Source: Bacteroidota bacterium (GTDB lineage Bacteria > Bacteroidota > Bacteroidia > Chitinophagales > Chitinophagaceae). From it: a stretch of DNA of 64,000 nt. Location: assembly GCA_028875875.1 (NCBI GenBank), contig JAGWUV010000016.1, forward strand, positions 1-64,000. Direction: 5' to 3'. The notes under the pieces were generated by a model. The model worked only from the letters and a program-made list of their open reading frames with translations, was not told the DNA's origin and searched no databases. Made by a program: the position numbers and the translations under genes. Within the stretch, counting starts at the first letter, position 1. Each line of letters opens with the position of its first letter. Positions 1-64,000 of this stretch are shown piece by piece.

Positions 1-2
1 CC

Positions 3-1316
3 CTTATTGTAGTGCTAATTTCACTCTCTTTACTGGGATTGATCTTACTTCAAACTTCGTGGTTAAACAACCTGCTGGAAGTTAGAAAAGTTCAGTTGTA
101 TGGAAGAGTGCAAACTGCTGCGTCAAAAGTTGCAGTAGACTTTAGCAGGGTTGTACATAGCGGGGGATCATCAGGTACGCGATTGCCACAAAGAAAAGGA
201 TTTAAGTTTGGGATTGACCTTTCAAGGTTTCTACGGCCGCTTTCCATAGAAGATCGTTTTTCCCAACGTGATGTATATAATAAGCTCAGAACTGCTTTTG
301 ATGAAGTAGATCTTAAGAATCTACAGTTTGAGTTTGCCATCACCAATGTGAATGACGAATTTGAAATGCAGTCAGCCCAGTTTGAAACTGAATTTTTAGA
401 TACCGTAAATAACCAGCGTGTTTTTATACCCATTGTGCCTGAAAGTGGTACAGAAATGGAAGGTATTGGTCCTTACGAACACTTGATTGTTGTTGTTCCT
501 GATTTTAAAAAACAGGTTTGGAACTCTCTCAAGTGGGTAATAGCAGGCGCTATATTCTTTATGCTGATCATTTTAGCTGCTTTTTATGTTACCGTGAAAA
601 CCTTGTTGAATCAGAAAAAATTAAGTGAAATAAAAAGTGACTTTATTAATAATATGACGCATGAGTTTAAAACGCCATTGGCCACTATTTCATTGGCAGT
701 GGATGCGTTGCGTAACGATAAAGTACAGCAGGACAAAACCAAAATGAATTATTTCAGTGGTATTATAAAAGAAGAAAATAAACGGATGAATAAGCATGTA
801 GAAACTATTCTGCAGGCTGCGCTGATGGAAAAGCAGGAATTAAAACTCAATCTTGTGCCTTTATCTGCACATGAAATCATTTTAAAGGCAGTAGAAAATT
901 TTGAATTACAACTCAAAGACAAAGGTGGAGATGTAGAGTTGCTCTTAGATGCTGATAATGATACTGTGCTGGCCGATGATGTTCATTTTGCGAACCTCAT
1001 TTCTAATCTTGTTGATAATGCTATTAAGTATTCTAAAGAGAACCTGCTTATAAAAATTCGTACGAAAGATATAGGAAAGTTTTTAATGATAAGTATTGAA
1101 GATAATGGCATTGGTATGAGTAAAGAAACGGTGAAGCGAATATTTGAGAAGTTTTATAGGGCCCATACCGGGAATGTACATAATGTAAAAGGCTTTGGGT
1201 TAGGTATGAGCTATGTAAAAACCGTTATAGATGCACATAAGGGCAAAGTGAAAGTAGATAGCGTATTAGGTAAAGGTTCAACCTTCACAATTGAAATTCC
1301 GCTGGCAGAAAGTTAG
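3..1316 (+). CDS. sensor histidine kinase, 5'-truncated by the window edge
   Basis: The frame is open to the first base (L-I-V before the GTG at position 12), so the gene very probably begins upstream and only the 3' part is seen. Counting from position 12, there is a hydrophobic segment at 1-18, an extracytoplasmic region to about 170, a second membrane helix at about 174-198, and then the kinase core. The H-box has His217 in the context MTHEFKTPL. The N-box is NLVDNAIKYS, G1 is DNGIGMS, the F-box is FEKFYR and G2 is GFGLGMSYVK, so the catalytic core is complete. It belongs to the membrane-bound HisKA/HATPase_c two-component kinases. The cognate regulator is not in the window and the stimulus is unknown. 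Its stop overlaps the convergent queA stop by 3-4 bases, with no room for a terminator. Confidence 0.9.
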   Translation, partial: LIVVLISLSLLGLILLQTSWLNNLLEVRKVQLYGRVQTAASKVAVDFSRVVHSGGSSGTRLPQRKGFKFGIDLSRFLRPLSIEDRFSQRDVYNKLRTAFDEVDLKNLQFEFAITNVNDEFEMQSAQFETEFLDTVNNQRVFIPIVPESGTEMEGIGPYEHLIVVVPDFKKQVWNSLKWVIAGAIFFMLIILAAFYVTVKTLLNQKKLSEIKSDFINNMTHEFKTPLATISLAVDALRNDKVQQDKTKMNYFSGIIKEENKRMNKHVETILQAALMEKQELKLNLVPLSAHEIILKAVENFELQLKDKGGDVELLLDADNDTVLADDVHFANLISNLVDNAIKYSKENLLIKIRTKDIGKFLMISIEDNGIGMSKETVKRIFEKFYRAHTGNVHNVKGFGLGMSYVKTVIDAHKGKVKVDSVLGKGSTFTIEIPLAES

Positions 1317-2566
1317 TTTGGTGTTTTTGTTTTCCATAATAGGCTACCATCTCCGTAGCTTAAAAATCTGAATGAATGATTCAGTGCATAATCGTAAACT
1401 TTCTTCCAGTCATTACCAATTACTGAAGCAATCAGCAACAATAAGGTAGATTGTGGTTGGTGAAAATTTGTTATAATACCATCTGCAACTTTAAGTGAAT
1501 AACCTGGTGCGATTATAATTCTTGTTTTTGTAATAATGCGTGTCATTTCCTTTTCTTGCATCCATTGTAATAATGCAGCGAATGCTTCTGTAAAATGAAG
1601 ATGGTCTTGTAATTCATAAGCATCCCATTGGCTCACTGAAATCGCTTCAATGTTTAAATGATTTGTTTCTTTCCGTTTAGTTATAACTTTTACTCCCATC
1701 CAATATAAACTTTCTATTGTTCTTAGCGAGGTAGTTCCAACTGAAACAATGGTTTTGTTCGAAGCCTTTGAAAGTTGCTCAACTAGGTCAACCGATACGT
1801 CTATAAATTCGGCATGCATCTCATGGTCCTTTAGTATTTCGCTCTTCACAGGTTTAAAGGTGCCGGCTCCTACATGTAGCGTTACAAATGTGTGTTGAAT
1901 ATTCTTTTCCGCTAACCTGGAAAAAATTTTTTCTGTAAAATGTAAGCCAGCGGTAGGAGCTGCAACAGAACCATCATGTTTAGCATAAACAGTTTGATAA
2001 GTTTCTTTATCCGATTCTTCTGTTGCCCTGTTTAAATAAGGTGGCAGTGGAATAGAGCCGGCGGCATGTAATAACTCGGCAAAGGAAATTGAGTGATCGT
2101 TCCATTCGAACGCTATTAAAAAAGTGTCTCCGGTCTTCTCAGTTCTTCTGGCCGTTATAGTTACATGCTTTGAACGAATTTCTATTTGTTTGGTAACCAA
2201 TTCTTCCTTCCATTTTTTTGCTCCACCAACGAGGCAGTTCCACAACACTTTCCCTTTTTGTAGCATGGCGGTTGTAATGTCAGGGTACAAATCGGCAGGT
2301 TCCAGGCAAAATATTTCTATTAACCCACCAGTACTTTTCTGAAAAATCAGTCTTGCTTCTACCACTTTTGTATTGTTGAAGATCAAAAGCGTGTTTTCGG
2401 GCAGGAACTGATCTAAATGTTCGTAGGTGTCTTCTTCTATTTTCCCTTCTTTATAAATCAATAATTTACTTTGGTCACGTTCTGCCAAGGGATACTTGGC
2501 AATCTTTTCATCGGGTAATTCGTAGCTGAATTCTTTTATTGATAAGTCCTTGGGATGCATTTTCAT
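1313..2566 (-). CDS. queA: S-adenosylmethionine:tRNA ribosyltransferase-isomerase QueA
   Basis: QueA transfers and isomerises the ribosyl group of AdoMet onto preQ1 in tRNA, giving epoxyqueuosine at the wobble position of GUN anticodons. The N-terminus (FSYELPDEKIAKYPLAERD) and the motifs LLIFNNTKVVEARL, VAAPTAGLHFTE, HVGAGTFKPV and ITNFHQPQSTLLLL are diagnostic of the family. At 417 aa it is longer than the roughly 350 aa of enterobacterial QueA because of inserts, as is common in Bacteroidetes. Start codons at residues 1 and 3 are both possible. Two TAnnTTTG-like -7 boxes lie upstream on the minus strand (2580-2587 and 2647-2654), neither with a convincing -33 partner. It is divergent from mraZ and unrelated to the dcw genes. 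Confidence 0.95.
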   Translation of the reverse strand: MKMHPKDLSIKEFSYELPDEKIAKYPLAERDQSKLLIYKEGKIEEDTYEHLDQFLPENTLLIFNNTKVVEARLIFQKSTGGLIEIFCLEPADLYPDITTAMLQKGKVLWNCLVGGAKKWKEELVTKQIEIRSKHVTITARRTEKTGDTFLIAFEWNDHSISFAELLHAAGSIPLPPYLNRATEESDKETYQTVYAKHDGSVAAPTAGLHFTEKIFSRLAEKNIQHTFVTLHVGAGTFKPVKSEILKDHEMHAEFIDVSVDLVEQLSKASNKTIVSVGTTSLRTIESLYWMGVKVITKRKETNHLNIEAISVSQWDAYELQDHLHFTEAFAALLQWMQEKEMTRIITKTRIIIAPGYSLKVADGIITNFHQPQSTLLLLIASVIGNDWKKVYDYALNHSFRFLSYGDGSLLWKTKTPN

Positions 2567-2676
2567 CTTTTCTTCTTTTCAAAACTAACCCTTAATAACC
2601 TGTAAAGTTGTACCTGAAAAGGCTTATTGTAGGGCAAAAAATCAGTCAAATATAAGCTGGCTTTGACTTCTGTTGG

Positions 2677-2685
2677 TTATCCACA
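2677..2685 (+). promoter_or_regulatory. perfect DnaA box (TTATCCACA)
   Basis: Exact match to the consensus 9-mer TTATCCACA in the queA-mraZ gap. A second exact copy lies in inverted orientation 82 bases further on. The 296-base gap holds no gene. It contains these two boxes, a weak -7 candidate and the MraZ operator. DnaA binding is inferred from sequence only. Confidence 0.5.
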
Positions 2686-2767
2686 GCTATTCACATTTCA
2701 AACACATTTATTTTTCTCAAAAAACGATCAAATTCAATGCTGTAAAGCATTTGGTTGCGTGTATTTC

Positions 2768-2776
2768 TGTGGATAA
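2768..2776 (-). promoter_or_regulatory. perfect DnaA box (inverted)
   Basis: TGTGGATAA on the + strand is the exact complement of TTATCCACA. It sits 29 bases before the first MraZ repeat and overlaps the expected -33 region of the dcw promoter, so bound DnaA could affect mraZ transcription. This is inferred from position and sequence only. Confidence 0.5.
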
Positions 2777-2788
2777 ATACAAAGCTCC

Positions 2789-2796
2789 CAAATTTG
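2789..2796 (+). promoter_or_regulatory. possible -7 box of the dcw operon promoter
   Basis: CAAATTTG is one base off the Bacteroidetes -7 consensus TAnnTTTG and lies 9 bases before the first MraZ repeat. Transcription starting here would run straight into the operator. No good -33 TTTG lies 19-21 bases upstream, so this is a weak call. Confidence 0.3.
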
Positions 2797-2804
2797 CATT
2801 AAAA

Positions 2805-2839
2805 GTGGGAAAAAGTGTTATTTTGTGTTAGTAAATGGT
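2805..2839 (+). promoter_or_regulatory. MraZ operator: pentamer repeats at 10-bp spacing
   Basis: Four pentamers start exactly 10 bases apart: GTGGG (2805), GTGTT (2815), GTGTT (2825) and a degenerate ATGGT (2835). Characterised MraZ proteins bind G/T-rich direct repeats separated by 5-nt spacers upstream of their own gene, which matches this pattern and position (23 bases before the mraZ ATG). It predicts autoregulation of the dcw operon. Confidence 0.75.
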
Positions 2840-2862
2840 AAAATCAAACTAATCCCAAATCA

Positions 2863-3318
2863 ATGAACGGTTTTCACGGCGAATACGAGGTTACAGTGGA
2901 TGCGAAAGGTCGCTTCCTGTTACCTGGTGGCCTGAAAAAACAGTTGCCGGAAGGGGAAAGCAGCTTCATCCTCAGTAGAGGTTTTGAAAAGTGCCTTACT
3001 CTTTACCCGATCAAAAGCTGGGAACAGATACTGGCTAAGATTAGCCAGTTGAATGATTTCGATCCGAAGGTAAGGCAATTTCGCCGCCAGTTTTTAGGTG
3101 GTGCAACAGAAGTGGAATTGGATTCTGCTGGCCGTATGTTGTTGCCTGCATCTTTAAAAGAATATGCCGGATTGGGAAAAGATGTAGTAATAGCTGCGGC
3201 GCTGGACAGGTTTGAGATTTGGGATGCAGCTAAGTATAAAGAGCTCTTTGAAGATTTTTCATCTGAAGCCTTTAGTGAGCTGGCTAAAGATGTAATGTCT
3301 GCTAAAAATATCGAATAG
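2863..3318 (+). CDS. mraZ: transcriptional regulator MraZ
   Basis: First gene of the dcw cluster, 151 aa, close to the family's usual ~150. It has two tandem SpoVT-AbrB-like (MraZ) repeats: residues ~5-55 start GEYEVTVDAKGRFLLPGGLKK, and ~85-130 contain the second DSAGRMLLPASLKEYAG copy. The D-x-KGR and D-x-AGR signatures are the DNA-binding elements. MraZ forms a ring that binds phased repeats in its own promoter, and such repeats are visible at 2805-2839. The ATG has no Shine-Dalgarno sequence, as is usual in this phylum. rsmH follows after 10-13 bases, so the two are certainly co-transcribed. Confidence 0.97.
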   Translation: MNGFHGEYEVTVDAKGRFLLPGGLKKQLPEGESSFILSRGFEKCLTLYPIKSWEQILAKISQLNDFDPKVRQFRRQFLGGATEVELDSAGRMLLPASLKEYAGLGKDVVIAAALDRFEIWDAAKYKELFEDFSSEAFSELAKDVMSAKNIE

Positions 3319-3331
3319 AATAAAGTAAGTG

Positions 3332-4279
3332 ATGAATGAAAGCAATGATTATATAACCGGGAAGAACAATGGTCAGCAGTCTGGTTATCATGTTCCGGTA
3401 TTGTATGATGAAGTGTTGGATTTGCTGAATATTCGTGCTGACGGACTGTATGTTGATTGTACGTTCGGCGGCGGTGGGCATAGTAAAGGAATTTTAGAGC
3501 GTTTGGGAAAAGAAGGTCGCTTAGTAGCATTTGACCAAGATGCGGATGCTCTAAAAAATATTCCAAATGATGATCGTGTGTTGTTTGTGCCGCAAAACTT
3601 TAGGCATTTACAACGTTTCTTAAGGGTTAATAAAATTCAGAAAGTGGACGGTGTGCTGGCGGATCTGGGAGTGAGTAGTCATCAGTTCGATGAAGGTGAG
3701 CGAGGTTTTTCTATTCGATTTGACGGTCCGTTAGATATGCGAATGGATCAACGGTTGGAAAAAAGTGCTGCTGATATCATCAGGGTGTATCCTGAGGCGG
3801 ATTTGCATAAGGTATTTGAAAGGTATGGCGAAGTGAGTAATGCTAAAACATTGGCCAGGCATATTGTGCACGAAAGAAAGCAATTGCCTTTTCAAACGAT
3901 CGTGCAGTTTAAGTCGATGATTGGGCCGGTGGTGAAAGGTAATCCGAATAAATACCTGGCACAGGTTTTCCAGGCTTTAAGAATTGAAGTGAATGATGAA
4001 ATGGGGGCGTTGAAAGAAATGTTGCAGCAGTTGCCGGATGTGTTGAAGGTGGGAGGAAGAGCAGCGATCATCACATTTCATTCTTTGGAAGATAGGCTGG
4101 TAAAAAATTTTTTTAAGCATGGAAGTTTTGAAGAAGAGGTTGATCATCCTTTTATGTCGGAAGTAAAAGAAAAAATATTTAAGACGATTGTGAAAAAGCC
4201 CATTACTGCAAGTGAAGAAGAATTGAGAAAAAATCCAAGAAGCAGAAGTGCTAAGTTGAGGGTAGTGGAAAGATTGTAA
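3332..4279 (+). CDS. rsmH: 16S rRNA (cytosine1402-N4)-methyltransferase RsmH
   Basis: RsmH (MraW) N4-methylates C1402 of 16S rRNA in the decoding centre using AdoMet. The AdoMet motif DCTFGGGGHSKGIL, then VDGVLADLGVSSHQFDEGERGFS and PLDMRMD, and the C-terminal TFHSLEDRLVKNFFK and NPRSRSAKLRVVERL are all family hallmarks. The length of 315 aa is normal. A GTG three bases upstream (3329) is directly followed by the ATG at 3332, which I take as the start. It is second in the dcw operon. The next gene starts about 106 bases later, an unusually long gap for this operon that contains a dispersed repeat. Confidence 0.97.
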   Translation: MNESNDYITGKNNGQQSGYHVPVLYDEVLDLLNIRADGLYVDCTFGGGGHSKGILERLGKEGRLVAFDQDADALKNIPNDDRVLFVPQNFRHLQRFLRVNKIQKVDGVLADLGVSSHQFDEGERGFSIRFDGPLDMRMDQRLEKSAADIIRVYPEADLHKVFERYGEVSNAKTLARHIVHERKQLPFQTIVQFKSMIGPVVKGNPNKYLAQVFQALRIEVNDEMGALKEMLQQLPDVLKVGGRAAIITFHSLEDRLVKNFFKHGSFEEEVDHPFMSEVKEKIFKTIVKKPITASEEELRKNPRSRSAKLRVVERL

Positions 4280-4282
4280 TGC

Positions 4283-4335
4283 AGTTGCTTGTTTAGTTGC
4301 TTGTTATTCTGCAGTTGAAATGTGCGACGCAACAG
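4283..4335 (+). repeat. tandem 12-mer plus dispersed element copy 1
   Basis: A 12-base unit AGTTGCTTGTTT/A occurs twice in tandem (4283-4306). Then comes the first copy of the dispersed element: GTTGAAATGTGCGACGCAAC at 4314-4333, with exact 13-mer core TGTGCGACGCAAC at 4321-4333. It lies between rsmH and the ftsL-like gene, about 50 bases before the latter's likely ATG. It creates a spurious in-frame N-terminal extension of that gene. Confidence 0.8.
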
Positions 4336-4385
4336 GTGTTGAAATGATTGCTACTGCTGGTGTAAAAATTTCCTTAATAAGATAT

Positions 4386-4715
4386 ATGGCTGAAGAGACC
4401 AATGGTGGTGTAGCGGGTAAAAATCCACTGAAAAAAATGTTCAATTCTCAGTGGATTACAGGTAATATGAATTTTTTCATATTTCTAAGTGTATTGGCCA
4501 TCCTGTACATAGCGAATGGGCATATGGCTGATAAAACAATAAGAAATATCAATAAAACGCAAAGTGAATTGAAGGAGTTGCAGTTTGAGTATAAAACAGT
4601 GAAGAGTGAGGTGATGTTTAAAAGTGAGGAGTCGCAAGTATTGAAAGCGGCTGAGCCGATGGGGTTGAAGGTGAGTAGGGAGGTTCCTCAAAGGTTACAA
4701 TTGGAAACCCATTGA
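4386..4715 (+). CDS. FtsL-like cell division protein
   Basis: Small bitopic membrane protein (109 aa from the ATG at 4386) in the conserved FtsL position between rsmH and ftsI. It has a short cytoplasmic N-terminus, one membrane helix (~FFIFLSVLAILYIA) and then a heptad-like coiled coil (KTIRNINKTQSELKELQFEYKTVKSEVMF). This is the FtsL/DivIC topology that links FtsQ-type scaffolds to the FtsWI synthase. Sequence similarity to E. coli FtsL is negligible, but it resembles the Bacteroidetes FtsL-like family. I chose 4386 because the frame upstream (from 4320) is derived from a dispersed repeat. The gene ends 13 bases before ftsI. Confidence 0.85.
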   Translation: MAEETNGGVAGKNPLKKMFNSQWITGNMNFFIFLSVLAILYIANGHMADKTIRNINKTQSELKELQFEYKTVKSEVMFKSEESQVLKAAEPMGLKVSREVPQRLQLETH

Positions 4716-4728
4716 TGTTGTTTGAAAA

Positions 4729-6840
4729 ATGGATGTAAAACGCGACATATTATGGAGGGTGTACCTGAGTTATATAGTGGTTGCTATTGTAGGATTGGTA
4801 ATTTTTGGTAAAGCAGTTTATATACAACAGGTGCAGGGGAAGCATTGGCGAAGTTTGAGCGATAGTCTGCATCAAAAAATAGTAGAGGTAGACGCAGAAA
4901 GAGGAACGATTTATAGTGAAGATGGTCAGATGTTAAGTACTAGTATTCCTCAGTTTGATGTATATATAGATTTTGCGGCAGATGGTTTGCGTGAAAAGAA
5001 TGGGAAGCGGTTTAAAGAGAATATAGATTCTTTGAGTTATTGTTTGGCGGGGCTTTTTAAAGATCAGTCTGCGTTGGCTTACAAGAGGGTATTGCAGCAG
5101 GGGTATGTGGATAAGGACAGGTATTTTTTGTTAAAGAGAAATATTTCGTATCGCGATTATCAGCAATTGAAAAGTTTTCCTTTGGTGCGATTAGGGAAAA
5201 ATAAAAGTGGTTTTATTGCTGAGGATAAAAGTATCCGTTTGAATCCTTATAAAAATCTTGCGTTCAGAACAATTGGATTGGCAAGGGATTCTTTTAAGGT
5301 TGGATTAGAAATGACGTATGATAGTGTATTGAAAGGTAAGAGTGGTAATAGGTTGGTAAGGTACATTGCAGGTGGCGTAAGTGTTCCGGTGGAAGGTGGT
5401 TATGAAAGTGAAGCGGAAGATGGAAAAGATATTGTAACTACCCTGGATGTTTTTATTCAGGAGGTTGCGGAGGAGGCTCTGATGAAGGAGATGATAAAAA
5501 ATGAAGCTGAACATGGTTGTGCCTTAGTAATGGAGACAAAAACTGGTAAGATAAAAGCAATAGCAAATCTTGGAAGAAGAAGTGATGGAAATTATTATGA
5601 AGATTTTAATTATGCGATTAGTCCTACAGAGCCGGGTTCAACATTTAAGCTGGCTACAATGATAGCCTTGCTGGAGGATAAAAAAGTTTCTTTGAATTCT
5701 ACTGTAAACCTTGAGGGGGGAACTTGGAAGGTAGCTGATAGAACAGTGTTTGATAGTGAGAAGCATGGAAGGTATGAAGTAACTGTAAAGCAGGCCTTTG
5801 AATTGAGTTCGAATGTGGGTATGGCTAAGCTGGCATTATTTAATTATGGATCAGCGCCAAGTCAGTTCATCAGGCATTTGCATCAGTTACGTATGGACAC
5901 GCTAACAGGTATTGATCTTACAGGAGAAAGAAGTCCTGTGATATTTAAACCTGGTAGTAGATTTTGGAGTGCAACAACCTTGCCATGGATGGCCTTTGGT
6001 TATAATATATTGGTTTCGCCATTGCAAACCTTAACGCTTTATAATGCTGTGGCTAATAATGGAGTGATGATGAGGCCTTATTTGGTGAGTACTATTAAAG
6101 ATCAAGGTGTGGCGCTGAGAGAAATTGAGCCGAGGGTTGTTGATGAAAAGATCTGTAGTGAGGCAACTTTGAAACAGTTGAAAGAGTGCTTGGAAGGGGT
6201 TTGTACGGAAGGTACAGCTAAGGAGCTTTTTAAAGGTAGTTCTTATAAAGTTGCAGGTAAAACAGGTACTGCTTTAGTGGCTAACGGTAGTAGAGGTTAT
6301 GAAGATCATATTTATCAGTCTTCATTTGCGGGATATTTTCCTGCTGATAACCCTCAGTACACATGTGTTGTGGTAATTAAGAATAAGCCTTTTGCTCAGG
6401 TGTTTTATGGGGCTTCGGTTGCAGGGCCTGTTTTTAAAGAGATAGCAGATAGATTGTACACAACCTTTGTAAAGCAATCGAACTACGCTTCTCAAAAGAA
6501 TATTCGAAAAGATAGTAGTGTATTCAGTTATGCGGGATATGGAACAGATGTGAAAGATGTAATGAAATCGCTAAGTTGGAATTTTAAAGACTCGTCGGGA
6601 ATAGATATGGATTGGGTAAATGTAAGTGCTCGTAATGGTTCTGTTGTTGTTGCGAATAGAAAAACAGATGTAAATAAAATGCCTTTACTAAAGGGGTTGG
6701 GTTTGAAAGATGCGGTGTATGTATGTGAAGAAATGGGTTTAAAAGTAGATGTTAAAGGTAGGGGTAGGGTTGTGGAGCAGTCGGTATTGGCGGGACAATC
6801 CATAGCAAAAGGTCAAATGATCAAAATAATATTAAACTAA
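4729..6840 (+). CDS. ftsI: FtsI/PBP3-type D,D-transpeptidase with C-terminal PASTA domain
   Basis: Class B penicillin-binding protein that crosslinks septal peptidoglycan. Its single N-terminal membrane helix is at ~10-30 (VYLSYIVVAIVGLVIFGKAV). The PBP dimerisation domain starts near DAERGTIYSEDG. The transpeptidase domain has all three active-site motifs: S304-T-F-K307, S360-S-N362 and K511-T-G513. The last ~60 residues form one PASTA-like domain (LKDAVYVCEEMGLKVDVKGRGRVVEQ). At 703 aa it is longer than E. coli FtsI (588) because of the N-terminal region and PASTA. Its expected partner FtsW is encoded downstream. The stop is 2 bases from the murE start. A perfect DnaA 9-mer at 5106-5114 falls inside the YVDK codons and is probably coincidental. 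Confidence 0.96.
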   Translation: MDVKRDILWRVYLSYIVVAIVGLVIFGKAVYIQQVQGKHWRSLSDSLHQKIVEVDAERGTIYSEDGQMLSTSIPQFDVYIDFAADGLREKNGKRFKENIDSLSYCLAGLFKDQSALAYKRVLQQGYVDKDRYFLLKRNISYRDYQQLKSFPLVRLGKNKSGFIAEDKSIRLNPYKNLAFRTIGLARDSFKVGLEMTYDSVLKGKSGNRLVRYIAGGVSVPVEGGYESEAEDGKDIVTTLDVFIQEVAEEALMKEMIKNEAEHGCALVMETKTGKIKAIANLGRRSDGNYYEDFNYAISPTEPGSTFKLATMIALLEDKKVSLNSTVNLEGGTWKVADRTVFDSEKHGRYEVTVKQAFELSSNVGMAKLALFNYGSAPSQFIRHLHQLRMDTLTGIDLTGERSPVIFKPGSRFWSATTLPWMAFGYNILVSPLQTLTLYNAVANNGVMMRPYLVSTIKDQGVALREIEPRVVDEKICSEATLKQLKECLEGVCTEGTAKELFKGSSYKVAGKTGTALVANGSRGYEDHIYQSSFAGYFPADNPQYTCVVVIKNKPFAQVFYGASVAGPVFKEIADRLYTTFVKQSNYASQKNIRKDSSVFSYAGYGTDVKDVMKSLSWNFKDSSGIDMDWVNVSARNGSVVVANRKTDVNKMPLLKGLGLKDAVYVCEEMGLKVDVKGRGRVVEQSVLAGQSIAKGQMIKIILN

Positions 6841-6842
6841 AC

Positions 6843-8306
6843 GTGAAAAAGCTCCAGGACATATTATACCGGGTTCATCTGAAAGAAGTAAGTGGGCTTA
6901 CCAATCTTACGGTAAAGGATATTCAGATTGATTCACGTAAAGTAAGCTATGGTTCTGTATTTGGCGCTATACGGGGTGTGCAGGCTGATGGGCATCAATT
7001 TATTGATAAAGCTATCGCTGCCGGTGCTACTGTAATTGTGTGTGATGAAATGCCGGAAGATCTTGTTGAGAATGTAACCTATCTGTTGGTGAATAATACT
7101 TCGGAAGCTATTGCTTTCATGGCTCATCAGTTTTATGATGAACCTTCATTGAAAGTAAAATTGGTAGGGGTTACGGGTACAAACGGTAAAACTACCATTG
7201 CAACAGTATTATTCAAACTCTTCAGGCAATTAGGATATAAGTGTGGGTTGATTAGTACGGTACAAAACCAGATTAATGAAGAAGTTATCCCAGCAACGCA
7301 TACAACTCCTGATGCAGTGAGTTTAAATGCCTTGATGAAGCGTATGGCCGATGAAGATTGCTCATATGTTTTTATGGAGTGCAGTAGTCATGCTATTCAT
7401 CAGCACAGAATAACGGGTTTGCAGTTTGTAGGAGGTATATTCAGCAATATCACTCATGATCATCTGGATTATCATAAAACTTTTGATGAATACATACGGG
7501 TAAAGAAAAGTTTCTTTGATCATTTAGCATCATCAGCTTTTGCTATTTCAAATAAAGATGATAAGCGTGGTGAAGTGATGTTGCAGAATACAAATGCAAA
7601 GAAATATTTCTACAGCCTCAAGCAAGTAGCAGATTTTAAAGGAAAGATCCTTGATAACGCTTTAACCGGTTTGCAAATGACAGTGAATGATAAAGAAGTT
7701 CACTTTAGGCTGATCGGTGAGTTTAATGCGTATAACCTGCTTGCTGTTTATGGTGCGGCGGTTTGTTTGGGAGAAGAAAAGGATAAAGTACTTACTGCAT
7801 TAAGCTTATTAAGCGGTGCAGAAGGAAGGTTCGATTATATTATTAGTAAGCAGCTTATCATAGGAATTGTGGATTATGCACATACTCCTGATGCATTAGA
7901 GAATGTACTTGCTACTATTAAAAAACTTCGCAAAGGACACGAGCAAATTATAACTGTTGTGGGATGCGGAGGTGATAGGGATAAGACCAAGAGGCCGGTA
8001 ATGGCGCAAGTGGCTTGTGACCTGAGTGATAAAGTGATTTTTACAAGTGATAATCCCAGAACGGAAGATGCAAGCCAGATATTGAAAGATATGGAGGAGG
8101 GGTTAAATAGTGCTGCGAAGCGTAAATATGTTTCTATTGTTGATAGAAGGGAGGCGATAAAAACCGCGGTTAGTGTTGCGGGGCCGGAAGATATAATCCT
8201 TGTTGCCGGTAAGGGGCATGAAAAGTATCAGGATATAAGAGGGATAAAATATCCTTTTGATGATAAGGCGGTATTGCAGGAGATGTTCGTGTTGTTGGAA
8301 AAATAA
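6843..8306 (+). CDS. murE: UDP-MurNAc-tripeptide synthetase MurE (meso-DAP type)
   Basis: Cytoplasmic ATP-dependent ligase adding the third stem-peptide residue to UDP-MurNAc-L-Ala-D-Glu. The P-loop is G112-TNGKT-T118. The central domain has FMECSSHAIHQHR and SNITHDHLDYH. The C-terminal DNPR motif at 403-406 marks meso-diaminopimelate rather than lysine specificity, and GKGHEKYQ closes the domain. The start is a GTG two bases after the ftsI stop. The length of 487 aa is typical. murF, which usually follows in Proteobacteria, is absent, and mraY comes next, as in other Bacteroidetes. Confidence 0.96.
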   Translation: MKKLQDILYRVHLKEVSGLTNLTVKDIQIDSRKVSYGSVFGAIRGVQADGHQFIDKAIAAGATVIVCDEMPEDLVENVTYLLVNNTSEAIAFMAHQFYDEPSLKVKLVGVTGTNGKTTIATVLFKLFRQLGYKCGLISTVQNQINEEVIPATHTTPDAVSLNALMKRMADEDCSYVFMECSSHAIHQHRITGLQFVGGIFSNITHDHLDYHKTFDEYIRVKKSFFDHLASSAFAISNKDDKRGEVMLQNTNAKKYFYSLKQVADFKGKILDNALTGLQMTVNDKEVHFRLIGEFNAYNLLAVYGAAVCLGEEKDKVLTALSLLSGAEGRFDYIISKQLIIGIVDYAHTPDALENVLATIKKLRKGHEQIITVVGCGGDRDKTKRPVMAQVACDLSDKVIFTSDNPRTEDASQILKDMEEGLNSAAKRKYVSIVDRREAIKTAVSVAGPEDIILVAGKGHEKYQDIRGIKYPFDDKAVLQEMFVLLEK

Positions 8307-8369
8307 AATTAGGATGAAAAGAAGTTGGTAGGAGTAAGAGAATTAAACTCAACCATCAACCAAAATTAT

Positions 8370-9683
8370 ATGCTGTATTATTTATTTACATGGTTAAAAC
8401 AAGAATTCAATCTGTCGGGTGCAGGGGTGTTTCAGTACCTAACATTTAGGATTGCAATGGCTGTTTTATTGTCCCTGATAATTTCTACAGTGTATGGCAG
8501 AAGGCTGATCAATCTTTTGAAAAGAAAGCAAATAGGGGAGTCTGTGAGAGATCTGGGATTGGCAGGTGAGCAGCAGAAGAAAGGTACACCAACTATGGGT
8601 GGTATTATTATTCTGTTATCGATCTTGATTCCGACATTGTTATTTGCAGATCTTCATAAAGCCTATATCCGTTTGATGTTATTGTGTACAGTTTGGTTAG
8701 GTATTATTGGCTTTCTGGATGATTATTTTAAAATAAGAGCAAGGAAGGCTGCGCAGGCAAGGGGTGAGCAATATAAAAAGAAAGATAGTGATGGGTTAGC
8801 TGGTGTAAGTAAGGTTGTTGGACAGATTGGTTTAGGTATTATTATAGGTGCAACGCTTTATTTCAATAGTAATGTAACCGTAGAAAGAGAAGTGTTTACG
8901 CCCAATGTTAAACAGTCGTTACATCCCGGAGAAAAGTTGGCCAAGGATTCTAATGTGGTAGTAAGAGATATTAACGGAGTACATAGACATTTTGTAAAAG
9001 TAAAAACACCTATTACAACTATTCCCTTTGTTAAAAACCACGAGTTTAATTACAGTAAGTTGATTAGTTGGATGGGAGATTGGGCAGAACAATATACCTG
9101 GATTGTTTACATACTAATTGTAACATTCATTGTAACTGCTGTATCAAACGGAGCAAACATTACAGATGGTTTAGATGGTTTAGCTGCCGGTGTAAGTGCC
9201 ATTATTGGCGCTGCAATAGGAATATTTGTGTACGTAAGTGGTAACTATGTTTTTGCGGATTATTTAAATATTATGTACATCCCCAATTTGGGTGAGCTGT
9301 CAATTTTTGTAGGTGCATTTGTGGGTGCATGCGTTGGATTCTTGTGGTATAATGCTTACCCGGCACAGGTTTTCATGGGTGACACAGGAAGTTTGGCCTT
9401 AGGTGGAATTATTGCATCACTCGCTATTATTGTTCGCAAAGAATTATTGATCCCTATTTTTTGCGGGGTATTCCTGGTAGAGAATTTAAGTGTGATCATC
9501 CAGGTGAGTTATTTCAAATACACAAAGAAAAAATTTGGTGAAGGGAGAAGGATCTTTTTGATGAGTCCTTTACATCATCACTATCAAAAGAAAGGTTTTC
9601 ACGAAAATAAAATTGCATTGCGTTTTTGGATCGTCACATTGATATGCGTGGTGTTAAGTATTGTAACGCTAAAGATCAGGTAA
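8370..9683 (+). CDS. mraY: phospho-MurNAc-pentapeptide transferase MraY
   Basis: Ten-helix membrane enzyme that transfers phospho-MurNAc-pentapeptide to undecaprenyl phosphate, giving lipid I. Motifs seen are [14 protein letters not shown], the DDYFK Mg site, the [12 protein letters not shown] loop, and [12 protein letters not shown] with the C-terminal [12 protein letters not shown]. The ATG at 8370 (437 aa) fits the family N-terminus [13 protein letters not shown]; an upstream in-frame TTG at 8325 only adds unrelated residues. Compared with E. coli MraY (360 aa) it has a ~65-residue hydrophilic insert (about 165-230), a known feature of Bacteroidetes orthologues. Confidence 0.96.
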
Positions 9684-9693
9684 TGTACTGAAC

Positions 9694-9731
9694 GTTGAAG
9701 TGTGCGACGCAACAGACGATGCCATGAAAAA
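9694..9731 (+). repeat. dispersed element copy 2 (mraY-murD gap)
   Basis: GTTGAAGTGTGCGACGCAAC at 9694-9713 with exact core 9701-9713, followed by AGACGATGCCATGAAAA. It fills most of the 68-base mraY-murD gap and lies in the same orientation as murD, about 40 bases before its ATG. Confidence 0.85.
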
Positions 9732-9751
9732 AATAGCTGATTAACAAAAAC

Positions 9752-11092
9752 ATGAAACACAGATTAGTAATACTTGGTGCTGGTGAAAGCGGAGTTGGAT
9801 GCGCTTTGCTTGGATTGCAGAAAGGGTATGATGTGTTTGTGAGTGATGGTGGTAAAATAAAAGAGAAATATAAGCAGGAACTTATTGATAAAGGCATTGC
9901 ATTTGAAGAGGATGGGCATACGGCTGATAGAATACTAAATGCGGATGAGGTAATGAAAAGCCCCGGTATAGCTGAGAAGAACGAGATAGTGAAGCAGATA
10001 AGGGCAAAAAGAATTCCTGTTATCAGTGAGTTTGAGTTGGCTTATAGATTTAAAGGCGATAGTAAGATCATTGGGATTACAGGGAGTAATGGAAAAAGTA
10101 CAACTACGGCTCTTACTTATCACATTTGTAAGAAAGCGGGATTGGATTGTGCTTTGGTAGGTAACATAGGTTACTCTATTGCTAAGCAGATGGCTGAAAA
10201 TCCGAAGCAGTGGTATGTGGCAGAGATTAGTTCTTTTCAGTTGGATGATATAAAAACATTCAGGCCAGATGTTGCGATGTTGCTGAATATAACAGAAGAT
10301 CATTTAGACAGGTACGAATACAAGTTTGAAAATTATATCAACAGCAAGTTTAAGATAATTGAAAATCAAACAGCGAATGATTACTTTATTTATTGCGATG
10401 ATGATGAGGTGATCACAAAAAAATTAGAACAACTAACAATTCATACTAACCCATTACCATTCTCTATGAAACACGAAGTAAAAAAAGGCGGCTACATTAA
10501 AGGAGATCAGATGATGCTAAGAATTCAGGAAGAAAGAGTAAGCATGAGCATCTATGATTTTGCTTTAAAAGGTAAGCATAATAACTATAATACTATGGCA
10601 GCCTGTATAGCCGCAACAACGATTGGCATCCGTAAGGAAAAGATCCGTGAAGCCGTAAAAGATTTTCAAAGCCTGGAGCACCGTATGGAGTTTGTGGCTA
10701 CCGTTAGGGGTGTTGAATTTATTAATGATAGTAAGGCTACCAATGTAAATAGTACCTGGTTTGCACTGGAAAGCATGACAAAGCCCACCGTTCTGATCTT
10801 AGGCGGTACTGATAAGGGGAATGATTATTCTCTGATAGAAGAGCTGGTAAAAGAAAGGGTAAAAGCTATTGTTTGTATGGGGCTTGATAACAAAAAAATT
10901 ATAGCAGCTTTTAAGGATATAGTTCCTGAAATAGTGGAAACTCAAAGTGCTAAAGATGCTGTGAATGCCGGTTTTAAATTAGCAGCAAAAGGTGATGTGG
11001 TGTTACTGAGTCCTGCTTGTGCCAGTTTTGATTTGTTTAAAAATTATGAGGATAGAGGTACGCAGTTTAAAGATGCGGTGAGAGAGTTGTAA
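9752..11092 (+). CDS. murD: UDP-MurNAc-L-alanine:D-glutamate ligase MurD
   Basis: Cytoplasmic Mur ligase adding D-Glu to UDP-MurNAc-L-Ala. The N-terminal Rossmann-like UDP-binding domain starts HRLVILGAGESGVGCA. The ATP loop is GITGSNGKSTTTA, and the central domain has AEISSFQLDD and LNITEDHLDRY. The C-terminal domain contains FINDSKATNVNSTW and LSPACASFDLFKNYEDRG, both specific to MurD. The 446 aa length is normal. It is preceded by a dispersed repeat and separated from ftsW by 22 bases. Confidence 0.97.
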   Translation: MKHRLVILGAGESGVGCALLGLQKGYDVFVSDGGKIKEKYKQELIDKGIAFEEDGHTADRILNADEVMKSPGIAEKNEIVKQIRAKRIPVISEFELAYRFKGDSKIIGITGSNGKSTTTALTYHICKKAGLDCALVGNIGYSIAKQMAENPKQWYVAEISSFQLDDIKTFRPDVAMLLNITEDHLDRYEYKFENYINSKFKIIENQTANDYFIYCDDDEVITKKLEQLTIHTNPLPFSMKHEVKKGGYIKGDQMMLRIQEERVSMSIYDFALKGKHNNYNTMAACIAATTIGIRKEKIREAVKDFQSLEHRMEFVATVRGVEFINDSKATNVNSTWFALESMTKPTVLILGGTDKGNDYSLIEELVKERVKAIVCMGLDNKKIIAAFKDIVPEIVETQSAKDAVNAGFKLAAKGDVVLLSPACASFDLFKNYEDRGTQFKDAVREL

Positions 11093-11114
11093 GATTGAAC
11101 TATTGTACTAACCA

Positions 11115-12428
11115 ATGATAAACGAAACAACAGATAAACTTTTTTCACAAATGCCATCGGTAGAGGGGATGCGTTCCCAACTGCTGCAGCGTACACGTGG
11201 TGATAAGTACATATGGGGTATCGTTATTTTACTGGCTTTGATTTCAGTGTTAGTTGTTTATAGTGCAACGGGTTCTTTGGCATATAAAATGAGTAGGGGT
11301 AATAATGAGGTATATCTATTCAAGCAATTGGCATTTATGGTAATGGGAATGCTGATTATTTATTTCCTGCATAGGGTTAATTATACGATCTATTCAAAAG
11401 TGGCAATGATATTGTTCATGATATCAATACCGTTGCTGATTTATACTTTGTTCTTTGGTGCCAAGATCAATGAAGGAAGCAGGTGGATTAAACTTCCCAT
11501 CATTAACATGACTTTTCAGACAAGTGACTTTGCTAAGCTGGCCTTGTTCATGTATTTGTCGAGAGTGCTGAGTAAGAAACAGGAGGTGATTAAAGATTTC
11601 AAGAAGGGATTCATCCCCGCTTTAATTCCAGTTCTGTTGGTTTGTGGATTGATCATGCCGGCCAACTTATCTAATGCACTTTTAACCGGTGCCACATCTT
11701 TACTGCTTATGTTCATCGGTAGGATCAGCTTGAAACATATCTTCCTGTTGATATTAATTGCTATGATACCTGTTGCATTGATTGTGTCTGTTGCAGTGCT
11801 AACCTACGATGGTAAAAAGAAAGAGAAAGATATTCATAACACGATAGCTGAAAAATCGGTTTCCTTCGGTCGTTTTGGAACATGGGTGAAACGTGTGCAG
11901 GATTTCGTTTATGCAAAAGATACTGAAACGCCTTATCAGGTACAACAGGCAAAGATTGCCATTGCTAACGGAGGAATATTAATGGGTTTGGGTCCTGGCA
12001 ATAGCAGACAAAGAAATTTCCTGCCACAGGCGTATAACGATTTTATTTATTCGATCATTATAGAAGAGTATGGCTTGTTGGGGGGGGCTTTTATCATCTT
12101 TATTTACTTGTTATTCCTTTATAGGTGTATCAGTATATTCAGAAGATGTCCCTATGCTTTTGGCGCTTTTTTGGCCTTGGGGTTAAGTTTCACCTTGGTT
12201 ATTCAGGCGGTTGCAAATATGGCTGTAAATGTGAATTTGGTTCCGGTAACAGGAGTAACATTACCATTGGTGAGTATGGGTGGAAGCTCGTTCCTGTTTA
12301 CCTGTGGTTCTATTGGCATTATTTTAAGTGTTGCGAGAAATGTAGAACAGCTGGAAGGTAGGGCAGAGCCGGTTGTACAACCTGTTACTACAAATGAGTC
12401 TGTAACTTCTAAAATAGTACAGTCATGA
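11115..12428 (+). CDS. ftsW: lipid II polymerase FtsW (SEDS family)
   Basis: SEDS glycosyltransferase that polymerises lipid II at the septum together with FtsI. Polytopic, about ten membrane helices, with the family signatures GSRWI (residues ~120), LSNALLTGATSL, LGPGNSRQRNFLPQAYNDFIYSIIIEEYGLLGG and the C-terminal NVNLVPVTGVTLPLVSMGGSS. A soluble N-terminal stretch of ~35 residues precedes the first helix, and a short hydrophilic tail follows the last. The position between murD and murG identifies it as FtsW rather than RodA. Its stop overlaps the murG ATG (ATGA-type, 4 bases), so translation is probably coupled. Confidence 0.95.
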   Translation: MINETTDKLFSQMPSVEGMRSQLLQRTRGDKYIWGIVILLALISVLVVYSATGSLAYKMSRGNNEVYLFKQLAFMVMGMLIIYFLHRVNYTIYSKVAMILFMISIPLLIYTLFFGAKINEGSRWIKLPIINMTFQTSDFAKLALFMYLSRVLSKKQEVIKDFKKGFIPALIPVLLVCGLIMPANLSNALLTGATSLLLMFIGRISLKHIFLLILIAMIPVALIVSVAVLTYDGKKKEKDIHNTIAEKSVSFGRFGTWVKRVQDFVYAKDTETPYQVQQAKIAIANGGILMGLGPGNSRQRNFLPQAYNDFIYSIIIEEYGLLGGAFIIFIYLLFLYRCISIFRRCPYAFGAFLALGLSFTLVIQAVANMAVNVNLVPVTGVTLPLVSMGGSSFLFTCGSIGIILSVARNVEQLEGRAEPVVQPVTTNESVTSKIVQS

Positions 12429-13513
12429 GTAGAGTGATTATTGCAGGTGGCGGAACTGGCGGTCATATTTTCCCGGCCATTGCTATTGCAAATGCGTTAA
12501 AGAAAATAAGACCAAGTATTGAAATATTGTTTGTAGGTGCGAATGGTAAGATGGAGATGGAAAAAGTGCCACAGGCAGGTTATACGATTAAAGGTATTGA
12601 TATAGCTGGTTTTAACAGGAGCTCTTTGTTTAAGAATATTGGGTTGCCATTTAAGTTGGTGAATAGCTTTTTTCAGGTAAGGAAGATCATCAATGATTTT
12701 CAACCTGATGGTGTGATTGGAGTAGGTGGATATTCAAGTTTTCCGGTATTGCGATTTACTCAAAGCAAAGGGATTCCCACTTTCATTCATGAAAGCAATT
12801 CTTTCGCTGGGAAAAGTAATATTCTCTTGGCTAAAAAAGCATCGAAGATTTTTGTTGCGGGAGATGGAATGGAAAAATTCTTTCCAGCTGAAAAAATCAT
12901 GATAACAGGAAATCCTGTTCGTAAAAGTATTGTTGAAGCGAATCTTTCAAGAACAGAAGCCGTTGCTTCCTTCAATCTTGACCCTTCGAAGAAAACGATA
13001 TTGGTTATAGGGGGGAGCCTTGGTGCGAAAAGTATTAATGATGCTATTGCACATTCGCTTGATTTATTCGATACCAATCATGTACAACTTATATGGCAGG
13101 CAGGTAAAACAACTGCTCCTAAGTACAGGGAATTGGTAGGAGGAAAGAGAAATGTGTGGATCAGTGATTTTATCACCAATATGGAAGTGGCTTATGCCGC
13201 TGCAGATGTTGTGGTATCGAGGGCTGGGGCTATGTCAGTTGCTGAATTGTGTGTAGTGAAAAAACCGGTTGTGTTTGTTCCATTTCCATATGCTGCGGAG
13301 GACCATCAAACTGTAAATGCGATGCATTTGGTGAATAAGAACGCTGCCTTGATGGTGAAGGATGGAGAAGCTTTTCATGAATTAGGTCCGGTTGTAATGG
13401 ATCTGGTTAAAAGTGAACTGCTAAGAAAACAATTAACTGAAAATATTGCTTCATTGGCTGTTACAAACGCTGATGAAGTAATTGCTAAAGAAATACTCTA
13501 CAATATCAAGTGA
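12425..13513 (+). CDS. murG: UDP-GlcNAc:lipid I N-acetylglucosaminyltransferase MurG
   Basis: Peripheral membrane GT28 enzyme forming lipid II from lipid I. The N-terminal glycine-rich loop GGGTGGHIFPAIAIA, the second loop VGVGGYSSFPVL and the C-terminal UDP-GlcNAc site (GGSLGAKSIND, SRAGAMSVAELCVVKKPVVFVPFPYAAEDHQ) are all present. Length 362 aa, as expected. It overlaps ftsW upstream and murC downstream by 4 bases each. Confidence 0.97.
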   Translation: MSRVIIAGGGTGGHIFPAIAIANALKKIRPSIEILFVGANGKMEMEKVPQAGYTIKGIDIAGFNRSSLFKNIGLPFKLVNSFFQVRKIINDFQPDGVIGVGGYSSFPVLRFTQSKGIPTFIHESNSFAGKSNILLAKKASKIFVAGDGMEKFFPAEKIMITGNPVRKSIVEANLSRTEAVASFNLDPSKKTILVIGGSLGAKSINDAIAHSLDLFDTNHVQLIWQAGKTTAPKYRELVGGKRNVWISDFITNMEVAYAAADVVVSRAGAMSVAELCVVKKPVVFVPFPYAAEDHQTVNAMHLVNKNAALMVKDGEAFHELGPVVMDLVKSELLRKQLTENIASLAVTNADEVIAKEILYNIK

Positions 13514-14874
13514 ACAAGCTAAATAACATACAGAATATTTATTTCATTGGTATCGGTGGAATAGGCATGAGTGCCCTTGCGAGATATTTCAAGCATAAAG
13601 GCGCCATAGTTAGTGGTTATGATAAAACAATAACACCTTTAACTCAAGAGCTAGAGCAGTCCGGTATTGCGATACATTATGAAGAGCGGGTTGACCTGAT
13701 TCCTAGGGAGGTAGATGCTGTGGTATATACGCCGGCTATTCCTAAGGATCATGCAGAGTTGGTATTCTATCAGCAACATAACTACACTGTGATGAAGAGG
13801 AGTGATGTGTTGCAATGGATCACTGAACACTCCTTTAATATTTGTATCGGCGGTACGCATGGTAAAACAACCATCACAACAATGACGGCACATTTGCTTC
13901 GTCATTCCGGTTATGGTTGTAACGCTTTCCTGGGTGGTATCGCAGCTAATTACGGAACGAACTTTTGGAGCAGTGATAATAATGTAGTGGTGGTAGAAGC
14001 TGATGAATATGATAGAAGTTTTTTGAAACTGGTTCCCGATGTTGCTGTGATCACAGCAATGGACCCTGATCACCTGGATATCTATGGAACCCCGGAAGAA
14101 GTGGAGAATGCTTTTGTTCAGTTCTCCCAAAAAATAAAGCCCGGCGGTTGTTTGATTAGTAAATATGGATTGAAACGGGAAGCAGAATTAAAAGCAGCAC
14201 ATCACTTTACATATAGTTTTAATAATGAGCAGGCTTCTTCAAAGGCAGTAAACATTAAAGTAGAGAATGGTTCATATCGATTCGATATAGTAGGAAGAGA
14301 TTGGACATTGAGGGATATGTTGTTGCATATGGGTGGTTTGCACAATATTGAGAATTGTGTTGCTGCGGTAACCGTTGCTAAATATCTGAGGATTGAAGAT
14401 GATAAAATAAAAGCTGCTGTTGCAGATTTTAAAGGGGTGAAGAGGAGGTTTGAATATGTATTGAAGAACGATGATCATGTGTTGATAGATGATTACGCTC
14501 ATCACCCGGAAGAATTGAGAGCATTGATTACAGGTGTGAGAAGCTTATTTACGAACGAAAAAATTATAGTTGTTTTTCAGCCGCATTTGTTCAGCAGAAC
14601 AAAAGATCTGTGCGATGAATTTGCTGAAAGTTTAGATCTGGCCGATGAAATTGTGTTGCTGCCTATCTATCCTGCAAGAGAATTACCGATGGAAGGGGTG
14701 ACCAGTGAGCTCATCTTGCAGAAAATGAAATTGGAGCAAAAGCAGGTATTAAGTAAGGCGGCTATGCAACAATGGATGAAAGATCGGCAACCTCGTATAG
14801 TAGTAATGGCTGGAGCCGGAGATATAGATGCCTTGGTATTACCTGTAAAAGCATTGCTTGAACAACAAAGATGA
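13510..14874 (+). CDS. murC: UDP-MurNAc:L-alanine ligase MurC
   Basis: Adds L-Ala to UDP-MurNAc, the first stem-peptide step. It starts with GTG overlapping the murG stop (GTGA). The Rossmann start is YFIGIGGIGMSALARYF. The ATP loop is GGTHGKTTITTM (HGKTT is typical of MurC). The central region has EADEYDRSFLKL and AMDPDHLDIYG. The C-terminal domain has DDYAHHPEEL and FQPHLFSRT. Length 454 aa, normal. Its stop overlaps the ftsQ ATG by 4 bases. Confidence 0.97.
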   Translation: MNKLNNIQNIYFIGIGGIGMSALARYFKHKGAIVSGYDKTITPLTQELEQSGIAIHYEERVDLIPREVDAVVYTPAIPKDHAELVFYQQHNYTVMKRSDVLQWITEHSFNICIGGTHGKTTITTMTAHLLRHSGYGCNAFLGGIAANYGTNFWSSDNNVVVVEADEYDRSFLKLVPDVAVITAMDPDHLDIYGTPEEVENAFVQFSQKIKPGGCLISKYGLKREAELKAAHHFTYSFNNEQASSKAVNIKVENGSYRFDIVGRDWTLRDMLLHMGGLHNIENCVAAVTVAKYLRIEDDKIKAAVADFKGVKRRFEYVLKNDDHVLIDDYAHHPEELRALITGVRSLFTNEKIIVVFQPHLFSRTKDLCDEFAESLDLADEIVLLPIYPARELPMEGVTSELILQKMKLEQKQVLSKAAMQQWMKDRQPRIVVMAGAGDIDALVLPVKALLEQQR

Positions 14875-15905
14875 AGCAACTCAACTGGAAGAAAATAGTG
14901 AAGCAGGGCCTGTGGGTGTTACTAGGTGTAGGAACTTTCATCCTGTTGGGAGCGGCTATGCAGAAGAAAGAGCATAAGCTTTGTAGTGATATAAAAATCG
15001 AGATAACTGGTGCTGAAAAGGAAATGTTCATTGATGAAAAGGATGTTGCTGAGTTGTTGAATAGTGCAGGCGTAGTAACGAGTAAAAGTATCGGATCTAT
15101 AGATCTAAGGCACCTGGAAAATGCATTGGAGAAAAATGCATGGGTAAAGAATGCCGAAATGTTCTTTGATAACCAACAAGTGCTGCACGTGAATATTGAA
15201 GAGCGAGAACCTCTTGCAAGGATTTTCACAGTAGAAGGAAATTCGTTTTATCTGGACAGCAGTGCAATGCGTTTACCTCTAAGTGATAAAGTGAGTGCAA
15301 GGGTACCCATGTTCACCAATTTCCCAAGTAGCAAAAACGTTTTATCTGCGCCGGATAGTGCTTTGCTCAAAGATGTGGTAAAGATTGGCAGGTGTATTGA
15401 GACCGATAGTTTTTGGATGGCTCAAACTGCGCAAATTGATATAGCCAGGAACGGAACATTCGAAATGGTTCCTACCATTGGAAATGAGTTGGTCGTTTTG
15501 GGTAATGCAGATGATATTGATAAGAAGCTGAAACGCTTGTATGCCTTTTACAAGCAAGCATGGGGACAGCACGGTCTTAACACCTACGAAAAACTGGATG
15601 TGGAGTTTGACGGGCAGGTAGTGGCGGTAAGGAAGGGGGCGTCAAAATTAAATATGGATTCAGTGCATTCTGTCAGTGATAGTATGATGCAGCAGCAGGC
15701 AATAATGGATAGAGTGATAGTGAAAGATACACTGAAGCCGACTATAAAACAGCTGCCGCTAGCGAGCAAAAATCTTGTTGGATCTAAACAAAATAAAAAG
15801 ATAAATAAATCGTTATCAAATAATAAAAAACCAGGTATAGCCAAAAAAACTATACCAGCCATGAAAACAAACCAGCCTAAAGCTGTGATGAAGAAAGCTC
15901 AGTAA
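14871..15905 (+). CDS. ftsQ: cell division protein FtsQ/DivIB
   Basis: Bitopic divisome scaffold with a short cytoplasmic basic N-terminus, one membrane helix (~12-28, GLWVLLGVGTFILLGAAM), a POTRA-like domain (~residues 40-110) and a beta domain with EEREPLARIF and SFYLDSSAMRLPLSD. Identity rests mainly on position between murC and ftsA plus topology. The C-terminal ~65 residues are low-complexity and strongly basic (lysine-rich repeats such as SKQNKKINKSLSNNKK), and the core fold would be complete without them. The gap to ftsA (108 bases) holds a hairpin and a small ORF. Confidence 0.93.
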   Translation: MKQLNWKKIVKQGLWVLLGVGTFILLGAAMQKKEHKLCSDIKIEITGAEKEMFIDEKDVAELLNSAGVVTSKSIGSIDLRHLENALEKNAWVKNAEMFFDNQQVLHVNIEEREPLARIFTVEGNSFYLDSSAMRLPLSDKVSARVPMFTNFPSSKNVLSAPDSALLKDVVKIGRCIETDSFWMAQTAQIDIARNGTFEMVPTIGNELVVLGNADDIDKKLKRLYAFYKQAWGQHGLNTYEKLDVEFDGQVVAVRKGASKLNMDSVHSVSDSMMQQQAIMDRVIVKDTLKPTIKQLPLASKNLVGSKQNKKINKSLSNNKKPGIAKKTIPAMKTNQPKAVMKKAQ

Positions 15906-15919
15906 GTTGAATAAAGTTT

Positions 15920-15936
15920 TTCTTCCTTAGGAAGAA
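15920..15936 (+). other. inverted repeat in the ftsQ-ftsA gap
   Basis: TTCTTCC-TTA-GGAAGAA, a 7-bp stem with a 3-nt loop and no T-tract afterwards, so it is not an intrinsic terminator. It could protect an mRNA end or pace translation just before the small ORF at 15940. Function unknown. Confidence 0.4.
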
Positions 15937-15939
15937 GAG

Positions 15940-16017
15940 GTGATTACGAGAGCTGATCGAAGCGCTAAAGGCAATAAAAATCCGAATCCCTGGATAACAA
16001 AAAAGAAAAATGTATGA
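15940..16017 (+). CDS. possible 25-residue leader ORF overlapping the ftsA start
   Basis: A GTG at 15940 preceded by a purine-rich run (GAAGAAGAGG) opens a 25-codon frame rich in Lys, Asn and Pro. It ends in TGA at 16015-16017, sharing ATGA with the ftsA start. This is the same 4-base overlap that couples ftsW-murG, murG-murC and murC-ftsQ. If translated it would couple ribosome arrival to ftsA. No homologue is recognised, and it may be fortuitous. Confidence 0.3.
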   Translation: MITRADRSAKGNKNPNPWITKKKNV

Positions 16018-17384
16018 ATCAGAACGAGGCACCCATTATTGTAGGATTGGATATTGGAACTACCAAGATCGCTGCTATTGCAGGTAGAAAGAATGAACAT
16101 GGCAAGCTGGAGATTTTAGGTTTCGGACGTGCCAACAGCAGTGGTGTGCAGCACGGACAAGTATTGAACATTGACCAAACAATCAAAGCTATTCACCAGG
16201 CTTTGCAGAATTGTATTGAAAGTAATCCTGATCTTGAAATTACTGAAGTGTATGTGGGTATTGCAGGGCATCATATTAAAAGCCTGCAAACACGTGGCGA
16301 TATGGTTAGGCAGGATCCTGAAAATGAAATCCAACGTTGGGAAATTGATCAATTGATAGATAACCAGCGTAAAACTTTTATTCCGGCTGGCGATCAGATC
16401 ATTGACGTTATTCCGCAGGATTTTCATGTTGATAATATCCAAAATATCAAAGATCCTGTTGGCTATAATGGTGTAAAAGTTGGAGCCAACTTTCACATCA
16501 TTACAGGTGATAGAAATGCAATAAGAAATATTAATCGTGCTGTTGACAGGAGTAGCTTAAAAACAAAGGATCTCGTATTGCAGCCTTTGGCCAGTGCCAG
16601 CGCTGTAATGAGTGAAATTGATATGGAAGCTGGTGTTGCAATTTTAGATATTGGTGGTGGTACCAGCGATCTTGCGGTTTTTTATGAAGGTATTTTAAAA
16701 CACACAGCTGTTATTCCTTTTGGGGGAGAGAATATCACCAATGATATTCGCATGGGATTGGGTGTTTTGAAGCAACAGGCTGAGGCAATGAAAGTTCAGT
16801 TCGGTAGTGCTTTAGCTGATGAAGCCAAAGCCAATGCATTTATAACTATTCCCGGCTTAAAAGGGATGCCGGCTAAAGAGATCAGTGTTAAAAATCTTGC
16901 ACAGATCATACAGGCCAGAATGAGTGAGATATTAGATTTTGTGCATTATCACCTCAAGCAGATCGGATTAGATAGCAGGGCGTTGAATGGTGGTATCATA
17001 TTAACTGGTGGCGGATCTCAGTTAAAACATTTGATTCAGTTAACTGAATATATCACAGGTTTAAATGCAAGGATCGGTTATCCGAACGAGCACCTGGCTC
17101 CTAATCATATTGAAGAATTGAAGAAGCCCATGTATGCAACCTGTTTAGGGTTGATATTGAAAGGCTATAATGATTATGAGCACAAGTATAAAGAGTTCGC
17201 AGAAAAGTTTAGAAAAGTAGAAGTACCAAGAAAACTTACAGTAGAAGCAGAAGTGTCTGAAACCGTTGCTCCAGTTGAGACTGCTGTTAATGTGGAAGAA
17301 AGAAGAAAAATAAAATTCTGGGACAAGTTCAAAAACAATTTGATCGACTTGTTCAAAGAAGAAGAAGACCAGGTTATTAAATAA
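16014..17384 (+). CDS. ftsA: cell division protein FtsA
   Basis: Actin-like ATPase that anchors FtsZ filaments to the membrane and recruits later divisome proteins. The N-terminal phosphate-1 loop is VGLDIGTTKIAAIAG, the SHS2 (1C) domain spans ~85-165, phosphate-2 is GVAILDIGGGTSDLAVF, and the adenosine motif is GGIILTGGGSQLKHL. The C-terminus ends with an amphipathic helix (KFWDKFKNNLIDLFKEE), the expected membrane-targeting sequence, after a ~40-residue linker. At 456 aa it is slightly longer than E. coli FtsA (420) because of that linker. ftsZ follows after 92 bases. Confidence 0.97.
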   Translation: MNQNEAPIIVGLDIGTTKIAAIAGRKNEHGKLEILGFGRANSSGVQHGQVLNIDQTIKAIHQALQNCIESNPDLEITEVYVGIAGHHIKSLQTRGDMVRQDPENEIQRWEIDQLIDNQRKTFIPAGDQIIDVIPQDFHVDNIQNIKDPVGYNGVKVGANFHIITGDRNAIRNINRAVDRSSLKTKDLVLQPLASASAVMSEIDMEAGVAILDIGGGTSDLAVFYEGILKHTAVIPFGGENITNDIRMGLGVLKQQAEAMKVQFGSALADEAKANAFITIPGLKGMPAKEISVKNLAQIIQARMSEILDFVHYHLKQIGLDSRALNGGIILTGGGSQLKHLIQLTEYITGLNARIGYPNEHLAPNHIEELKKPMYATCLGLILKGYNDYEHKYKEFAEKFRKVEVPRKLTVEAEVSETVAPVETAVNVEERRKIKFWDKFKNNLIDLFKEEEDQVIK

Positions 17385-17476
17385 AAGAGAAAAGCTGAAT
17401 GCTTTTCGTCCAAAAATATTAATCCAATCCCTACAGAAAGCCGGTATATTTCTTACTAACCGTTAAACCGTAAACT

Positions 17477-19360
17477 ATGATTCACTTCGATCTGCCGAAG
17501 CAAAAATCCTCCATCATCAAAGTGCTTGGTGTGGGTGGAGGCGGAAGTAATGCCGTTAACTTCATGCATTCTCAAAGCATCGAAGGCGTTGACTTCATCA
17601 TTTGTAATACTGATGCAAAAGCCATTGAACAAAGTAAAGTTCCCAATAAAATACAGCTGGGCCCTCATCTTACACAAGGGCTAGGAGCAGGTGCTAATCC
17701 TGAAGTTGGTAAAAAAGCAACGGAAGAATCCTTACAGGAAATTAGAAGCATACTTGAAGTGAATACCAAAATGGCATTCATCACCGCAGGTATGGGGGGA
17801 GGAACCGGTACTGGAGGCGCTCCCATCGTTGCACAAGTATGTAAAGAGCTGGGTATTCTAACCGTTGGTATCGTTACTACCCCTTTCGGTTTTGAAGGGC
17901 CACGTCGTATGCAGCAGGCTGAAGAAGGCATCATGGCATTGAAGCCTTATGTAGATACATTACTCGTTATTAGCAATGATAAGCTGCGCATGCAGTATGG
18001 TAACTTGAAAATGAAGGAAGCATTTTGCAAAGCTGATAATGTATTGGCTACTGCAGCAAAATGTATCACTGATATTATTAATAGTCGAGGCCATATTATT
18101 GTAGACTTTGCAGATGTGTGTACGGTGATGAAGAATGGTGGTGTGGCTATCCTTGGTAAGGCAGAGGTAGAAGGTGAAGATAGAGCCCAACGTGCTATTG
18201 AAGAAGCATTAAATTCTCCTTTATTAAATGATAATGACATTCGTGGTGCAAAGTGGATACTGATTAACATTAACAGTGCCGAAGGCGAGCATGAGTGTAC
18301 AATGGATGAACTGGAAATCATCAATAACTACCTGCGTATGCAAGCCGGTGAAACCACCGATGTAATTGTAGGTATGGGGTATGATAATTCTTTAGACAGG
18401 AAGATCGGTATAACCTTGATCGCAACCGGGTTCGAGCATAAAGATCCTTTTGCTAAACCAGCCGAAGCGAAGAAGCAGGAGCCTAAGCCTGAGAAAATTG
18501 TGATGACTTTGGATTTGAATAGCGAGGATAAAAAAGTTGAGGCAGTAGCAACGCAACAACCTGTTGAAGAAAAAGATCCATTTGCTCCTCAATTACAGGA
18601 AGCGCCGGTGCAACAAACACTGAGTCTGTTTTCTGCGGATGTTCATTCTTTGAATACACAGCAAAAAGAAGAATTACTCGATGCAAAAGAAACTGAAGTA
18701 TTTCATTTTGAATTGAGTACTGAAATTGCTGAAGAAATAGTTGTTCCAGAACCTGTACAGCAACAGCCTGAGATTACAGCGCCTTTAACTCCAATTGAAG
18801 AATCAATTGCTGCGATGCAGGTAACAGAGAAGCCATCAGAATTGGTGCAGCATGGCGGTGGTATTCTTTCTAAGCCATCACGTATTTATGCAGAACCTGC
18901 TCCGGAAGTAAAGCCTCAAACAATACAACAGGAGCCAGCGCCGATAGTAGAAGCGCCCAAGGAGCCTGTAGTAGAAACACCATCATTTAATTTCCAGGTA
19001 GTAGAAAAGCAAGAACCAGCGGCTGAAGAAATTAGTTTTCAGTTGAATGAAAAACCTGAGATACAAAAGCCTGTGTCAACACAGCAGGCCATTACCGATG
19101 ATGGTGTGGAAGAGCAAAGAAGAAGGGCTGCAGAAAGAATTCAGAAGCTGCGTAACCTTTCATTCAACATGAACTCATCAGATCCTAATAATGAATTTGA
19201 TGCAGTACCTGCCTACATCCGCCGTAATATGGAGTTATTTGGCAATACACTTACTTCTGTAGAGAATTTTTACAGTAAGTATACTGTAGGTAAAGACGAA
19301 AATGATAATACGCATATTTCTGCTATCAATACTTTTTTAGATGGTAAGAAACCGGATTAA
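17477..19360 (+). CDS. ftsZ: cell division GTPase FtsZ with long C-terminal linker
   Basis: Tubulin-like GTPase forming the Z ring. The GTPase domain covers ~1-320, with GGGSNAVNFM near residue 20 and the tubulin signature GGGTGTG at 107-113. The rest is unusual. A ~240-residue Glu/Gln/Pro/Val-rich disordered linker follows, then the FtsA-binding-type peptide DAVPAYIRR (from D575), and finally about 45 further residues to residue 627. E. coli FtsZ has 383 aa with its conserved peptide at the very end. Long linkers are known in Bacteroidetes. It ends the dcw operon with a strong terminator 30 bases downstream. Confidence 0.97.
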   Translation: MIHFDLPKQKSSIIKVLGVGGGGSNAVNFMHSQSIEGVDFIICNTDAKAIEQSKVPNKIQLGPHLTQGLGAGANPEVGKKATEESLQEIRSILEVNTKMAFITAGMGGGTGTGGAPIVAQVCKELGILTVGIVTTPFGFEGPRRMQQAEEGIMALKPYVDTLLVISNDKLRMQYGNLKMKEAFCKADNVLATAAKCITDIINSRGHIIVDFADVCTVMKNGGVAILGKAEVEGEDRAQRAIEEALNSPLLNDNDIRGAKWILININSAEGEHECTMDELEIINNYLRMQAGETTDVIVGMGYDNSLDRKIGITLIATGFEHKDPFAKPAEAKKQEPKPEKIVMTLDLNSEDKKVEAVATQQPVEEKDPFAPQLQEAPVQQTLSLFSADVHSLNTQQKEELLDAKETEVFHFELSTEIAEEIVVPEPVQQQPEITAPLTPIEESIAAMQVTEKPSELVQHGGGILSKPSRIYAEPAPEVKPQTIQQEPAPIVEAPKEPVVETPSFNFQVVEKQEPAAEEISFQLNEKPEIQKPVSTQQAITDDGVEEQRRRAAERIQKLRNLSFNMNSSDPNNEFDAVPAYIRRNMELFGNTLTSVENFYSKYTVGKDENDNTHISAINTFLDGKKPD

Positions 19361-19390
19361 GAAATTCCCGGAAGGGTGTTTTTAGTTGTG

Positions 19391-19425
19391 AAATCCCTCC
19401 GTTTAGTACGGAGGGATTTTTATTT
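19391..19425 (+). terminator. Rho-independent terminator of the dcw operon
   Basis: A 12-bp perfect stem (19391-19402 with 19408-19419; arm AAATCCCTCCGT), a 5-nt loop, then TTTTTATTT. It lies 30 bases after the ftsZ stop. Confidence 0.92.
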
Positions 19426-19480
19426 AGATCGTTAATTGAAACAATCTTTAAGAACCATTGTTAAATATTAAATTGCAGTT

Positions 19481-20413
19481 ATGGCTAATTTTCTGATTAC
19501 AGGAGGTACCGGTTTAGTGGGAACGAGATTAACTCAAATGCTTCTCGCAAAAGGGCATCATGTAATTATATTAAGCCGCCGGAAAAATGCAGTTTCATCT
19601 TCAGGTCTATCTTACGCTTTTTGGGATCCACAGTTACAACAAATAGATAATGACGCTGTTGCTTCAGCAGATTATATCATTCACCTGGCGGGAGCCGGCG
19701 TTGCAGAGAAAAGATGGACCAAAGCCAGAAAGCTGGAAATTTTGAATAGCCGAACTCAAAGCAGTTCATTACTTGTAAAAGCGTTACGGGATGTTCCTAA
19801 TAAAGTGAAGGCCATTGTGTCTTCTTCTGCCATTGGCTGGTATGGTCCTGATTCAAACTCCAGTAGGCAGAATGGTTTTGAAGAAAATATGCAGGCTGAA
19901 AAAGATTTTTTAGGGAGTACCTGTTATGCCTGGGAGCAAAGTATTCAGCCGGTTGCAGATTTAGGTAAACGATTGGTAATCTTAAGAACCGGAATTGTGC
20001 TGAGTAAGGAAGGAGGTGCATTAAAAGAATTTATGAAACCTTTGAAATCCGGTGTGGCTGCAATCCTTGGCAGTGGCAGGCAAACGATTAGTTGGATACA
20101 TATTGATGATCTCTGCCGTATGTTTATGTATGCCGTTGAACAACCCATTGAAGGTGTATTCAATGCAGTAGCGCCGCATCCTGTTACCAATAAAGAGTTA
20201 ACACTAGTATTGGCCAAAAAGATGAGAAGAAGCTTTTTTGTTCCTGTGCATGTTCCATCACTATTCTTAAAGATTATACTTGGTGAAATGAGTATAGAAG
20301 TACTCAAAAGCACAACAGTTTCCTCACAAAAAATAAAGAATACAGGATTTACTTTTTTGTTTCCGGCATTAGATGCTGCATTAAATGATCTGCTAACCAA
20401 AGATCATTCATGA
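19481..20413 (+). CDS. TIGR01777-family NAD(P)-dependent epimerase
   Basis: Atypical short-chain dehydrogenase of the SDR39U1/YfcH group (TIGR01777, with C-terminal DUF1731). The N-terminal Rossmann motif is TGGTGLVGTRLTQML. Further motifs are IIHLAGAGVAEKRWTKARK and SSSAIGWYG, and the C-terminal DUF1731-type segment is rich in VPVHVPSLFLKIILGEMS. The substrate is unknown for the whole family. The 310 aa length is typical. It has its own transcription unit after the ftsZ terminator and is convergent with the ABC permease only 5 bases away. Confidence 0.9.
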   Translation: MANFLITGGTGLVGTRLTQMLLAKGHHVIILSRRKNAVSSSGLSYAFWDPQLQQIDNDAVASADYIIHLAGAGVAEKRWTKARKLEILNSRTQSSSLLVKALRDVPNKVKAIVSSSAIGWYGPDSNSSRQNGFEENMQAEKDFLGSTCYAWEQSIQPVADLGKRLVILRTGIVLSKEGGALKEFMKPLKSGVAAILGSGRQTISWIHIDDLCRMFMYAVEQPIEGVFNAVAPHPVTNKELTLVLAKKMRRSFFVPVHVPSLFLKIILGEMSIEVLKSTTVSSQKIKNTGFTFLFPALDAALNDLLTKDHS

Positions 20414-20418
20414 TCGTA

Positions 20419-21219
20419 TTATAAATCATCTGTTTCAAATTTTCGTTTGGTGGCATAATAATAAAGTGCCAGGTAAATAAGTGAAAGGGTTAGTTGTACT
20501 GAAAAGTTAGGTTGTTTTAAGAACTGCCTGGTCATATTTTCAAATACAGGAAATGGTATGAGGTTGTCTACTGATTTTAAAGGTAGATAACGTCCACTAT
20601 AATCCGCATAATGATTCAAAAGTCCGGACACCACATTTTCGATCACAACAGTGTATAAAAAGTATACGCCAATAGCGATTCCGCTTCGTTTTAAAACAAC
20701 ACCGAATAATAATGCAAGTGAAGTATAACTTAATGTTTGCAGAAAGAAGTATAAAATATATTCAAGATTGTCGAAGCTTAACGTTTCACTTCCTTCCATG
20801 AAGCCAAAAGATAGTGCAGAAAGAAAAACAGCCGCTGTTGAAACGATAGCGATAATGATAGTAAGCAGTTGTTTGGCAGTAATAAATTGTGTTCTGCTCC
20901 ATCCATCGATAATATTTTGCCTGTGAGTTTTATAGCTGTATTCATTAGTAATGGAGATAATCATCAATAAGCCCGGCATGAATAATAAAAAGCTGCTAAC
21001 GTAAGCAGTCATATGCCAAACTTTAGGAAAGGCGTAAGGTGGATTTCCAATAATCATATTTACAACACCACCGGTTTTTTTCTTGTCATAAATATTCTGT
21101 TGCACGTTGTATACAATATAATTCAGCCCCCAGATGCTTACTATGTATAAAAGGGAAAGAATCCAAAAAGTATTGTACTTTTTTACTTTCAGCCATTCTG
21201 TTTTTAATAGTGATACCAT
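20419..21219 (-). CDS. ABC-2 type transporter permease
   Basis: Integral membrane subunit of an ABC exporter, with about six membrane helices over 266 aa. The N-terminus (LLKTEWLKVKKYNTFWILSLLYI) has the basic-then-helix pattern of the ABC-2/YhgE-like permeases, with a large loop between helices 1 and 2. It is encoded 17 bases downstream of the ATPase gene on the same strand, so the pair forms one exporter. Substrate unknown; such pairs often serve bacitracin/lantibiotic-type resistance or Na+ efflux, but nothing in the sequence decides this. Confidence 0.85.
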   Translation of the reverse strand: MVSLLKTEWLKVKKYNTFWILSLLYIVSIWGLNYIVYNVQQNIYDKKKTGGVVNMIIGNPPYAFPKVWHMTAYVSSFLLFMPGLLMIISITNEYSYKTHRQNIIDGWSRTQFITAKQLLTIIIAIVSTAAVFLSALSFGFMEGSETLSFDNLEYILYFFLQTLSYTSLALLFGVVLKRSGIAIGVYFLYTVVIENVVSGLLNHYADYSGRYLPLKSVDNLIPFPVFENMTRQFLKQPNFSVQLTLSLIYLALYYYATKRKFETDDL

Positions 21220-21236
21220 ATAAAAATGTTGTAGTG

Positions 21237-22133
21237 TTAGTTGTTGGTAAGTTCAAAGAATTTACTTTCGAGGCTTTTTCGTTTCAACGTTAACTGGCTT
21301 AGTGTAATATCCTTACTGAAGCAGTAACGGTTGATTTCTTCAAGATTTGCGGTGTTGATCGGAAAGAAAACATGCAGGTGATTGCCGTCTTGCTTTACAT
21401 TCGTTACCCCGTTGAACTCTTTAATGATAATTTCTAATCCCGTTAAATCTGATGCACTGATCTCAACAATATCTTCATTGGTTAGCACTTCATCTACTGC
21501 ACCTGCTGTAAGTAAAACACCTTTCTTTAAAATAGCAACGTGGGTACATACTTTCTCAACTTCATCCAGTAAATGACTGGCCATGATAATTGTTTTACCT
21601 TGTTTGGCAAGGTCTTTTATCAGTTGCCTTATTTCTGCAATGCCCACCGGGTCAAGGCCATTGGTAGGTTCGTCGAAAACGAGTACGTTAGGGTTGCCAA
21701 GCAATGTTCCCGCAATGGCAAGCCGTTGTTTCATGCCAAGGCTATATGTGCTAAACTTGCTGTATTTTCTTTGTGCCAGGTTAACTGTTTCTAAAACGGA
21801 TTCTATTTCCGGGGTTGAGCCTCTGCCGCTAATGGCTTGCGTAATATTTAGATTATCAGTAGCGGATAGGTAATGATAGAAGTTCGGTGTTTCGAGTAAT
21901 GCTCCGATCTTCTTTCTCGATTCGGCACTGGGTGATGTACCAAACCATGAGAAACTGCCGGCATCAGCTCTAAGTATATCTAAAATAATTCCCAGCATAG
22001 TTGTTTTACCGCTGCCATTTGGCCCAAGTATTCCAAATACTGAGCCTTCCGGAACATCGAAGGAAATGCTGTTAAGTGCTTGAATATTACCATACCTTTT
22101 TGATATGGCTTGCAACGATAACACTGGCTGCAT
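21237..22133 (-). CDS. ABC transporter ATP-binding protein
   Basis: Nucleotide-binding subunit partnering the downstream ABC-2 permease. It has Walker A GPNGSGKTTM, Q-loop LLETPNFY, signature YSLGMKQRLAIA, Walker B VLVFDEPTNGLD and H-loop ASHLLDEVEKVC. The 3' end holds a ~70-residue regulatory extension typical of DrrA/CcmA-type ATPases. I place the start at the ATG at 22133 (298 aa, MQPVLSLQAISKRYG). The frame is open to 22193, but those extra residues overlap the upstream GH5 gene and do not match the family. Confidence 0.92.
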   Translation of the reverse strand: MQPVLSLQAISKRYGNIQALNSISFDVPEGSVFGILGPNGSGKTTMLGIILDILRADAGSFSWFGTSPSAESRKKIGALLETPNFYHYLSATDNLNITQAISGRGSTPEIESVLETVNLAQRKYSKFSTYSLGMKQRLAIAGTLLGNPNVLVFDEPTNGLDPVGIAEIRQLIKDLAKQGKTIIMASHLLDEVEKVCTHVAILKKGVLLTAGAVDEVLTNEDIVEISASDLTGLEIIIKEFNGVTNVKQDGNHLHVFFPINTANLEEINRYCFSKDITLSQLTLKRKSLESKFFELTNN

Positions 22134-22159
22134 ATGAATTGTATTAGTTGAAAATTTGA

Positions 22160-23257
22160 TTAGCGTAAAGTTTTCAGCCACTTTCTCAGGCATTTCAATA
22201 CGCTGGTTTCATTTTTTTTGATAGAAAAATTCTGGTCATAATCCCATAGCACAGTTGCAATGCTGTTCATGTGAAGTATAGATGTTATGTCTGCCAGGTA
22301 TTGTTTTCTGTATTTCAGTTTAGCCTCATCTATAACACCGGTTTCTGTGCAGATCAAAGGCATATTGTGTGCTTCACAATAATCGGCTATGCTTTTGATT
22401 CTTTCTGAAAGATACGCTTTCGTAGCTTCAAATGGATATTTGTCATAATCTCTTTCAACAGATGTGCCCTTGGTTTTTTTAGGCTTCGCCGGCATTTTAC
22501 TTTTTTGATAAGGATAGGGCAACCCGGTTATGTAAGTTTTATCTATGGTCCAGCTGGCTCCCTGGTGGGTAAAAATGTAAGGGTCGTAAAAATGAAAAGT
22601 ATACAGGAGTTTTTTATCATCAATAGGTGGAAGGTTCTTAAGCTCATCAATATTATTATAGTTGGTTCCTCCAATGATATACACCCGTTGGTCATCTTCA
22701 TATCTTAAATAACTTACTAGAGTTACGGCTGTTTTAGCCCATTGATCAGGGCTTAGTGTAGGTTCATTGTATAACTCGAAGAATAAACTGCCATACCCCT
22801 TTCCCCTGAAGTGATTTTGTATTTGTTTCCATATCCATGATATCCGGTCTGTTTCGCCGGGGATATTACTATCGGTTAATTTACCATAATGGTAGGTGAG
22901 TATAAGATTTAGATGAAAGTGATTGCATTGCTCAAAAATGGCACTAAGTTTATTAAGTAACTCCGGTTGTAGGTTGGATGAGTTGGGTTGCAGGAAAAGA
23001 TCGAATGCTACGGGAAGGCGTAAGGTTGAAAAGCCCGCTTTGGAAATATTTTTCAGTTGACTGGTAATATCTTCCTGTAAAATATCGTTTGATTTATGCC
23101 AGTATTGTTCAAATAAAGAAAGGTTCACACCGCCCCCTAACTTCTTCTCCCAAAAGGCATTAAGAGCGTTGGGTTGTGCACGTAATGTGGATAGTGAAAC
23201 CATTGATAAAATATTTATCCAGAAAAAAAGTCTTACCATTATAATAATTATTTTCAC
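22160..23257 (-). CDS. secreted glycoside hydrolase family 5 (endoglucanase-like)
   Basis: Exported (beta/alpha)8 hydrolase. A signal peptide of ~28 residues ends near STLRAQ. The acid/base Glu165 lies in FFELYNEP and the nucleophile Glu305 in LICTETG, the two GH5 catalytic signatures, with SKAGFSTLRLPVAF upstream as in GH5 cellulases. Length 365 aa, single domain, no carbohydrate-binding module. It is transcribed divergently, 39 bases from the kinase-like gene that opens the glucan-synthesis operon, so it probably plays the trimming role that BcsZ (GH8) has in cellulose operons. Residue 7 is an alternative start. The ABC exporter genes follow it on the same strand. Confidence 0.88.
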   Translation of the reverse strand: MKIIIIMVRLFFWINILSMVSLSTLRAQPNALNAFWEKKLGGGVNLSLFEQYWHKSNDILQEDITSQLKNISKAGFSTLRLPVAFDLFLQPNSSNLQPELLNKLSAIFEQCNHFHLNLILTYHYGKLTDSNIPGETDRISWIWKQIQNHFRGKGYGSLFFELYNEPTLSPDQWAKTAVTLVSYLRYEDDQRVYIIGGTNYNNIDELKNLPPIDDKKLLYTFHFYDPYIFTHQGASWTIDKTYITGLPYPYQKSKMPAKPKKTKGTSVERDYDKYPFEATKAYLSERIKSIADYCEAHNMPLICTETGVIDEAKLKYRKQYLADITSILHMNSIATVLWDYDQNFSIKKNETSVLKCLRKWLKTLR

Positions 23258-23296
23258 GTAATAATGTCTTGAGTTTCAGACTGCATAATAACAAAT

Positions 23297-24670
23297 ATGT
23301 CTAACAATTTTAAATTTTCATATGTTAACATAAACAAAGAGGTTCTGGAAGAAGAAGTCAGTAAGAGGGGTTTGTACTTTACAAATGTGGTGGTATGGAC
23401 GGTTCTTTTTTCTCTCCCTTTGTTTTGGTTGTTAGATTATTTGTTTCTAAGGAATTCATGGACTGATCTTTTTTTGGTGAGATTGATTGTTGGTATTATA
23501 TCTTATGTTATCTACTTCGCCAGTCTTCGTTTAAAATGGAATTATAAATTTACGCTTGCTTTTTTTATTGGGGTAAATGTTTTACTTAATTCAGTTATTT
23601 GCGGTGTGCTGCCTGAATCGAATGTAATGCCCCACTTCTTTGTGTTTTCAATTATGATGCTTCTTTTGAACACAACTTTGTTCTGGCCTGCTTTTTATCC
23701 AGTATTAATGTCTTTGTTCTCATACCTTGTTATCATTATTATTTACGCTTTTAAGCCTCGTTTCGACAGGTATAATCTTTTGATCATTCACGGAGGGGGG
23801 GTGTATTTCATTGTTTCTGCTTTTTCATGTTTAATTGCCTATAATCGTTACCTGATTTTAAAAAGAGAGATCGCAAAAAGTATTCTTATTGATGAAGCGA
23901 ATAACAGGTTACTTGAGCAAAATGAAAAAATTAACGACCAGCGTTATGTAATTGAGGATGCCAACAGGAAGCTAAAAATTCTGAATGATTACAGGCATAA
24001 TACCATGAACATGATGCTGCATGATTTTAAAAATTTTACAGGGTCTATCCAGATGTCATTGGATCTGTTAAAGAATAAATCTGAGAATCTTACAGCTGAA
24101 CAAAAGGAAATCATCAATTACATAGGTATTGGTAACGAGAAATTGAACTATCTGTCTGAAAAGTTGGCTAACTCAGCAGATAGAGATGAGGCGAAGATTG
24201 ATTTTAATTTTGCGAACATTGATATTAATTCTGAGGTTGAAACCACTGTTATAGATGTAGCAGATGCCGCTCAGATGAAGCAGATAGGATTGCAATTGCA
24301 CTTGTCTCCGGCTCCGATCATGGTATTCCTGGATAAACTATTCTTGAGCCAGGTATTGTTTAAGCTCATGAATAATGTGATCCGGTATGCTGAAAGAGGT
24401 TCGGTTATTACGGTTCATACGCACAGTGTTAATGAAAAATGTGTGCTGGAAGTGATCAATATAGGTAAGCTCATCGGGAAAGATAAGCTTGATGAATTGT
24501 TCAATAAATTACAACCTTACAGGTCATTAAGAGATTCCATTCAGTCTGAAGCTGAAATGGGATTTTCTGTTGTAAAAAAATTAACTGAATCAATGGGTGG
24601 TCAATTAACCTATAACAGTGATGAAACAACAGGTAATTACTACCGTATTGAGTTTAATAGTACCCATTAA
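23297..24670 (+). CDS. six-helix membrane histidine kinase-like protein, degenerate ATPase site
   Basis: N-terminal ~200 residues form about six membrane helices with no known sensor domain, followed by a coiled coil (LIDEANNRLLEQNEKINDQRYVIEDANRKLKIL). A DHp-like helix with His242 in MLHDFKNFTGSIQMSLDLL comes next, then a HATPase-like domain. The N-box survives as LMNNVIRYAERG, but the DxGxG (G1) box is replaced by INIGKLIG, and G2 reads EMGFSVVKKL. ATP binding is therefore doubtful and the protein may act as a scaffold or phosphatase-like sensor. It is the first gene of the glucan operon and its 3' end nearly abuts the bcsB-like gene. No response regulator is nearby. Confidence 0.8.
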   Translation: MSNNFKFSYVNINKEVLEEEVSKRGLYFTNVVVWTVLFSLPLFWLLDYLFLRNSWTDLFLVRLIVGIISYVIYFASLRLKWNYKFTLAFFIGVNVLLNSVICGVLPESNVMPHFFVFSIMMLLLNTTLFWPAFYPVLMSLFSYLVIIIIYAFKPRFDRYNLLIIHGGGVYFIVSAFSCLIAYNRYLILKREIAKSILIDEANNRLLEQNEKINDQRYVIEDANRKLKILNDYRHNTMNMMLHDFKNFTGSIQMSLDLLKNKSENLTAEQKEIINYIGIGNEKLNYLSEKLANSADRDEAKIDFNFANIDINSEVETTVIDVADAAQMKQIGLQLHLSPAPIMVFLDKLFLSQVLFKLMNNVIRYAERGSVITVHTHSVNEKCVLEVINIGKLIGKDKLDELFNKLQPYRSLRDSIQSEAEMGFSVVKKLTESMGGQLTYNSDETTGNYYRIEFNSTH

Positions 24671-24680
24671 AAGAAACGAT

Positions 24681-26702
24681 ATGAAAATCAAATTGCTATT
24701 TGCTGTCCTATTAATGATGTGTTCAGGAGCCTTGTTGGCTCAGTCTGAAAGATCATTCGAGTCAATGGGATATGATGATCAGTCTATCGTTGGTATTACC
24801 GGTTCGCTGAGCTACTTCATAAAAATCAAGCCTGATGATAATGTAGATCAGAGTAAGGTAATCCTTCATATCAGAGCTTCACAAGTGTTAAACCCCAGGA
24901 ACTCTTTTGTAATTGTTTCTTTAAAAGACGAGCCTGTGTTTACGCAGAATATTGTTGCTTCTGCTGTTGATACCATGTTTACAATTACCGTTCCCCTGGC
25001 AAGAAAATATCTTCAGCCCGATGGAAGGTTCATCAAACTGAAAGTATCTGCTAAACTCAGTGTGGGTGACGAATATTGTAAAGACGTAGACAATCCTTCC
25101 TGCTGGATTGCAGTAAAGAACTCTTCTTCCATTGTTACTACCTACGATGCGGTTGCTTCTTACCAGCGTAGCTTAAAGGAATGGATTCAGGAGTTTAATT
25201 CTGTATATACTCCAGCTACTGCAGACCTTGACGATCTTACCGGTGGTGGTATAATCTATACTTTATTAAAACAAGGTGGTGCTAAAACGGTAGTGTGTGG
25301 TACGTATCAACAAGATTCTGTGCCCGGAGGAATTATAGTGGGCCTTGCGGATCGTTTGCCTGTTGCTGTAAAACAAGCAATCCCTTCATTAGGTCAAGGT
25401 CAAGGTTTAATTACACTGGCTCGTGTAAACAGCGGAGCATTTACTAAAATAGTAATGGTTATAACAGGTGCTGATGCTACCGGCTATAAAAAAGCTATCA
25501 ATACTTTGGCCAGCAATAAAAGGCTGAGTGGTGCATTTACGGATAAAATGATCATTAATGAAGGTGTTCCCAGTAACGTAGCTGTAGATAATCCATCACC
25601 ATTGATTACTACGTTAGAAGACCTTGGTGGTGTACCTGCTATGATGGAAGGTATAGGAGCTCTTCGACAAAAATATATTTTCTCACTAACTGAGTTTAAT
25701 GCTATTCCTAACAAACTTACTTTTCATTTAGAAAGTTATTTTTCTGTTCTAAAACCAGATGATCGCGGTTTCTTAAATATCTATCTTAATCAAAACCTTA
25801 TCTACAATGCTTCTTTGATGGATAGGCCGAATTTTATTGAGGACATAGATTTGAAACCATACTTGCTCAGTAAGTTTAATACTTTAGAGGTAGAGTTTAG
25901 GTTTCATCCCGGTACTAACATATGTAAAGATGGCTTCAGTAACTTCTTTGCATTTGTAAATACGCGAACTTCTACATTAACATTCTCCGGTGAAAGAGAA
26001 AACAAATTTTACAGTTTCTTCAACTTCCCTGCAGAGTTTAGAAAAGTACCATCTAAAATTATTGTTTCACCATCATTATTTAATGCTAATGTGGTTTCTT
26101 CAATTGGCGAAATTTACTACCAGTTAAATTCACCAATTAAAAACGATTTCAACAAGTTGATTGTTCCTCAATTAGTGTCTACCGATAAAACAAATCTGGA
26201 TGATCTGAAAGGATTTAACCTGATTGCTTTATTGGGGAGAAATGATGCTTTTATGAAGAATTTTGGTCATTTACCTGTTCAGTACGATAAAGATTTTCAA
26301 CTATACAAAGACAGTAAAGGTCAACTTACTTACTCTCTTAATGATTTTTCTAATAGTGGTATGGCTCAGATATTCAGAGAAAATGGTAGTACCGTATTAC
26401 TTGTTACTTCTCTTGGAGACAGCAGCCGTAAAGAGGCATTTGAAAGTGTGATCAAGAATTTTAGTACACAGCTTACAGAAATAGAAAGTAATGTTTGTAT
26501 TGCCAATAGTAATGGTATTAGTAACTACTTCTTTAAAATACCCGAAGACAGCAACTCTGTTTTATATAAAGGAGAAAGAAGCGGCCTTTCTATTTTCTGG
26601 GAAACATATAGGTTCTGGATTTTGGGAATATTGCTGATTTTGGTATTGCTTGCATTCTTCTTTGTAAGGAATAAGGTTAGAAAATCTCAGGAAATTGTAT
26701 AA
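24681..26702 (+). CDS. BcsB-like periplasmic cellulose synthase subunit
   Basis: Exported protein with signal peptide ~1-21 (LLFAVLLMMCSGALLAQ), a ~620-residue periplasmic region and one C-terminal membrane helix (FWILGILLILVLLAFFFV) with a basic cytoplasmic tail: the BcsB layout, in which the last helix packs against the synthase. Two repeats each combine a jelly-roll-like part and an alpha/beta part; typical BcsB traits are GGIIVGLADRLP, VIVTGA-type strands and FRFHPGTNICKDGFSNFFAFVNTRTSTL. The 673 aa length is in the BcsB range. The start at 24681 fits the signal peptide; the frame is open back to 24618 inside the preceding gene. The next gene, a GT2 synthase, begins 29 bases later. Confidence 0.85.
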   Translation: MKIKLLFAVLLMMCSGALLAQSERSFESMGYDDQSIVGITGSLSYFIKIKPDDNVDQSKVILHIRASQVLNPRNSFVIVSLKDEPVFTQNIVASAVDTMFTITVPLARKYLQPDGRFIKLKVSAKLSVGDEYCKDVDNPSCWIAVKNSSSIVTTYDAVASYQRSLKEWIQEFNSVYTPATADLDDLTGGGIIYTLLKQGGAKTVVCGTYQQDSVPGGIIVGLADRLPVAVKQAIPSLGQGQGLITLARVNSGAFTKIVMVITGADATGYKKAINTLASNKRLSGAFTDKMIINEGVPSNVAVDNPSPLITTLEDLGGVPAMMEGIGALRQKYIFSLTEFNAIPNKLTFHLESYFSVLKPDDRGFLNIYLNQNLIYNASLMDRPNFIEDIDLKPYLLSKFNTLEVEFRFHPGTNICKDGFSNFFAFVNTRTSTLTFSGERENKFYSFFNFPAEFRKVPSKIIVSPSLFNANVVSSIGEIYYQLNSPIKNDFNKLIVPQLVSTDKTNLDDLKGFNLIALLGRNDAFMKNFGHLPVQYDKDFQLYKDSKGQLTYSLNDFSNSGMAQIFRENGSTVLLVTSLGDSSRKEAFESVIKNFSTQLTEIESNVCIANSNGISNYFFKIPEDSNSVLYKGERSGLSIFWETYRFWILGILLILVLLAFFFVRNKVRKSQEIV

Positions 26703-26731
26703 GCTTTTCAGTTAAAACGTAAGCAAAGCCT

Positions 26732-28585
26732 ATGTCCCGCTGTGCATTGCATAAAATGGTGGATGCCGGTTTATTTAAAGTAAACCGGTTGGAAGAAGTA
26801 GAATTTATTTCTGAGAAGTATAGCTATGCTCCCATAAAAGCTGCACTAAACTTTGGTTTTCTTGTTCGTAGAAGCTATACGGACTTTTTGAAGAAAGAAA
26901 ACTATCCGTTGATAGACGTAAGGAATGAACAAATTGATGAGGTATATATTAATCAATGCGACATACAGCACTTAAATTCTTTCTTATATCTGCCTTTGCG
27001 AAAAGATACTGAAGGCAATCTCTTAATTGCGGCAGCCGACCCCCTGGATGAAAAACTTGAAAAAAGCCTTATCGTAAAATTCAAAATGCCTGTTAAAATG
27101 CTGGCAGCATCCGATTTGGATATCATTTGGCTGGCTCACAAATTAAGAGGTGAATTTCATGTAAAAGAAGCTGTTTTTAGCCTCATGCGTAAAGATCCGG
27201 CTAGTTCCGGACTGGTAACGTTCACTAATGCCCAGTTGATATTCATTTTCGGGTTTCTGGCATTTACGTTTATTATGCTAATCCTGTTCTTTATTCCAAC
27301 GATCATTGTAATCAACCTTCTTTCTAGTGTTATCTTCTTATTTTCTATTCTTTTCAAACTTTATCTTGCGTTAAAAGGCTCCATGTCAGAACTGCATGAG
27401 GTTGTAACAAAAGAGGATATTAAGAAAGTTAAAGAAGAAACACTGCCGGTTTACACGATTTTGTTGCCTGTTTATAAGGAAGATAAACTGATCAGGAAAC
27501 TGATATGGAATCTGCGAAGCCTTGATTATCCCAGAAGTAAGCTCGATGTGAAACTTTTGATAGAAGAAGATGATGATAAAACCTTGAATGCCTTACGTGA
27601 ACTGGATTTTCCTGCCAACTTCGAAGTTATTGTGGTGCCTTTTCATATGCCGAAAACGAAACCCAAAGCATGCAATTATGGTCTATTCTTTTCAAGAGGC
27701 GAGTATCTTACCATTTATGATGCCGAAGATGTACCGGATTCAAACCAATTGAAAAAAGTAGTGGTGTTATTCCGCAGGTTGCCCGAAGAATTTGTAGTAG
27801 TGCAGGGTGCCTTGAACTATTTTAATAAAAATGAGAACCTGCTTACACGCATGTTTACACTGGAATATTCTTATTGGTTTGATTATATGTTGCCCGGTCT
27901 TGAAACTTTAGATGTTCCCATTCCATTGGGAGGAACCAGCAATCATTTTAAACTGGATAAGCTTATTGAGCTTGGTGCGTGGGATCCGTTTAACGTTACA
28001 GAAGATGCGGATTTAGGAGTTCGGGTATATGATAAGGGGTATAAAATTGGTGTGGCTAACAGTACCACATTGGAAGAGGCCAATAATGAATTTTTTAACT
28101 GGATCCGCCAGCGCTCAAGATGGATCAAAGGATATATGCAAACGTACCTTGTACATATGCGTAATCCTGTTAAACTGGTACGAAGGATTGGGTGGGGTGG
28201 TTTCTTTGGATTCAACTTTTTTATTGGAGGAACTTCATTTACATTCCTGTTATATCCGGTGTTGTTATTCTTTTTTGTACTGTATCTTATTTTCAAATTT
28301 GCAGGTATTAGAGAAGTATTCCCTGACTGGGTACTTTATGTTTCTATCTTTAATTTCATTGCAGGAAATGTGCTGATGGTGTATGTAAATATGTTAGCAG
28401 TATTTAAAAGAAGGTATTATGAGCTGATCTTGTTTGCAATACTTAATCCCATTTACTGGTTAATGCATTCAAGGGCAGCTTATAAAGGATTATGGCAATT
28501 AATTACCAAGCCTTTTTATTGGGAAAAAACAAATCATGGACTAACAAAAGTTTCTGTATCAAGCAGTGCGTCTGCAGTTACTTAA
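26732..28585 (+). CDS. GT2 beta-glycan synthase with N-terminal GspE/MshEN-like domain
   Basis: Processive family 2 glycosyltransferase, the presumed catalytic subunit of the locus. Residues ~1-150 resemble the T2SSE_N/MshEN domain of GspE and PilB (PLRKDTEGNLLIAAADPLDEKLEKSL is its most recognisable stretch). Two membrane helices follow (~165-210), then the GT-A domain with D330-AED, the acid pair E424-DADLG and the product-channel motif Q460-RSRW464, then about four C-terminal helices. No PilZ domain is present. MshEN domains bind c-di-GMP in some proteins, so the N-domain could replace PilZ as a switch; this is inference. The architecture resembles XagB-type glycan synthases. Length 617 aa. 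The product (cellulose or another beta-glucan) cannot be told. Confidence 0.87.
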   Translation: MSRCALHKMVDAGLFKVNRLEEVEFISEKYSYAPIKAALNFGFLVRRSYTDFLKKENYPLIDVRNEQIDEVYINQCDIQHLNSFLYLPLRKDTEGNLLIAAADPLDEKLEKSLIVKFKMPVKMLAASDLDIIWLAHKLRGEFHVKEAVFSLMRKDPASSGLVTFTNAQLIFIFGFLAFTFIMLILFFIPTIIVINLLSSVIFLFSILFKLYLALKGSMSELHEVVTKEDIKKVKEETLPVYTILLPVYKEDKLIRKLIWNLRSLDYPRSKLDVKLLIEEDDDKTLNALRELDFPANFEVIVVPFHMPKTKPKACNYGLFFSRGEYLTIYDAEDVPDSNQLKKVVVLFRRLPEEFVVVQGALNYFNKNENLLTRMFTLEYSYWFDYMLPGLETLDVPIPLGGTSNHFKLDKLIELGAWDPFNVTEDADLGVRVYDKGYKIGVANSTTLEEANNEFFNWIRQRSRWIKGYMQTYLVHMRNPVKLVRRIGWGGFFGFNFFIGGTSFTFLLYPVLLFFFVLYLIFKFAGIREVFPDWVLYVSIFNFIAGNVLMVYVNMLAVFKRRYYELILFAILNPIYWLMHSRAAYKGLWQLITKPFYWEKTNHGLTKVSVSSSASAVT

Positions 28586-28588
28586 TCT

Positions 28589-30160
28589 ATGGACTTTCTT
28601 AAAAAGTATATATCGATCTTCATCTCAATTTTATTACTCGGGTATTACCTGGTAATAGCATGGGCTTTGCATCGCTCGGGCTTTGAACATTCAGAAGCTT
28701 TGTTTGTGGCAGAGAAGATTAAGCTTTTATTTGAATCAAGTCAGAATACACTGCTCACTTTAGGTACTACTTTTCCAAGTCTTATCTTTTTATCATCTGC
28801 AGTATTTACTCCATTCGGATATCCTTTTGCACCAGTATTAGCATCGGTAATATTTACAGTTTTACTTTTTCTATACCTGTTAAATGATTTTGATAGTTCT
28901 GCATTACCACGGAAGGTTTTTATTCCTATTTTATTGCTGTTGTTTGTTTTTCATCCGGGATTTATTTATAGCGCCGTTTCGGGAAGAGGCGTAGCAGCTA
29001 TTCTTTTTTTCTTCTACATGGTATTCAGAAGTTTGTTTAAGTATTACAATACACAAACAACCTTCTATCTTTCTATGGCAAGTATTTTTCTGGCTTGTCT
29101 TATTTTTTCAGATTTTAATTTTATCTGGCTGATCTTATCTTTTATCCCTTTTATTTTTCTTGTTTCTTTAGAAGGGCTTAAAGTATCAAAAGATCAATCA
29201 CCCATATTTCAATATTTCGAAGCGTTGAATATACGTTCTCAAAGAAGAAAATTGGTAAACAGAACAGTAGCCATTTATATCATCATTTTCTTATTGCCTT
29301 TAGGTGCTATTTATTTGTTTAGAACCCTGAACTACACACACGCCGGTGATGCTACCTATTTCTTAACCAGTCAATACGCTAACTGGCATGTTACCGGAAA
29401 TGAAACAGTTGGGGGCATGATAGCGAATGGTAATGATGTAGATGTGCCTGAACAATCGCAGATCATATTACAGGCTTATATTTTACTGCTAACACCAATG
29501 CTTATTTTGGTTTTCTTTTTATTTAAAGGAAAATTATATGAATTATTTACACTGTTAGCACCTTTTGTTCTTATATCTGTAATTCTTTTAAACGTTCAGT
29601 ATTACATCACCATCGAGTATTTTATGATATTCCTTGTGTTGGCCTTGTTGGGCATTTGTATTTATGCAGGGAAACGATATACTTCTAAAATGATGTATCC
29701 GATTATATTGGGTGTTGCTATTCTTAATGTATTCACAGGTATCTATTATTTCAATAATACTGATGATGCGGAGGAAAAATTTTTCTTTGCAAAACTGAAG
29801 GACTCACGTAAATGGAGAAATGAGAGGAACTCGAGTGAAGAATACCAGTTAGCTGCCTATATTTCAGATCTTGCTGATGAAACACATCGTATTTTAATGG
29901 ATGATGCTGCTGCTTATAAAATAATGGCACATATGCGTTCATTGAAATCTGTTATCATGCCTATTGATAATAATTTTATCACTGTAGTAGAAAACCCGAA
30001 AGTAGGGGCCAGGTTTATTTGTGTAGCAAAGAATAATAACAGGTTAAAGAGCTTTACCGTTTTGAATGAGTTTAATATAAATAAGATGGCCGAACGGCAA
30101 GAATTTGTGCCTATGCTAATGTTTGAAACAAAGCACTGGGCCGTTTACAAGGTTATTTAA
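28589..30160 (+). CDS. polytopic membrane protein of the glycan locus, function unknown
   Basis: Starts 3 bases after the synthase stop, so it is certainly co-transcribed. About ten to eleven hydrophobic helices over residues 1-395 are followed by a soluble C-terminal domain of ~130 residues (from DDAEEKFFFAKLKDSRKW). The GT-C-like topology (large helical N-part, soluble tail) suggests a lipid-linked sugar transferase or a polysaccharide transport/modification subunit, but I see no catalytic motif I can name. It ends 8 bases inside the convergent prmC gene. Confidence 0.75.
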   Translation: MDFLKKYISIFISILLLGYYLVIAWALHRSGFEHSEALFVAEKIKLLFESSQNTLLTLGTTFPSLIFLSSAVFTPFGYPFAPVLASVIFTVLLFLYLLNDFDSSALPRKVFIPILLLLFVFHPGFIYSAVSGRGVAAILFFFYMVFRSLFKYYNTQTTFYLSMASIFLACLIFSDFNFIWLILSFIPFIFLVSLEGLKVSKDQSPIFQYFEALNIRSQRRKLVNRTVAIYIIIFLLPLGAIYLFRTLNYTHAGDATYFLTSQYANWHVTGNETVGGMIANGNDVDVPEQSQIILQAYILLLTPMLILVFFLFKGKLYELFTLLAPFVLISVILLNVQYYITIEYFMIFLVLALLGICIYAGKRYTSKMMYPIILGVAILNVFTGIYYFNNTDDAEEKFFFAKLKDSRKWRNERNSSEEYQLAAYISDLADETHRILMDDAAAYKIMAHMRSLKSVIMPIDNNFITVVENPKVGARFICVAKNNNRLKSFTVLNEFNINKMAERQEFVPMLMFETKHWAVYKVI

Positions 30161-31004
30161 AAGCTTTCAGCATTCTGTCTTTACCCTGCATGTCCTTCTT
30201 TAAAACTGTGTTGAAACTAAAAGATTGGAATAATGCTTCAGTTTCTTTGCCTAACATTTCATTGAGTTCCAAATAAATTTCCCCATTTGCAAGCAGATGT
30301 TCTTTGGAAAATAACGCTATGTTTCTGTAAAAAATTAAAGGATCATCGTCTGTTACGAATAAAGCCTGGTGCGGTTCATAGTTTACTACATGTTGCCTCA
30401 TATCATTCTTCTCCCGGTATTTGATATAAGGAGGGTTGCTTACTATGATATTAAATTTACCAAGCTTCTTTCTATCATTCTCCTCAAGAAAATTGGTTAA
30501 ATGAAAGTCAACCGTTGCATTATTTCGGTGTGCATTTTTTTTAGCAATCTGCAGAGCAGTCTCGCTCACATCAATGGCAGAGATATTGTTCTGAGGCAAC
30601 ATTCGTTTTAGCGAAACAGCAATACAACCACTACCTGTGCCAATATCAATGATGCTAAGTACTTGTTCGTTTTCTTTGTGTTCACTAATGATCCATTCGG
30701 TTAGTTCCTCAGTTTCCGGTCTTGGTATTAGTACAGCTTCATTTACCTTAAACTCCATACCTGCAAACCAAGTTTTTCCAAGAACATACTGTACAGGTTT
30801 TTGTTCCAATAATTCCTTGCTACATATGGAAAATTTTTCTTCCTGTTGTGCCGTCAGTACTTCTTCTTTATGAAGCAAGCGTTCTGCCTTAGAGTAGCCC
30901 GTGATGGCTTCAATGATCATATGGCTGATCTCTTTGGCTTCTCTTTCATCATAATAGCCGGTAAGCTGTGAAGCCAGTTGTAAAAATGCTTGCTGAACGG
31001 TCAT
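30153..31004 (-). CDS. prmC: release factor glutamine methyltransferase PrmC
   Basis: Methylates the GGQ glutamine of peptide-chain release factors with AdoMet. It has an N-terminal helical domain (~1-80), then a class I methyltransferase fold with VLIPRPETEEL, SIIDIGTGSGCIAVSL and the catalytic NPPY in NIIVSNPPYI. The C-terminus is short and ends MQGKDRMLKAFK. Length 283 aa, normal. The 3' end overlaps the last gene of the glycan operon by 8 bases. The start at 31004 is 55 bases from the ribD start, and the promoters are divergent. Confidence 0.95.
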   Translation of the reverse strand: MTVQQAFLQLASQLTGYYDEREAKEISHMIIEAITGYSKAERLLHKEEVLTAQQEEKFSICSKELLEQKPVQYVLGKTWFAGMEFKVNEAVLIPRPETEELTEWIISEHKENEQVLSIIDIGTGSGCIAVSLKRMLPQNNISAIDVSETALQIAKKNAHRNNATVDFHLTNFLEENDRKKLGKFNIIVSNPPYIKYREKNDMRQHVVNYEPHQALFVTDDDPLIFYRNIALFSKEHLLANGEIYLELNEMLGKETEALFQSFSFNTVLKKDMQGKDRMLKAFK

Positions 31005-31037
31005 GTTGCAATGATAGTATCAATTCAGCTATTTTTG
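31005..31037 (+). promoter_or_regulatory. Bacteroidetes-type promoter of ribD
   Basis: GTTG at 31005-31008, 21 bases, then TATTTTTG (TAnnTTTG) at 31030-31037. Predicted start near 31043-31045, ~16 bases before the TTG start codon of ribD, which supports that start. Confidence 0.55.
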
Positions 31038-31059
31038 CTGCTCAGTAAGCTAAAAAGTA

Positions 31060-32103
31060 TTGTCCAGTCACGAACACTACATGCACCGTTGTATAGCGCT
31101 TGCCCTTTTAGGTAAGGGTAGGGTGGCTCCCAATCCTATGGTTGGTGCTGTGTTGGTATACGAAGGAAGAATTATCGGAGAGGGATATCATCAGTATTAT
31201 GGACAGGCTCATGCCGAAGTGAATTGTCTTAACAGTGTATTGCCTCAAGATCGTCACCTGATTGTAAAATCAACTTTATATGTGTCGTTGGAGCCTTGTG
31301 CTCATTTCGGGAAAACACCGCCTTGCAGTAACTTGATTATTGAGAATAATATTCCTACAGTTGTAATTGGCTGTAGAGATCCTTTTGAACAGGTAAATGG
31401 TAAAGGGATTGAAAAATTAAAAGCTGCCGGTATTGAGGTTATATTGGGTGTACTGGAAGAAGAATGTATTGCACTCAACATAAGGTTCTTTACCTTTTAT
31501 ACAAAGAAAAGGCCATATGTGATTCTGAAATGGGCTCAAACCGGTGATGGTTTTATTGGTAAGACGAGTGGGTCTCAATTGAAAATCTCAAATATATACA
31601 GCGATCGACTTGTACATCGATGGAGAAGTGAAGAGGCCGCTATTTTAGTTGGAAAAAATACGGCTAAGAATGATGATCCATCGTTGAATGTTCGATTGTG
31701 GAAAGGGAAAGATCCTGTTAGACTTGTGATTGATAAACGACTTGAGTTATCCTTAGATCTTCGTATGCTAAATGGTCAGCAGCGAACTGTAGTGTTTAAT
31801 TATGAGCGAACGGAGCTTGTTGGAAATGTGTCTTATTATCGGTTACAAGAAGCAAATGACCTGGTGGAACAAATACTTGCTGCCTGTTATGAACTTAAGT
31901 TACAAAGTGTTTTGGTAGAAGGCGGCGGCAGTTTGCTTCAATCTTTTATTGACAGTGGTTTTTGGGATGAAGCATATATCATTACCAATAAAACCTTGAT
32001 GGGGTATAATGGGGTAAAAGCCCCAAGGCTGAATGAAAGTGCAAAGCTGTTGAAAGAAGAAAGTTTAAAAGAAGATATGATTCAACATTACAGTAAACAA
32101 TGA
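31060..32103 (+). CDS. ribD: bifunctional riboflavin biosynthesis deaminase/reductase RibD
   Basis: Deaminates the pyrimidine intermediate and then reduces its ribosyl group, steps 2 and 3 of riboflavin synthesis. The N-terminal deaminase has HAEVN and PCAHFGKTPPCSNLI, the zinc ligands and catalytic Glu. The C-terminal reductase has LKWAQTGDGFIG, a typical NADPH-binding core and VLVEGGGSLLQSFI. I take the TTG at 31060 as start because the family N-terminus (HEHYMHRCIALALLGKGRVAPNP) needs the residues before the first ATG at 31081. Length 347 aa. It overlaps the next gene by 4 bases (ATGA). Confidence 0.95.
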   Translation: MSSHEHYMHRCIALALLGKGRVAPNPMVGAVLVYEGRIIGEGYHQYYGQAHAEVNCLNSVLPQDRHLIVKSTLYVSLEPCAHFGKTPPCSNLIIENNIPTVVIGCRDPFEQVNGKGIEKLKAAGIEVILGVLEEECIALNIRFFTFYTKKRPYVILKWAQTGDGFIGKTSGSQLKISNIYSDRLVHRWRSEEAAILVGKNTAKNDDPSLNVRLWKGKDPVRLVIDKRLELSLDLRMLNGQQRTVVFNYERTELVGNVSYYRLQEANDLVEQILAACYELKLQSVLVEGGGSLLQSFIDSGFWDEAYIITNKTLMGYNGVKAPRLNESAKLLKEESLKEDMIQHYSKQ

Positions 32104-32711
32104 AAATGGCTTTAGCAGATTATTACTATACCATTGGCCAAAACACTTCGGCGGAATTTAAGGATCGGGGTAGCCGCTTCATTGCGTATGCTTATCCCAT
32201 TCAATCCAAAGAAGAAACTAAACAATTGTTGCAAGATTTAAAAAAGCAGCATCCCAAGGCTGTGCATCATTGCTTTGCTTATAGGGTTGGATTAGATGGA
32301 AATGATTTTAGGATGAATGATGATGGTGAACCCTCCGGCTCTGCGGGTAAACCAATTCTTGGACAAATCGACAGTAAACAGCTAACAAATGTTTTTATAG
32401 TTGTGGTGCGGTATTTTGGAGGAACATTATTGGGCGTTCCCGGACTGATCAATGCATATAAAACGGCATCTGCACTTGCCTTGCAATTAACCCCAATTAT
32501 TCAGAAACCTGTTGAGATGCTGTATGAATTGCAGTTTGATTACACAAGGATGAATGAAGTGATGATCATTGTGAAGCAGTTTAATTGCACCGTAATAAAA
32601 CAGGAGATGCAATTGTTTTGTTTATTAACGATTGGTATTCCTAAAGCTAGGCTTGATGATGTATTATATCGCTTTAACGATATGCATACGGTGTCATTCA
32701 AAAAAATCTGA
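32100..32711 (+). CDS. YigZ/IMPACT family protein
   Basis: Homologue of YigZ and eukaryotic IMPACT (UPF0029). The N-terminal domain has FKDRGSRFIAYAYPI, HHCFAYR, DDGEPSGSAGKPIL and VVRYFGGTLLGVPGLINAYKTAS, all hallmarks. The ~70-residue C-terminal DUF1949-like domain follows. Length 203 aa, typical. The molecular role is not settled for the bacterial family; a link to nucleic acid binding or translation has been suggested. It is co-transcribed with ribD (4-base overlap) and ends 2 bases from the convergent YdcF-like gene. Confidence 0.92.
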   Translation: MKMALADYYYTIGQNTSAEFKDRGSRFIAYAYPIQSKEETKQLLQDLKKQHPKAVHHCFAYRVGLDGNDFRMNDDGEPSGSAGKPILGQIDSKQLTNVFIVVVRYFGGTLLGVPGLINAYKTASALALQLTPIIQKPVEMLYELQFDYTRMNEVMIIVKQFNCTVIKQEMQLFCLLTIGIPKARLDDVLYRFNDMHTVSFKKI

Positions 32712-32713
32712 AC

Positions 32714-33475
32714 CTAAGCTTTTCCTGTAAGCTTATATACCTGGTAACCTATAATTTCTTTGATGAATGAAGGCCAGCCAGCTAAAGGTTCCTCCGATGG
32801 TATGAAATCTGTTGCTGATAGTTTTTTTTCCATCCCTTTGTAGTCGCATGGATATCCAATAGTTGCTATGCCTACCTTCTTAAATACAGCCAATGCCCTT
32901 GGCATATGCATAGCAGAAGTAATTAAAATAAGCGGTTCTTTTAAATGAAGATGTGACAGAATTTCTTTTGAATAAGTTGCATTTTCAAACGTGTTCCTTG
33001 ATTGTGTTTCAATAATAATATTACTGGCTGGAATACCGCTGCTGATAAGTTCTTGTTGTAGAGCAGTAGCTTCAACAGGTTCATCTTTTTCAGTAAGAAC
33101 CTTACCTACACCGCCGCTAACAATAATTTTTTTGATAATGCCTTTGTGATACAATTCTTCCGTTTGTATAAAACGATCAGCCGTTCCTCCGAAGAACCAT
33201 TGATGATGTTTATCAAAAGTACCCATGCCTCCTAATATAATACCGGCATCATATTGAACATGCGGCCCAATCACAGTTGGAGCAGGTTGCCATTTTACTA
33301 AAAGCGTATTAAAGAGAAAGGGATTGGTGAAAATAATAAGTATCGCTATAATGCTTATTCTAAGTTTCTTTTTTACCGATGACTTACGGCTTATCATAAG
33401 CCATACACCCAATAATATGACCCACCAAAGGGGGGACAGTAAAAACAATAAAATTTTGGAGAGAATAAAAAACAT
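32714..33475 (-). CDS. YdcF/ElyC-like DUF218 membrane protein
   Basis: Two N-terminal membrane helices (~1-60, LLFLLSPLWWVILLGVWLM and IIAILIIFTNPFLF) precede a periplasmic DUF218 domain with DAGIILGGMGTFD, RFIQTEELYHKGIIKKIIVSGG, ETQSRNTFENATYS and LITSAMHMPRALAVFKKVGI. This is the ElyC/SanA-type arrangement associated with envelope and lipid-carrier metabolism in E. coli. Length 253 aa. A terminator for the upstream hbd gene lies just before its start. Confidence 0.88.
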   Translation of the reverse strand: MFFILSKILLFLLSPLWWVILLGVWLMISRKSSVKKKLRISIIAILIIFTNPFLFNTLLVKWQPAPTVIGPHVQYDAGIILGGMGTFDKHHQWFFGGTADRFIQTEELYHKGIIKKIIVSGGVGKVLTEKDEPVEATALQQELISSGIPASNIIIETQSRNTFENATYSKEILSHLHLKEPLILITSAMHMPRALAVFKKVGIATIGYPCDYKGMEKKLSATDFIPSEEPLAGWPSFIKEIIGYQVYKLTGKA

Positions 33476-33487
33476 AAATGATTTTGG

Positions 33488-33526
33488 TAAAAATAAAACA
33501 GCCGCAACAAATGAGGCTGTTATTTT
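33488..33526 (-). terminator. Rho-independent terminator of the hydroxyacyl-CoA dehydrogenase gene
   Basis: Stem AACAGCC/GGCTGTT (33497-33503 with 33515-33521) with A/T extension and a TTTTATTTTT run on the minus strand. It lies just after the stop at 33541. Confidence 0.75.
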
Positions 33527-33540
33527 ATGTATTAGCTTGA

Positions 33541-34434
33541 TTATACACTAAAACTTTTGCTTACCACAAGTTCTTTGCTGCCTTTGGAATATATGTAAAA
33601 TCCTTCTCCAGATTTTACACCCAGCTTGCCTGCGGTAACCATTTTCTTAAGTAAGGGGCATGGGGCATATTTCGGATTGCCAAAACCTTCATGCAATACA
33701 TTTAAAATACTTAGGCAAACATCTAATCCTATAAAATCTGCTAATTGAAGTGGTCCCATGGGATGAGCCATTCCGAGCTTCATGATTGTATCAATTTCGT
33801 GTACACCAGCAATTCCCTCATACAAGCTGAAAATTGCTTCATTGATCATGGGCATCAGAATACGGTTAGCAATAAAGCCCGGATAGTCATTTACTACACA
33901 GGGTACTTTATTGAGTTGCTCACTTAGGGTAATAATTTTTTCCGTTACAGCCCTGTCTGTTGCATAACCATTGATGATTTCTACCAGCTTCATAACCGGT
34001 ACGGGATTCATGAAGTGCATGCCAATAACAAAAGCTGGCCTCGTTGTTGCCGCTGCAATTTTTGTGATGGATATGGATGAGGTGTTGGAGGCAAGTATTG
34101 CATGTGCCGGTGCCGCTTTATCTATCTCAGCAAATAAATTAAGTTTTATTGTTTCATTTTCCGTAGCCGCTTCAATCACTAAATCGGCCTTTGAAACAGC
34201 CTCTTTAATACTACTTGATGTTGTAAGCAGTGAAAGTGCCTGCTGCTTTTGCTCTTCTGTTACCGTTCCTTTACTGATTTGCCTGTCAAAATTTTTATGA
34301 ATGGTTGCAACGGCTTTTTCTAATTGTGGTTGAGAAATATCAGCCAAAACCACATTGTAATGATGTTGGATGAAAACATGAGCGATGCCATTACCCATTG
34401 TTCCTGCTCCTATTACTGCTACATTTTGTATCAT
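33541..34434 (-). CDS. 3-hydroxybutyryl-CoA dehydrogenase
   Basis: NAD(P)-dependent oxidation/reduction between 3-hydroxyacyl-CoA and 3-oxoacyl-CoA, cytoplasmic. The Rossmann motif is GAGTMGNGIAHVF, then ASNTSSISIT and the catalytic His in GMHFMNPVPVMKLVEII. The C-terminal dimerisation domain has GFIANRILMPMINEAIF and GMAHPMGPLQLADFIGLD. Length 297 aa, as for single-domain Hbd/PaaH enzymes. It has its own promoter (34460-34490) and terminator, so it is monocistronic. Physiological direction cannot be told from context. Confidence 0.94.
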   Translation of the reverse strand: MIQNVAVIGAGTMGNGIAHVFIQHHYNVVLADISQPQLEKAVATIHKNFDRQISKGTVTEEQKQQALSLLTTSSSIKEAVSKADLVIEAATENETIKLNLFAEIDKAAPAHAILASNTSSISITKIAAATTRPAFVIGMHFMNPVPVMKLVEIINGYATDRAVTEKIITLSEQLNKVPCVVNDYPGFIANRILMPMINEAIFSLYEGIAGVHEIDTIMKLGMAHPMGPLQLADFIGLDVCLSILNVLHEGFGNPKYAPCPLLKKMVTAGKLGVKSGEGFYIYSKGSKELVVSKSFSV

Positions 34435-34459
34435 AAACGCGTTTGTTCTTTGTGAAAAG

Positions 34460-34490
34460 CAAAGGTAAGGGAGGAAGAGTTGAATGCAAA
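34460..34490 (-). promoter_or_regulatory. perfect Bacteroidetes promoter (TTTG-N19-TACCTTTG)
   Basis: On the minus strand TTTG (34487-34490), exactly 19 bases, then TACCTTTG (34460-34467). Predicted start ~34453, a ~19-base leader before the dehydrogenase ATG. It matches the phylum's -33/-7 consensus at every conserved position. Confidence 0.85.
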
Positions 34491-34620
34491 CGGTTGTTAG
34501 TTTTTGTAGCTGTGTTGCTATAATTAATTGCTTAAAAAGGAGAAAAATATCATAGCTTTCTTGTAAGTAACGCGAAAAAAGTTTTTTTATATGGCTATAT
34601 AGGATAATTTTATCATTTCT

Positions 34621-34842
34621 ATGAAGAACTTCATCATTGAGAAGCTAAAAGTGCTTGAGCCAAAAGGCATTTTTAAGGTTTATATAAAACATGGCCTGAT
34701 CCACGATCCGGACTTGCTTATGCATGAAATGTATGAGCAAATCAAGCAGGATCAGGTGCAAATGACCAAGATCGTTGGTGAGGAAATGGTGTTATTGCTT
34801 ATCAACTACTTTAAAGGTCAGGACCCTCTTCCCAAAGCCTGA
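34621..34842 (+). CDS. small conserved-looking protein of unknown function (73 aa)
   Basis: A 73-residue soluble, mostly helical protein (MKNFIIEKLKVLEPKGIFKV at the start) with no signal peptide, cysteines or motif I recognise. Codon use is normal for the window. The 186-base upstream gap has no convincing promoter beyond AT-rich tracts, and downstream it is convergent with the LuxC-like gene 9 bases away. Its isolated position gives no functional hint. Confidence 0.65.
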   Translation: MKNFIIEKLKVLEPKGIFKVYIKHGLIHDPDLLMHEMYEQIKQDQVQMTKIVGEEMVLLLINYFKGQDPLPKA

Positions 34843-34851
34843 ATATCCAAT

Positions 34852-35850
34852 TTACAGCTCCGTTAAGAACTTCATAGTATCTACACCATCAGCATAATCA
34901 GATAACCCCGGTTGTTGCGCCTGTCCAAATGGGACTTGTGTGTGCCCGACAATACACTGAACATCATCTATATTTTTCAATTGATTTAATATTTCTGCCT
35001 TCTCTGTGTAATACTCATAATTTACCTGGCTAACGGGTGCAAATAAAGTAGGATTTTCAGTTAAAATAACTGATCCGTTATTCATGTAGAGCTTATTACC
35101 CATGATTAACAGTGCTAACTGGTAATCGAAATTATGTTTATACTTATGAAAATCCAGCAGGTGGTCGTACTTATGCAATGCATCGAGCAGCTTTAAAAAA
35201 TCATATCCTTGGGGTACATACAGCTTGGTAACATTTCGGCACCCAAGCCCGAAATATAATTGAATATCATCTGCTAATAATTCAAGCTCATCTTTGGTTT
35301 CAGTTCCATCCAGCACAGCAACGGAGGTTCTGTTTTTTCTGATAATATGCGGATACTTACTAAAATAGTATTCGAAATATCTACTGCTATTGTTGCTGCC
35401 TGTTGCAATATAGGCATCGCATCCTTTCAGGTTTTCGGCAAATGAAAAATAGGATGAAACATTCTTGCCCCATTCCGATAATTTTTCTATAAGATGCTTT
35501 ATTAAAACTACATCTTTAGAAGATGGCTTAATCACAGAGATGTGGCCGCTTACGAAAACACATAAGAAATCATGAAAACCCACTAAAGGAATATTACCAG
35601 CCATTACAATCCCAACCCTGGCGGCCTTATTCCCCTTTACTCCAATTTCATATTTAGTTAACCACTCATTTAAAAGTGCTTCACTTAAAAATAATTCTGC
35701 AATGTTTTCACTTGCCAGGTTAATGAAGTTAGGCGTGAACCATGGATTTTCTCTTGATGCTCTTTCTTTTATTGTAAGCCATTCCTGAGAACCTTCTTTT
35801 ATGTATTCACCTAATCTTGATAATAATTTTATTCTTTGGGGTAATATCAT
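34852..35850 (-). CDS. acyl-CoA reductase, LuxC-like
   Basis: Member of the LuxC family (aldehyde dehydrogenase superfamily), which reduces acyl-CoA or acyl groups to aldehydes with NADPH. Motifs seen are GIVMAGNIPLVGFHDFLCVFVSGH, SVIKPSSKDVVL, the nucleotide-site region IATGSNNSSRYFEYYF, the active-site Cys in YFGLGCRNVTKLYVP and FAPVSQVNYEYY. At 332 aa it is shorter than luminescence LuxC (~480), matching the compact Bacteroidetes version. No luxD/luxE partners are present, so a luminescence role is not supported. It is divergent from the ferredoxin gene. Confidence 0.85.
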   Translation of the reverse strand: MILPQRIKLLSRLGEYIKEGSQEWLTIKERASRENPWFTPNFINLASENIAELFLSEALLNEWLTKYEIGVKGNKAARVGIVMAGNIPLVGFHDFLCVFVSGHISVIKPSSKDVVLIKHLIEKLSEWGKNVSSYFSFAENLKGCDAYIATGSNNSSRYFEYYFSKYPHIIRKNRTSVAVLDGTETKDELELLADDIQLYFGLGCRNVTKLYVPQGYDFLKLLDALHKYDHLLDFHKYKHNFDYQLALLIMGNKLYMNNGSVILTENPTLFAPVSQVNYEYYTEKAEILNQLKNIDDVQCIVGHTQVPFGQAQQPGLSDYADGVDTMKFLTEL

Positions 35851-35872
35851 TTTTCTTTATTGCTTTTACTGC

Positions 35873-35880
35873 TAAATTTG
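35873..35880 (+). promoter_or_regulatory. candidate -7 box of the ferredoxin gene
   Basis: TAAATTTG fits TAnnTTTG, 35 bases before the ferredoxin ATG. The -33 position is only a T-run, so this is tentative. Confidence 0.4.
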
Positions 35881-35915
35881 TTTCAAATAATCTTTAAAAC
35901 TTCAAAATTACACTT

Positions 35916-36263
35916 ATGGCAATTAAGATTACCGAAGAATGTATCAATTGCGGTGCCTGCGAGCCCGAATGTCCGAATAATGCAATTTATGAAGGTGGAG
36001 TTGAGTGGGCTTTAGCCGATGGTACCACTGTAAAAGGTGCTTACACCTTAATGGATGGGTCTTCTGTAGATGCAGACCAGCGTAATGCTCCCTTGTCTGT
36101 TGATACTTACTACATTGTACCTAATAAGTGTACAGAATGCCAGGGATTTCATGAAGAACCTCAGTGCGCTTCTGTATGCCCTGTAGATTGCTGTGTGCCT
36201 GATGAAATGTATCAGGAAACTGTAGACTCTCTGATGGCAAAAAAAGAAAGACTGCACAGTTAA
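35916..36263 (+). CDS. ferredoxin with two 4Fe-4S clusters
   Basis: Soluble electron carrier, 115 aa. The first cluster motif is CINCGACEPECP near the N-terminus. The second is split, CTECQGFHEEPQCASVCPVDCC, with the long spacing typical of Allochromatium/YfhL-type 2[4Fe-4S] ferredoxins. The insert between clusters (residues ~25-65) is larger than in the classical clostridial type. Redox partner unknown; the divergent LuxC-like reductase next door uses NADPH, so no direct link is implied. Confidence 0.93.
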   Translation: MAIKITEECINCGACEPECPNNAIYEGGVEWALADGTTVKGAYTLMDGSSVDADQRNAPLSVDTYYIVPNKCTECQGFHEEPQCASVCPVDCCVPDEMYQETVDSLMAKKERLHS

Positions 36264-36289
36264 AAGAGTTAAAAAATACAAGTTTAATC

Positions 36290-36320
36290 TTGCTTAAATC
36301 ATTTGTGTTGTGTAGCTTTA
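36290..36320 (+). promoter_or_regulatory. promoter of the candidate small RNA
   Basis: TTG at 36290-36292, 20 bases, then TAGCTTTA at 36313-36320 (one base off TAnnTTTG). No coding sequence follows before the terminator at 36389. Confidence 0.45.
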
Positions 36321-36325
36321 TGGTA

Positions 36326-36421
36326 TTCTAATTGTTGCCATAAAACGACAACATCGAGTAACGACAGGTGATATTTCCTGTTAACGTGAGGTGAAGAGAC
36401 CGACAGTTTCTTCACCTTTTT
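36326..36421 (+). ncRNA. candidate ~95-nt structured small RNA between ferredoxin and ddl
   Basis: The predicted start (~36326) and an intrinsic terminator (36389-36421) define a ~95-nt non-coding transcript. Three stem-loops are visible: TGTTG/CAACA (36333-36337 with 36349-36353), ACAGG/CCTGT (36364-36368 with 36377-36381) and the terminator. There is no ORF longer than a few codons. I cannot match it to tmRNA, SRP RNA, 6S or a known riboswitch. It could instead be the ferredoxin 3' UTR. Confidence 0.4.
36389..36421 (+). terminator. Rho-independent terminator
   Basis: Perfect 9-bp stem AGGTGAAGA/TCTTCACCT (36389-36397 with 36409-36417), 11-nt loop, then TTTTT. It lies 126 bases after the ferredoxin stop and 64 bases before the ddl -7 box. 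Confidence 0.88.
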
Positions 36422-36484
36422 GTTTGCCCTTTTCCCTCAAAAAGTTAAAAAAATACTGAGTGGGGTAAAGCTTAGAATGATTAC

Positions 36485-36492
36485 TATATTTG
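36485..36492 (+). promoter_or_regulatory. -7 box of ddl
   Basis: TATATTTG matches TAnnTTTG exactly, 21 bases before the ddl ATG at 36514. The -33 region is weak. Confidence 0.5.
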
Positions 36493-36513
36493 ACACATTT
36501 AATAAGAGAATGC

Positions 36514-37497
36514 ATGAAAAGGAAAATAGCATTGGTTACGGGCGGGTATAGCGGAGAAGCGGAGATTAGTTATAAAAGTGCCATAACTGTTGGCAATAAC
36601 ATTGATGGAAATAAATTTGATGTGTACAAAATAGATATACATCCTTCTGGCTGGTGGTATGAAAATAAAGAAGGAGAAAAAACACCTGTTAACAGGGAAG
36701 ATTTCACAGTTAATGAGGGGGGCGAAAAAATTACATTTGATGCAGTTTTATTATGCATACATGGTACTCCCGGGGAAGATGGAAAATTACAGGGCTATTT
36801 CGATATGCTGCACTTGCCATATACTAGTTGTGATGCTGCAACATCGGCTCTTACATTTAATAAAAGATATACCGTAGCTGTAGCTGCATTTGGCGGAATT
36901 TATGTTGCAAAAAGTCTTCATTTGTTCAAGCATACTTCTATTACACCTGAGCAGGTGTTGGCTCAGGTTGCTCTTCCGGTTTTTGTAAAACCTAATAACG
37001 GGGGCAGTAGTATAGGTATGAGTAAAGTGAATAAGGCTGAGGATTTACAGGCAGCGCTGGATAAAGCTTTTAATGAAGATGACCAGGTTTTGGTGGAAGA
37101 GTTTATTAAGGGAAGAGAATTTACTATTGGTGTGTTTAAAACAAAAGGAAATATTATTGTATTACCTGTTACCGAGGTAAAAACGCACAATGAATTTTTT
37201 GATTTTGAAGCAAAGTACCAGGGGAAGAGTGAGGAAATTACTCCGGCTGAAATATCGGAAGAAATATTGCAGAAGTTAACAGGAGCTGCGAAAAAAGTAT
37301 ATGCGTTACTTAACTGTCGAGGGATTGTAAGGATCGATTTCATTTATAACGAGGCCAATCAGCAGCCATATATGTTAGAAGTAAATACAGTGCCCGGTCA
37401 AAGCCAGGCCAGTGTTGTACCTCAGCAGGTAAGAGCTATGGGATGGTCTTTACAGGATTTTTATACGGCTGTTATTGAGGAATGTTTTGCAGGTTAA
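36514..37497 (+). CDS. ddl: D-alanine--D-alanine ligase
   Basis: ATP-grasp enzyme making D-Ala-D-Ala for the peptidoglycan stem, cytoplasmic. The N-terminus is KIALVTGGYSGEAEISYKSA, followed by LCIHGTPGEDGKLQGYFDMLHLPYTS, VFVKPNNGGSSIGMSKV, VEEFIKGREFTIGVF and the C-terminal IDFIYN and MLEVNTVPGQSQASVVPQQ. Length 327 aa from the ATG at 36514; an upstream in-frame ATG (36490) overlaps the -7 box and is unlikely. It lies outside the dcw cluster but next to a PASTA protein, a second wall link. Confidence 0.96.
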   Translation: MKRKIALVTGGYSGEAEISYKSAITVGNNIDGNKFDVYKIDIHPSGWWYENKEGEKTPVNREDFTVNEGGEKITFDAVLLCIHGTPGEDGKLQGYFDMLHLPYTSCDAATSALTFNKRYTVAVAAFGGIYVAKSLHLFKHTSITPEQVLAQVALPVFVKPNNGGSSIGMSKVNKAEDLQAALDKAFNEDDQVLVEEFIKGREFTIGVFKTKGNIIVLPVTEVKTHNEFFDFEAKYQGKSEEITPAEISEEILQKLTGAAKKVYALLNCRGIVRIDFIYNEANQQPYMLEVNTVPGQSQASVVPQQVRAMGWSLQDFYTAVIEECFAG

Positions 37498-37554
37498 ATG
37501 TGCTGTTGAATTTTTAAATCAGATCATTTCAATAATAAAATTGTAATTATTACT

Positions 37555-38373
37555 GTGTTTAAGTTTATTACATCAAAGCCTTTGTGGGTGAATATTTTAA
37601 CAGGGTTACTCATACTGATACTTATGATTTTCATTTTTATTAGTATGCTTGATTGGATCACTGCTCATGGTAAATATGAAAAAGTTCCGGCAGTTACGGG
37701 GCAAAATATAGATGCCGCTAAAGTGATGTTGCTCAATAAGGGCTTTAATGTTGAAGTGTCAGACTCAGTGTATGATAATTCTGTTGGTGGTTTAGCAGTG
37801 GTTCGCCAGTCTCCGGATGCTGATGCAATGGTAAAGCATGGCAGAACTATTTATCTAACAATAAACAGAGCTTCTGCCCCTCAGGTAGAAATGCCCAACC
37901 TTGTAGGTTTTTCAATTCGTAGTGCCCAGATGTATTTGCAAACCTTAGGCTTGAAAATGGGTGATACAACTTATAAGCCTGATATTGCCCGTAACGCGGT
38001 ATTGCAGCAATTATACAATGGTAATGATGTTAAACCGGGAACAAAGTTGCCTGTAGGTAGCATCGTCAGCTTTGTGTTAGGCAGTGGTGTTGGTTCGGGA
38101 GAAATAATAGTACCCGATCTTGTTGGCTTAACACTTGCTCAGGCCAGAAGTCAGTTGGCAACATTTAATGTGAATATTGGTTCTGTGGTTGCACTAGATG
38201 CCGTCAAAGATTCTGCAAATGCTTTTGTGGTAAAACAAAATCCGGCGTTATATACTGAGACTGAACCTGGTCAAAAAACAATAAACAAAATAAGGCCGGG
38301 GCAGGTTATAGACGTTTACATAAGTGCTACAGCTCCTCTTAAAGATTCTATTTCATCACAAACTAATCATTAA
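37555..38373 (+). CDS. membrane-anchored PASTA-domain protein
   Basis: A GTG start, one N-terminal membrane helix (~12-35, ILTGLLILILMIFIFISML), then three tandem PASTA domains (~40-105, ~108-180, ~183-262), each starting with a P-x-L/V-x-G pattern such as VEMPNLVGFSIRSAQMYLQTLG and IIVPDLVGLTLAQARSQLA. There is no kinase or transpeptidase domain. PASTA domains bind peptidoglycan fragments in other proteins. A location downstream of ddl, apparently in one unit, suggests an envelope role; the function of this Bacteroidetes family is not established. Confidence 0.88.
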   Translation: MFKFITSKPLWVNILTGLLILILMIFIFISMLDWITAHGKYEKVPAVTGQNIDAAKVMLLNKGFNVEVSDSVYDNSVGGLAVVRQSPDADAMVKHGRTIYLTINRASAPQVEMPNLVGFSIRSAQMYLQTLGLKMGDTTYKPDIARNAVLQQLYNGNDVKPGTKLPVGSIVSFVLGSGVGSGEIIVPDLVGLTLAQARSQLATFNVNIGSVVALDAVKDSANAFVVKQNPALYTETEPGQKTINKIRPGQVIDVYISATAPLKDSISSQTNH

Positions 38374-38378
38374 AAAAC

Positions 38379-38687
38379 ATGAAAACAATAACTGCAGAAG
38401 AAGTTAAGGCAAGGCTGGATGCAGGTGAAAAATTAAACCTGATCGATGTTAGGGAACCTCATGAGCATGCTGATTTTAATATTGGTGGAATTTTATTTCC
38501 ATTGGGTAAAGTTCAGTCTATGCAGCTGGAAGATATTGAAGATCTCAAGGATGCGGAAGTGATTATGTATTGCAGAAGCGGTGCCAGAAGTATGCAGGCT
38601 TCTATGATACTGGAGCAGTCTGGTTTTACAAACGTATCAAACCTGGTTGGTGGAATGCTTAACTGGCAAGATAAGTTTGTAAGGTGA
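38379..38687 (+). CDS. single-domain rhodanese-like protein
   Basis: Cytoplasmic sulfurtransferase-type domain of 102 aa. DVREPHEHADFNIGGILFPLG begins the fold and the active-site loop is MYCRSGARSMQA, with the catalytic Cys. Homologues pass sulfane sulfur or act in redox. The gene begins 5 bases after the PASTA gene and is followed by a clear terminator. Confidence 0.93.
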   Translation: MKTITAEEVKARLDAGEKLNLIDVREPHEHADFNIGGILFPLGKVQSMQLEDIEDLKDAEVIMYCRSGARSMQASMILEQSGFTNVSNLVGGMLNWQDKFVR

Positions 38688-38713
38688 TTTTTACCCGCGG
38701 GTTTCATTTCATT

Positions 38714-38744
38714 AAAAGCACACGGAATAGAACGTGTGCTTTTT
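38714..38744 (+). terminator. terminator of the ddl-PASTA-rhodanese unit
   Basis: 10-11 bp stem AAAGCACACG/CGTGTGCTTT (38715-38724 with 38733-38742), 8-nt loop and a T-run. Confidence 0.88.
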
Positions 38745-38778
38745 CATAAAAAAACGCCAACCTTTTGGGCTGGCGTTT
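38745..38778 (-). terminator. terminator of the TonB receptor gene
   Basis: Minus-strand stem AAACGCCA/TGGCGTTT (38771-38778 with 38752-38759) followed by seven T's on that strand. It sits back-to-back with the + strand terminator, so convergent transcripts end here. Confidence 0.88.
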
Positions 38779-38800
38779 AACTTGGGGGGAGTAAAAGTAT

Positions 38801-41176
38801 CTATAATTTAATATTCAGTGCTAACATGAAGTTAGTTCCTGCCATTGGATAGTAACCTCTATCAGTATTTAATTGGCCGTTGTAAATATATGCATAAGAC
38901 CATCCATTAGGTTCATACATTTTATTGAAAATATTATTCACCTGTGCAATAATACTCCATTCTTTGAATAATAGCTTTTTTATTGTCCAGGATGCTCTAA
39001 CATCCTGAGTATAAAAGGCGTTCAGGCTTCTTGCGGCATCCTGTGTATTATCAACATACTGTTTACTTACGTATTTGCCAATCAGGTCAATCTCGGCCTG
39101 TTTATAAGGAATGATTGTAATAGTAGCACCGCTTATCACTGAAGGAGAAAACGAAATATCAGTATTATGGTGCTGTACTGTTTCTTGTGATCCATTATCC
39201 CAGTTGTCTATATATTCTGTAAAATCTTTTATTTTGTTTTTACTCAAAGTTAGGTTGGCATTTGCACGAAGCCATTTTGTAAATGTATAGCCGGCTTGCA
39301 ATTCTATTCCTAACCTGTAGCTGTTCGGAACGTTGGTTCTGGTATAAGCGCCAACATCATTTATCTTTCCGGTAAGTACAAGCTGGTTTTTGTAAAGCAT
39401 GTAATAAACATTCGCACTCCATTGGAAGAGTGTGTTTCTTTGGTCAATGCCCAATTCAAAGTCGTGCAGCATTTCAGCATTTGGCTGTTGTATGGGACTA
39501 GCCTGGAAATCATCCCTGTTGGGTTCTTTTTGGCCTAGTGCATAACTGGCATAAGCCTGCCATCCGTTGGAAGAATAAGTGATCCCGGCTTTTGGATTTA
39601 CAAAGTTGAAGGTTCGGGCAATGTTAAGCGTACCATTGCCTTCAAAGCCATCCATCCTGTGATATACATTCCTATACTGAACATCTGCATAACTGAACCA
39701 TTTAGCACTCAACTGATGTTGCCATTTTACATAAATATTTTCATCAGTTTTTAGTGCAGGATAATTATAGTATTGATATCCTTTGTCAATTCCGTATTGA
39801 GCCCACACGATATTGCCAAAGTGTGTGCCGTCATACCTGGTCCAGCCACCGCCGATGGTTATTTCATCTTTTTTGTTTTTGTATTGAAGCGATGCGATTT
39901 GACCATAAAAATAATTATCGAGCCAGCGCTGTCTTACAAGATCGGTTGAGTCATATTGATTGCCGCCTATTGAGAAGGGAAGTAGGCCGTAATCAGAAAA
40001 AGATTGTGCGGCTTTATATTCTTCATAATAGCCTCTTCCGTAAGTTAGGAATAGGGCTGTATTAAAACTCCATCTGCTGTTGAAGGCATGGTTGAAAAAA
40101 AGTTGGTAATGGTCTTGCTGGTAATTATCTGTTTGATTATCGTAGGGAGCACCTGGTTTTTCTGTTCCTGCAGGGTTATAGGTTCTGTCTGTTGCTAATG
40201 TTGCCGCATCAATTCCATACCAGGCCTGGTATGTTTTTTCCTTGCCTGTGAATATATTAAAGCGAAGCGATGAGTTTTTGTTGATGTAAGCCATTGATAA
40301 AGCCATCGATTTTAAATCACTCGAAGCCCTGTCAATATAACCGTCACTTGTAATTCTACTCATTCTTGCATCAATGGTAAAGTGCCCGTCAATCAGGCCT
40401 GAACCTGCTTTTATAGTATTCTTAAATGTATTGAAAGAACCAAAGCTATTGTTCAATTCTGCATAAGGTTTCTCGTTAAATTCATTTGTAGAAAGATTAA
40501 TCGATGCACCGAATGCTCCGGTTCCATTTGAGGAAGTTCCCACACCCCTTTGTATTTGTATGGAACTAACTGAAGATGTAAAATCTGGCAAGTCAACAAA
40601 ATAGGTGCCCTGGCTTTCTGCATCGTTATAAGGAATACCATTCAGGGTTACATTAATTCTTGTAGCGTCAGTACCTCGGATGTGCAGGTAAGTGTATCCC
40701 ACGCCATTACCTGCATCTGAACTTGTATATACTGATGGAGTTTGATTTAGTAAAATGGGCAGATCTTGTCCAATATTTATTTTCGCAAGGTCGTCCTTAG
40801 AAATATTGGTTTTTGCGAACGGTGCTTTGGCGCCTGCTCTTAACGCTTTTACTTCCAAAGGTTGCAGAAAGAGCTGCATACTTTTCAATGGAATAGTGAT
40901 CTGTACATCCTGTTCTGCTTTGATTTCTGTTTCATAATCAGTGAAACCAATACTTGTTACTTTTAGTGAGTAGCTGTGTTTGTTCAGTTTTTTAAAATTG
41001 AATTTACCGGCATCATCGGCAATCACTATTTGCCCGTTAAGTCTGATGGTTGCGTTTGCAACCGGCTGCTGGGTTTCAGCATCAATTACTTTTCCGCTAA
41101 CAGTTACTTTTTGCGTTTGGGCATTAGTCCAGAGAGCTAGAACAATCAATACAAATGTTCCCAAAATTTTTTTCAT
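38801..41176 (-). CDS. TonB-dependent outer-membrane receptor under TPP riboswitch control (thiamine uptake?)
   Basis: Signal peptide ~1-19 (ILGTFVLIVLALWTNA), then a carboxypeptidase-like CarboxypepD_reg domain (VSGKVIDAETQQPVANATIRL), a plug domain (~105-230, with YTYLHIRGTDATRINVTLNGIPYNDAESQGTYF) and a 22-strand-type barrel ending in an aromatic-rich C-terminus (FMLALNIKL). Length 791 aa. A TPP riboswitch lies in its leader, so expression should fall when thiamine pyrophosphate is abundant. This is the classic setting for a thiamine or thiamine-precursor receptor in Bacteroidetes. No inner-membrane thiamine transporter is adjacent. Confidence 0.92.
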   Translation of the reverse strand: MKKILGTFVLIVLALWTNAQTQKVTVSGKVIDAETQQPVANATIRLNGQIVIADDAGKFNFKKLNKHSYSLKVTSIGFTDYETEIKAEQDVQITIPLKSMQLFLQPLEVKALRAGAKAPFAKTNISKDDLAKINIGQDLPILLNQTPSVYTSSDAGNGVGYTYLHIRGTDATRINVTLNGIPYNDAESQGTYFVDLPDFTSSVSSIQIQRGVGTSSNGTGAFGASINLSTNEFNEKPYAELNNSFGSFNTFKNTIKAGSGLIDGHFTIDARMSRITSDGYIDRASSDLKSMALSMAYINKNSSLRFNIFTGKEKTYQAWYGIDAATLATDRTYNPAGTEKPGAPYDNQTDNYQQDHYQLFFNHAFNSRWSFNTALFLTYGRGYYEEYKAAQSFSDYGLLPFSIGGNQYDSTDLVRQRWLDNYFYGQIASLQYKNKKDEITIGGGWTRYDGTHFGNIVWAQYGIDKGYQYYNYPALKTDENIYVKWQHQLSAKWFSYADVQYRNVYHRMDGFEGNGTLNIARTFNFVNPKAGITYSSNGWQAYASYALGQKEPNRDDFQASPIQQPNAEMLHDFELGIDQRNTLFQWSANVYYMLYKNQLVLTGKINDVGAYTRTNVPNSYRLGIELQAGYTFTKWLRANANLTLSKNKIKDFTEYIDNWDNGSQETVQHHNTDISFSPSVISGATITIIPYKQAEIDLIGKYVSKQYVDNTQDAARSLNAFYTQDVRASWTIKKLLFKEWSIIAQVNNIFNKMYEPNGWSYAYIYNGQLNTDRGYYPMAGTNFMLALNIKL

Positions 41177-41249
41177 TTCGTTCGGTTTACTTGTTCAACA
41201 ATAATTTGGGAACAGGGATGTGCAATGGAGAGGATGCAGAGCTTTTTGG

Positions 41250-41334
41250 TACACCTTCCCTACGCAGGAATTACCCTGTTCAGGTTAACGGGTTTGATCT
41301 CAGCCTTCACTTCAGAAGGCACCCCGAGGAATTA
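41250..41334 (-). promoter_or_regulatory. TPP (THI-box) riboswitch
   Basis: Minus-strand sequence carries the full THI core in order: CGGGGTGCC, a P3-like hairpin CCTTCTGAAGTGAAGG, CTGAGA, ACCCGTTAACCTGAACAGGG and TAATTCCTGCGTAGGGAAGG. It lies ~75 bases before the TonB receptor ATG. TPP binding is expected to repress expression, either through start-site access or transcription. Confidence 0.95.
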
Positions 41335-41417
41335 TGGTGCAAAGGTAATAGAGAATTTTTTTTCGGTGCTGTAACTTTTTTCAATGCCTGTCGTTTCAAC
41401 TAAGAAACACATCAGTT

Positions 41418-42209
41418 ATGAAGAAGATAATTTTAGCAGCTATTGTATTATTGGGTGCGATGCCTTTGACCAAAGCACAGGATACAAAAAATGTTGTGTA
41501 TGATGCTAACGCAGAAATACGTAAGGTTAGTGATTTTACCGGTGTTGACGTGTCGAATGCTATTAGCCTCTACCTTTCCCAAGGCAAGGAAAGTGCAGTA
41601 GCCATCAGTGTTGATGGAGGAGATAAGGAAAAGGTAAAAACAGAAGTAAAGAATGGTGTTCTAAAAATTTATATTGATGGAGGTTTTTGGAGCAAAATGG
41701 GTTGGAATAGTTCGCATGTAAAAGCATATGTAACAGCGAAGGATATTAATAAGCTAACGGCTTCGGGTGCATCGCGTATTGTGATAGCCGAAAAGATAAG
41801 TGTAGGTAATTTGAAGCTTACTTTAACTGGAGCCAGCAGTTTGAAAGGTGATCTGAAAGCTGATAATCTGAAAGCAGAATTGAGTGGTGCTAGTAGTATG
41901 AAGTCTTCCATTTCAGCAAATAATCTTAAAGTAGGATTGAGTGGTGCATCTACGGCAAGCCTAAGTGGTGCAGCTAATATCTTGGATATTGATGCAAGTG
42001 GTGCCAGTAATTTAAAAGCCTATGATCTGGCTGCTATTTCATGTAGTGCAGAGGCCAGCGGAGCTTCTTCTATTAAAGTAAATGTAAGTAAGGAGTTTTC
42101 TAAGGTGCAAGCCAGTGGTGCTTCTTCCATTCATTATAAAGGTGATGCAGCGGTGAAAAATTTTGAAGCAAGCGGCGCTTCTTCCATAAAAAAGGATGGA
42201 AGTAAGTAA
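41418..42209 (+). CDS. exported DUF2807 (GIN/adhesin-head-like) protein
   Basis: Signal peptide ~1-20 (IILAAIVLLGAMPLTKA), then a ~240-residue right-handed beta-helix-like domain of the DUF2807 family. SGASS/SGAST repeats recur about every 20 residues over the second half (LTGASSLKG, LSGASSMKS, LSGASTASL, ASGASSIKV, ASGASSIHY). The family is common and usually secreted in Bacteroidetes; its role is not established. No sorting signal is visible. It is monocistronic between the TPP-regulated receptor and the tRNA. Confidence 0.88.
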   Translation: MKKIILAAIVLLGAMPLTKAQDTKNVVYDANAEIRKVSDFTGVDVSNAISLYLSQGKESAVAISVDGGDKEKVKTEVKNGVLKIYIDGGFWSKMGWNSSHVKAYVTAKDINKLTASGASRIVIAEKISVGNLKLTLTGASSLKGDLKADNLKAELSGASSMKSSISANNLKVGLSGASTASLSGAANILDIDASGASNLKAYDLAAISCSAEASGASSIKVNVSKEFSKVQASGASSIHYKGDAAVKNFEASGASSIKKDGSK

Positions 42210-42261
42210 AAATATTTTTGGGAGATAAACTTCCTACCCCTACTTTTGCTGCCCATTACAT

Positions 42262-42333
<72 letters not shown>

Positions 42334-42340
42334 CAAACAG

Positions 42341-42375
42341 AGAGGCTGTCTCGAAATGAGTCAGCCTCTTTTTAT
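42341..42375 (+). terminator. terminator after tRNA-fMet
   Basis: AGAGGCTG/CAGCCTCT stem (42341-42348 with 42362-42369) with an inner CTC/GAG pair and TTTTT after it, starting 8 bases past the tRNA. Confidence 0.88.
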
Positions 42376-42380
42376 TCCGT

Positions 42381-42388
42381 TACCTTTG
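42381..42388 (+). promoter_or_regulatory. -7 box of era, predicting a near-leaderless mRNA
   Basis: TACCTTTG matches TAnnTTTG; the ATG is only 8 bases after it, so the transcript would begin within about 3 bases of the start codon. The -33 region is poor. Confidence 0.5.
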
Positions 42389-42396
42389 CACCGTTC

Positions 42397-43266
42397 ATGA
42401 AATCTGGTTTTGTAAACATATTCGGAAAGCCCAATGCTGGTAAAAGCACCTTGCTCAATGCGCTGTTGGGCGAAAAACTTGCTATTGTATCGTCTAAAGT
42501 GCAAACCACCCGCCACCGCATCAAAGGATTTTTAACCAAGCCAGGTGAATACCAGATCATTTTTTCTGATACACCCGGAATTATTGAGGCCAAGTATAAA
42601 TTGCATGAAAAAATGATGGGTGCTGTGAAAAGTGCCCTGGAAGATGCTGATGTGGCTTTACTTATTGTTGATGTTAATGATAACTTGCAGGAATGTGATA
42701 CGTTATTTTCGTCCCTTCAACTGAAAGTGCCGGCTCTTTTGGTACTGAACAAAATTGATGAAGCGGCTAATGGAAAAGTGGCAGAAGCAGAGGATTTTTT
42801 CAGTGGAAAAAGTTATTGCAGGAAAATGGTTAAGGTGTCAGCTTTGCATCAGCATCATTTGAAAAAGCTTTTGCATGCAATTGTTGAGTTGTTGCCGGAA
42901 GGAGAGGCTTTTTATGATGAAGATGATCTCAGCGATTTACCCACCAAATTTTTTGTGAGTGAGCTGATTCGCGAAAAAGTGTATGAGTTGTTTGAAGATG
43001 AGATTCCTTATCATGTTGCTGTGCTGGTAAACGAGTTTAAGGAAAAAGAAACACTGATCAAGATACAGGCTGATATCATTGTTCAGCGGGAAACACAAAA
43101 AGCCATTATTATAGGTGAGCGGGGAAAGATGATTAAGCAGGTGGGAAGCCTTGCCAGGCAAGACATTGAAAAATTTGTTGGAGGGAAAGTGTTCCTGGAA
43201 TTGTTTGTGAAAGTGAGGCCTAAATGGCGTGATAATGATTTATTTCTTAAAGAGTACGGTTATTAA
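42397..43266 (+). CDS. era: GTPase Era (30S ribosome assembly)
   Basis: GTPase domain (G1 GKPNAGKSTLLNALLG, G3 SDTPGI, G4 NKID) followed by a KH domain (GERGKMIKQVGSLARQDIEKFVGGKVFLELFVKVRPKWRD). It binds the 3' end of 16S rRNA during 30S maturation and peripherally contacts the membrane. Length 289 aa, as expected. A terminator and tRNA-fMet precede it; der follows after 91 bases containing a dispersed repeat. Confidence 0.97.
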   Translation: MKSGFVNIFGKPNAGKSTLLNALLGEKLAIVSSKVQTTRHRIKGFLTKPGEYQIIFSDTPGIIEAKYKLHEKMMGAVKSALEDADVALLIVDVNDNLQECDTLFSSLQLKVPALLVLNKIDEAANGKVAEAEDFFSGKSYCRKMVKVSALHQHHLKKLLHAIVELLPEGEAFYDEDDLSDLPTKFFVSELIREKVYELFEDEIPYHVAVLVNEFKEKETLIKIQADIIVQRETQKAIIIGERGKMIKQVGSLARQDIEKFVGGKVFLELFVKVRPKWRDNDLFLKEYGY

Positions 43267-43287
43267 ATGTTCATAGTATGATCTGCA

Positions 43288-43307
43288 GTTGAAGTGTGCG
43301 ACGCAAC
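43288..43307 (+). repeat. dispersed element copy 3 (era-der gap)
   Basis: GTTGAAGTGTGCGACGCAAC at 43288-43307 (core 43295-43307), preceded by CTGCA and followed by GATG. Same orientation as der, ~50 bases before its ATG. Confidence 0.85.
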
Positions 43308-43357
43308 GATGTTTAACCGGAGTTACTGCAGCTAAGTACATAAAATAAAAAGGTGTT

Positions 43358-44671
43358 ATGAGTTATACTGTTGCTATTGTTGGAAGGCCCAATGTTGGGA
43401 AAAGCACTTTTTTTAATCGTTTGCTGGAACAGCGTAAAGCGATAGTGGATGATATTAGTGGTGTTACCCGCGACAGGCAATACGGGGTGGCGGACTGGAA
43501 TGGCAAAACTTTTAACGTGATTGATACGGGTGGTTTTGTGCCGGATAGTGAAGATATTTTTGAAACTGAGATACGCAAACAGGTACGTATCGCTATTGAT
43601 GAAGCTAACGCTATCATTTTTATGGTGGATGTTACAACAGGCATAACTGACCTGGATGAATCGATGGCCGATATGCTTCGCAGAACTCCGAAACCCGTTT
43701 TTTTAGTAGTAAATAAAGTAGATAATCCTGAGCGTTTACTCGATTCAACTGAGTTTTATTCTTTAGGTTTTGACACAATTTTCCCGGTGAGCAGCATTAG
43801 TGGAAGTGGAACGGGAGAAGTGCTGGATGCTGTGGTGGAAGGTATTACAGAGGATGAGGCTGTTGAAACAGAAAGAGAAAATGAGCTGCCAAAGTTTGCT
43901 ATTATTGGTCAGCCGAATGTAGGGAAATCTTCCTTATTGAATGCGCTGATAGGAAAGGAGCGAACCATAGTTAGTGACATTGCAGGTACAACGAGAGATA
44001 CGATACATACGCATTACAATCTTTTTCAGAAAGAATTTATTTTGATTGATACGGCAGGATTGCGTAAGAAGACAAAGGAGAAAGATGATCTTGAATTTTA
44101 TTCTGTGATCCGTGCCATTAAAGCAATGGATGAGGCAGATGTTTGTTTGCTTGTATTGGATGCGGCAAAGGGTATTACTGCTCAGGATGTAAGCATTTTT
44201 AGTCTTGCAGCAAGAAAAGGAAAAGGTATTGTGGTTTTGGTGAATAAGTGGGATGTGATGGAAAAAACAACCAATACGGCAAGGGATTATGAAAAGCAGC
44301 TCAAGCAAAGGATTGCGCCTTTTAGTGATGTGCCGGTGTTATTTATTTCTGCAAAGGATAAAGTGCGGATTTTTAAAGTGATTGAAACAGCTTTGCAGGT
44401 ATATGAAAATAAAAACAGAAAAGTGCCTACTTCTCAGTTGAATGATGTAATGCTAAAGGCTGTGGAAGCCTATCATGCGCCGGTGGTTCGGGGCCATACA
44501 GTGAAAATTAAATATATTACCCAACTGCCTACCCACGTTCCTTCGTTTGCGTTTTTTACCAATTTCCCTGATGACATCAAAACACCATACAAGAACTACC
44601 TGGAAAACCAACTCAGGTCGCAATTCGACTTTAAAGGTGTACCCGTAAGGATATTTTTCAGAAAAAAATAA
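43358..44671 (+). CDS. der: ribosome-assembly GTPase Der (EngA)
   Basis: Two tandem GTPase domains (GRPNVGKSTFFNRLLE ~8-20; GQPNVGKSSLLNALIG ~185-200) and a C-terminal KH-like domain (~355-437). G3 is DTGGF in domain 1 and DTAGLR in domain 2. It acts in 50S maturation. Length 437 aa, as expected. The 50S/30S GTPase pair Era and Der next to each other, with a dispersed repeat between them, may share regulation. Confidence 0.97.
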   Translation: MSYTVAIVGRPNVGKSTFFNRLLEQRKAIVDDISGVTRDRQYGVADWNGKTFNVIDTGGFVPDSEDIFETEIRKQVRIAIDEANAIIFMVDVTTGITDLDESMADMLRRTPKPVFLVVNKVDNPERLLDSTEFYSLGFDTIFPVSSISGSGTGEVLDAVVEGITEDEAVETERENELPKFAIIGQPNVGKSSLLNALIGKERTIVSDIAGTTRDTIHTHYNLFQKEFILIDTAGLRKKTKEKDDLEFYSVIRAIKAMDEADVCLLVLDAAKGITAQDVSIFSLAARKGKGIVVLVNKWDVMEKTTNTARDYEKQLKQRIAPFSDVPVLFISAKDKVRIFKVIETALQVYENKNRKVPTSQLNDVMLKAVEAYHAPVVRGHTVKIKYITQLPTHVPSFAFFTNFPDDIKTPYKNYLENQLRSQFDFKGVPVRIFFRKK

Positions 44672-44694
44672 AACAGGATATTTTTTCGTTAATA

Positions 44695-44725
44695 TTTGCA
44701 AAATTGAATTCGGCTATTATCTTTG
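44695..44725 (+). promoter_or_regulatory. perfect Bacteroidetes promoter (TTTG-N19-TATCTTTG)
   Basis: TTTG at 44695-44698, exactly 19 bases, then TATCTTTG at 44718-44725. Predicted start ~44732, 28 bases before the lipoprotein ATG. Confidence 0.88.
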
Positions 44726-44759
44726 CCGCAAATTGTTAAAAAAACAAAAAACAAGTACA

Positions 44760-44945
44760 ATGAAAAAAGTATTCGCTTTATTGGCTATCGCTGGTTTCGT
44801 AGCCTGCAACAGTGGTGAAAACAAAACTGCAACAACTGATTCAGCTGCAACTGCTGCTCCTGCTGCTGTTGATACTACTAAAAAAGACACTGCTGCTCCT
44901 GCTGCTGTTGATACTACCAAAAAAGATACTACTAAGAAAATGTAA
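44760..44945 (+). CDS. small lipoprotein with Ala/Thr/Lys repeats (61 aa)
   Basis: Signal peptide with lipobox FALLAIAGFVAC: Cys16 would be lipidated and the mature protein is ~46 residues. The mature part is a low-complexity tandem repeat (APAAVDTTKKDT twice, ending DTTKKM), reflected as an ~39-base DNA repeat. The frame extends upstream to 44733, but the ATG at 44760 follows the perfect promoter by a normal distance. The strong promoter and terminator suggest high expression. Function unknown; Ala/Thr/Lys tails in small lipoproteins may serve as spacers. Confidence 0.8.
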   Translation: MKKVFALLAIAGFVACNSGENKTATTDSAATAAPAAVDTTKKDTAAPAAVDTTKKDTTKKM

Positions 44946-44971
44946 TTTCAAAGTACTCGTTACTTGATATT

Positions 44972-44987
44972 ACTTCTTGCAAGAAGT
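44972..44987. repeat. 16-bp perfect palindrome
   Basis: ACTTCTTGCAAGAAGT is its own reverse complement and abuts the terminator at 44988. It may be an extra hairpin stabilising the mRNA 3' end, or a protein site. Confidence 0.5.
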
Positions 44988-45017
44988 TCCCGCCTCCTTG
45001 GAGGCGGGATTTTTTTA
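44988..45017 (+). terminator. Rho-independent terminator after the small lipoprotein gene
   Basis: 10-bp stem TCCCGCCTCC/GGAGGCGGGA with a 2-nt loop, then TTTTTTT. The T-tract reaches the convergent ispH stop codon at 45015. Confidence 0.93.
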
Positions 45018-46241
45018 TCTGAACTTTTCTGCCATTTCCTCCAACGATAAGTTAGTGGGAAAGAAGCTGATCAGTTTTTCAATTACTTCCTCAACCAGCA
45101 TATCAGGGCAACTTGCTCCGCTGGTAATTAATATTTTAACGGGTTGCTTATTAGGAAGGAAATTTTGTAAGGTTTTCTGTTCTTTGGTTCTCCAATTACA
45201 ATCAATGATCTCGCCTTGATTCACTATTTTGTTGGCGTTATTAATAAAATAAGTTGGCAGTTTGGCCTCGCATAATTCAACGAGGTGTGAAGTGTTACTG
45301 CTGTTGTATCCACCAACAACAATAGCCAGATCGGCATCGGTTTCTAACATTCCTGATACAGCTGTTTGGTTATCGTTGGTAGCATAACAGAGTGTATCGC
45401 GGGTATCCGCAAATCTTTCGCTGATATTTTCTTCTGATAAATTATAATGCTGTTTGATAACGTTTCGCAGAAAATCTGAAATGGCCTGCGTATCACTTGC
45501 AAGTTGGGTTGTTTGGTTCACAACACCGATTCTTTGTAAATGCTCAGTTACTTTAAAACCTTCTGTATAGCGGTTTTTAAATGTTTCGTAAAATGCTTCA
45601 GGTTGTTTTTCTCCGGTAATATATTTGGCCAGTTCAATCGCTTCTTTCATATCATTCACAATTAGAGAAGACGTATGCTGAGAAGCATGCGAGAATGTGG
45701 CTCTCGTTTCCTCGTGTTTAGGTTTTCCGTGAATAACAATAGTATAACCTTTTGCAGCAATTTGTTCACTGCGGTTCCATACTTTTTCTACAAAAGGGCA
45801 AGTGGTATTGTATTTTTCAATAGCAATTCCTTTGGCTGACAGTAATTGTTCTATTTCAATGGTTGTGCCAAATGCAGGAATAAGCACAACATCATTTTGA
45901 GTGATCTCTTCAAAAGGAATGATCTGGTTGCCATACGTATCTTGCAGAAAGCGAACTCCACGGGCTTCAAGATCTGCATTTACTTGTGGATTGTGTATCA
46001 TTTCGCTGAGCAGGAATATTCTTTTGCCGGGATTCTCTTCAATAGTTCTGAATGCAATTTCAATGGCATTTTCCACACCATAGCAGAAACCGAAATGCCG
46101 GGCCAGGTAAATATGAATAGGCCCAAAATTGAGTAAGGTTGGCGTGAAATCTTTTTTCAGCTTATCCTCCTGTTTGCGTTTGTTTTTGATGGCACTGATA
46201 AGCGAACTGCGGTATATATTAGGGACTTGAAACTTTTTCAT
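45015..46241 (-). CDS. ispH: 4-hydroxy-3-methylbut-2-enyl diphosphate reductase IspH
   Basis: Last enzyme of the MEP isoprenoid pathway, [4Fe-4S] cluster, cytoplasmic. The three cluster cysteines are in HFGFCYGVENA, NTTCPFVEKVW and SGASCPDM. The catalytic Glu lies in the ETRATFSHA region and substrate ligands in GGYNSSNTSHLVELC. From the ATG at 46241 it is 408 aa, about 90 longer than E. coli IspH (316): the N-terminal ~45 residues (KKFQVPNIYRSSLISAIKNK...) and internal inserts are typical of Bacteroidetes. An upstream in-frame start (46301) is less likely. Confidence 0.95.
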   Translation of the reverse strand: MKKFQVPNIYRSSLISAIKNKRKQEDKLKKDFTPTLLNFGPIHIYLARHFGFCYGVENAIEIAFRTIEENPGKRIFLLSEMIHNPQVNADLEARGVRFLQDTYGNQIIPFEEITQNDVVLIPAFGTTIEIEQLLSAKGIAIEKYNTTCPFVEKVWNRSEQIAAKGYTIVIHGKPKHEETRATFSHASQHTSSLIVNDMKEAIELAKYITGEKQPEAFYETFKNRYTEGFKVTEHLQRIGVVNQTTQLASDTQAISDFLRNVIKQHYNLSEENISERFADTRDTLCYATNDNQTAVSGMLETDADLAIVVGGYNSSNTSHLVELCEAKLPTYFINNANKIVNQGEIIDCNWRTKEQKTLQNFLPNKQPVKILITSGASCPDMLVEEVIEKLISFFPTNLSLEEMAEKFR

Positions 46242-46480
46242 GAAATGATCTATAGGCTTAGATGAATAAAACAGCAGCGAAGGTACAAAGTTCGGCTGCA
46301 ATGTTATTATTGATATAGGGAAGCATTGTTGATATGAGATATTGTAATTGATTTTCTTTATTGATATATGCCCAGAATAGTATTTTATTTATAGGCAATT
46401 TGCTTTTGGGAACGTTTACGTAGAAAAATATCTGCAGGAAAAACTGTTGAATTACTTTTATTGTTCAAATGATTGCAGCT

Positions 46481-47980
46481 ATGAAATATGTAAAATGCTT
46501 CTTTCTTTCGTTTGTTGTAGTATTCGCTAATACCGTTGTATTTGCACAGGAAAGATCAATTGAAGAATATATACAGTCCGCACCCTTTAAAATGCCTTCC
46601 GTAAATATTCCTGTATTTGCCAAGAAAGTTTTCTCCATAGTGTCTTACGGAGCAATAGGTGATGGGCAAGCCCTTAATACAAAAGCATTTGCCAATACTA
46701 TAGATGCCTGTGCTGCTGCTGGTGGTGGTGAAGTTGTTGTGCCTCCCGGTATTTGGTTAACCGGACCGATTGAATTGAAGAGTAACATCAATTTTCACAT
46801 AGAAAGAGGTGCCTTGGTGCTATTCACTCCAGATAAAACTCAATATCCTTTAATTGAAAGTGGTAAGAATAGCTTTTTAGTAATGTCACCTATTTATGGG
46901 GCTAACCTGGAAAATGTTGGCATTACGGGAGAAGGTATATTTGATGGCTCCGGAGAAGCATGGAGGCCTCTTAAAAAAATGAAAGCCACAGAAGCACAGT
47001 GGAAGAAGTTTGTATCGTCAGGTGGTGTGGTAAGTAAAGATGGAAGTGTTTGGTGGCCGAGTAAGGAGGCTATGGAAGGAGAAGCATATCTTAAAAAACT
47101 TAAAAAAGAAAAAGCTATTGTCACAGCAGATGATTTTTTGCCTGCAAGAGATTTTCTCAGACCTAAAATGGTAGTGCTAAGCAATTGTAAGAATGTTTTA
47201 TTGGATGGGCCAACTTTTAAGAATTCACCCAATTTTGTAATCAATCCACAGAAATGCACCAATCTGACTATTCGTAACGTACAGGTGAATAATGAGTGGT
47301 GGGCACAGAATGGAGATGGGATTGATATCAGCGCTTGCAAAAATGTGGTGATCTATAAAACTACTGTGAAAGCCGGTGATGATGGTATATGCATGAAAAG
47401 CAGTGGTGGCAAAGAGTTAGGTAAAGCAGAGCTGGAAAATATTTTGATAGCTGACTGTATTGTGTACCAGGCTCACGGCGGTTTTGTGATCGGCAGTAAT
47501 ACAGATGGGGGCATGAATAATATTTGGGTAACCAACTGCAATTTTATTGGAACGGATGTGGGTATTCGTGTAAAAAGCAATTCCGGAAGAGGTGGGTTAG
47601 TGCATAACATTTTCATCAACAAGATTTACATGCACGACATAGTAAATGAAGCTATTTTATTCGATACTTATTATGAAGATGTGCAGGCCGGAAAATCTGC
47701 TGCTGAAGTAAAAACAACAGTAAAAAATAAAATACCTGAGTTTACTGATTTTCATATCAGAAATGTGTATTGTAATGGGGCAAAGCAAGCCATCGCCATT
47801 ACAGGTTTGCCAGAGATGCCCGTACACCATATTTACTTCGATAACCTGGTGATATCGGCAGATAAAGGTTTTGAAAGTAAGGATGCTGCCGATATCGATC
47901 TAAAGAAAGTAAGCATTATTACAAAACAACAGCCCGTATTTATAACGAACGGATGTAAGAATATCAATGTACACGACTAA
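46481..47980 (+). CDS. secreted glycoside hydrolase family 28 (polygalacturonase-like)
   Basis: Exported right-handed beta-helix enzyme. The signal peptide ends near VVFAQ. KVFSIVSYGAIGDGQALNTKAF and GGGEVVVPPGIWLTGPIELKSN form the N-terminal cap, and the catalytic region carries NGDGIDI, KAGDDGICMKSSGG, VYQAHGGFVIGSNTDGGMNNIW and GIRVKSNSGRGG, including the conserved DD and HG of GH28. Acts on galacturonan or related pectic chains. Length 499 aa. It stands alone, with no carbohydrate transporter or SusCD pair next to it. A frame from 46469 adds four residues. Confidence 0.92.
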   Translation: MKYVKCFFLSFVVVFANTVVFAQERSIEEYIQSAPFKMPSVNIPVFAKKVFSIVSYGAIGDGQALNTKAFANTIDACAAAGGGEVVVPPGIWLTGPIELKSNINFHIERGALVLFTPDKTQYPLIESGKNSFLVMSPIYGANLENVGITGEGIFDGSGEAWRPLKKMKATEAQWKKFVSSGGVVSKDGSVWWPSKEAMEGEAYLKKLKKEKAIVTADDFLPARDFLRPKMVVLSNCKNVLLDGPTFKNSPNFVINPQKCTNLTIRNVQVNNEWWAQNGDGIDISACKNVVIYKTTVKAGDDGICMKSSGGKELGKAELENILIADCIVYQAHGGFVIGSNTDGGMNNIWVTNCNFIGTDVGIRVKSNSGRGGLVHNIFINKIYMHDIVNEAILFDTYYEDVQAGKSAAEVKTTVKNKIPEFTDFHIRNVYCNGAKQAIAITGLPEMPVHHIYFDNLVISADKGFESKDAADIDLKKVSIITKQQPVFITNGCKNINVHD

Positions 47981-48450
47981 AAGGGAATCAATGCAATGAT
48001 CTGTTCAAGATACAATTGATCTGAACTATCAAATTCGTTTAACATCGTGCTATCTATATCCAACACACCAATTACCTGGTTATTGCTGATAATGGGTAGT
48101 ACGATTTCTGATTTTGATAAACTGCTGCAGGCAATGTGGCCGGGGAATTTTTCAACATCAGGAACGATTAATGTTTTGGCTTCTGCCCATGCAGTGCCGC
48201 AAACTCCTCTTCCTTTACGTATACGGGTACAAGCCACCGGTCCCTGGAAAGGAGCTAATACCAATTCCTCGTTTTTTACAAGATAAAATCCTACCCAAAG
48301 CCAGTTGAATTGTTCTTTTAGTGCAGCACATACATTAGCAAGGTTTGCTATAAGGTCCTTTTCGCCTTCTAAAAGCCCTTTGATTTGCGGTAACAATGAT
48401 TGATATTGTTCTTCTTTATTTCCGGTAATAATATGTAAGTCTTCTGCCAT
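47977..48450 (-). CDS. free methionine-(R)-sulfoxide reductase (GAF type)
   Basis: Single-GAF enzyme of the MsrC/fRMsr family that reduces free methionine-R-sulfoxide. WVGFYLVKNEELVLAPFQGPVACTRIRKGRGVCGTAWAEA is the fRMsr signature with two conserved Cys; a third lies in HIACSSLSKSEIVLPI. These correspond to the catalytic and resolving cysteines. Length 157 aa, typical. It ends in a 4-base overlap with the convergent GH28 gene. Confidence 0.92.
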   Translation of the reverse strand: MAEDLHIITGNKEEQYQSLLPQIKGLLEGEKDLIANLANVCAALKEQFNWLWVGFYLVKNEELVLAPFQGPVACTRIRKGRGVCGTAWAEAKTLIVPDVEKFPGHIACSSLSKSEIVLPIISNNQVIGVLDIDSTMLNEFDSSDQLYLEQIIALIPF

Positions 48451-48490
48451 GCTTTATTTTAATGATGAAGTTAAAATCTATTGGTATTTT

Positions 48491-50017
48491 TTATTTCCGT
48501 TTTAAGGAAGATGTATCAGATGTGCACAAGAAAATGGTGCCGTCAGAAAACGTCTGTAAAGGAACCATCTTTTTTTTCTTGGCTATTTCTTCTAATGTAA
48601 GCAGATCGTAATTCTCTTCATTATTGAACCAGATGAGTATAAAAGTTGGAACCCGGTAAAATGATGCAACCATATCAGTGTGAGCTCTTTCAGGAAGTGA
48701 AGGTATCTGCTGTAAAGTATAAAAGTAAACAGCATGTGAAGCATTGGAGTATACCGGGATTTGCGAATGAAACAAGACCTTGTCTTTATTTAAATATTGT
48801 AGTAAGGGAGATGTCCTCCAATCATCTTCTGTATACCCACCGATGCCGCCTTCATTTACTTCCTGTAAAGTGTCTTTAGCATATTTTATCTGTTGGAAGA
48901 TAAGAAATGCCGATGCAAGTCCCACTGTAATAATAAAGAACAGTCTTTTGGTTTTACTTATTTGTTCAACTGCCCAGGGAATTTTATAAGAATAGAACCA
49001 TATAAAAGAAACATAAGCTGGAGCTAGTAAACGGTTATTGATCGTTTCGAAACGCGATAGGGTAGCGCTTGCCAAAATAAAAGCAGTATAAACAAAGAAG
49101 AAAGTAACTGCAACGTTCTCGAAAGAAGTGTAATGCTTTTTTTTGAAAATATAGATTGCAGCAGAGGCTATAGAAACAATGATAAACGTCGTACCAATAA
49201 AGAATTGCGTAGTATGTGATAAAGAATATAGTTGAAGCCAGTTACTAATAACTGATCCTGCATATTCTGTGTTGGTATATAAAGTGGTAACTCCTTTTTG
49301 TCGCATACCAGTTAAAGATCCTGCCGCATAATGATTTCTGATCAGGTTGATACACAAGAACGAACTACTAATGAAAGTGAACAATAGAATATGCTTAATT
49401 TTTTTTCGAATATCCTGGGAAAGAAAAAGCATCATAATTCCTCCTGTACCTATCAATACAATGCCTGCATAACGGATAATGCATCCTGTAGCAGCGAGTA
49501 GGCTTACTATTAATAGCTGTTTTAGGTTCTGTTGTTGAATATACTTTTCCAGATAAATGAAGAATAGTAATATCCAGGGGATGAATAATGTTTCAGACCA
49601 TAACATAGAATAAACATCCCACAAAGCCGGGCTTGTTACAAGGATTGTTAAGATGATCCATTTGTAAAACTTATTGAAATAGCGAAAATGGTCAATGATA
49701 GTTCCTGCCAAAAAAATAAGCAAAGCAAATAATCCACCATTAATAAAGGGTGCCAGTTGAACAATATCAATATGTGTAAGCCATAATAATAGGGTAAGAA
49801 AAAATGGATAGCCTAAAGGGAAAAGAATAAAAGGGGTGTTGTCGTATTGCATGATTGTACGGAAAGATGCAATACTTCTTGCTGCACTAATATAGGCAAC
49901 CGAATCAGGAGAAATACCAATGCCGCCATGATTGGTCAATAAAACAACAACAGTAAAGGCTGCTACTGCGAAAATGGTTGTGTCGATATTTTTTCTGAAA
50001 AGAGAAAATAAGCTCAT
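48491..50017 (-). CDS. polytopic membrane protein, GT-C/ArnT-like, unknown function
   Basis: About 11-12 membrane helices in the first 400 residues, with charged periplasmic loops (ISPDSVAYISAARSI near residue 35) and a short soluble C-terminal part (~410-508). The early SPDSVAYI with an Asp just after helix 1 is reminiscent of the first loop of GT-C family enzymes (PMT, ArnT, GT39), which carry acidic residues there. No other catalytic motif is recognised. Its minus-strand partner and context give no substrate. Confidence 0.65.
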   Translation of the reverse strand: MSLFSLFRKNIDTTIFAVAAFTVVVLLTNHGGIGISPDSVAYISAARSIASFRTIMQYDNTPFILFPLGYPFFLTLLLWLTHIDIVQLAPFINGGLFALLIFLAGTIIDHFRYFNKFYKWIILTILVTSPALWDVYSMLWSETLFIPWILLFFIYLEKYIQQQNLKQLLIVSLLAATGCIIRYAGIVLIGTGGIMMLFLSQDIRKKIKHILLFTFISSSFLCINLIRNHYAAGSLTGMRQKGVTTLYTNTEYAGSVISNWLQLYSLSHTTQFFIGTTFIIVSIASAAIYIFKKKHYTSFENVAVTFFFVYTAFILASATLSRFETINNRLLAPAYVSFIWFYSYKIPWAVEQISKTKRLFFIITVGLASAFLIFQQIKYAKDTLQEVNEGGIGGYTEDDWRTSPLLQYLNKDKVLFHSQIPVYSNASHAVYFYTLQQIPSLPERAHTDMVASFYRVPTFILIWFNNEENYDLLTLEEIAKKKKMVPLQTFSDGTIFLCTSDTSSLKRK

Positions 50018-50133
50018 AAATACGCACAGTTAGAATAACGAAGATAATTTGAATATCAAGATCTGCTTCTTTCCGTAAAAATTATGCCAAAGGATTATGT
50101 AATTAAATCTTTTGTAGCATCCTATTTAAAATA

Positions 50134-51948
50134 ATGGTTATGAAAATAAAAATAATCTTACTATGCTTCTTGTCTGTAGTAGTATCGAATGTGCTTCAGG
50201 CAGATGATAAAATTAATGTACAGGCTGTTTTAAAAACAGTTACGGTATTCAAATCTGGAGCTGAGATGGGGCATGTTTTTTCAGCCGCTTTAAAAGCGGG
50301 GAATAACGAAATATGGGTTGAGGGAATTAGTAATGCAATAGATATAAATAGTATTCAATTAAAGGCGCCCGCAGCTGTAACGGTTATGGGGGTTGAGTTT
50401 TCCACTAATTATCTTCAGCCGGTAGAAAAGTCGGCAAGAGTAAAGATGTTGGAAGATTCGCTGGAAAATATAGACAAGGGAAAGGCCAGGCTAATCCTTT
50501 CTCTTGATAATGATAAAGATCTATTAGAAGTATTAAAAGCTAACAGAGATATTAAAGGAACCGAAAATGGTTTGAGTGTTACTGAGTTGATGAAGCTGGT
50601 GGATTATTATAAAAGTAAATCTTTAGAGTTGCAGAATGATATACAATTGCTTACTGAGAAAAAAAATAAGCTTGAGCTATATTACGATAAGATAAAAAAA
50701 CAACTCGAAGGGGAGCAAAAGAAGAACGCAATTACCGGGGGAAGACTCATCCTGCAACTCAATGCAGCGATGCCCGGGAGATTCGATTTCACACTTTCAT
50801 ACATTGCTACTCATGCTTATTGGATTCCATTGTATGATATAAAAGCAGATGCGATTACTAACCCGCTTAAAATTATTTACAAAGCCAAGATATTTCAAAC
50901 AACCGGTGTCGACTGGAAACAGGTGAAGTTGTCATTGTCAACTTCAATGCCTTCTCAATTCGGCAATGCTCCTGTTTTAGAATCTTGGTACTTAGGTTAT
51001 GTAAATCCGGTACAGGTTCTGGAAAAAAATTTACAGGGTAAGGCTGCCGGGATAAATATAAGAGGCACTAGTAGTTTAAACGATGTGGTGGTGGTTGGTT
51101 ATGGAACAAGGAAAGAAGATGCTGATGAAGAATATAAACCTGCTAAGCCAATTTATGTAGTGAATGGAAACATTATGAGTGAAGATGAATTTAAACAAAT
51201 AAATCCTTCCAGTATCAAGAAAATGAATGTGCTAAAAGATAAACAGGCAACCGCAATATATGGCGCAAGGGCATCTGGTGGTGCTATTGAAATTGAGTTG
51301 AAAGAAGGATTGCAGGATTATATTTCTGTAGCAGATAACACTTTAAATGTATCTTTTGATATTGATATGCCCTATGATGTTCCTGCCAATGGAAAGGCAC
51401 AAACAGCTATTTTGCAAACTATTGATATCGCTGCAACCTACCAGCATTATGCAGTTCCAAAGCTGGATAGGGATGTGTATTTACTGGCACATATCACTGG
51501 ATGGGGAAAGCTGAATTTGTTGCCGGGTGAGGCAAATATTATTGTTGAAGGAGTGTACATAGGAAAATCTTTTATTGATCCTTCCGCAACTTCTGATACT
51601 TTAAAACTTACTTTAGGAAGAGATAAACGTGTGATAGTGAAACGTGATAAAATAGTTGATTTTAGCAGCGTGAAGTTCTTGGGTAGTAATAAAATTCAGA
51701 AGTTTACTTACGAAATAACAGTGCGGAACAATAAAAAAGAGGCAGTGAGCTTTGATCTGAAAGACCAATATCCTCTTTCTACCAATAAAGAAATTGAGGT
51801 TGAATTGTTAGATGCCGGTGGTGCCGAAGTGAATAAAGACATGGGAGAACTGAATTGGAAATTACAGTTGGCCCCGGGAGAAAGTAAAAAGGTACGCTTC
51901 TCTTACAGTGCCAAGTATCCAAAAGATAAAATGATTAATATTAACTAA
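50134..51948 (+). CDS. DUF4139/MuiA-like exported protein with a TonB-plug-like insert
   Basis: Signal peptide near ~1-23 (IILLCFLSVVVSNVLQA); residues 1 and 3 are both possible starts. The N-terminal DUF4140-like domain (VQAVLKTVTVFKSGAEMGHVF) and a coiled coil (~95-190) lead into DUF4139 (~200-604, with PLYDIKADAITNPLKIIYKAKIFQTTGVDW and KFTYEITVRNNKKEAVSFDLKDQYPLS). A ~95-residue segment (~294-390) interrupts DUF4139 and looks like a SusC/TonB receptor plug: NLQGKAAGINIRG, VVVVGYGTRK, YVVNG and IKKMNVLKDKQATAIYGARA. The family (mucoidy inhibitor A) is of uncertain function. Confidence 0.85.
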   Translation: MVMKIKIILLCFLSVVVSNVLQADDKINVQAVLKTVTVFKSGAEMGHVFSAALKAGNNEIWVEGISNAIDINSIQLKAPAAVTVMGVEFSTNYLQPVEKSARVKMLEDSLENIDKGKARLILSLDNDKDLLEVLKANRDIKGTENGLSVTELMKLVDYYKSKSLELQNDIQLLTEKKNKLELYYDKIKKQLEGEQKKNAITGGRLILQLNAAMPGRFDFTLSYIATHAYWIPLYDIKADAITNPLKIIYKAKIFQTTGVDWKQVKLSLSTSMPSQFGNAPVLESWYLGYVNPVQVLEKNLQGKAAGINIRGTSSLNDVVVVGYGTRKEDADEEYKPAKPIYVVNGNIMSEDEFKQINPSSIKKMNVLKDKQATAIYGARASGGAIEIELKEGLQDYISVADNTLNVSFDIDMPYDVPANGKAQTAILQTIDIAATYQHYAVPKLDRDVYLLAHITGWGKLNLLPGEANIIVEGVYIGKSFIDPSATSDTLKLTLGRDKRVIVKRDKIVDFSSVKFLGSNKIQKFTYEITVRNNKKEAVSFDLKDQYPLSTNKEIEVELLDAGGAEVNKDMGELNWKLQLAPGESKKVRFSYSAKYPKDKMININ

Positions 51949-52026
51949 TGCCAGATAATGTAGATCAAGCTAAACGCTCCATTTTGGGGCGTTTATTCGT
52001 TTATGCCTTCATTCATCAACCTCTGT

Positions 52027-52034
52027 TATCTTTG
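52027..52034 (+). promoter_or_regulatory. -7 box of the ABC-F gene, predicting a leaderless mRNA
   Basis: TATCTTTG matches TAnnTTTG; the proposed ATG (52039) starts only 5 bases after its last G, about where transcription should begin. The -33 region has only a weak TTATG. Confidence 0.5.
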
Positions 52035-52038
52035 CGGC

Positions 52039-53913
52039 ATGCATTATATTTCAGCAGAAAACCTTACTAAAAGTTTTGGCGTACAACCTTTATTCAACAA
52101 TATTTCATTCCATCTTAATGAAGGAGATAAAATAGCATTGATTGCAAGAAATGGGGTGGGCAAGAGTACTTTGCTGCGTATTCTCAGTGGAAAAGATGTT
52201 CCTGATGAAGGGAAATTGTGGATTCACAAGGATGTTACGGTAGCGTTGTTTGAACAAGACCCCCAGTTCGATGAAAATAAAACCGTTCTGGAAAATATTT
52301 TTCATACTAATCATCCGGTCATTGGTGTGATCAAGGAGTATGAAAATGCTGTGGAACAGAACGACGGCCATTTACTGGCAGAAGCCATTACCAAAATGGA
52401 TGAGTTGAATGCCTGGATGTTTGAAGCTAAAGTGAAGGAAATTCTCGGAAAACTTAATATCCATCATTTACAAAATCCTGTAAACACATTAAGCGGGGGG
52501 CAGCGAAAGAGAGTGGCTTTGGCTAAAACCCTTATTGATATTGGTTTTGAGCATAAGCATACTTTGCTGATGATGGATGAGCCTACGAATCATCTCGATG
52601 TTGAAATGATCGAATGGCTGGAACATTATTTGAACCAGGAAAATGTAACGCTCTTGCTGGTTACACACGATCGTTATTTTTTAGACGCAGTGTGTGATGA
52701 GATATGGGAGCTGGAGCGAAGTAATATGTACGTGTATAAAGGGGATTATGAGAATTACATGGAGAAAAAAGCAGCACGATTGGAAAGTGAGGCTGCAAGT
52801 ATTGATAAGGCTAAGAATTTGTATAGAAAAGAACTGGAATGGATGCGTAAGCAACCTAAAGCCCGAACAACCAAAAGTAAAAGCCGGCAGGATAATTTTT
52901 ATGAAATAGAAACTAAGGCAAAGCAACGTATTGAAGATGCTCAATTACAATTACAAGTGAAGATGAGCAGGTTAGGTGGTAAGATTGTAGAGATGAAAAA
53001 AGTGTATAAGAGTTACGGTAACAAGACCATTTTGCAGGGGTTTGATTACACTTTTAGTAAAGGTGAAAGAATAGGTGTTATTGGAAAGAATGGTGTAGGG
53101 AAATCTACTTTCTTAAACATATTGCAAGGCCTGGAAACAGCTGATAGTGGGAAGATTAATGTTGGCGATACTGTTGTATTTGGTAATTTCTCTCAGCAAG
53201 GATTAGTGATAAAAGAAGATATGCGGGTGATAGAATATGTAAAAACATTTGCTGAAAATTTTCCATTGGCAAACGGAGGAAGTTTAAGTGCGGCGCAGTT
53301 TTTAGAACTTTTTTTATTTCCGCCGGAAAAGCAATACACTTACCTGAGTGCATTAAGCGGTGGCGAGAAAAAAAGATTGCAGTTGTTGACGATCCTTTTC
53401 AGAAACCCGAACTTTTTAATTCTTGATGAGCCTACGAATGATTTGGATTTACCAACATTGGCTGTGCTTGAAAATTTCCTCAGCGATTACCAGGGTTGTG
53501 TGCTGATCGTTTCGCATGACCGTTATTTTATGGATCGTTTGGTAGATCATTTGTTTGTATTTGAAGGGGATGGTGTAATTAGAGATTTTCCCGGAAACTA
53601 TACCCAATACAGGGTAGAAGAAAAGAATGAAAACAAACAGCAAGCTGAAGAGAAAAAGAAAGAAGAGGCTGTTGTGAAGCAAATCCAGACTGTTGAAAAA
53701 AAGAAAATCGGGTTTAAAGAGAAACGTGAATTTGAAATACTTGAAAAAGAAATCCCTGTATTAGAGTCGGAGCGTGAACAACTTACGAACGAGCTAAGTA
53801 ATCCTGAACTGACTTACGAGAATATTGAAAGAATTAGTAAACGGCTAACACAAATAGCCCAGGAACTTGAGATAAAAGAAATGCGTTGGCTAGAGTTGAG
53901 TGAATTGATGTAG
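52039..53913 (+). CDS. ABC-F family ATPase
   Basis: Cytoplasmic twin-ATPase without membrane domain, acting on ribosomes. Domain 1: GRNGVGKST-type Walker A (ARNGVGKSTLLRIL), LSGGQRKRVALA, LLMMDEPTNHLD. Linker ~240-320, rich in Lys/Arg/Glu coiled coil. Domain 2: GKNGVGKSTFLNIL, LSGGEKKRLQLL, FLILDEPTNDLD. The C-terminal ~90 residues form another coiled coil (EKKKIGFKEKREFEILEKEIPVLESERE), as in Uup. The start at 52039 (624 aa, MHYISAENLTKSFG) matches the family; 12 more residues are possible from 52003, but they cover the promoter. Confidence 0.93.
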   Translation: MHYISAENLTKSFGVQPLFNNISFHLNEGDKIALIARNGVGKSTLLRILSGKDVPDEGKLWIHKDVTVALFEQDPQFDENKTVLENIFHTNHPVIGVIKEYENAVEQNDGHLLAEAITKMDELNAWMFEAKVKEILGKLNIHHLQNPVNTLSGGQRKRVALAKTLIDIGFEHKHTLLMMDEPTNHLDVEMIEWLEHYLNQENVTLLLVTHDRYFLDAVCDEIWELERSNMYVYKGDYENYMEKKAARLESEAASIDKAKNLYRKELEWMRKQPKARTTKSKSRQDNFYEIETKAKQRIEDAQLQLQVKMSRLGGKIVEMKKVYKSYGNKTILQGFDYTFSKGERIGVIGKNGVGKSTFLNILQGLETADSGKINVGDTVVFGNFSQQGLVIKEDMRVIEYVKTFAENFPLANGGSLSAAQFLELFLFPPEKQYTYLSALSGGEKKRLQLLTILFRNPNFLILDEPTNDLDLPTLAVLENFLSDYQGCVLIVSHDRYFMDRLVDHLFVFEGDGVIRDFPGNYTQYRVEEKNENKQQAEEKKKEEAVVKQIQTVEKKKIGFKEKREFEILEKEIPVLESEREQLTNELSNPELTYENIERISKRLTQIAQELEIKEMRWLELSELM

Positions 53914-53965
53914 GCTTCAAGCTTATGGTGAATGAGGAGTAGGAAATGAATATTAGCGTCAATAC

Positions 53966-54006
53966 AATAGAAGGGGCTCATTAAATTTTACCGAGTCCCT
54001 TCTATT
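53966..54006. terminator. 14-bp stem-loop between convergent genes
   Basis: AATAGAAGGG/CCCTTCTATT (53966-53975 with 53997-54006), extended by a G-T wobble and CTC/GAG. Neither strand has a T-tract right after, so a bidirectional terminator is only likely. Confidence 0.5.
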
Positions 54007-54023
54007 ATGAATATGATTCGTCT

Positions 54024-54458
54024 TTAGATAAAAGAGATCAATTCCACTTCAAAAACTAAGGTGCTGTTAGGCCCTATCTGAGCACTTACCTGTCTGTCGC
54101 CATAACCTAAATGTGGTGGGATAAAGAAACGCCATTTGCTTCCTGTTGGCATCAGTTGTAGGCCTTCAGTCCATCCTTTGATAACCATGTTCAATGGAAA
54201 GGTAGCCGGGCGGCCTCTTTGAACGCTGCTATCGAAAACAGTTCCATCAATTAACGTACCGTGATAATGACAGGTAACCTGGTTGAAAGCTTTAGGCTTT
54301 TCTCCTGTACCTTGAGTAAGGATTTGGTATTGTAAACCGCTGGGCAATTCTACAATACCTTCTTTGGTTTTGTTGGCAGCTAAAAAATCTTCTCCTGCTT
54401 TGAGGTTGACTGCTGCTTTTTCATTTTTTAATTGAGACAGTTTGTCTGCTATTCCCAT
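54024..54458 (-). CDS. FKBP-type peptidyl-prolyl isomerase
   Basis: Cytoplasmic FKBP without signal peptide, 144 aa. A short N-terminal helical region (KLSQLKNEKAAVNLKAGEDFLAANK) resembles the FKBP-N dimerisation segment of FkpA/FklB, followed by the FKBP fold (QVTCHYHGTLIDGTVFDSSVQRGRPATF, VIKGWTEGLQLMPTGSKWRFFIPPHLGYG). Chaperone/foldase role. A candidate promoter TACTTTCG on the minus strand precedes it, with a weak -33. Confidence 0.94.
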   Translation of the reverse strand: MGIADKLSQLKNEKAAVNLKAGEDFLAANKTKEGIVELPSGLQYQILTQGTGEKPKAFNQVTCHYHGTLIDGTVFDSSVQRGRPATFPLNMVIKGWTEGLQLMPTGSKWRFFIPPHLGYGDRQVSAQIGPNSTLVFEVELISFI

Positions 54459-54533
54459 ACAATAATTTTTTTGCGAAAGTAAGAGTTACTGTAAGAATGC
54501 TGTGCAATAAAATGCTGCTGCTTGTTCTGAAAG

Positions 54534-54571
54534 TTGCAGTGTGCGACGCAACAGTTGGTGCTATGAAAAAC
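54534..54571 (+). repeat. dispersed element copy 4
   Basis: GTTGCAGTGTGCGACGCAAC at 54534-54553 (core 54541-54553), followed by AGTTGGTGCTATGAAAA. It lies in the FKBP-lipoprotein gap, antisense to both neighbours. Confidence 0.85.
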
Positions 54572-54585
54572 CTCAGCCGGTCTCA

Positions 54586-55197
54586 TTAATTGTCTACCCT
54601 TCGGCCCTGTAATACTTTTGTTTTCTTTTCAGTTTTATCTATATCACTTTGCTTCACTACCAACTTAGCATCGGCAGCACTGCTACAGGTGCCGCAGTTA
54701 ACGCGATAAATTTGATTATCGTAATAAACATCAGCAGTACCATCTTTCCAGTTAGTGCCAGAGAAAATAAAATAATCGGGAGAATAGCGGTTATTGATGA
54801 ACTTGAAATGATTGTTGGAACCACTTTCAAAGCTAACCCTGAAACCATCGAAATCAATCGAATCCACCACGCATGGGGTATACTGTGGAATAACTATCTC
54901 ATTAACATATTTGCCATTTAAAAATTTTACAACGCCAGATTTTACTTCTGCTCTGCTTTGATCTACATAGCGGGTTAACACCAGTTGTTGATCAACAAAA
55001 AACTGTACTTTTTTTACATCTATGCCATATGCTTTAAGCTTGGCGTAAAAATCTTTGGTGAAAGGCACATAGGGATCATTGGTTTCAACAGGTTTGGCAG
55101 CAACGGGCTGCTCTACAGATTTCTGAGGCTTTTTCCTGTGGCAACCGAAAAAAGTAAAAACCAATATTGATAAAAATAAAACCGAATATCTCTTCAT
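54586..55197 (-). CDS. lipoprotein of unknown function
   Basis: Signal peptide with lipobox SILVFTFFGC (Cys18 from the ATG at 55197), then a ~185-residue periplasmic-facing domain. The core (~45-165) has alternating beta-strands (KVQFFVDQQLVLTRYV, VNEIVIPQYTPCVVDSIDFDGFRVSFESG) with a conserved-looking Cys pair motif NCGTCSSA near 175. I do not recognise the family. The frame upstream to 55239 lacks a lipobox context. 203 aa. Confidence 0.78.
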   Translation of the reverse strand: MKRYSVLFLSILVFTFFGCHRKKPQKSVEQPVAAKPVETNDPYVPFTKDFYAKLKAYGIDVKKVQFFVDQQLVLTRYVDQSRAEVKSGVVKFLNGKYVNEIVIPQYTPCVVDSIDFDGFRVSFESGSNNHFKFINNRYSPDYFIFSGTNWKDGTADVYYDNQIYRVNCGTCSSAADAKLVVKQSDIDKTEKKTKVLQGRRVDN

Positions 55198-55342
55198 TGT
55201 GAAATGATTTCGAATTAAAAATAATGAAGTTTTTGTCAATTGAAATTGAATAATAAGAGTTGCTACTTTGATAAAACTGTAATTGGAAATTAATGTAGCC
55301 GCATTTTATTTTTTTTAAACTTTATAGAAAAATTGAATTATT

Positions 55343-56332
55343 ATGGAAATAAGAAAACTAGGATCGCAAGGCGTGATGGCTTCTCAACTAGGTTTGGGAT
55401 GTATGGGGATGAGTGAATTTTATGGTGAAAGGGATGATGCAGAAAGCCTTAAAGTATTGCACCATGCTATTGAAAAAGGCGTTGGTTTTTGGGATACGGC
55501 AGATATGTATGGGCCCTTTTTAAATGAAATATTGGTTGGAAAAGCATTGAAGGGCTACCGAGATAAAGTTACGCTGGCTACAAAATTTGGTATTGTGAGA
55601 AACCCGGATAATCCTTCAATAAGAGGGTTGAACGGGAGACCGGAATATGTGCAATCGGCGTGTGAAGCCAGTTTGAAGCGTTTGAATGTTGAAGTGATAG
55701 ATTTATATTACCTGCATAGAAAAGATCCTGCTACACCTATTGAAGAAACAGTTGGCGCTATGGCGCAACTGGTACAGCAGGGGAAAATAAGAGGCATCGG
55801 ATTAAGTGAGGTTTCCTCGGCTACGCTTCGTAAAGCTCATGCCGCTCATCCTGTTACTGCTGTGCAATCGGAATATTCTTTATGGACGAGAGACCCGGAA
55901 GATGATATACTGCAAACCTGTAAAGAACTGGGTGTTGCTTTTGTGGCTTATAGTCCGTTGGGAAGGGGATTTTTAACCGGACAGATCAAGCGGTTTGAAG
56001 ATTTTGGAGCAGATGATTATCGCCGGTTCTCACCGCGTTTCCAGGGAGAGAATTTTGAAAAGAACCTGCAACTTGTGAAAAAGATTGAAGAGATGGCCGC
56101 TGCAAAAGGCTGCACCCCATCGCAACTGGCACTTGCCTGGGTGATGGCACAAGGGGACTATATTTTCCCGATACCGGGCACTAAGCGTATCAAATACCTT
56201 GATGAAAATATCGGTGCAGTGAACGTACAGTTAAATGCTGCGGACTTGCAAAAGATAAATGAATTTTTTCCTAAGGATGCAGCTGCGGGTCTTCGTTACC
56301 CGGAATCGATGATGGGAAGTCTGAATGGATAA
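55343..56332 (+). CDS. aldo/keto reductase
   Basis: NADPH-dependent (beta/alpha)8 reductase, 329 aa, of the YajO/AKR13-like group. The N-terminus is [19 protein letters not shown]; the catalytic Asp/Tyr pair is in [14 protein letters not shown] and Lys in TLATKFG; the His is in [20 protein letters not shown] contacts are [12 protein letters not shown] and [13 protein letters not shown]. Substrate unknown; members often reduce small aldehydes or quinones. Its stop is followed by a strong palindromic terminator. Confidence 0.94.
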
Positions 56333-56341
56333 GTGCAGTAA

Positions 56342-56375
56342 ATCATAAAGCCCCATCCGGATGGGGCTTTATGAT
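56342..56375. terminator. perfect 34-bp palindrome, bidirectional terminator
   Basis: 17 bp on each side of the centre (arm ATCATAAAGCCCCATCC) are perfect inverted repeats. It sits between the convergent aldo/keto reductase and CocE genes and can fold as a hairpin on either strand. T-rich flanks are short. Confidence 0.85.
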
Positions 56376-56390
56376 AAGTAATATTGAGCA

Positions 56391-58229
56391 TTATTGCATT
56401 ACAGGTAATTCAATGTAAGTAGAAAGATTACTATTGCAATAAATGGTTTGTGTTGCTTTGATAAAATCAGTTTCTTTCGCCTCGAAAATATTCGGAATAA
56501 ATTTTTGAGGGTTGCGATCAATCACGGGGAACCAGGTACTTTGTATTTGCACCATTAAACGATGCCCTTTTTTAAAAGCATGATTGATCTGGTGAAGATC
56601 GATCACTATTTCTTCCGGTTTGTTAGGAACAAAAGGAGCCGGCTTATCAAAGCTTTTTCTATAGCGGCCTCTAAATACTTCCATCGCAACAGGTAGTTGG
56701 TAACCACTCATGCTTAAACTCTTCTGGTCGAAATTGGGATATACGTCTATCAGTTTTACAACAAAGTCCGCATCTGTTCCTGTGGTACTTGCAAAAATAT
56801 GAGCTTTTATTGCACCGGTAACAATCATATCTTCTGTAAGTGTATCTGTTGAAAAGCTTATAACATCTGGTCTTGAAGTAACAAAGCGTTGATCTTCGGT
56901 ATGCCATGTTCTCCATCGGCTGCCCGGTCCATAAGTTGCTTCAATAGGCAAGGTTCTGTAAGGAACGGGATGAGCCGGATCACTTACATAACTTACGCTT
57001 CCTTTAGGGGATGTTGGTTTCATAAATCCGGCGCCGTTATTAGAGTAGGTATATAGTTTTTTTATCGTTGTATTTTTTGGGGGCCAGGTACTGTATGTTT
57101 TCCAGTTGTTATTCCCTGTTTGAAAACAGTAAGCTTCTTCGAAGTCGTTTTTGCCAATTCCTTTCAACCAATAATCAAACCATTTCTTTTGCAATTGCTG
57201 AAACCATGCTGCCGTATTGCTTTCAAAAGCGATCTTGCCGAGGCTGTCGGCTTTGTTGCGGCTCCATTGCCCGTGGTTCCAGGGACCAAGAACAATATGA
57301 TTTCTGTTGAAAGTGTCTTTCTTTTCCATGAAGCTATACATAAGCTGCGGGCCATTGATATCCTCTTGGTCAAAGTAACCGCCAACATGTAATATGGGAA
57401 TTTCGGGTTGGCGTACATAGGATAAGGGAGAATTTGATTTCCAGAAACTATCGTAATTCGGGTGTTGTATAAAGTTGTTCCAGGTGGGTACTTTGAAATG
57501 AAAATATTTGTCATTCACATTTTTCAAAGAGCCTAATTGTTGGTACCAAATGAAAAGATCATATTGAGGAAAAGGGAAATTACTGTCTGTAGTTTTATCA
57601 AACTCTACTTCGTAAGTGTACTCCATTCCATAGCTTAAACGGAATGCACCGTTATGGTGAAAATCATCTCCTAAAAATAAATCCCCCATACAAGCTTGTT
57701 CTGATGAGGCTTTCAGTGCAGGGTGCGGATCAATTGCGCCAACCAATGCCAGCCATCCGGGGTACGATATCCCAAAAATGCCGGCCTTGCCGTTATTGTT
57801 GCTAATGTTTTTCAATAGCCAGTCAACTGTATCATAAGTGTCAGTACTTTCATCTACTGCATTTTTTTGTTTAAGATGAATGATCGGCTTGTGAATTTGC
57901 ATCGTTCCTTCACTTTTATATTTTCCCCTGATATCCTGCATGATGAAAATATAACCACCTTTTCCGAGTGTTGATAAGTAGGATGAAGTATTGATGTTGA
58001 AGGTTGCGCCATCAGGAATAGGAATGTCCGCACCATAAGGTGTTCGTGTAATGAGAAAAGGTAATGAATGGCTGCAATTGACAGGTGTTAGAATTACTGT
58101 GAATAGTTTAGTGCCATCCCGCATAGGTATCATCACACTTGTTTTTTTGTATACGGAGAATGTGTCGGTTTGTGCATAAACTGTTGCACCGAAACAAATA
58201 AAGGCAACGATCCAGATGATTCGTTTCAT
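56391..58229 (-). CDS. exported CocE/NonD-family serine hydrolase (X-Pro dipeptidyl-peptidase-like)
   Basis: Signal peptide ~1-20 (WIVAFICFGATVYAQ), then an alpha/beta hydrolase: oxyanion/nucleophile region GKAGIFGISYPGWLALVGA with Ser in G-x-S-x-x-G, and the C-terminal X-Pro dipeptidyl-peptidase jelly roll (EDMIVTGAIKAHIFASTTGTDADFVVKL, RLMVQIQSTWFPVIDRNPQKF). The family acylates or cleaves esters and amino-acid beta-lactam-type acyl groups; many act as secreted peptidases. 612 aa. The start at 58229 is the second Met; a Met two residues earlier is also possible. A -7-like CAAAAGTA/TACTTTTG lies 38 bases upstream. Confidence 0.9.
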   Translation of the reverse strand: MKRIIWIVAFICFGATVYAQTDTFSVYKKTSVMIPMRDGTKLFTVILTPVNCSHSLPFLITRTPYGADIPIPDGATFNINTSSYLSTLGKGGYIFIMQDIRGKYKSEGTMQIHKPIIHLKQKNAVDESTDTYDTVDWLLKNISNNNGKAGIFGISYPGWLALVGAIDPHPALKASSEQACMGDLFLGDDFHHNGAFRLSYGMEYTYEVEFDKTTDSNFPFPQYDLFIWYQQLGSLKNVNDKYFHFKVPTWNNFIQHPNYDSFWKSNSPLSYVRQPEIPILHVGGYFDQEDINGPQLMYSFMEKKDTFNRNHIVLGPWNHGQWSRNKADSLGKIAFESNTAAWFQQLQKKWFDYWLKGIGKNDFEEAYCFQTGNNNWKTYSTWPPKNTTIKKLYTYSNNGAGFMKPTSPKGSVSYVSDPAHPVPYRTLPIEATYGPGSRWRTWHTEDQRFVTSRPDVISFSTDTLTEDMIVTGAIKAHIFASTTGTDADFVVKLIDVYPNFDQKSLSMSGYQLPVAMEVFRGRYRKSFDKPAPFVPNKPEEIVIDLHQINHAFKKGHRLMVQIQSTWFPVIDRNPQKFIPNIFEAKETDFIKATQTIYCNSNLSTYIELPVMQ

Positions 58230-58321
58230 AAGCATTTTTTAAGCGGATAAAAAATAAGGGAGTGCTCAAAAGTAATAAGTTAGCACTAAGTTTTATCCTG
58301 TTTTAAGTAAAAGAGAATTAT

Positions 58322-58846
58322 ATGGAAGAGATCGAAGTGCCTGTAGAGCATTTGCATGAGACCATTCAGGAAAAGGCTGAAGAAGCCATTCGTGAAGCAA
58401 AGGAAAAAAAGTGGTCGATGTATGTTGCTGTATCAACCGCTTTAATGGCGGTTTTTGCTGCCATTGCCGGATTAATGGCCGGGCATCATTCCAACGAAGC
58501 ATTGATAGAACAAATCAAAGCGTCAGATCAATGGTCGTTTTACCAGGCAAAAGGGATCAAGGCTGAAATTAAAAATATTGCTATGGCTTCCGGCACTGCA
58601 GATGCCGCATCTGTTCAACGGTACAAAACTGAACAAGAAGAAATAAAGAAAAAAGCAGAGGAGGCGGAAACCCTTTCAGCGGAACACTTGGCGGGCCATG
58701 TTGTATTAGCAAGAGCAGTTACACTTTTTCAAATTTCAATTGCGATATCAGCCATTTCAATATTAACCAAGAAGCGCTTTTTGTGGATAGTGGCAATGAT
58801 CATTGCTCTTACAGGGCTTGTTTTTTTTCTACAGGGAATTTTATAA
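58322..58846 (+). CDS. DUF4337-family membrane protein
   Basis: Acidic/alpha-helical N-terminus (HETIQEKAEEAIREAKEKKW), one membrane helix (~40-58, VSTALMAVFAAIAGLMAG), a soluble helical segment (~60-120, with Glu/Lys-rich coiled-coil) and two more C-terminal helices (FQISIAISAISIL and FLWIVAMIIALTGLVFFLQGIL). This layout is DUF4337, of unknown function. 174 aa. It is divergent from the CocE gene and is followed by hsp20. Confidence 0.85.
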   Translation: MEEIEVPVEHLHETIQEKAEEAIREAKEKKWSMYVAVSTALMAVFAAIAGLMAGHHSNEALIEQIKASDQWSFYQAKGIKAEIKNIAMASGTADAASVQRYKTEQEEIKKKAEEAETLSAEHLAGHVVLARAVTLFQISIAISAISILTKKRFLWIVAMIIALTGLVFFLQGIL

Positions 58847-58939
58847 AGTGCCGCAAAGGTAGATATGTTTTTTGTTGCTTGCAATGAATAATATCATTGT
58901 GCAGGCTGCGATGTCTCATGAAATTTGTGATAGAAAAAA

Positions 58940-58949
58940 GGAGGTAGTT
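58940..58949 (+). promoter_or_regulatory. Shine-Dalgarno site of hsp20
   Basis: GGAGG preceded by an A-run, 5-6 bases before the ATG at 58950. A true SD is unusual in this window and helps fix the start. Confidence 0.75.
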
Positions 58950-59390
58950 ATGGGACAAATCATCACATCTGGCAGTACACAACAATCGCTCAAACCTTTG
59001 TTCAAAGATTTCTTCGATATTGATCCTTTCTTTGGAGGCAGTTGGTTACAAAAGAGAGATGTTAACATGCCTGCTGTAAATATTGCAGAAAATGCAACTA
59101 ACTTTTTAGTGGATGTAGTGGCTCCGGGCTTTGATAAAAATGATTTTAAAATCAAAGTAGAAGAGGGTGTACTTACTATTAGTGCAGAAACCAAATATGA
59201 AGTGAATGAAAAAGAAGTTGACTATACAAGAAGGGAATATAGTTTCAGTTCATTCACCCGTTCATTTTATTTACCTGAAAATGTAAATGAAGATGCCATT
59301 TCAGCAAGGTATGATAATGGTATTTTGAAAATCGAAATGCCTAAAACCTCAGTTGATGTGAAAGCTTCCAAAGAAGTTAAAGTTCAATAA
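58950..59390 (+). CDS. small heat shock protein (Hsp20/alpha-crystallin)
   Basis: ATP-independent holdase, 146 aa. A short N-terminal region, then the alpha-crystallin domain (~40-140) with VNIAENATNFLVDVVAPGFDKNDFKIKVEEGVLTISAE, YTRREYSFSSFTRSFYLPENVNEDAISARYDNGILKIEMPK. No HslU/ClpB partner is adjacent. The ATG at 58950 follows a clear Shine-Dalgarno site; upstream in-frame Mets (from 58872) are not needed. The terminator at 59452 ends the unit. Confidence 0.95.
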   Translation: MGQIITSGSTQQSLKPLFKDFFDIDPFFGGSWLQKRDVNMPAVNIAENATNFLVDVVAPGFDKNDFKIKVEEGVLTISAETKYEVNEKEVDYTRREYSFSSFTRSFYLPENVNEDAISARYDNGILKIEMPKTSVDVKASKEVKVQ

Positions 59391-59451
59391 AGAAAGTTTG
59401 GTGGTATGCACAGTAAATTAAAGGCAAGCAATAAAGCTTCTCTTTAATTAC

Positions 59452-59485
59452 AAAGGTCTTGCTGTTGGGGCAAGACCTTTTATTT
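59452..59485 (+). terminator. Rho-independent terminator of hsp20
   Basis: 11-bp stem AAAGGTCTTGC/GCAAGACCTTT (59452-59462 with 59470-59480), 7-nt loop, TTTTATTTAT after it. Confidence 0.9.
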
Positions 59486-59505
59486 ATCCTTTTGCTTAAA
59501 ATCGG

Positions 59506-62385
59506 TTAGTGCATATAGCTTTCAACAGGCTCACATGTGCATATCAGGTTCCTGTCTCCATGTGTGTTGTTTACTCTTGCAACACTAGGCCAGAACTTAT
59601 TCTGTGTAACATAGTAAAGCGGAAATGCTGCTTCCTGGCGGGAATAAAGGTGGTTCCATTCGTCTGCACAAATTACAGCTTGTGTATGTGGTGCATTTTT
59701 CAACGGATTATCAGCTTTGTCGGCTTTACCTTCTTCTATGGCTTTGATTTCTTCATAAATAGAAATTAATGCATCACAGAAACGGTCAAGCTCAGCTTTG
59801 TCCTCGCTTTCTGTTGGTTCAATCATAATCGTTCCGGGTACAGGGAAACTCATGGTAGGGGCGTGGAAACCATAATCTATCAGTCGTTTCGCTACATCTT
59901 CTGCTTCAATACCCGCTGATTGTTTAAAAGGCCTTAGATCAACAATAAACTCATGAGCACAAGTTCCGTTTTTTCCGGTATATAAAATCTTATAGAACTT
60001 TTCCAGTCTTGCTTTCATGTAGTTGGCATTCAGAATAGCATATTCGGTAGCTTTCTTTACACCATCGTATCCCAGCATTTTAATATACCCGTAACTTATG
60101 AGTAGAATAGATGCAGAACCGAAAGGAGCTGCTGAAACTGCATGATAAGCTTTCACTCCATGATTTTCTCCATTATGTACGTGGCTTGGCAAGTAGGCTG
60201 CTAAATGTTCTTTAACGCAAATGGGCCCCATACCCGGGCCGCCTCCGCCATGTGGGATTGCGAATGTTTTATGTAAATTCAGGTGACAAACATCCGCGCC
60301 AATTGTAGCGGGGGAAGTTAATCCTACCTGGGCATTCATGTTTGCACCATCCATGTAAACCTGCCCACCATTATCATGGATGATCTGGCAAATATCTTTT
60401 ATGCCTTCCTCAAAAACGCCAAAAGTAGAAGGATAAGTTACCATCAAGGCACCGAGATTATCTTTATGTTGTTCTGCTTTTGCTTTTAGGTCTGCAATAT
60501 CAATGGTTCCATCTTCATTGCTTTTTACAACCACTACTTTCATGCCGGCCATTACAGCAGAAGCAGGATTGGTACCATGTGCAGAAATGGGAATCAATAC
60601 CACATTTCTGTGAGCATTACCATTTGCCTTATGATACCCCATGATTGTTAATAAGCCTGCATATTCGCCTTGTGCACCACTATTGGGTTGCAAACTGCAG
60701 GCATCGAAACCTGTGATCTCGCATAGGTATTTACTCAACTCATCTATAATTTGTAAATAACCTTTTACTTGGTCTGCCGGTACAAAAGGATGTATTTTAC
60801 TAAACTCCGGCCAGCTCACCGGTATCATTTCCGAAGCTGCATTCAATTTCATGGTGCAGCTTCCCAAAGTGATCATACTAGTGTTAAGTGAAAGATCTTT
60901 ATTTTCTAATTGTTTCAAATAACGCATCATCTGGCTTTCGCTGCGATGTGTATTGAAAACCGGGTGAGTTAAATAAGAAGAAGTACGAACTGCAAATGCG
61001 GGAATGCCAGTAAGTTCAGCATCGCTGTCAAATTCTATCTCAGCCTCATCTTTTCCTGAAGATTCAGCAAAGATGTAAACAATATCCAATACATCTTTTT
61101 GAGAAGTTGTTTCATCCAGCGAAATGCCAATATGCTGCGCATCAAAATACCTGAAATTGGTTTGGTACTTCTCTGCTATGGTTCTGATCTTTAATGTATC
61201 AGCTTTAACCAAAAGGGTATCGAAGTAAGTTTTATTGGCAACTTCAAAACCCAAAGTCAGCAATGATTCGCTAAGCACCTGCGTAAGCGTAGCAACACGT
61301 AAAGCAATATTCTTTAAACCGTCTGCACCATGATATACTGCATACATAGCTGCCATATTAGCTAATAATGCCTGTGCAGTGCAAATATTAGATGTGGCTT
61401 TTTCTCTTTTAATATGTTGTTCTCTTGTTTGCAAGGCCATACGTAAAGCCCTGTTGCCTTGTGCATCAATACTTACACCAATCAATCTTCCGGGCATACT
61501 GCGCTTAAACTCATCTTTTGTTGCAAAGAATGCTGCATGGGGGCCACCAAAACCTAAAGGCACACCCAAACGTTGTGCAGAACCAACAGCAACATCGGCG
61601 CCCAATTCTCCGGGAGGTGTTAATAATGTAAGAGCCAGCAGATCTGTTGCCATTACAATATAGCCGCCCACGGTGTGTACGTTTGCTATAAATCCACGAT
61701 AATCTTCAATAGAGCCATGATTGTTGGGATACTGAACAATTGCCCCGAAATATGTATCATCCAGCAGAGCTGTTTGGTAATTGCCGAACACTAGCTCAAT
61801 ACCTATTGGTGTAGCCCTTGTTACTAAAAGATCTTTGGTTTGAGGGAATATAGCTTCATCCACAAAAAATTTCGGCCTGCTGATCGTGTCAGATTTATTT
61901 ACATGATGAAATAGCATGGCCATTGCTTCTGCTGTGGCTGTTGCTTCATCCAGTAACGATGCATTGGCAATTTCTAGGCCTGTTAAATCTGTTACCATTG
62001 TTTGAAAGTTGAGCAAACTTTCTAACCTTCCCTGCGATATCTCGGCCTGGTAAGGCGTGTACTGCGTGTACCATCCTGGGTTTTCAAACACATTGCGTAA
62101 AATTACCGTTGGGGTAATCGTATCATAATACCCTTGTCCTATATAAGTTTTGTAAATCTTATTCTTAGTAGCCACTGCCTTCAGCTCATTCAGGTACTCA
62201 TACTCACTAATGGCTGCCGGTAAATTCAGTTCCTCTTCCAGAACGATAGCTTCCGGAACGGTTTTCTGAATGAGTTCATCTAAAGACAGGTAACCGGTTT
62301 CTTTCAGCATTGATTGTGTATCCGTTGCATTCGGACCAATATGCCTTTTCTGAAATTCTGTGTTTTGCTGTGCGAATAAATTCAT
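59506..62385 (-). CDS. gcvP: glycine dehydrogenase (P-protein)
   Basis: PLP enzyme decarboxylating glycine in the glycine cleavage system; a single fused P-protein of 959 aa, as in E. coli. N-terminal [18 protein letters not shown], the first domain with [22 protein letters not shown], and the catalytic half with [33 protein letters not shown] and the PLP Lys706 in [19 protein letters not shown]. gcvT and gcvH are not nearby. The promoter TACATTTG on the minus strand (62523-62530) lies ~140 bases upstream, and the leader contains a dispersed repeat copy. Confidence 0.97.
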
Positions 62386-62440
62386 TTGTACTTCCTTTTA
62401 TTTTCTCGTGTAATAGGATGGTACCGGCATTAGGTGCTTT

Positions 62441-62473
62441 GGGCATCGTTCCTTGCGTCGCACTCTTCAACTG
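62441..62473 (-). repeat. dispersed element copy 5, in the gcvP leader
   Basis: On the minus strand: CAGTTGAAGAGTGCGACGCA (from 62473), then AGGAACGATGCC. It differs from the others at two core positions (A for T before GTGCG, G for C after GCAA). Same orientation as gcvP and inside its predicted 5' UTR. Confidence 0.75.
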
Positions 62474-62522
62474 AATAACACAATTGAACAGAGGGAGGTA
62501 GGTTGTCGGTTTTCTAGTGCCG

Positions 62523-62553
62523 CAAATGTACGATGGAGCTTTTAGATAATCAG
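62523..62553 (-). promoter_or_regulatory. candidate promoter of gcvP
   Basis: TACATTTG (TAnnTTTG) on the minus strand at 62523-62530, with a weak CTG -33 half 20 bases upstream. Predicts a ~130-base leader containing repeat copy 5. Confidence 0.5.
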
Positions 62554-62594
62554 CCGCTTGTTTAACGTGGGGAAAGCATGTGAATGTAAAAGAA

Positions 62595-62616
62595 AATGCC
62601 ACCCTTGGGTGGCATT
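62595..62616 (-). terminator. terminator of the 40-residue membrane protein gene
   Basis: AATGCCACCC/GGGTGGCATT perfect 10-bp stem with a 2-base loop and TTTTCTTTT after it on the minus strand, ~50 bases past the stop at 62669. Confidence 0.75.
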
Positions 62617-62668
62617 GGTAGTTTGTTGCAAAAAATTGCAGCGTAAACTTTGAGGTATTGTAAATGAA

Positions 62669-62791
62669 TTAAGCTGCGTTTCTTGCACTTTTCTTAAACA
62701 GAAGCAAAGAGAACAGAACTACACAAGCAACTACACTTGCTGTAATCATTGCACTGTCTGAAGCTGTTGTAACTTGAGTCAGTAATAACAT
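62669..62791 (-). CDS. 40-residue single-pass membrane microprotein
   Basis: Too short for standard gene callers. ATG at 62791 (minus), TAA at 62669-62671. It has a ~14-residue polar N-terminus, one hydrophobic helix (ITASVVACVVLFSLLLF) and a basic end (KKSARNAA), i.e. a single-pass protein with an inside-positive C-terminus. It has its own promoter (TTTG-N18-CAATTTTG, 62857-62860 and 62831-62838) and terminator (62595-62616), which supports real expression. Function unknown. Confidence 0.6.
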   Translation of the reverse strand: MLLLTQVTTASDSAMITASVVACVVLFSLLLFKKSARNAA

Positions 62792-62830
62792 AACTTGAAT
62801 TTTACTCTTGATTCAAAATCGAATCCGAGG

Positions 62831-62860
62831 CAAAATTGGGGCAAAAAGCCATATTACAAA
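62831..62860 (-). promoter_or_regulatory. promoter of the 40-residue membrane protein gene
   Basis: On the minus strand TTTG (62857-62860), 18 bases, then CAATTTTG (62831-62838), one base off TAnnTTTG. Predicted start ~62825, 34 bases before the ATG. Confidence 0.5.
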
Positions 62861-63088
62861 AGGGTTTGAGGCAGTGCTGCCTGTACTAAACAAAGTTTAA
62901 TTTTTATACATATTTTGTATTTTCTTCAAATCCTAATCAAAAAAAGAAGAAAGTACCGAAAATGTATTTTTAGTTAAGGACTCTTCCATTTTAGAGAGTT
63001 GGTTTTATCGTAAAAAAGTAATTTTTTTCGATAAGGCATGAAAGAAGAAAGTTATCCACATTTTTTAAAAAAATGGATAAATATCATG
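62861..63088. other. AT-rich gap with a perfect DnaA box and an inverted repeat
   Basis: No gene is visible in this stretch. It holds a 14-bp inverted repeat AGGCAG-TG-CTGCCT (62869-62882), TTATCG...CGATAA around an A/T-only core (63005-63010 and 63029-63034), a perfect DnaA box TTATCCACA (63052-63060) and a degenerate inverted one (63072-63080). An origin is not supported by this alone. Confidence 0.4.
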
Positions 63089-63988
63089 CTAGCTGTTGTT
63101 TTGCTCAATTTTCCGCATTTGTTCACTGGTAAGGCGGCTACCATCATGGCTCCACCCCGGTGCTTTAAAAAGATAACCTAACCTCTGTTTGGTTGTCAGA
63201 TCCTTTCTTAAAACATCCTGTATAATTGCTTTCCATTCGTGAAAAATAATTGACACAGCATTGGGTTGTTCAAGGTTTTTTGTAAGGCCATATTTTATGG
63301 GTTCATACGTCTTTTCATCAAGCTCTTCCTGAAATGTTCCGAACAGTTTATCCCAAACAATCAGGAACATGCCCATATTCTTGTCAAGATATTTAGGGTT
63401 AGACGCATGGTGTACCCGATGGTGAGAGGGTGTTACCAGGATATATTCAAGCCATCCCATTTTTTTTATGTATTCGGTATGAACAATGATCCCCCAGATC
63501 TGCGTAGCGGAATAAATAAATGCGATATCTAAGGGCGCAAAACCAGCCCAGGCAATGGGAATGAAATAAATGAAACGGTATAGCGGCTGGAACACAGACG
63601 ACCTGAAGCCAACCGTAAAATTCATCGTTTGAGAACTATGGTGAGTTACGTGGGCCGCCCAGAAAAAACGAATCTCATGATCAAACCTATGCAGCCAATA
63701 GTACATAAAATCTTCAAAAACGATAAGAATAATCCAATATACCCAGTTGTGTGCCCAATGAAAAATGCTATGCGTAAAGAAGAAATGCAGAATAAAAAAA
63801 TAAACAAAAAACCTAACCAATAAATCAATGCCCCCATTTAAAAGCATCAGGTAAACGTTGGTGAGTGTATCTTTCAGCGTGTAAACTTTTTTGTGAAAGA
63901 AGTGTGAGAGTAGTATTTCCAGCAGGATAATAAAGGTGTAAAAAGGAGTTGAAATAAAAATCAGCCACTGTTCTCGTATACTGTCCAT
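63089..63988 (-). CDS. sterol desaturase-family (fatty acid hydroxylase) membrane protein
   Basis: Membrane di-iron oxygenase family, 299 aa. Four to five helices in the first ~200 residues and the histidine clusters HRFDHEIRFFWAAHVTHHSS, HTEYI and HRVHHASNPKYLDKNMG (HxxxH, HxxHH-like and HxxHH) supply the iron ligands. Substrate unknown in bacteria; members act on carotenoids, sterols or other lipids. The ATG at 63988 is 12 bases from the window end, so an upstream start cannot be excluded. Confidence 0.88.
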   Translation of the reverse strand: MDSIREQWLIFISTPFYTFIILLEILLSHFFHKKVYTLKDTLTNVYLMLLNGGIDLLVRFFVYFFILHFFFTHSIFHWAHNWVYWIILIVFEDFMYYWLHRFDHEIRFFWAAHVTHHSSQTMNFTVGFRSSVFQPLYRFIYFIPIAWAGFAPLDIAFIYSATQIWGIIVHTEYIKKMGWLEYILVTPSHHRVHHASNPKYLDKNMGMFLIVWDKLFGTFQEELDEKTYEPIKYGLTKNLEQPNAVSIIFHEWKAIIQDVLRKDLTTKQRLGYLFKAPGWSHDGSRLTSEQMRKIEQNNS

Positions 63989-64000
63989 CTGCTTGCTGGG

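Follow-up and report, generated by a model that had tools for sequence, protein, structure and literature searches.

A Chitinophagaceae contig (JAGWUV010000016.1) carries a locus for sugar-polymer secretion of the cellulose-synthase-like type, known but little studied, whose synthase begins with a domain that is shaped like, and probably descended from, a c-di-GMP receptor and that in Bacteroidota has kept the fold and lost the binding motif. With the residues for binding the signal lost, and the enzymes that make it nearly always lost too, the synthase must be under some other control. We consider it probable (roughly 60%) that the locus encodes a beta-glycan synthase of the sfz/xag type whose MshEN domain now serves as a protein-contact module, perhaps for the co-encoded kinase-like protein. 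The data show the genes, their synteny, the predicted folds, the motif loss and the absence of GGDEF, whereas we infer the glycan type, the contact role, the kinase input and the activity of a partner with a predicted GT-C fold. Our literature search found no paper on the present locus in Bacteroidota.

Gene content and order

All coordinates are positions within the window, by which we mean the whole 64,000-nucleotide stretch analysed. The gene for a secreted endoglucanase-like GH5 enzyme lies on the minus strand (22160..23257) and diverges from four plus-strand genes, encoding a membrane histidine-kinase-like protein (23297..24670), a BcsB-like periplasmic subunit (24681..26702, with ATG at 24681 as the likely start), a processive GT2 synthase with an N-terminal MshEN-fold domain (26732..28585) and a polytopic partner (28589..30160). 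Because the gaps between the plus-strand genes are only 10, 29 and 3 nt, these four look like a single operon. The five open reading frames and their anatomy are thus as the sequence-only reading had described them, including the placement of the polytopic gene 3 bases downstream of the synthase gene. The survey of gene order that it had proposed recovered the five-gene order in Mucilaginibacter as well as five further genera of Chitinophagaceae, and an order likewise kept in other Bacteroidota; in Flavobacteriaceae the gene set is the same, with the GH5 gene relocated. Since the five-gene order recurs across genera, the gene set is not a chance assembly.

The synthase and its BcsB-like subunit

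The catalytic core of the synthase (residues 239-470; 27446..28141, plus strand) matches Glyco_trans_2_3 above the Pfam cut-off and contains D281, D330-AED (330-333), TED (423-425) and QRSRW (460-464), all invariant in 15 orthologues, as expected from its earlier description as a processive GT2 enzyme. The BcsB-like protein, whose gene adjoins that of the synthase in Bacteroidota loci, scores 68.4 bits against PF03170 (cut-off 21), and its sequence contains a signal peptide and the C-terminal membrane anchor already noted. Together, the GT2 motifs and the BcsB family match bear out the assignment to a BcsA/BcsB-like beta-glycan synthase locus. Pfam finds no PilZ domain on the GT2 protein, which carries an MshEN domain, as had been claimed.

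An MshEN fold stripped of its c-di-GMP contacts

The MshEN family (PF05157) matches residues 57-141 of the synthase (26900..27154, plus strand) with 35.4 bits against a cut-off of 23.1, and AlphaFold2 models residues 1-150 (26732..27181) with a pLDDT of 95. The closest structures to this model are GSPII-A of Thermus thermophilus PilF (the top match), XpsE-N and MshE, with Z scores of 13.3 to 9g1w, 12.1 to 2d28 and 11.1 to 5htl; it also matches the partner complexes PilB-PilZ (7lko) and GspE-GspL (4pht). Structure prediction, the check proposed for the claimed T2SSE_N/MshEN-like fold, agrees with Pfam and confirms that claim. PilF GSPII-A, XpsE-N and PilB-N share the fold with the window's N-domain, but sit on traffic ATPases rather than on a glycosyltransferase. 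Neither GSPII-A nor XpsE-N binds c-di-GMP (PMC12002112, PMC5013675), the former being a natural non-binder in which the deviations from the motif are described as small (PMC12002112).

The canonical c-di-GMP motif is a tandem RLGxx..G....L...L..Q, which we scored over 14 positions, with the polar and glycine contacts (R, G and Q, twice) as a separate set of six, in 41 Bacteroidota sequences and 45 others. The window's N-domain keeps 4/14 positions and lacks the R, L, third-position G and Q of both motifs. The mean score is 3.2/14 (range 1-5) in Bacteroidota against 9.1/14 in the others, among which intact motifs are seen in relatives from other phyla; for the R/G/Q contacts the means are 0.02/6 and 3.5/6, respectively, a single position in a single sequence being all that the Bacteroidota set retains. 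At the same time K36, G42 and R46 are invariant in 39/39 Bacteroidota rows, which argues that the N-domain is still under constraint. Together with the basic R64, K36 and R46 form a set that is invariant or nearly so, and R46 is common in canonical relatives as well.

GGDEF genes are absent from 23 of the 24 Bacteroidota carriers and present in all 14 carriers from outside that phylum (3-87 each); no PilZ was found in 15 carrier genomes searched and no EAL in 8. The exception is the window's own genome, in which one GGDEF gene lies between CBASS and Fic genes in a defence island. The GT2 tree contains one main Bacteroidota group, every member of which is motif-degenerate (support 100/99 without L071); its outgroup, L009, is distant with a very long branch, and we do not trust the root. 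Two alphaproteobacterial loci (L125 and L132) have lost the motif though their genomes carry GGDEFs, so that loss does not require the absence of c-di-GMP.

The kinase-like protein

The upstream protein, first described only as kinase-like, is of the histidine-kinase type, with an HDFKN H-box and an HATPase_c domain (53.7 bits). It falls short of the full histidine-kinase box set (His, N, G1, G2): H242 and N360 are kept, the G1-box Asp is replaced by Asn388 and the G2 box is altered. Across relatives, H, N-box or G1 residues are lost in several lineages, the phospho-acceptor His itself being missing in L064 and L075, and the gene nonetheless stays in the operon. It adjoins the BcsB gene in nearly all Bacteroidota loci; the divergent loci L071 and L072 have no adjacent kinase gene. 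We would like to point out that motif loss and kinase presence in Bacteroidota each count as roughly a single change on the tree; their association is therefore not independent evidence. The Mucilaginibacter kinase has intact catalytic residues and, since it looks fully active, may simply be a conventional kinase whose response regulator is encoded far away; no response regulator was found among the flanking proteins scanned, a scan that was not exhaustive, and none is apparent among the window's own open reading frames.

The polytopic partner, the hydrolase and the outer membrane

No Pfam family matches the polytopic partner. Its AlphaFold2 model (pLDDT 87.8, pTM 0.89) has only GT-C enzymes as top PDB matches (Z 18.2 to Pmt4, 17.9 to ArnT), and Glu36, a candidate for the acidic catalytic residue that GT-C enzymes have in the first outer loop, is E in 41 of 52 sequences and D in 2. 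The hydrolase, which had been called a divergent secreted GH5, matches PF00150 with 105.7 bits; its nearest solved structure is endoglucanase CelC (1cec, E 1.4e-29), and the catalytic Glu165 (NEP) and Glu305 (ETG) are each conserved in at least 95% of 32 sequences. The reported lack of a BcsC-like porin extends to the own genome and nine relatives, where BCSC_C (PF05420) has no match (the E. coli control was positive), and no outer-membrane porin gene was found at the Chitinophagaceae and Mucilaginibacter loci. Some other Bacteroidota loci contain a barrel-like uncharacterised ORF with no Pfam match.

Relation to described systems

The joining of an MshEN domain to a glycosyltransferase might seem unusual. 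This does not hold: we found at least 589 relatives in many phyla, full-length ones among them, and such fusions are already published (PMC5013675, PMC8669469, PMC8250860), which together rule out a novel architecture. The stalk formation cluster of Mariprofundus comprises the BcsB-like Sfz1, the T2SSE_N-GT2 protein Sfz2 and Sfz3 of unknown function (PMC8250860), and resembles the window in its succession of a BcsB-like gene, a T2SSE_N-GT2 gene and a partner of about 500 residues. A profile of the polytopic partner recovers the third Mariprofundus gene (L105, 1e-25; L108, 2e-22), and the window, L105 and L108 thus share all three adjacent genes by which the Sfz/Xag type is defined (PMC8250860). 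By prediction, the polytopic partner and Sfz3 have a GT-C glycosyltransferase fold. Mariprofundus differs in its largely canonical c-di-GMP motif (9-10/14), in the 16 and 35 GGDEFs of the two genomes, in having no match to a co-encoded histidine kinase, and in its hydrolase, Sfz4, described as a family 10 enzyme (PMC8250860), unlike the GH5 of the window.

E. coli NfrB likewise fuses a processive GT2 to MshEN, which there is C-terminal, intact and binds c-di-GMP; its partners are NfrA and YbcH, whereas that of the window is BcsB-like (PMC8669469). The ccsZABHI cluster of Clostridia shares with the window a GH5 hydrolase, a GT2 synthase and the lack of BcsC, but CcsA carries a PilZ domain and CcsB is no homologue of BcsB (PMC7710045). 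With the BcsA-BcsB cellulose synthase the locus has in common the GT2 motifs and the BcsB partner; it differs in lacking PilZ and BcsC, in its MshEN N-domain and GT-C partner, and in having GH5 in place of GH8. We know of no described Bcs system with a GT-C partner. In Xanthomonas, the L119 protein, which we take from the literature, and not from a sequence search, to be XagB of the xag cluster, is an MshEN-GT2 protein like that of the window (45% identity, residues 42-616); it differs in its motif score (9/14), in the 27 GGDEFs of the genome and in the absence of a BcsB match alongside.

Control of the synthase and nature of the product

The sequence-only reading had cast the N-domain as a functional c-di-GMP switch in place of PilZ, and had itself named missing ligand residues as what would speak against this. 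The domain does share the fold of MshE, relatives in other phyla have intact motifs, NfrB is an MshEN-GT2 protein under c-di-GMP control (PMC8669469) and the own genome has its one GGDEF gene; however, the contacts are lost throughout Bacteroidota, the lone GGDEF gene lies among defence genes, and in PilF GSPII-A even small motif deviations go with non-binding (PMC12002112). As the ligand residues are missing, the claim is refuted, and motif loss together with the near-absence of GGDEF and the lack of PilZ and EAL in the genomes searched leaves a c-di-GMP switch very improbable. The domain could instead bind another small ligand, a nucleotide or sugar nucleotide, in which case K36, R46 and R64 would be its new contacts; basic residues so conserved on a conserved fold, in a domain retained across deep divergence, would fit, but R46, being common in canonical relatives, may serve a contact with the synthase, and we regard this as unlikely. 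Somewhat less unlikely is that the domain is a structural remnant and that control is transcriptional, exerted by the kinase by way of a response regulator encoded elsewhere. The intact Mucilaginibacter kinase would suit such a scheme, as would the want of a regulator among the flanking genes scanned, which is common for orphan kinases; the invariance of K36, G42 and R46, and the persistence in the operon of kinase genes that have lost catalytic residues, argue against it.

Any of these readings would be compatible with plain cellulose as the product, with GH5 replacing BcsZ. BcsA is indeed the best solved relative of the synthase, and the GH5 enzyme is closest to cellulases, but the CelA equivalog score is only 55.8 bits against a cut-off of 699.1, PgaC scores slightly better (61.1), and the GT-C partner is foreign to Bcs systems as we know them, so that plain cellulose appears doubtful. 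The predicted GT-C fold of the partner suggests a polymer that is modified or lipid-linked, rather than bare cellulose.

In the contact-module reading that we prefer, a cellulose-like or mixed beta-glycan would be made and translocated as follows. The GT2 enzyme would polymerise a nucleotide sugar and thread the chain across the inner membrane, where the BcsB-like subunit would receive it. On the outer side, the GT-C-fold partner would probably act either on the chain or on a lipid-linked sugar, and the secreted GH5 would trim or release the chain, much as GH8 BcsZ or GH5 CcsZ do. The N-domain would most likely give the synthase a module for protein contacts, much like the N-domains with which GspE-type proteins and PilB engage their partners, and its most likely input would be the co-encoded histidine-kinase-like membrane protein, acting by contact where catalytic residues are lost. 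In a bolder version, the Bacteroidota synthase would have exchanged c-di-GMP control for that of a dedicated membrane protein derived from a histidine kinase; this protein would touch the dead MshEN domain directly and in several lineages would have turned into a pseudokinase subunit, and the GT-C enzyme would modify the emerging chain. In its entirety, this strikes us as unlikely.

Biological significance

New here are the predicted GT-C fold of the partner and Sfz3, and the contrast between an intact kinase in Mucilaginibacter and kinases that have lost catalytic residues elsewhere. The former offers a predicted fold for a conserved partner of unknown function, including the third gene of the Mariprofundus iron-stalk cluster. 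Synthase-dependent exopolysaccharides are a textbook output of c-di-GMP signalling. In this Bacteroidota clade, the synthase and its receptor-shaped domain persist in bacteria almost all of which are without c-di-GMP synthases, and the co-encoded kinase-like protein is a testable candidate for the replacement control.

Gene content and conservation of the locus

All five adjacent genes proposed by the sequence-only reading were found in the window: a GH5 hydrolase gene on the reverse strand and, on the forward strand, genes for a histidine-kinase-type membrane protein (HK), a BcsB-like protein, a GT2 synthase with an additional N-terminal domain and a polytopic partner. At Pfam curated cut-offs, the GH5, HATPase_c, BcsB, GT2 and MshEN families are recovered at the locus, no PilZ domain is detected there, and the polytopic protein matches no Pfam family. 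The GT2 protein scores far under both the PgaC and the CelA equivalog cut-offs, and its closest relative of solved structure is BcsA. The GH5 protein, whose nearest solved structure is CelC, retains both catalytic glutamates. The entire segment, including genes beyond the five, is collinear with L062, DNA from another genus of the same family; the five genes are found again in five other Chitinophagaceae genera and in Mucilaginibacter, and the set recurs less completely in other Bacteroidota. The HK has canonical motifs in Mucilaginibacter. Within the window's family, most HKs carry Asn in place of the G1 Asp, and two genomes have lost the phospho-acceptor; the Flavobacteriaceae HKs retain little of the motifs.

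Some Bacteroidota loci encode, between BcsB and GT2, an uncharacterised secreted ORF of ~280 aa with beta-barrel-like features and no Pfam match (L069:9175-10011; L070:7235-8383; L098:5036-5896; about 5075-5952 in L099, L101 and L102), which is a candidate exporter replacing BcsC. The synthase ORF of Sediminibacterium salmoneum is spread over two frames (L096:5986-7871) and the BcsB-like ORF of Wenyingzhuangia marina contains a stop (L101:3079-5133), reflecting either mutation or sequencing error.

A GspE/MshEN-type domain with a degenerate contact motif

The N-terminal domain of the GT2 protein was modelled with AlphaFold2 using 63 homologous N-domains (pLDDT 95). Its earlier assignment to the GspE/MshEN type is right, because Foldseek and VIA-align place the model among PilF GSPII-A, XpsE-N, MshE and PilB-N. 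MshE binds c-di-GMP through a duplicated motif, RLGxx..G....L...L..Q (PMC5013675). The motif spacing is kept in the window's domain, where G13 and G42, 29 residues apart, are equivalent to G18 and G47 of MshE; the R-L-G triplets are replaced by C-A-L and A-P-I, and the two motif glutamines by S and E. Of the 14 contact positions, Bacteroidota N-domains (n=41) retain 3.2 on average and non-Bacteroidota domains (n=45) 9.1; for the six R/G/Q positions the respective means are 0.02 and 3.5. The top structural match of the window's domain is PilF GSPII-A, a natural c-di-GMP non-binder (PMC12002112).

Supply of c-di-GMP in carrier genomes

The sequence-only reading took the N-domain of the GT2 protein for a c-di-GMP or nucleotide switch. 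GGDEF domains are absent from 23 of the 24 genomes of Bacteroidota that carry a relative of this GT2 locus (14 of 15, and nine of nine further carriers), in searches whose positive controls matched as expected; PilZ was not found in the 15 genomes searched for it, nor EAL in the eight searched. The 14 carriers from other phyla have 3 to 87 GGDEFs each. The single GGDEF gene of the window's own genome (L002:1234-1995; G000:C54:11247-11708) is flanked by a CBASS nucleotidyltransferase gene and a Fic gene, and its product may be a defence nucleotide cyclase. Taken together, these findings make it very unlikely that the locus has a c-di-GMP switch. As to the neighbours themselves, the CBASS CD-NTase matches PDLC00774 (4e-105) and follows a gene fragment that looks like part of a phospholipase effector; the Fic protein corresponds to SoFic.

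Evolution of the GT2 family

A scan of species genomes recovered at least 589 relatives across many phyla. In a maximum-likelihood phylogeny built from the GT2 core, every member of the main Bacteroidota group (support 96/92 with locus L071, 100/99 without it) has a degenerate MshEN motif; two long-branched Bacteroidota sequences, L072 and L113, fall outside it. The degenerate/intact label requires about seven changes overall, and motif decay has therefore occurred elsewhere too, for example in alphaproteobacteria and Microbacteriaceae. With a root that serves for drawing only, loss is a simpler direction than gain but is not proven; the intact motifs of ATPases outside the GT2 family speak for loss. 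The association of degenerate MshEN domains with the HK, which rests on approximately one event, is no more than suggestive. Many genomes of the window's family also contain an open frame of ~1120-1190 aa with a further GT2 domain, which is only distantly related (about 22-27% identity; own-genome copy G000:C5:57768-58718).

The polytopic partner

Structure prediction gives the polytopic protein the fold of a GT-C glycosyltransferase (model pLDDT 87.8), and in most of its relatives the first outer loop contains an acidic residue. In the stalk cluster of Mariprofundus its profile recovers the third gene (L105:7824-9368; L108:7809-9338), which by position and size is Sfz3, a protein called unknown in PMC8250860. 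This third stalk-cluster gene is homologous to the polytopic protein with its predicted GT-C fold.

Proposed mechanism and relation to known systems

Processive GT2 enzymes act with BcsB in beta-glycan synthesis and translocation, and associated hydrolases trim the glycan. The genes, their synteny, the predicted folds, the motif loss and the lack of GGDEF are direct results of the analysis. Family knowledge suggests that the GT2 protein and the BcsB-like subunit would make and translocate a beta-glycan, which the hydrolase would trim. The N-domain may have a contact role, the kinase-like protein may supply input, and the GT-C partner may carry out modification.

Fusions of MshEN domains to glycosyltransferases are already known (PMC5013675). 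E. coli NfrB is a proven c-di-GMP-controlled example, in which the domain order is reversed relative to the window's GT2 (PMC8669469); closest in layout are the sfz locus of Mariprofundus and the xag locus of Xanthomonas (PMC8250860). Our literature searches turned up no publication describing the locus as it occurs in Bacteroidota.
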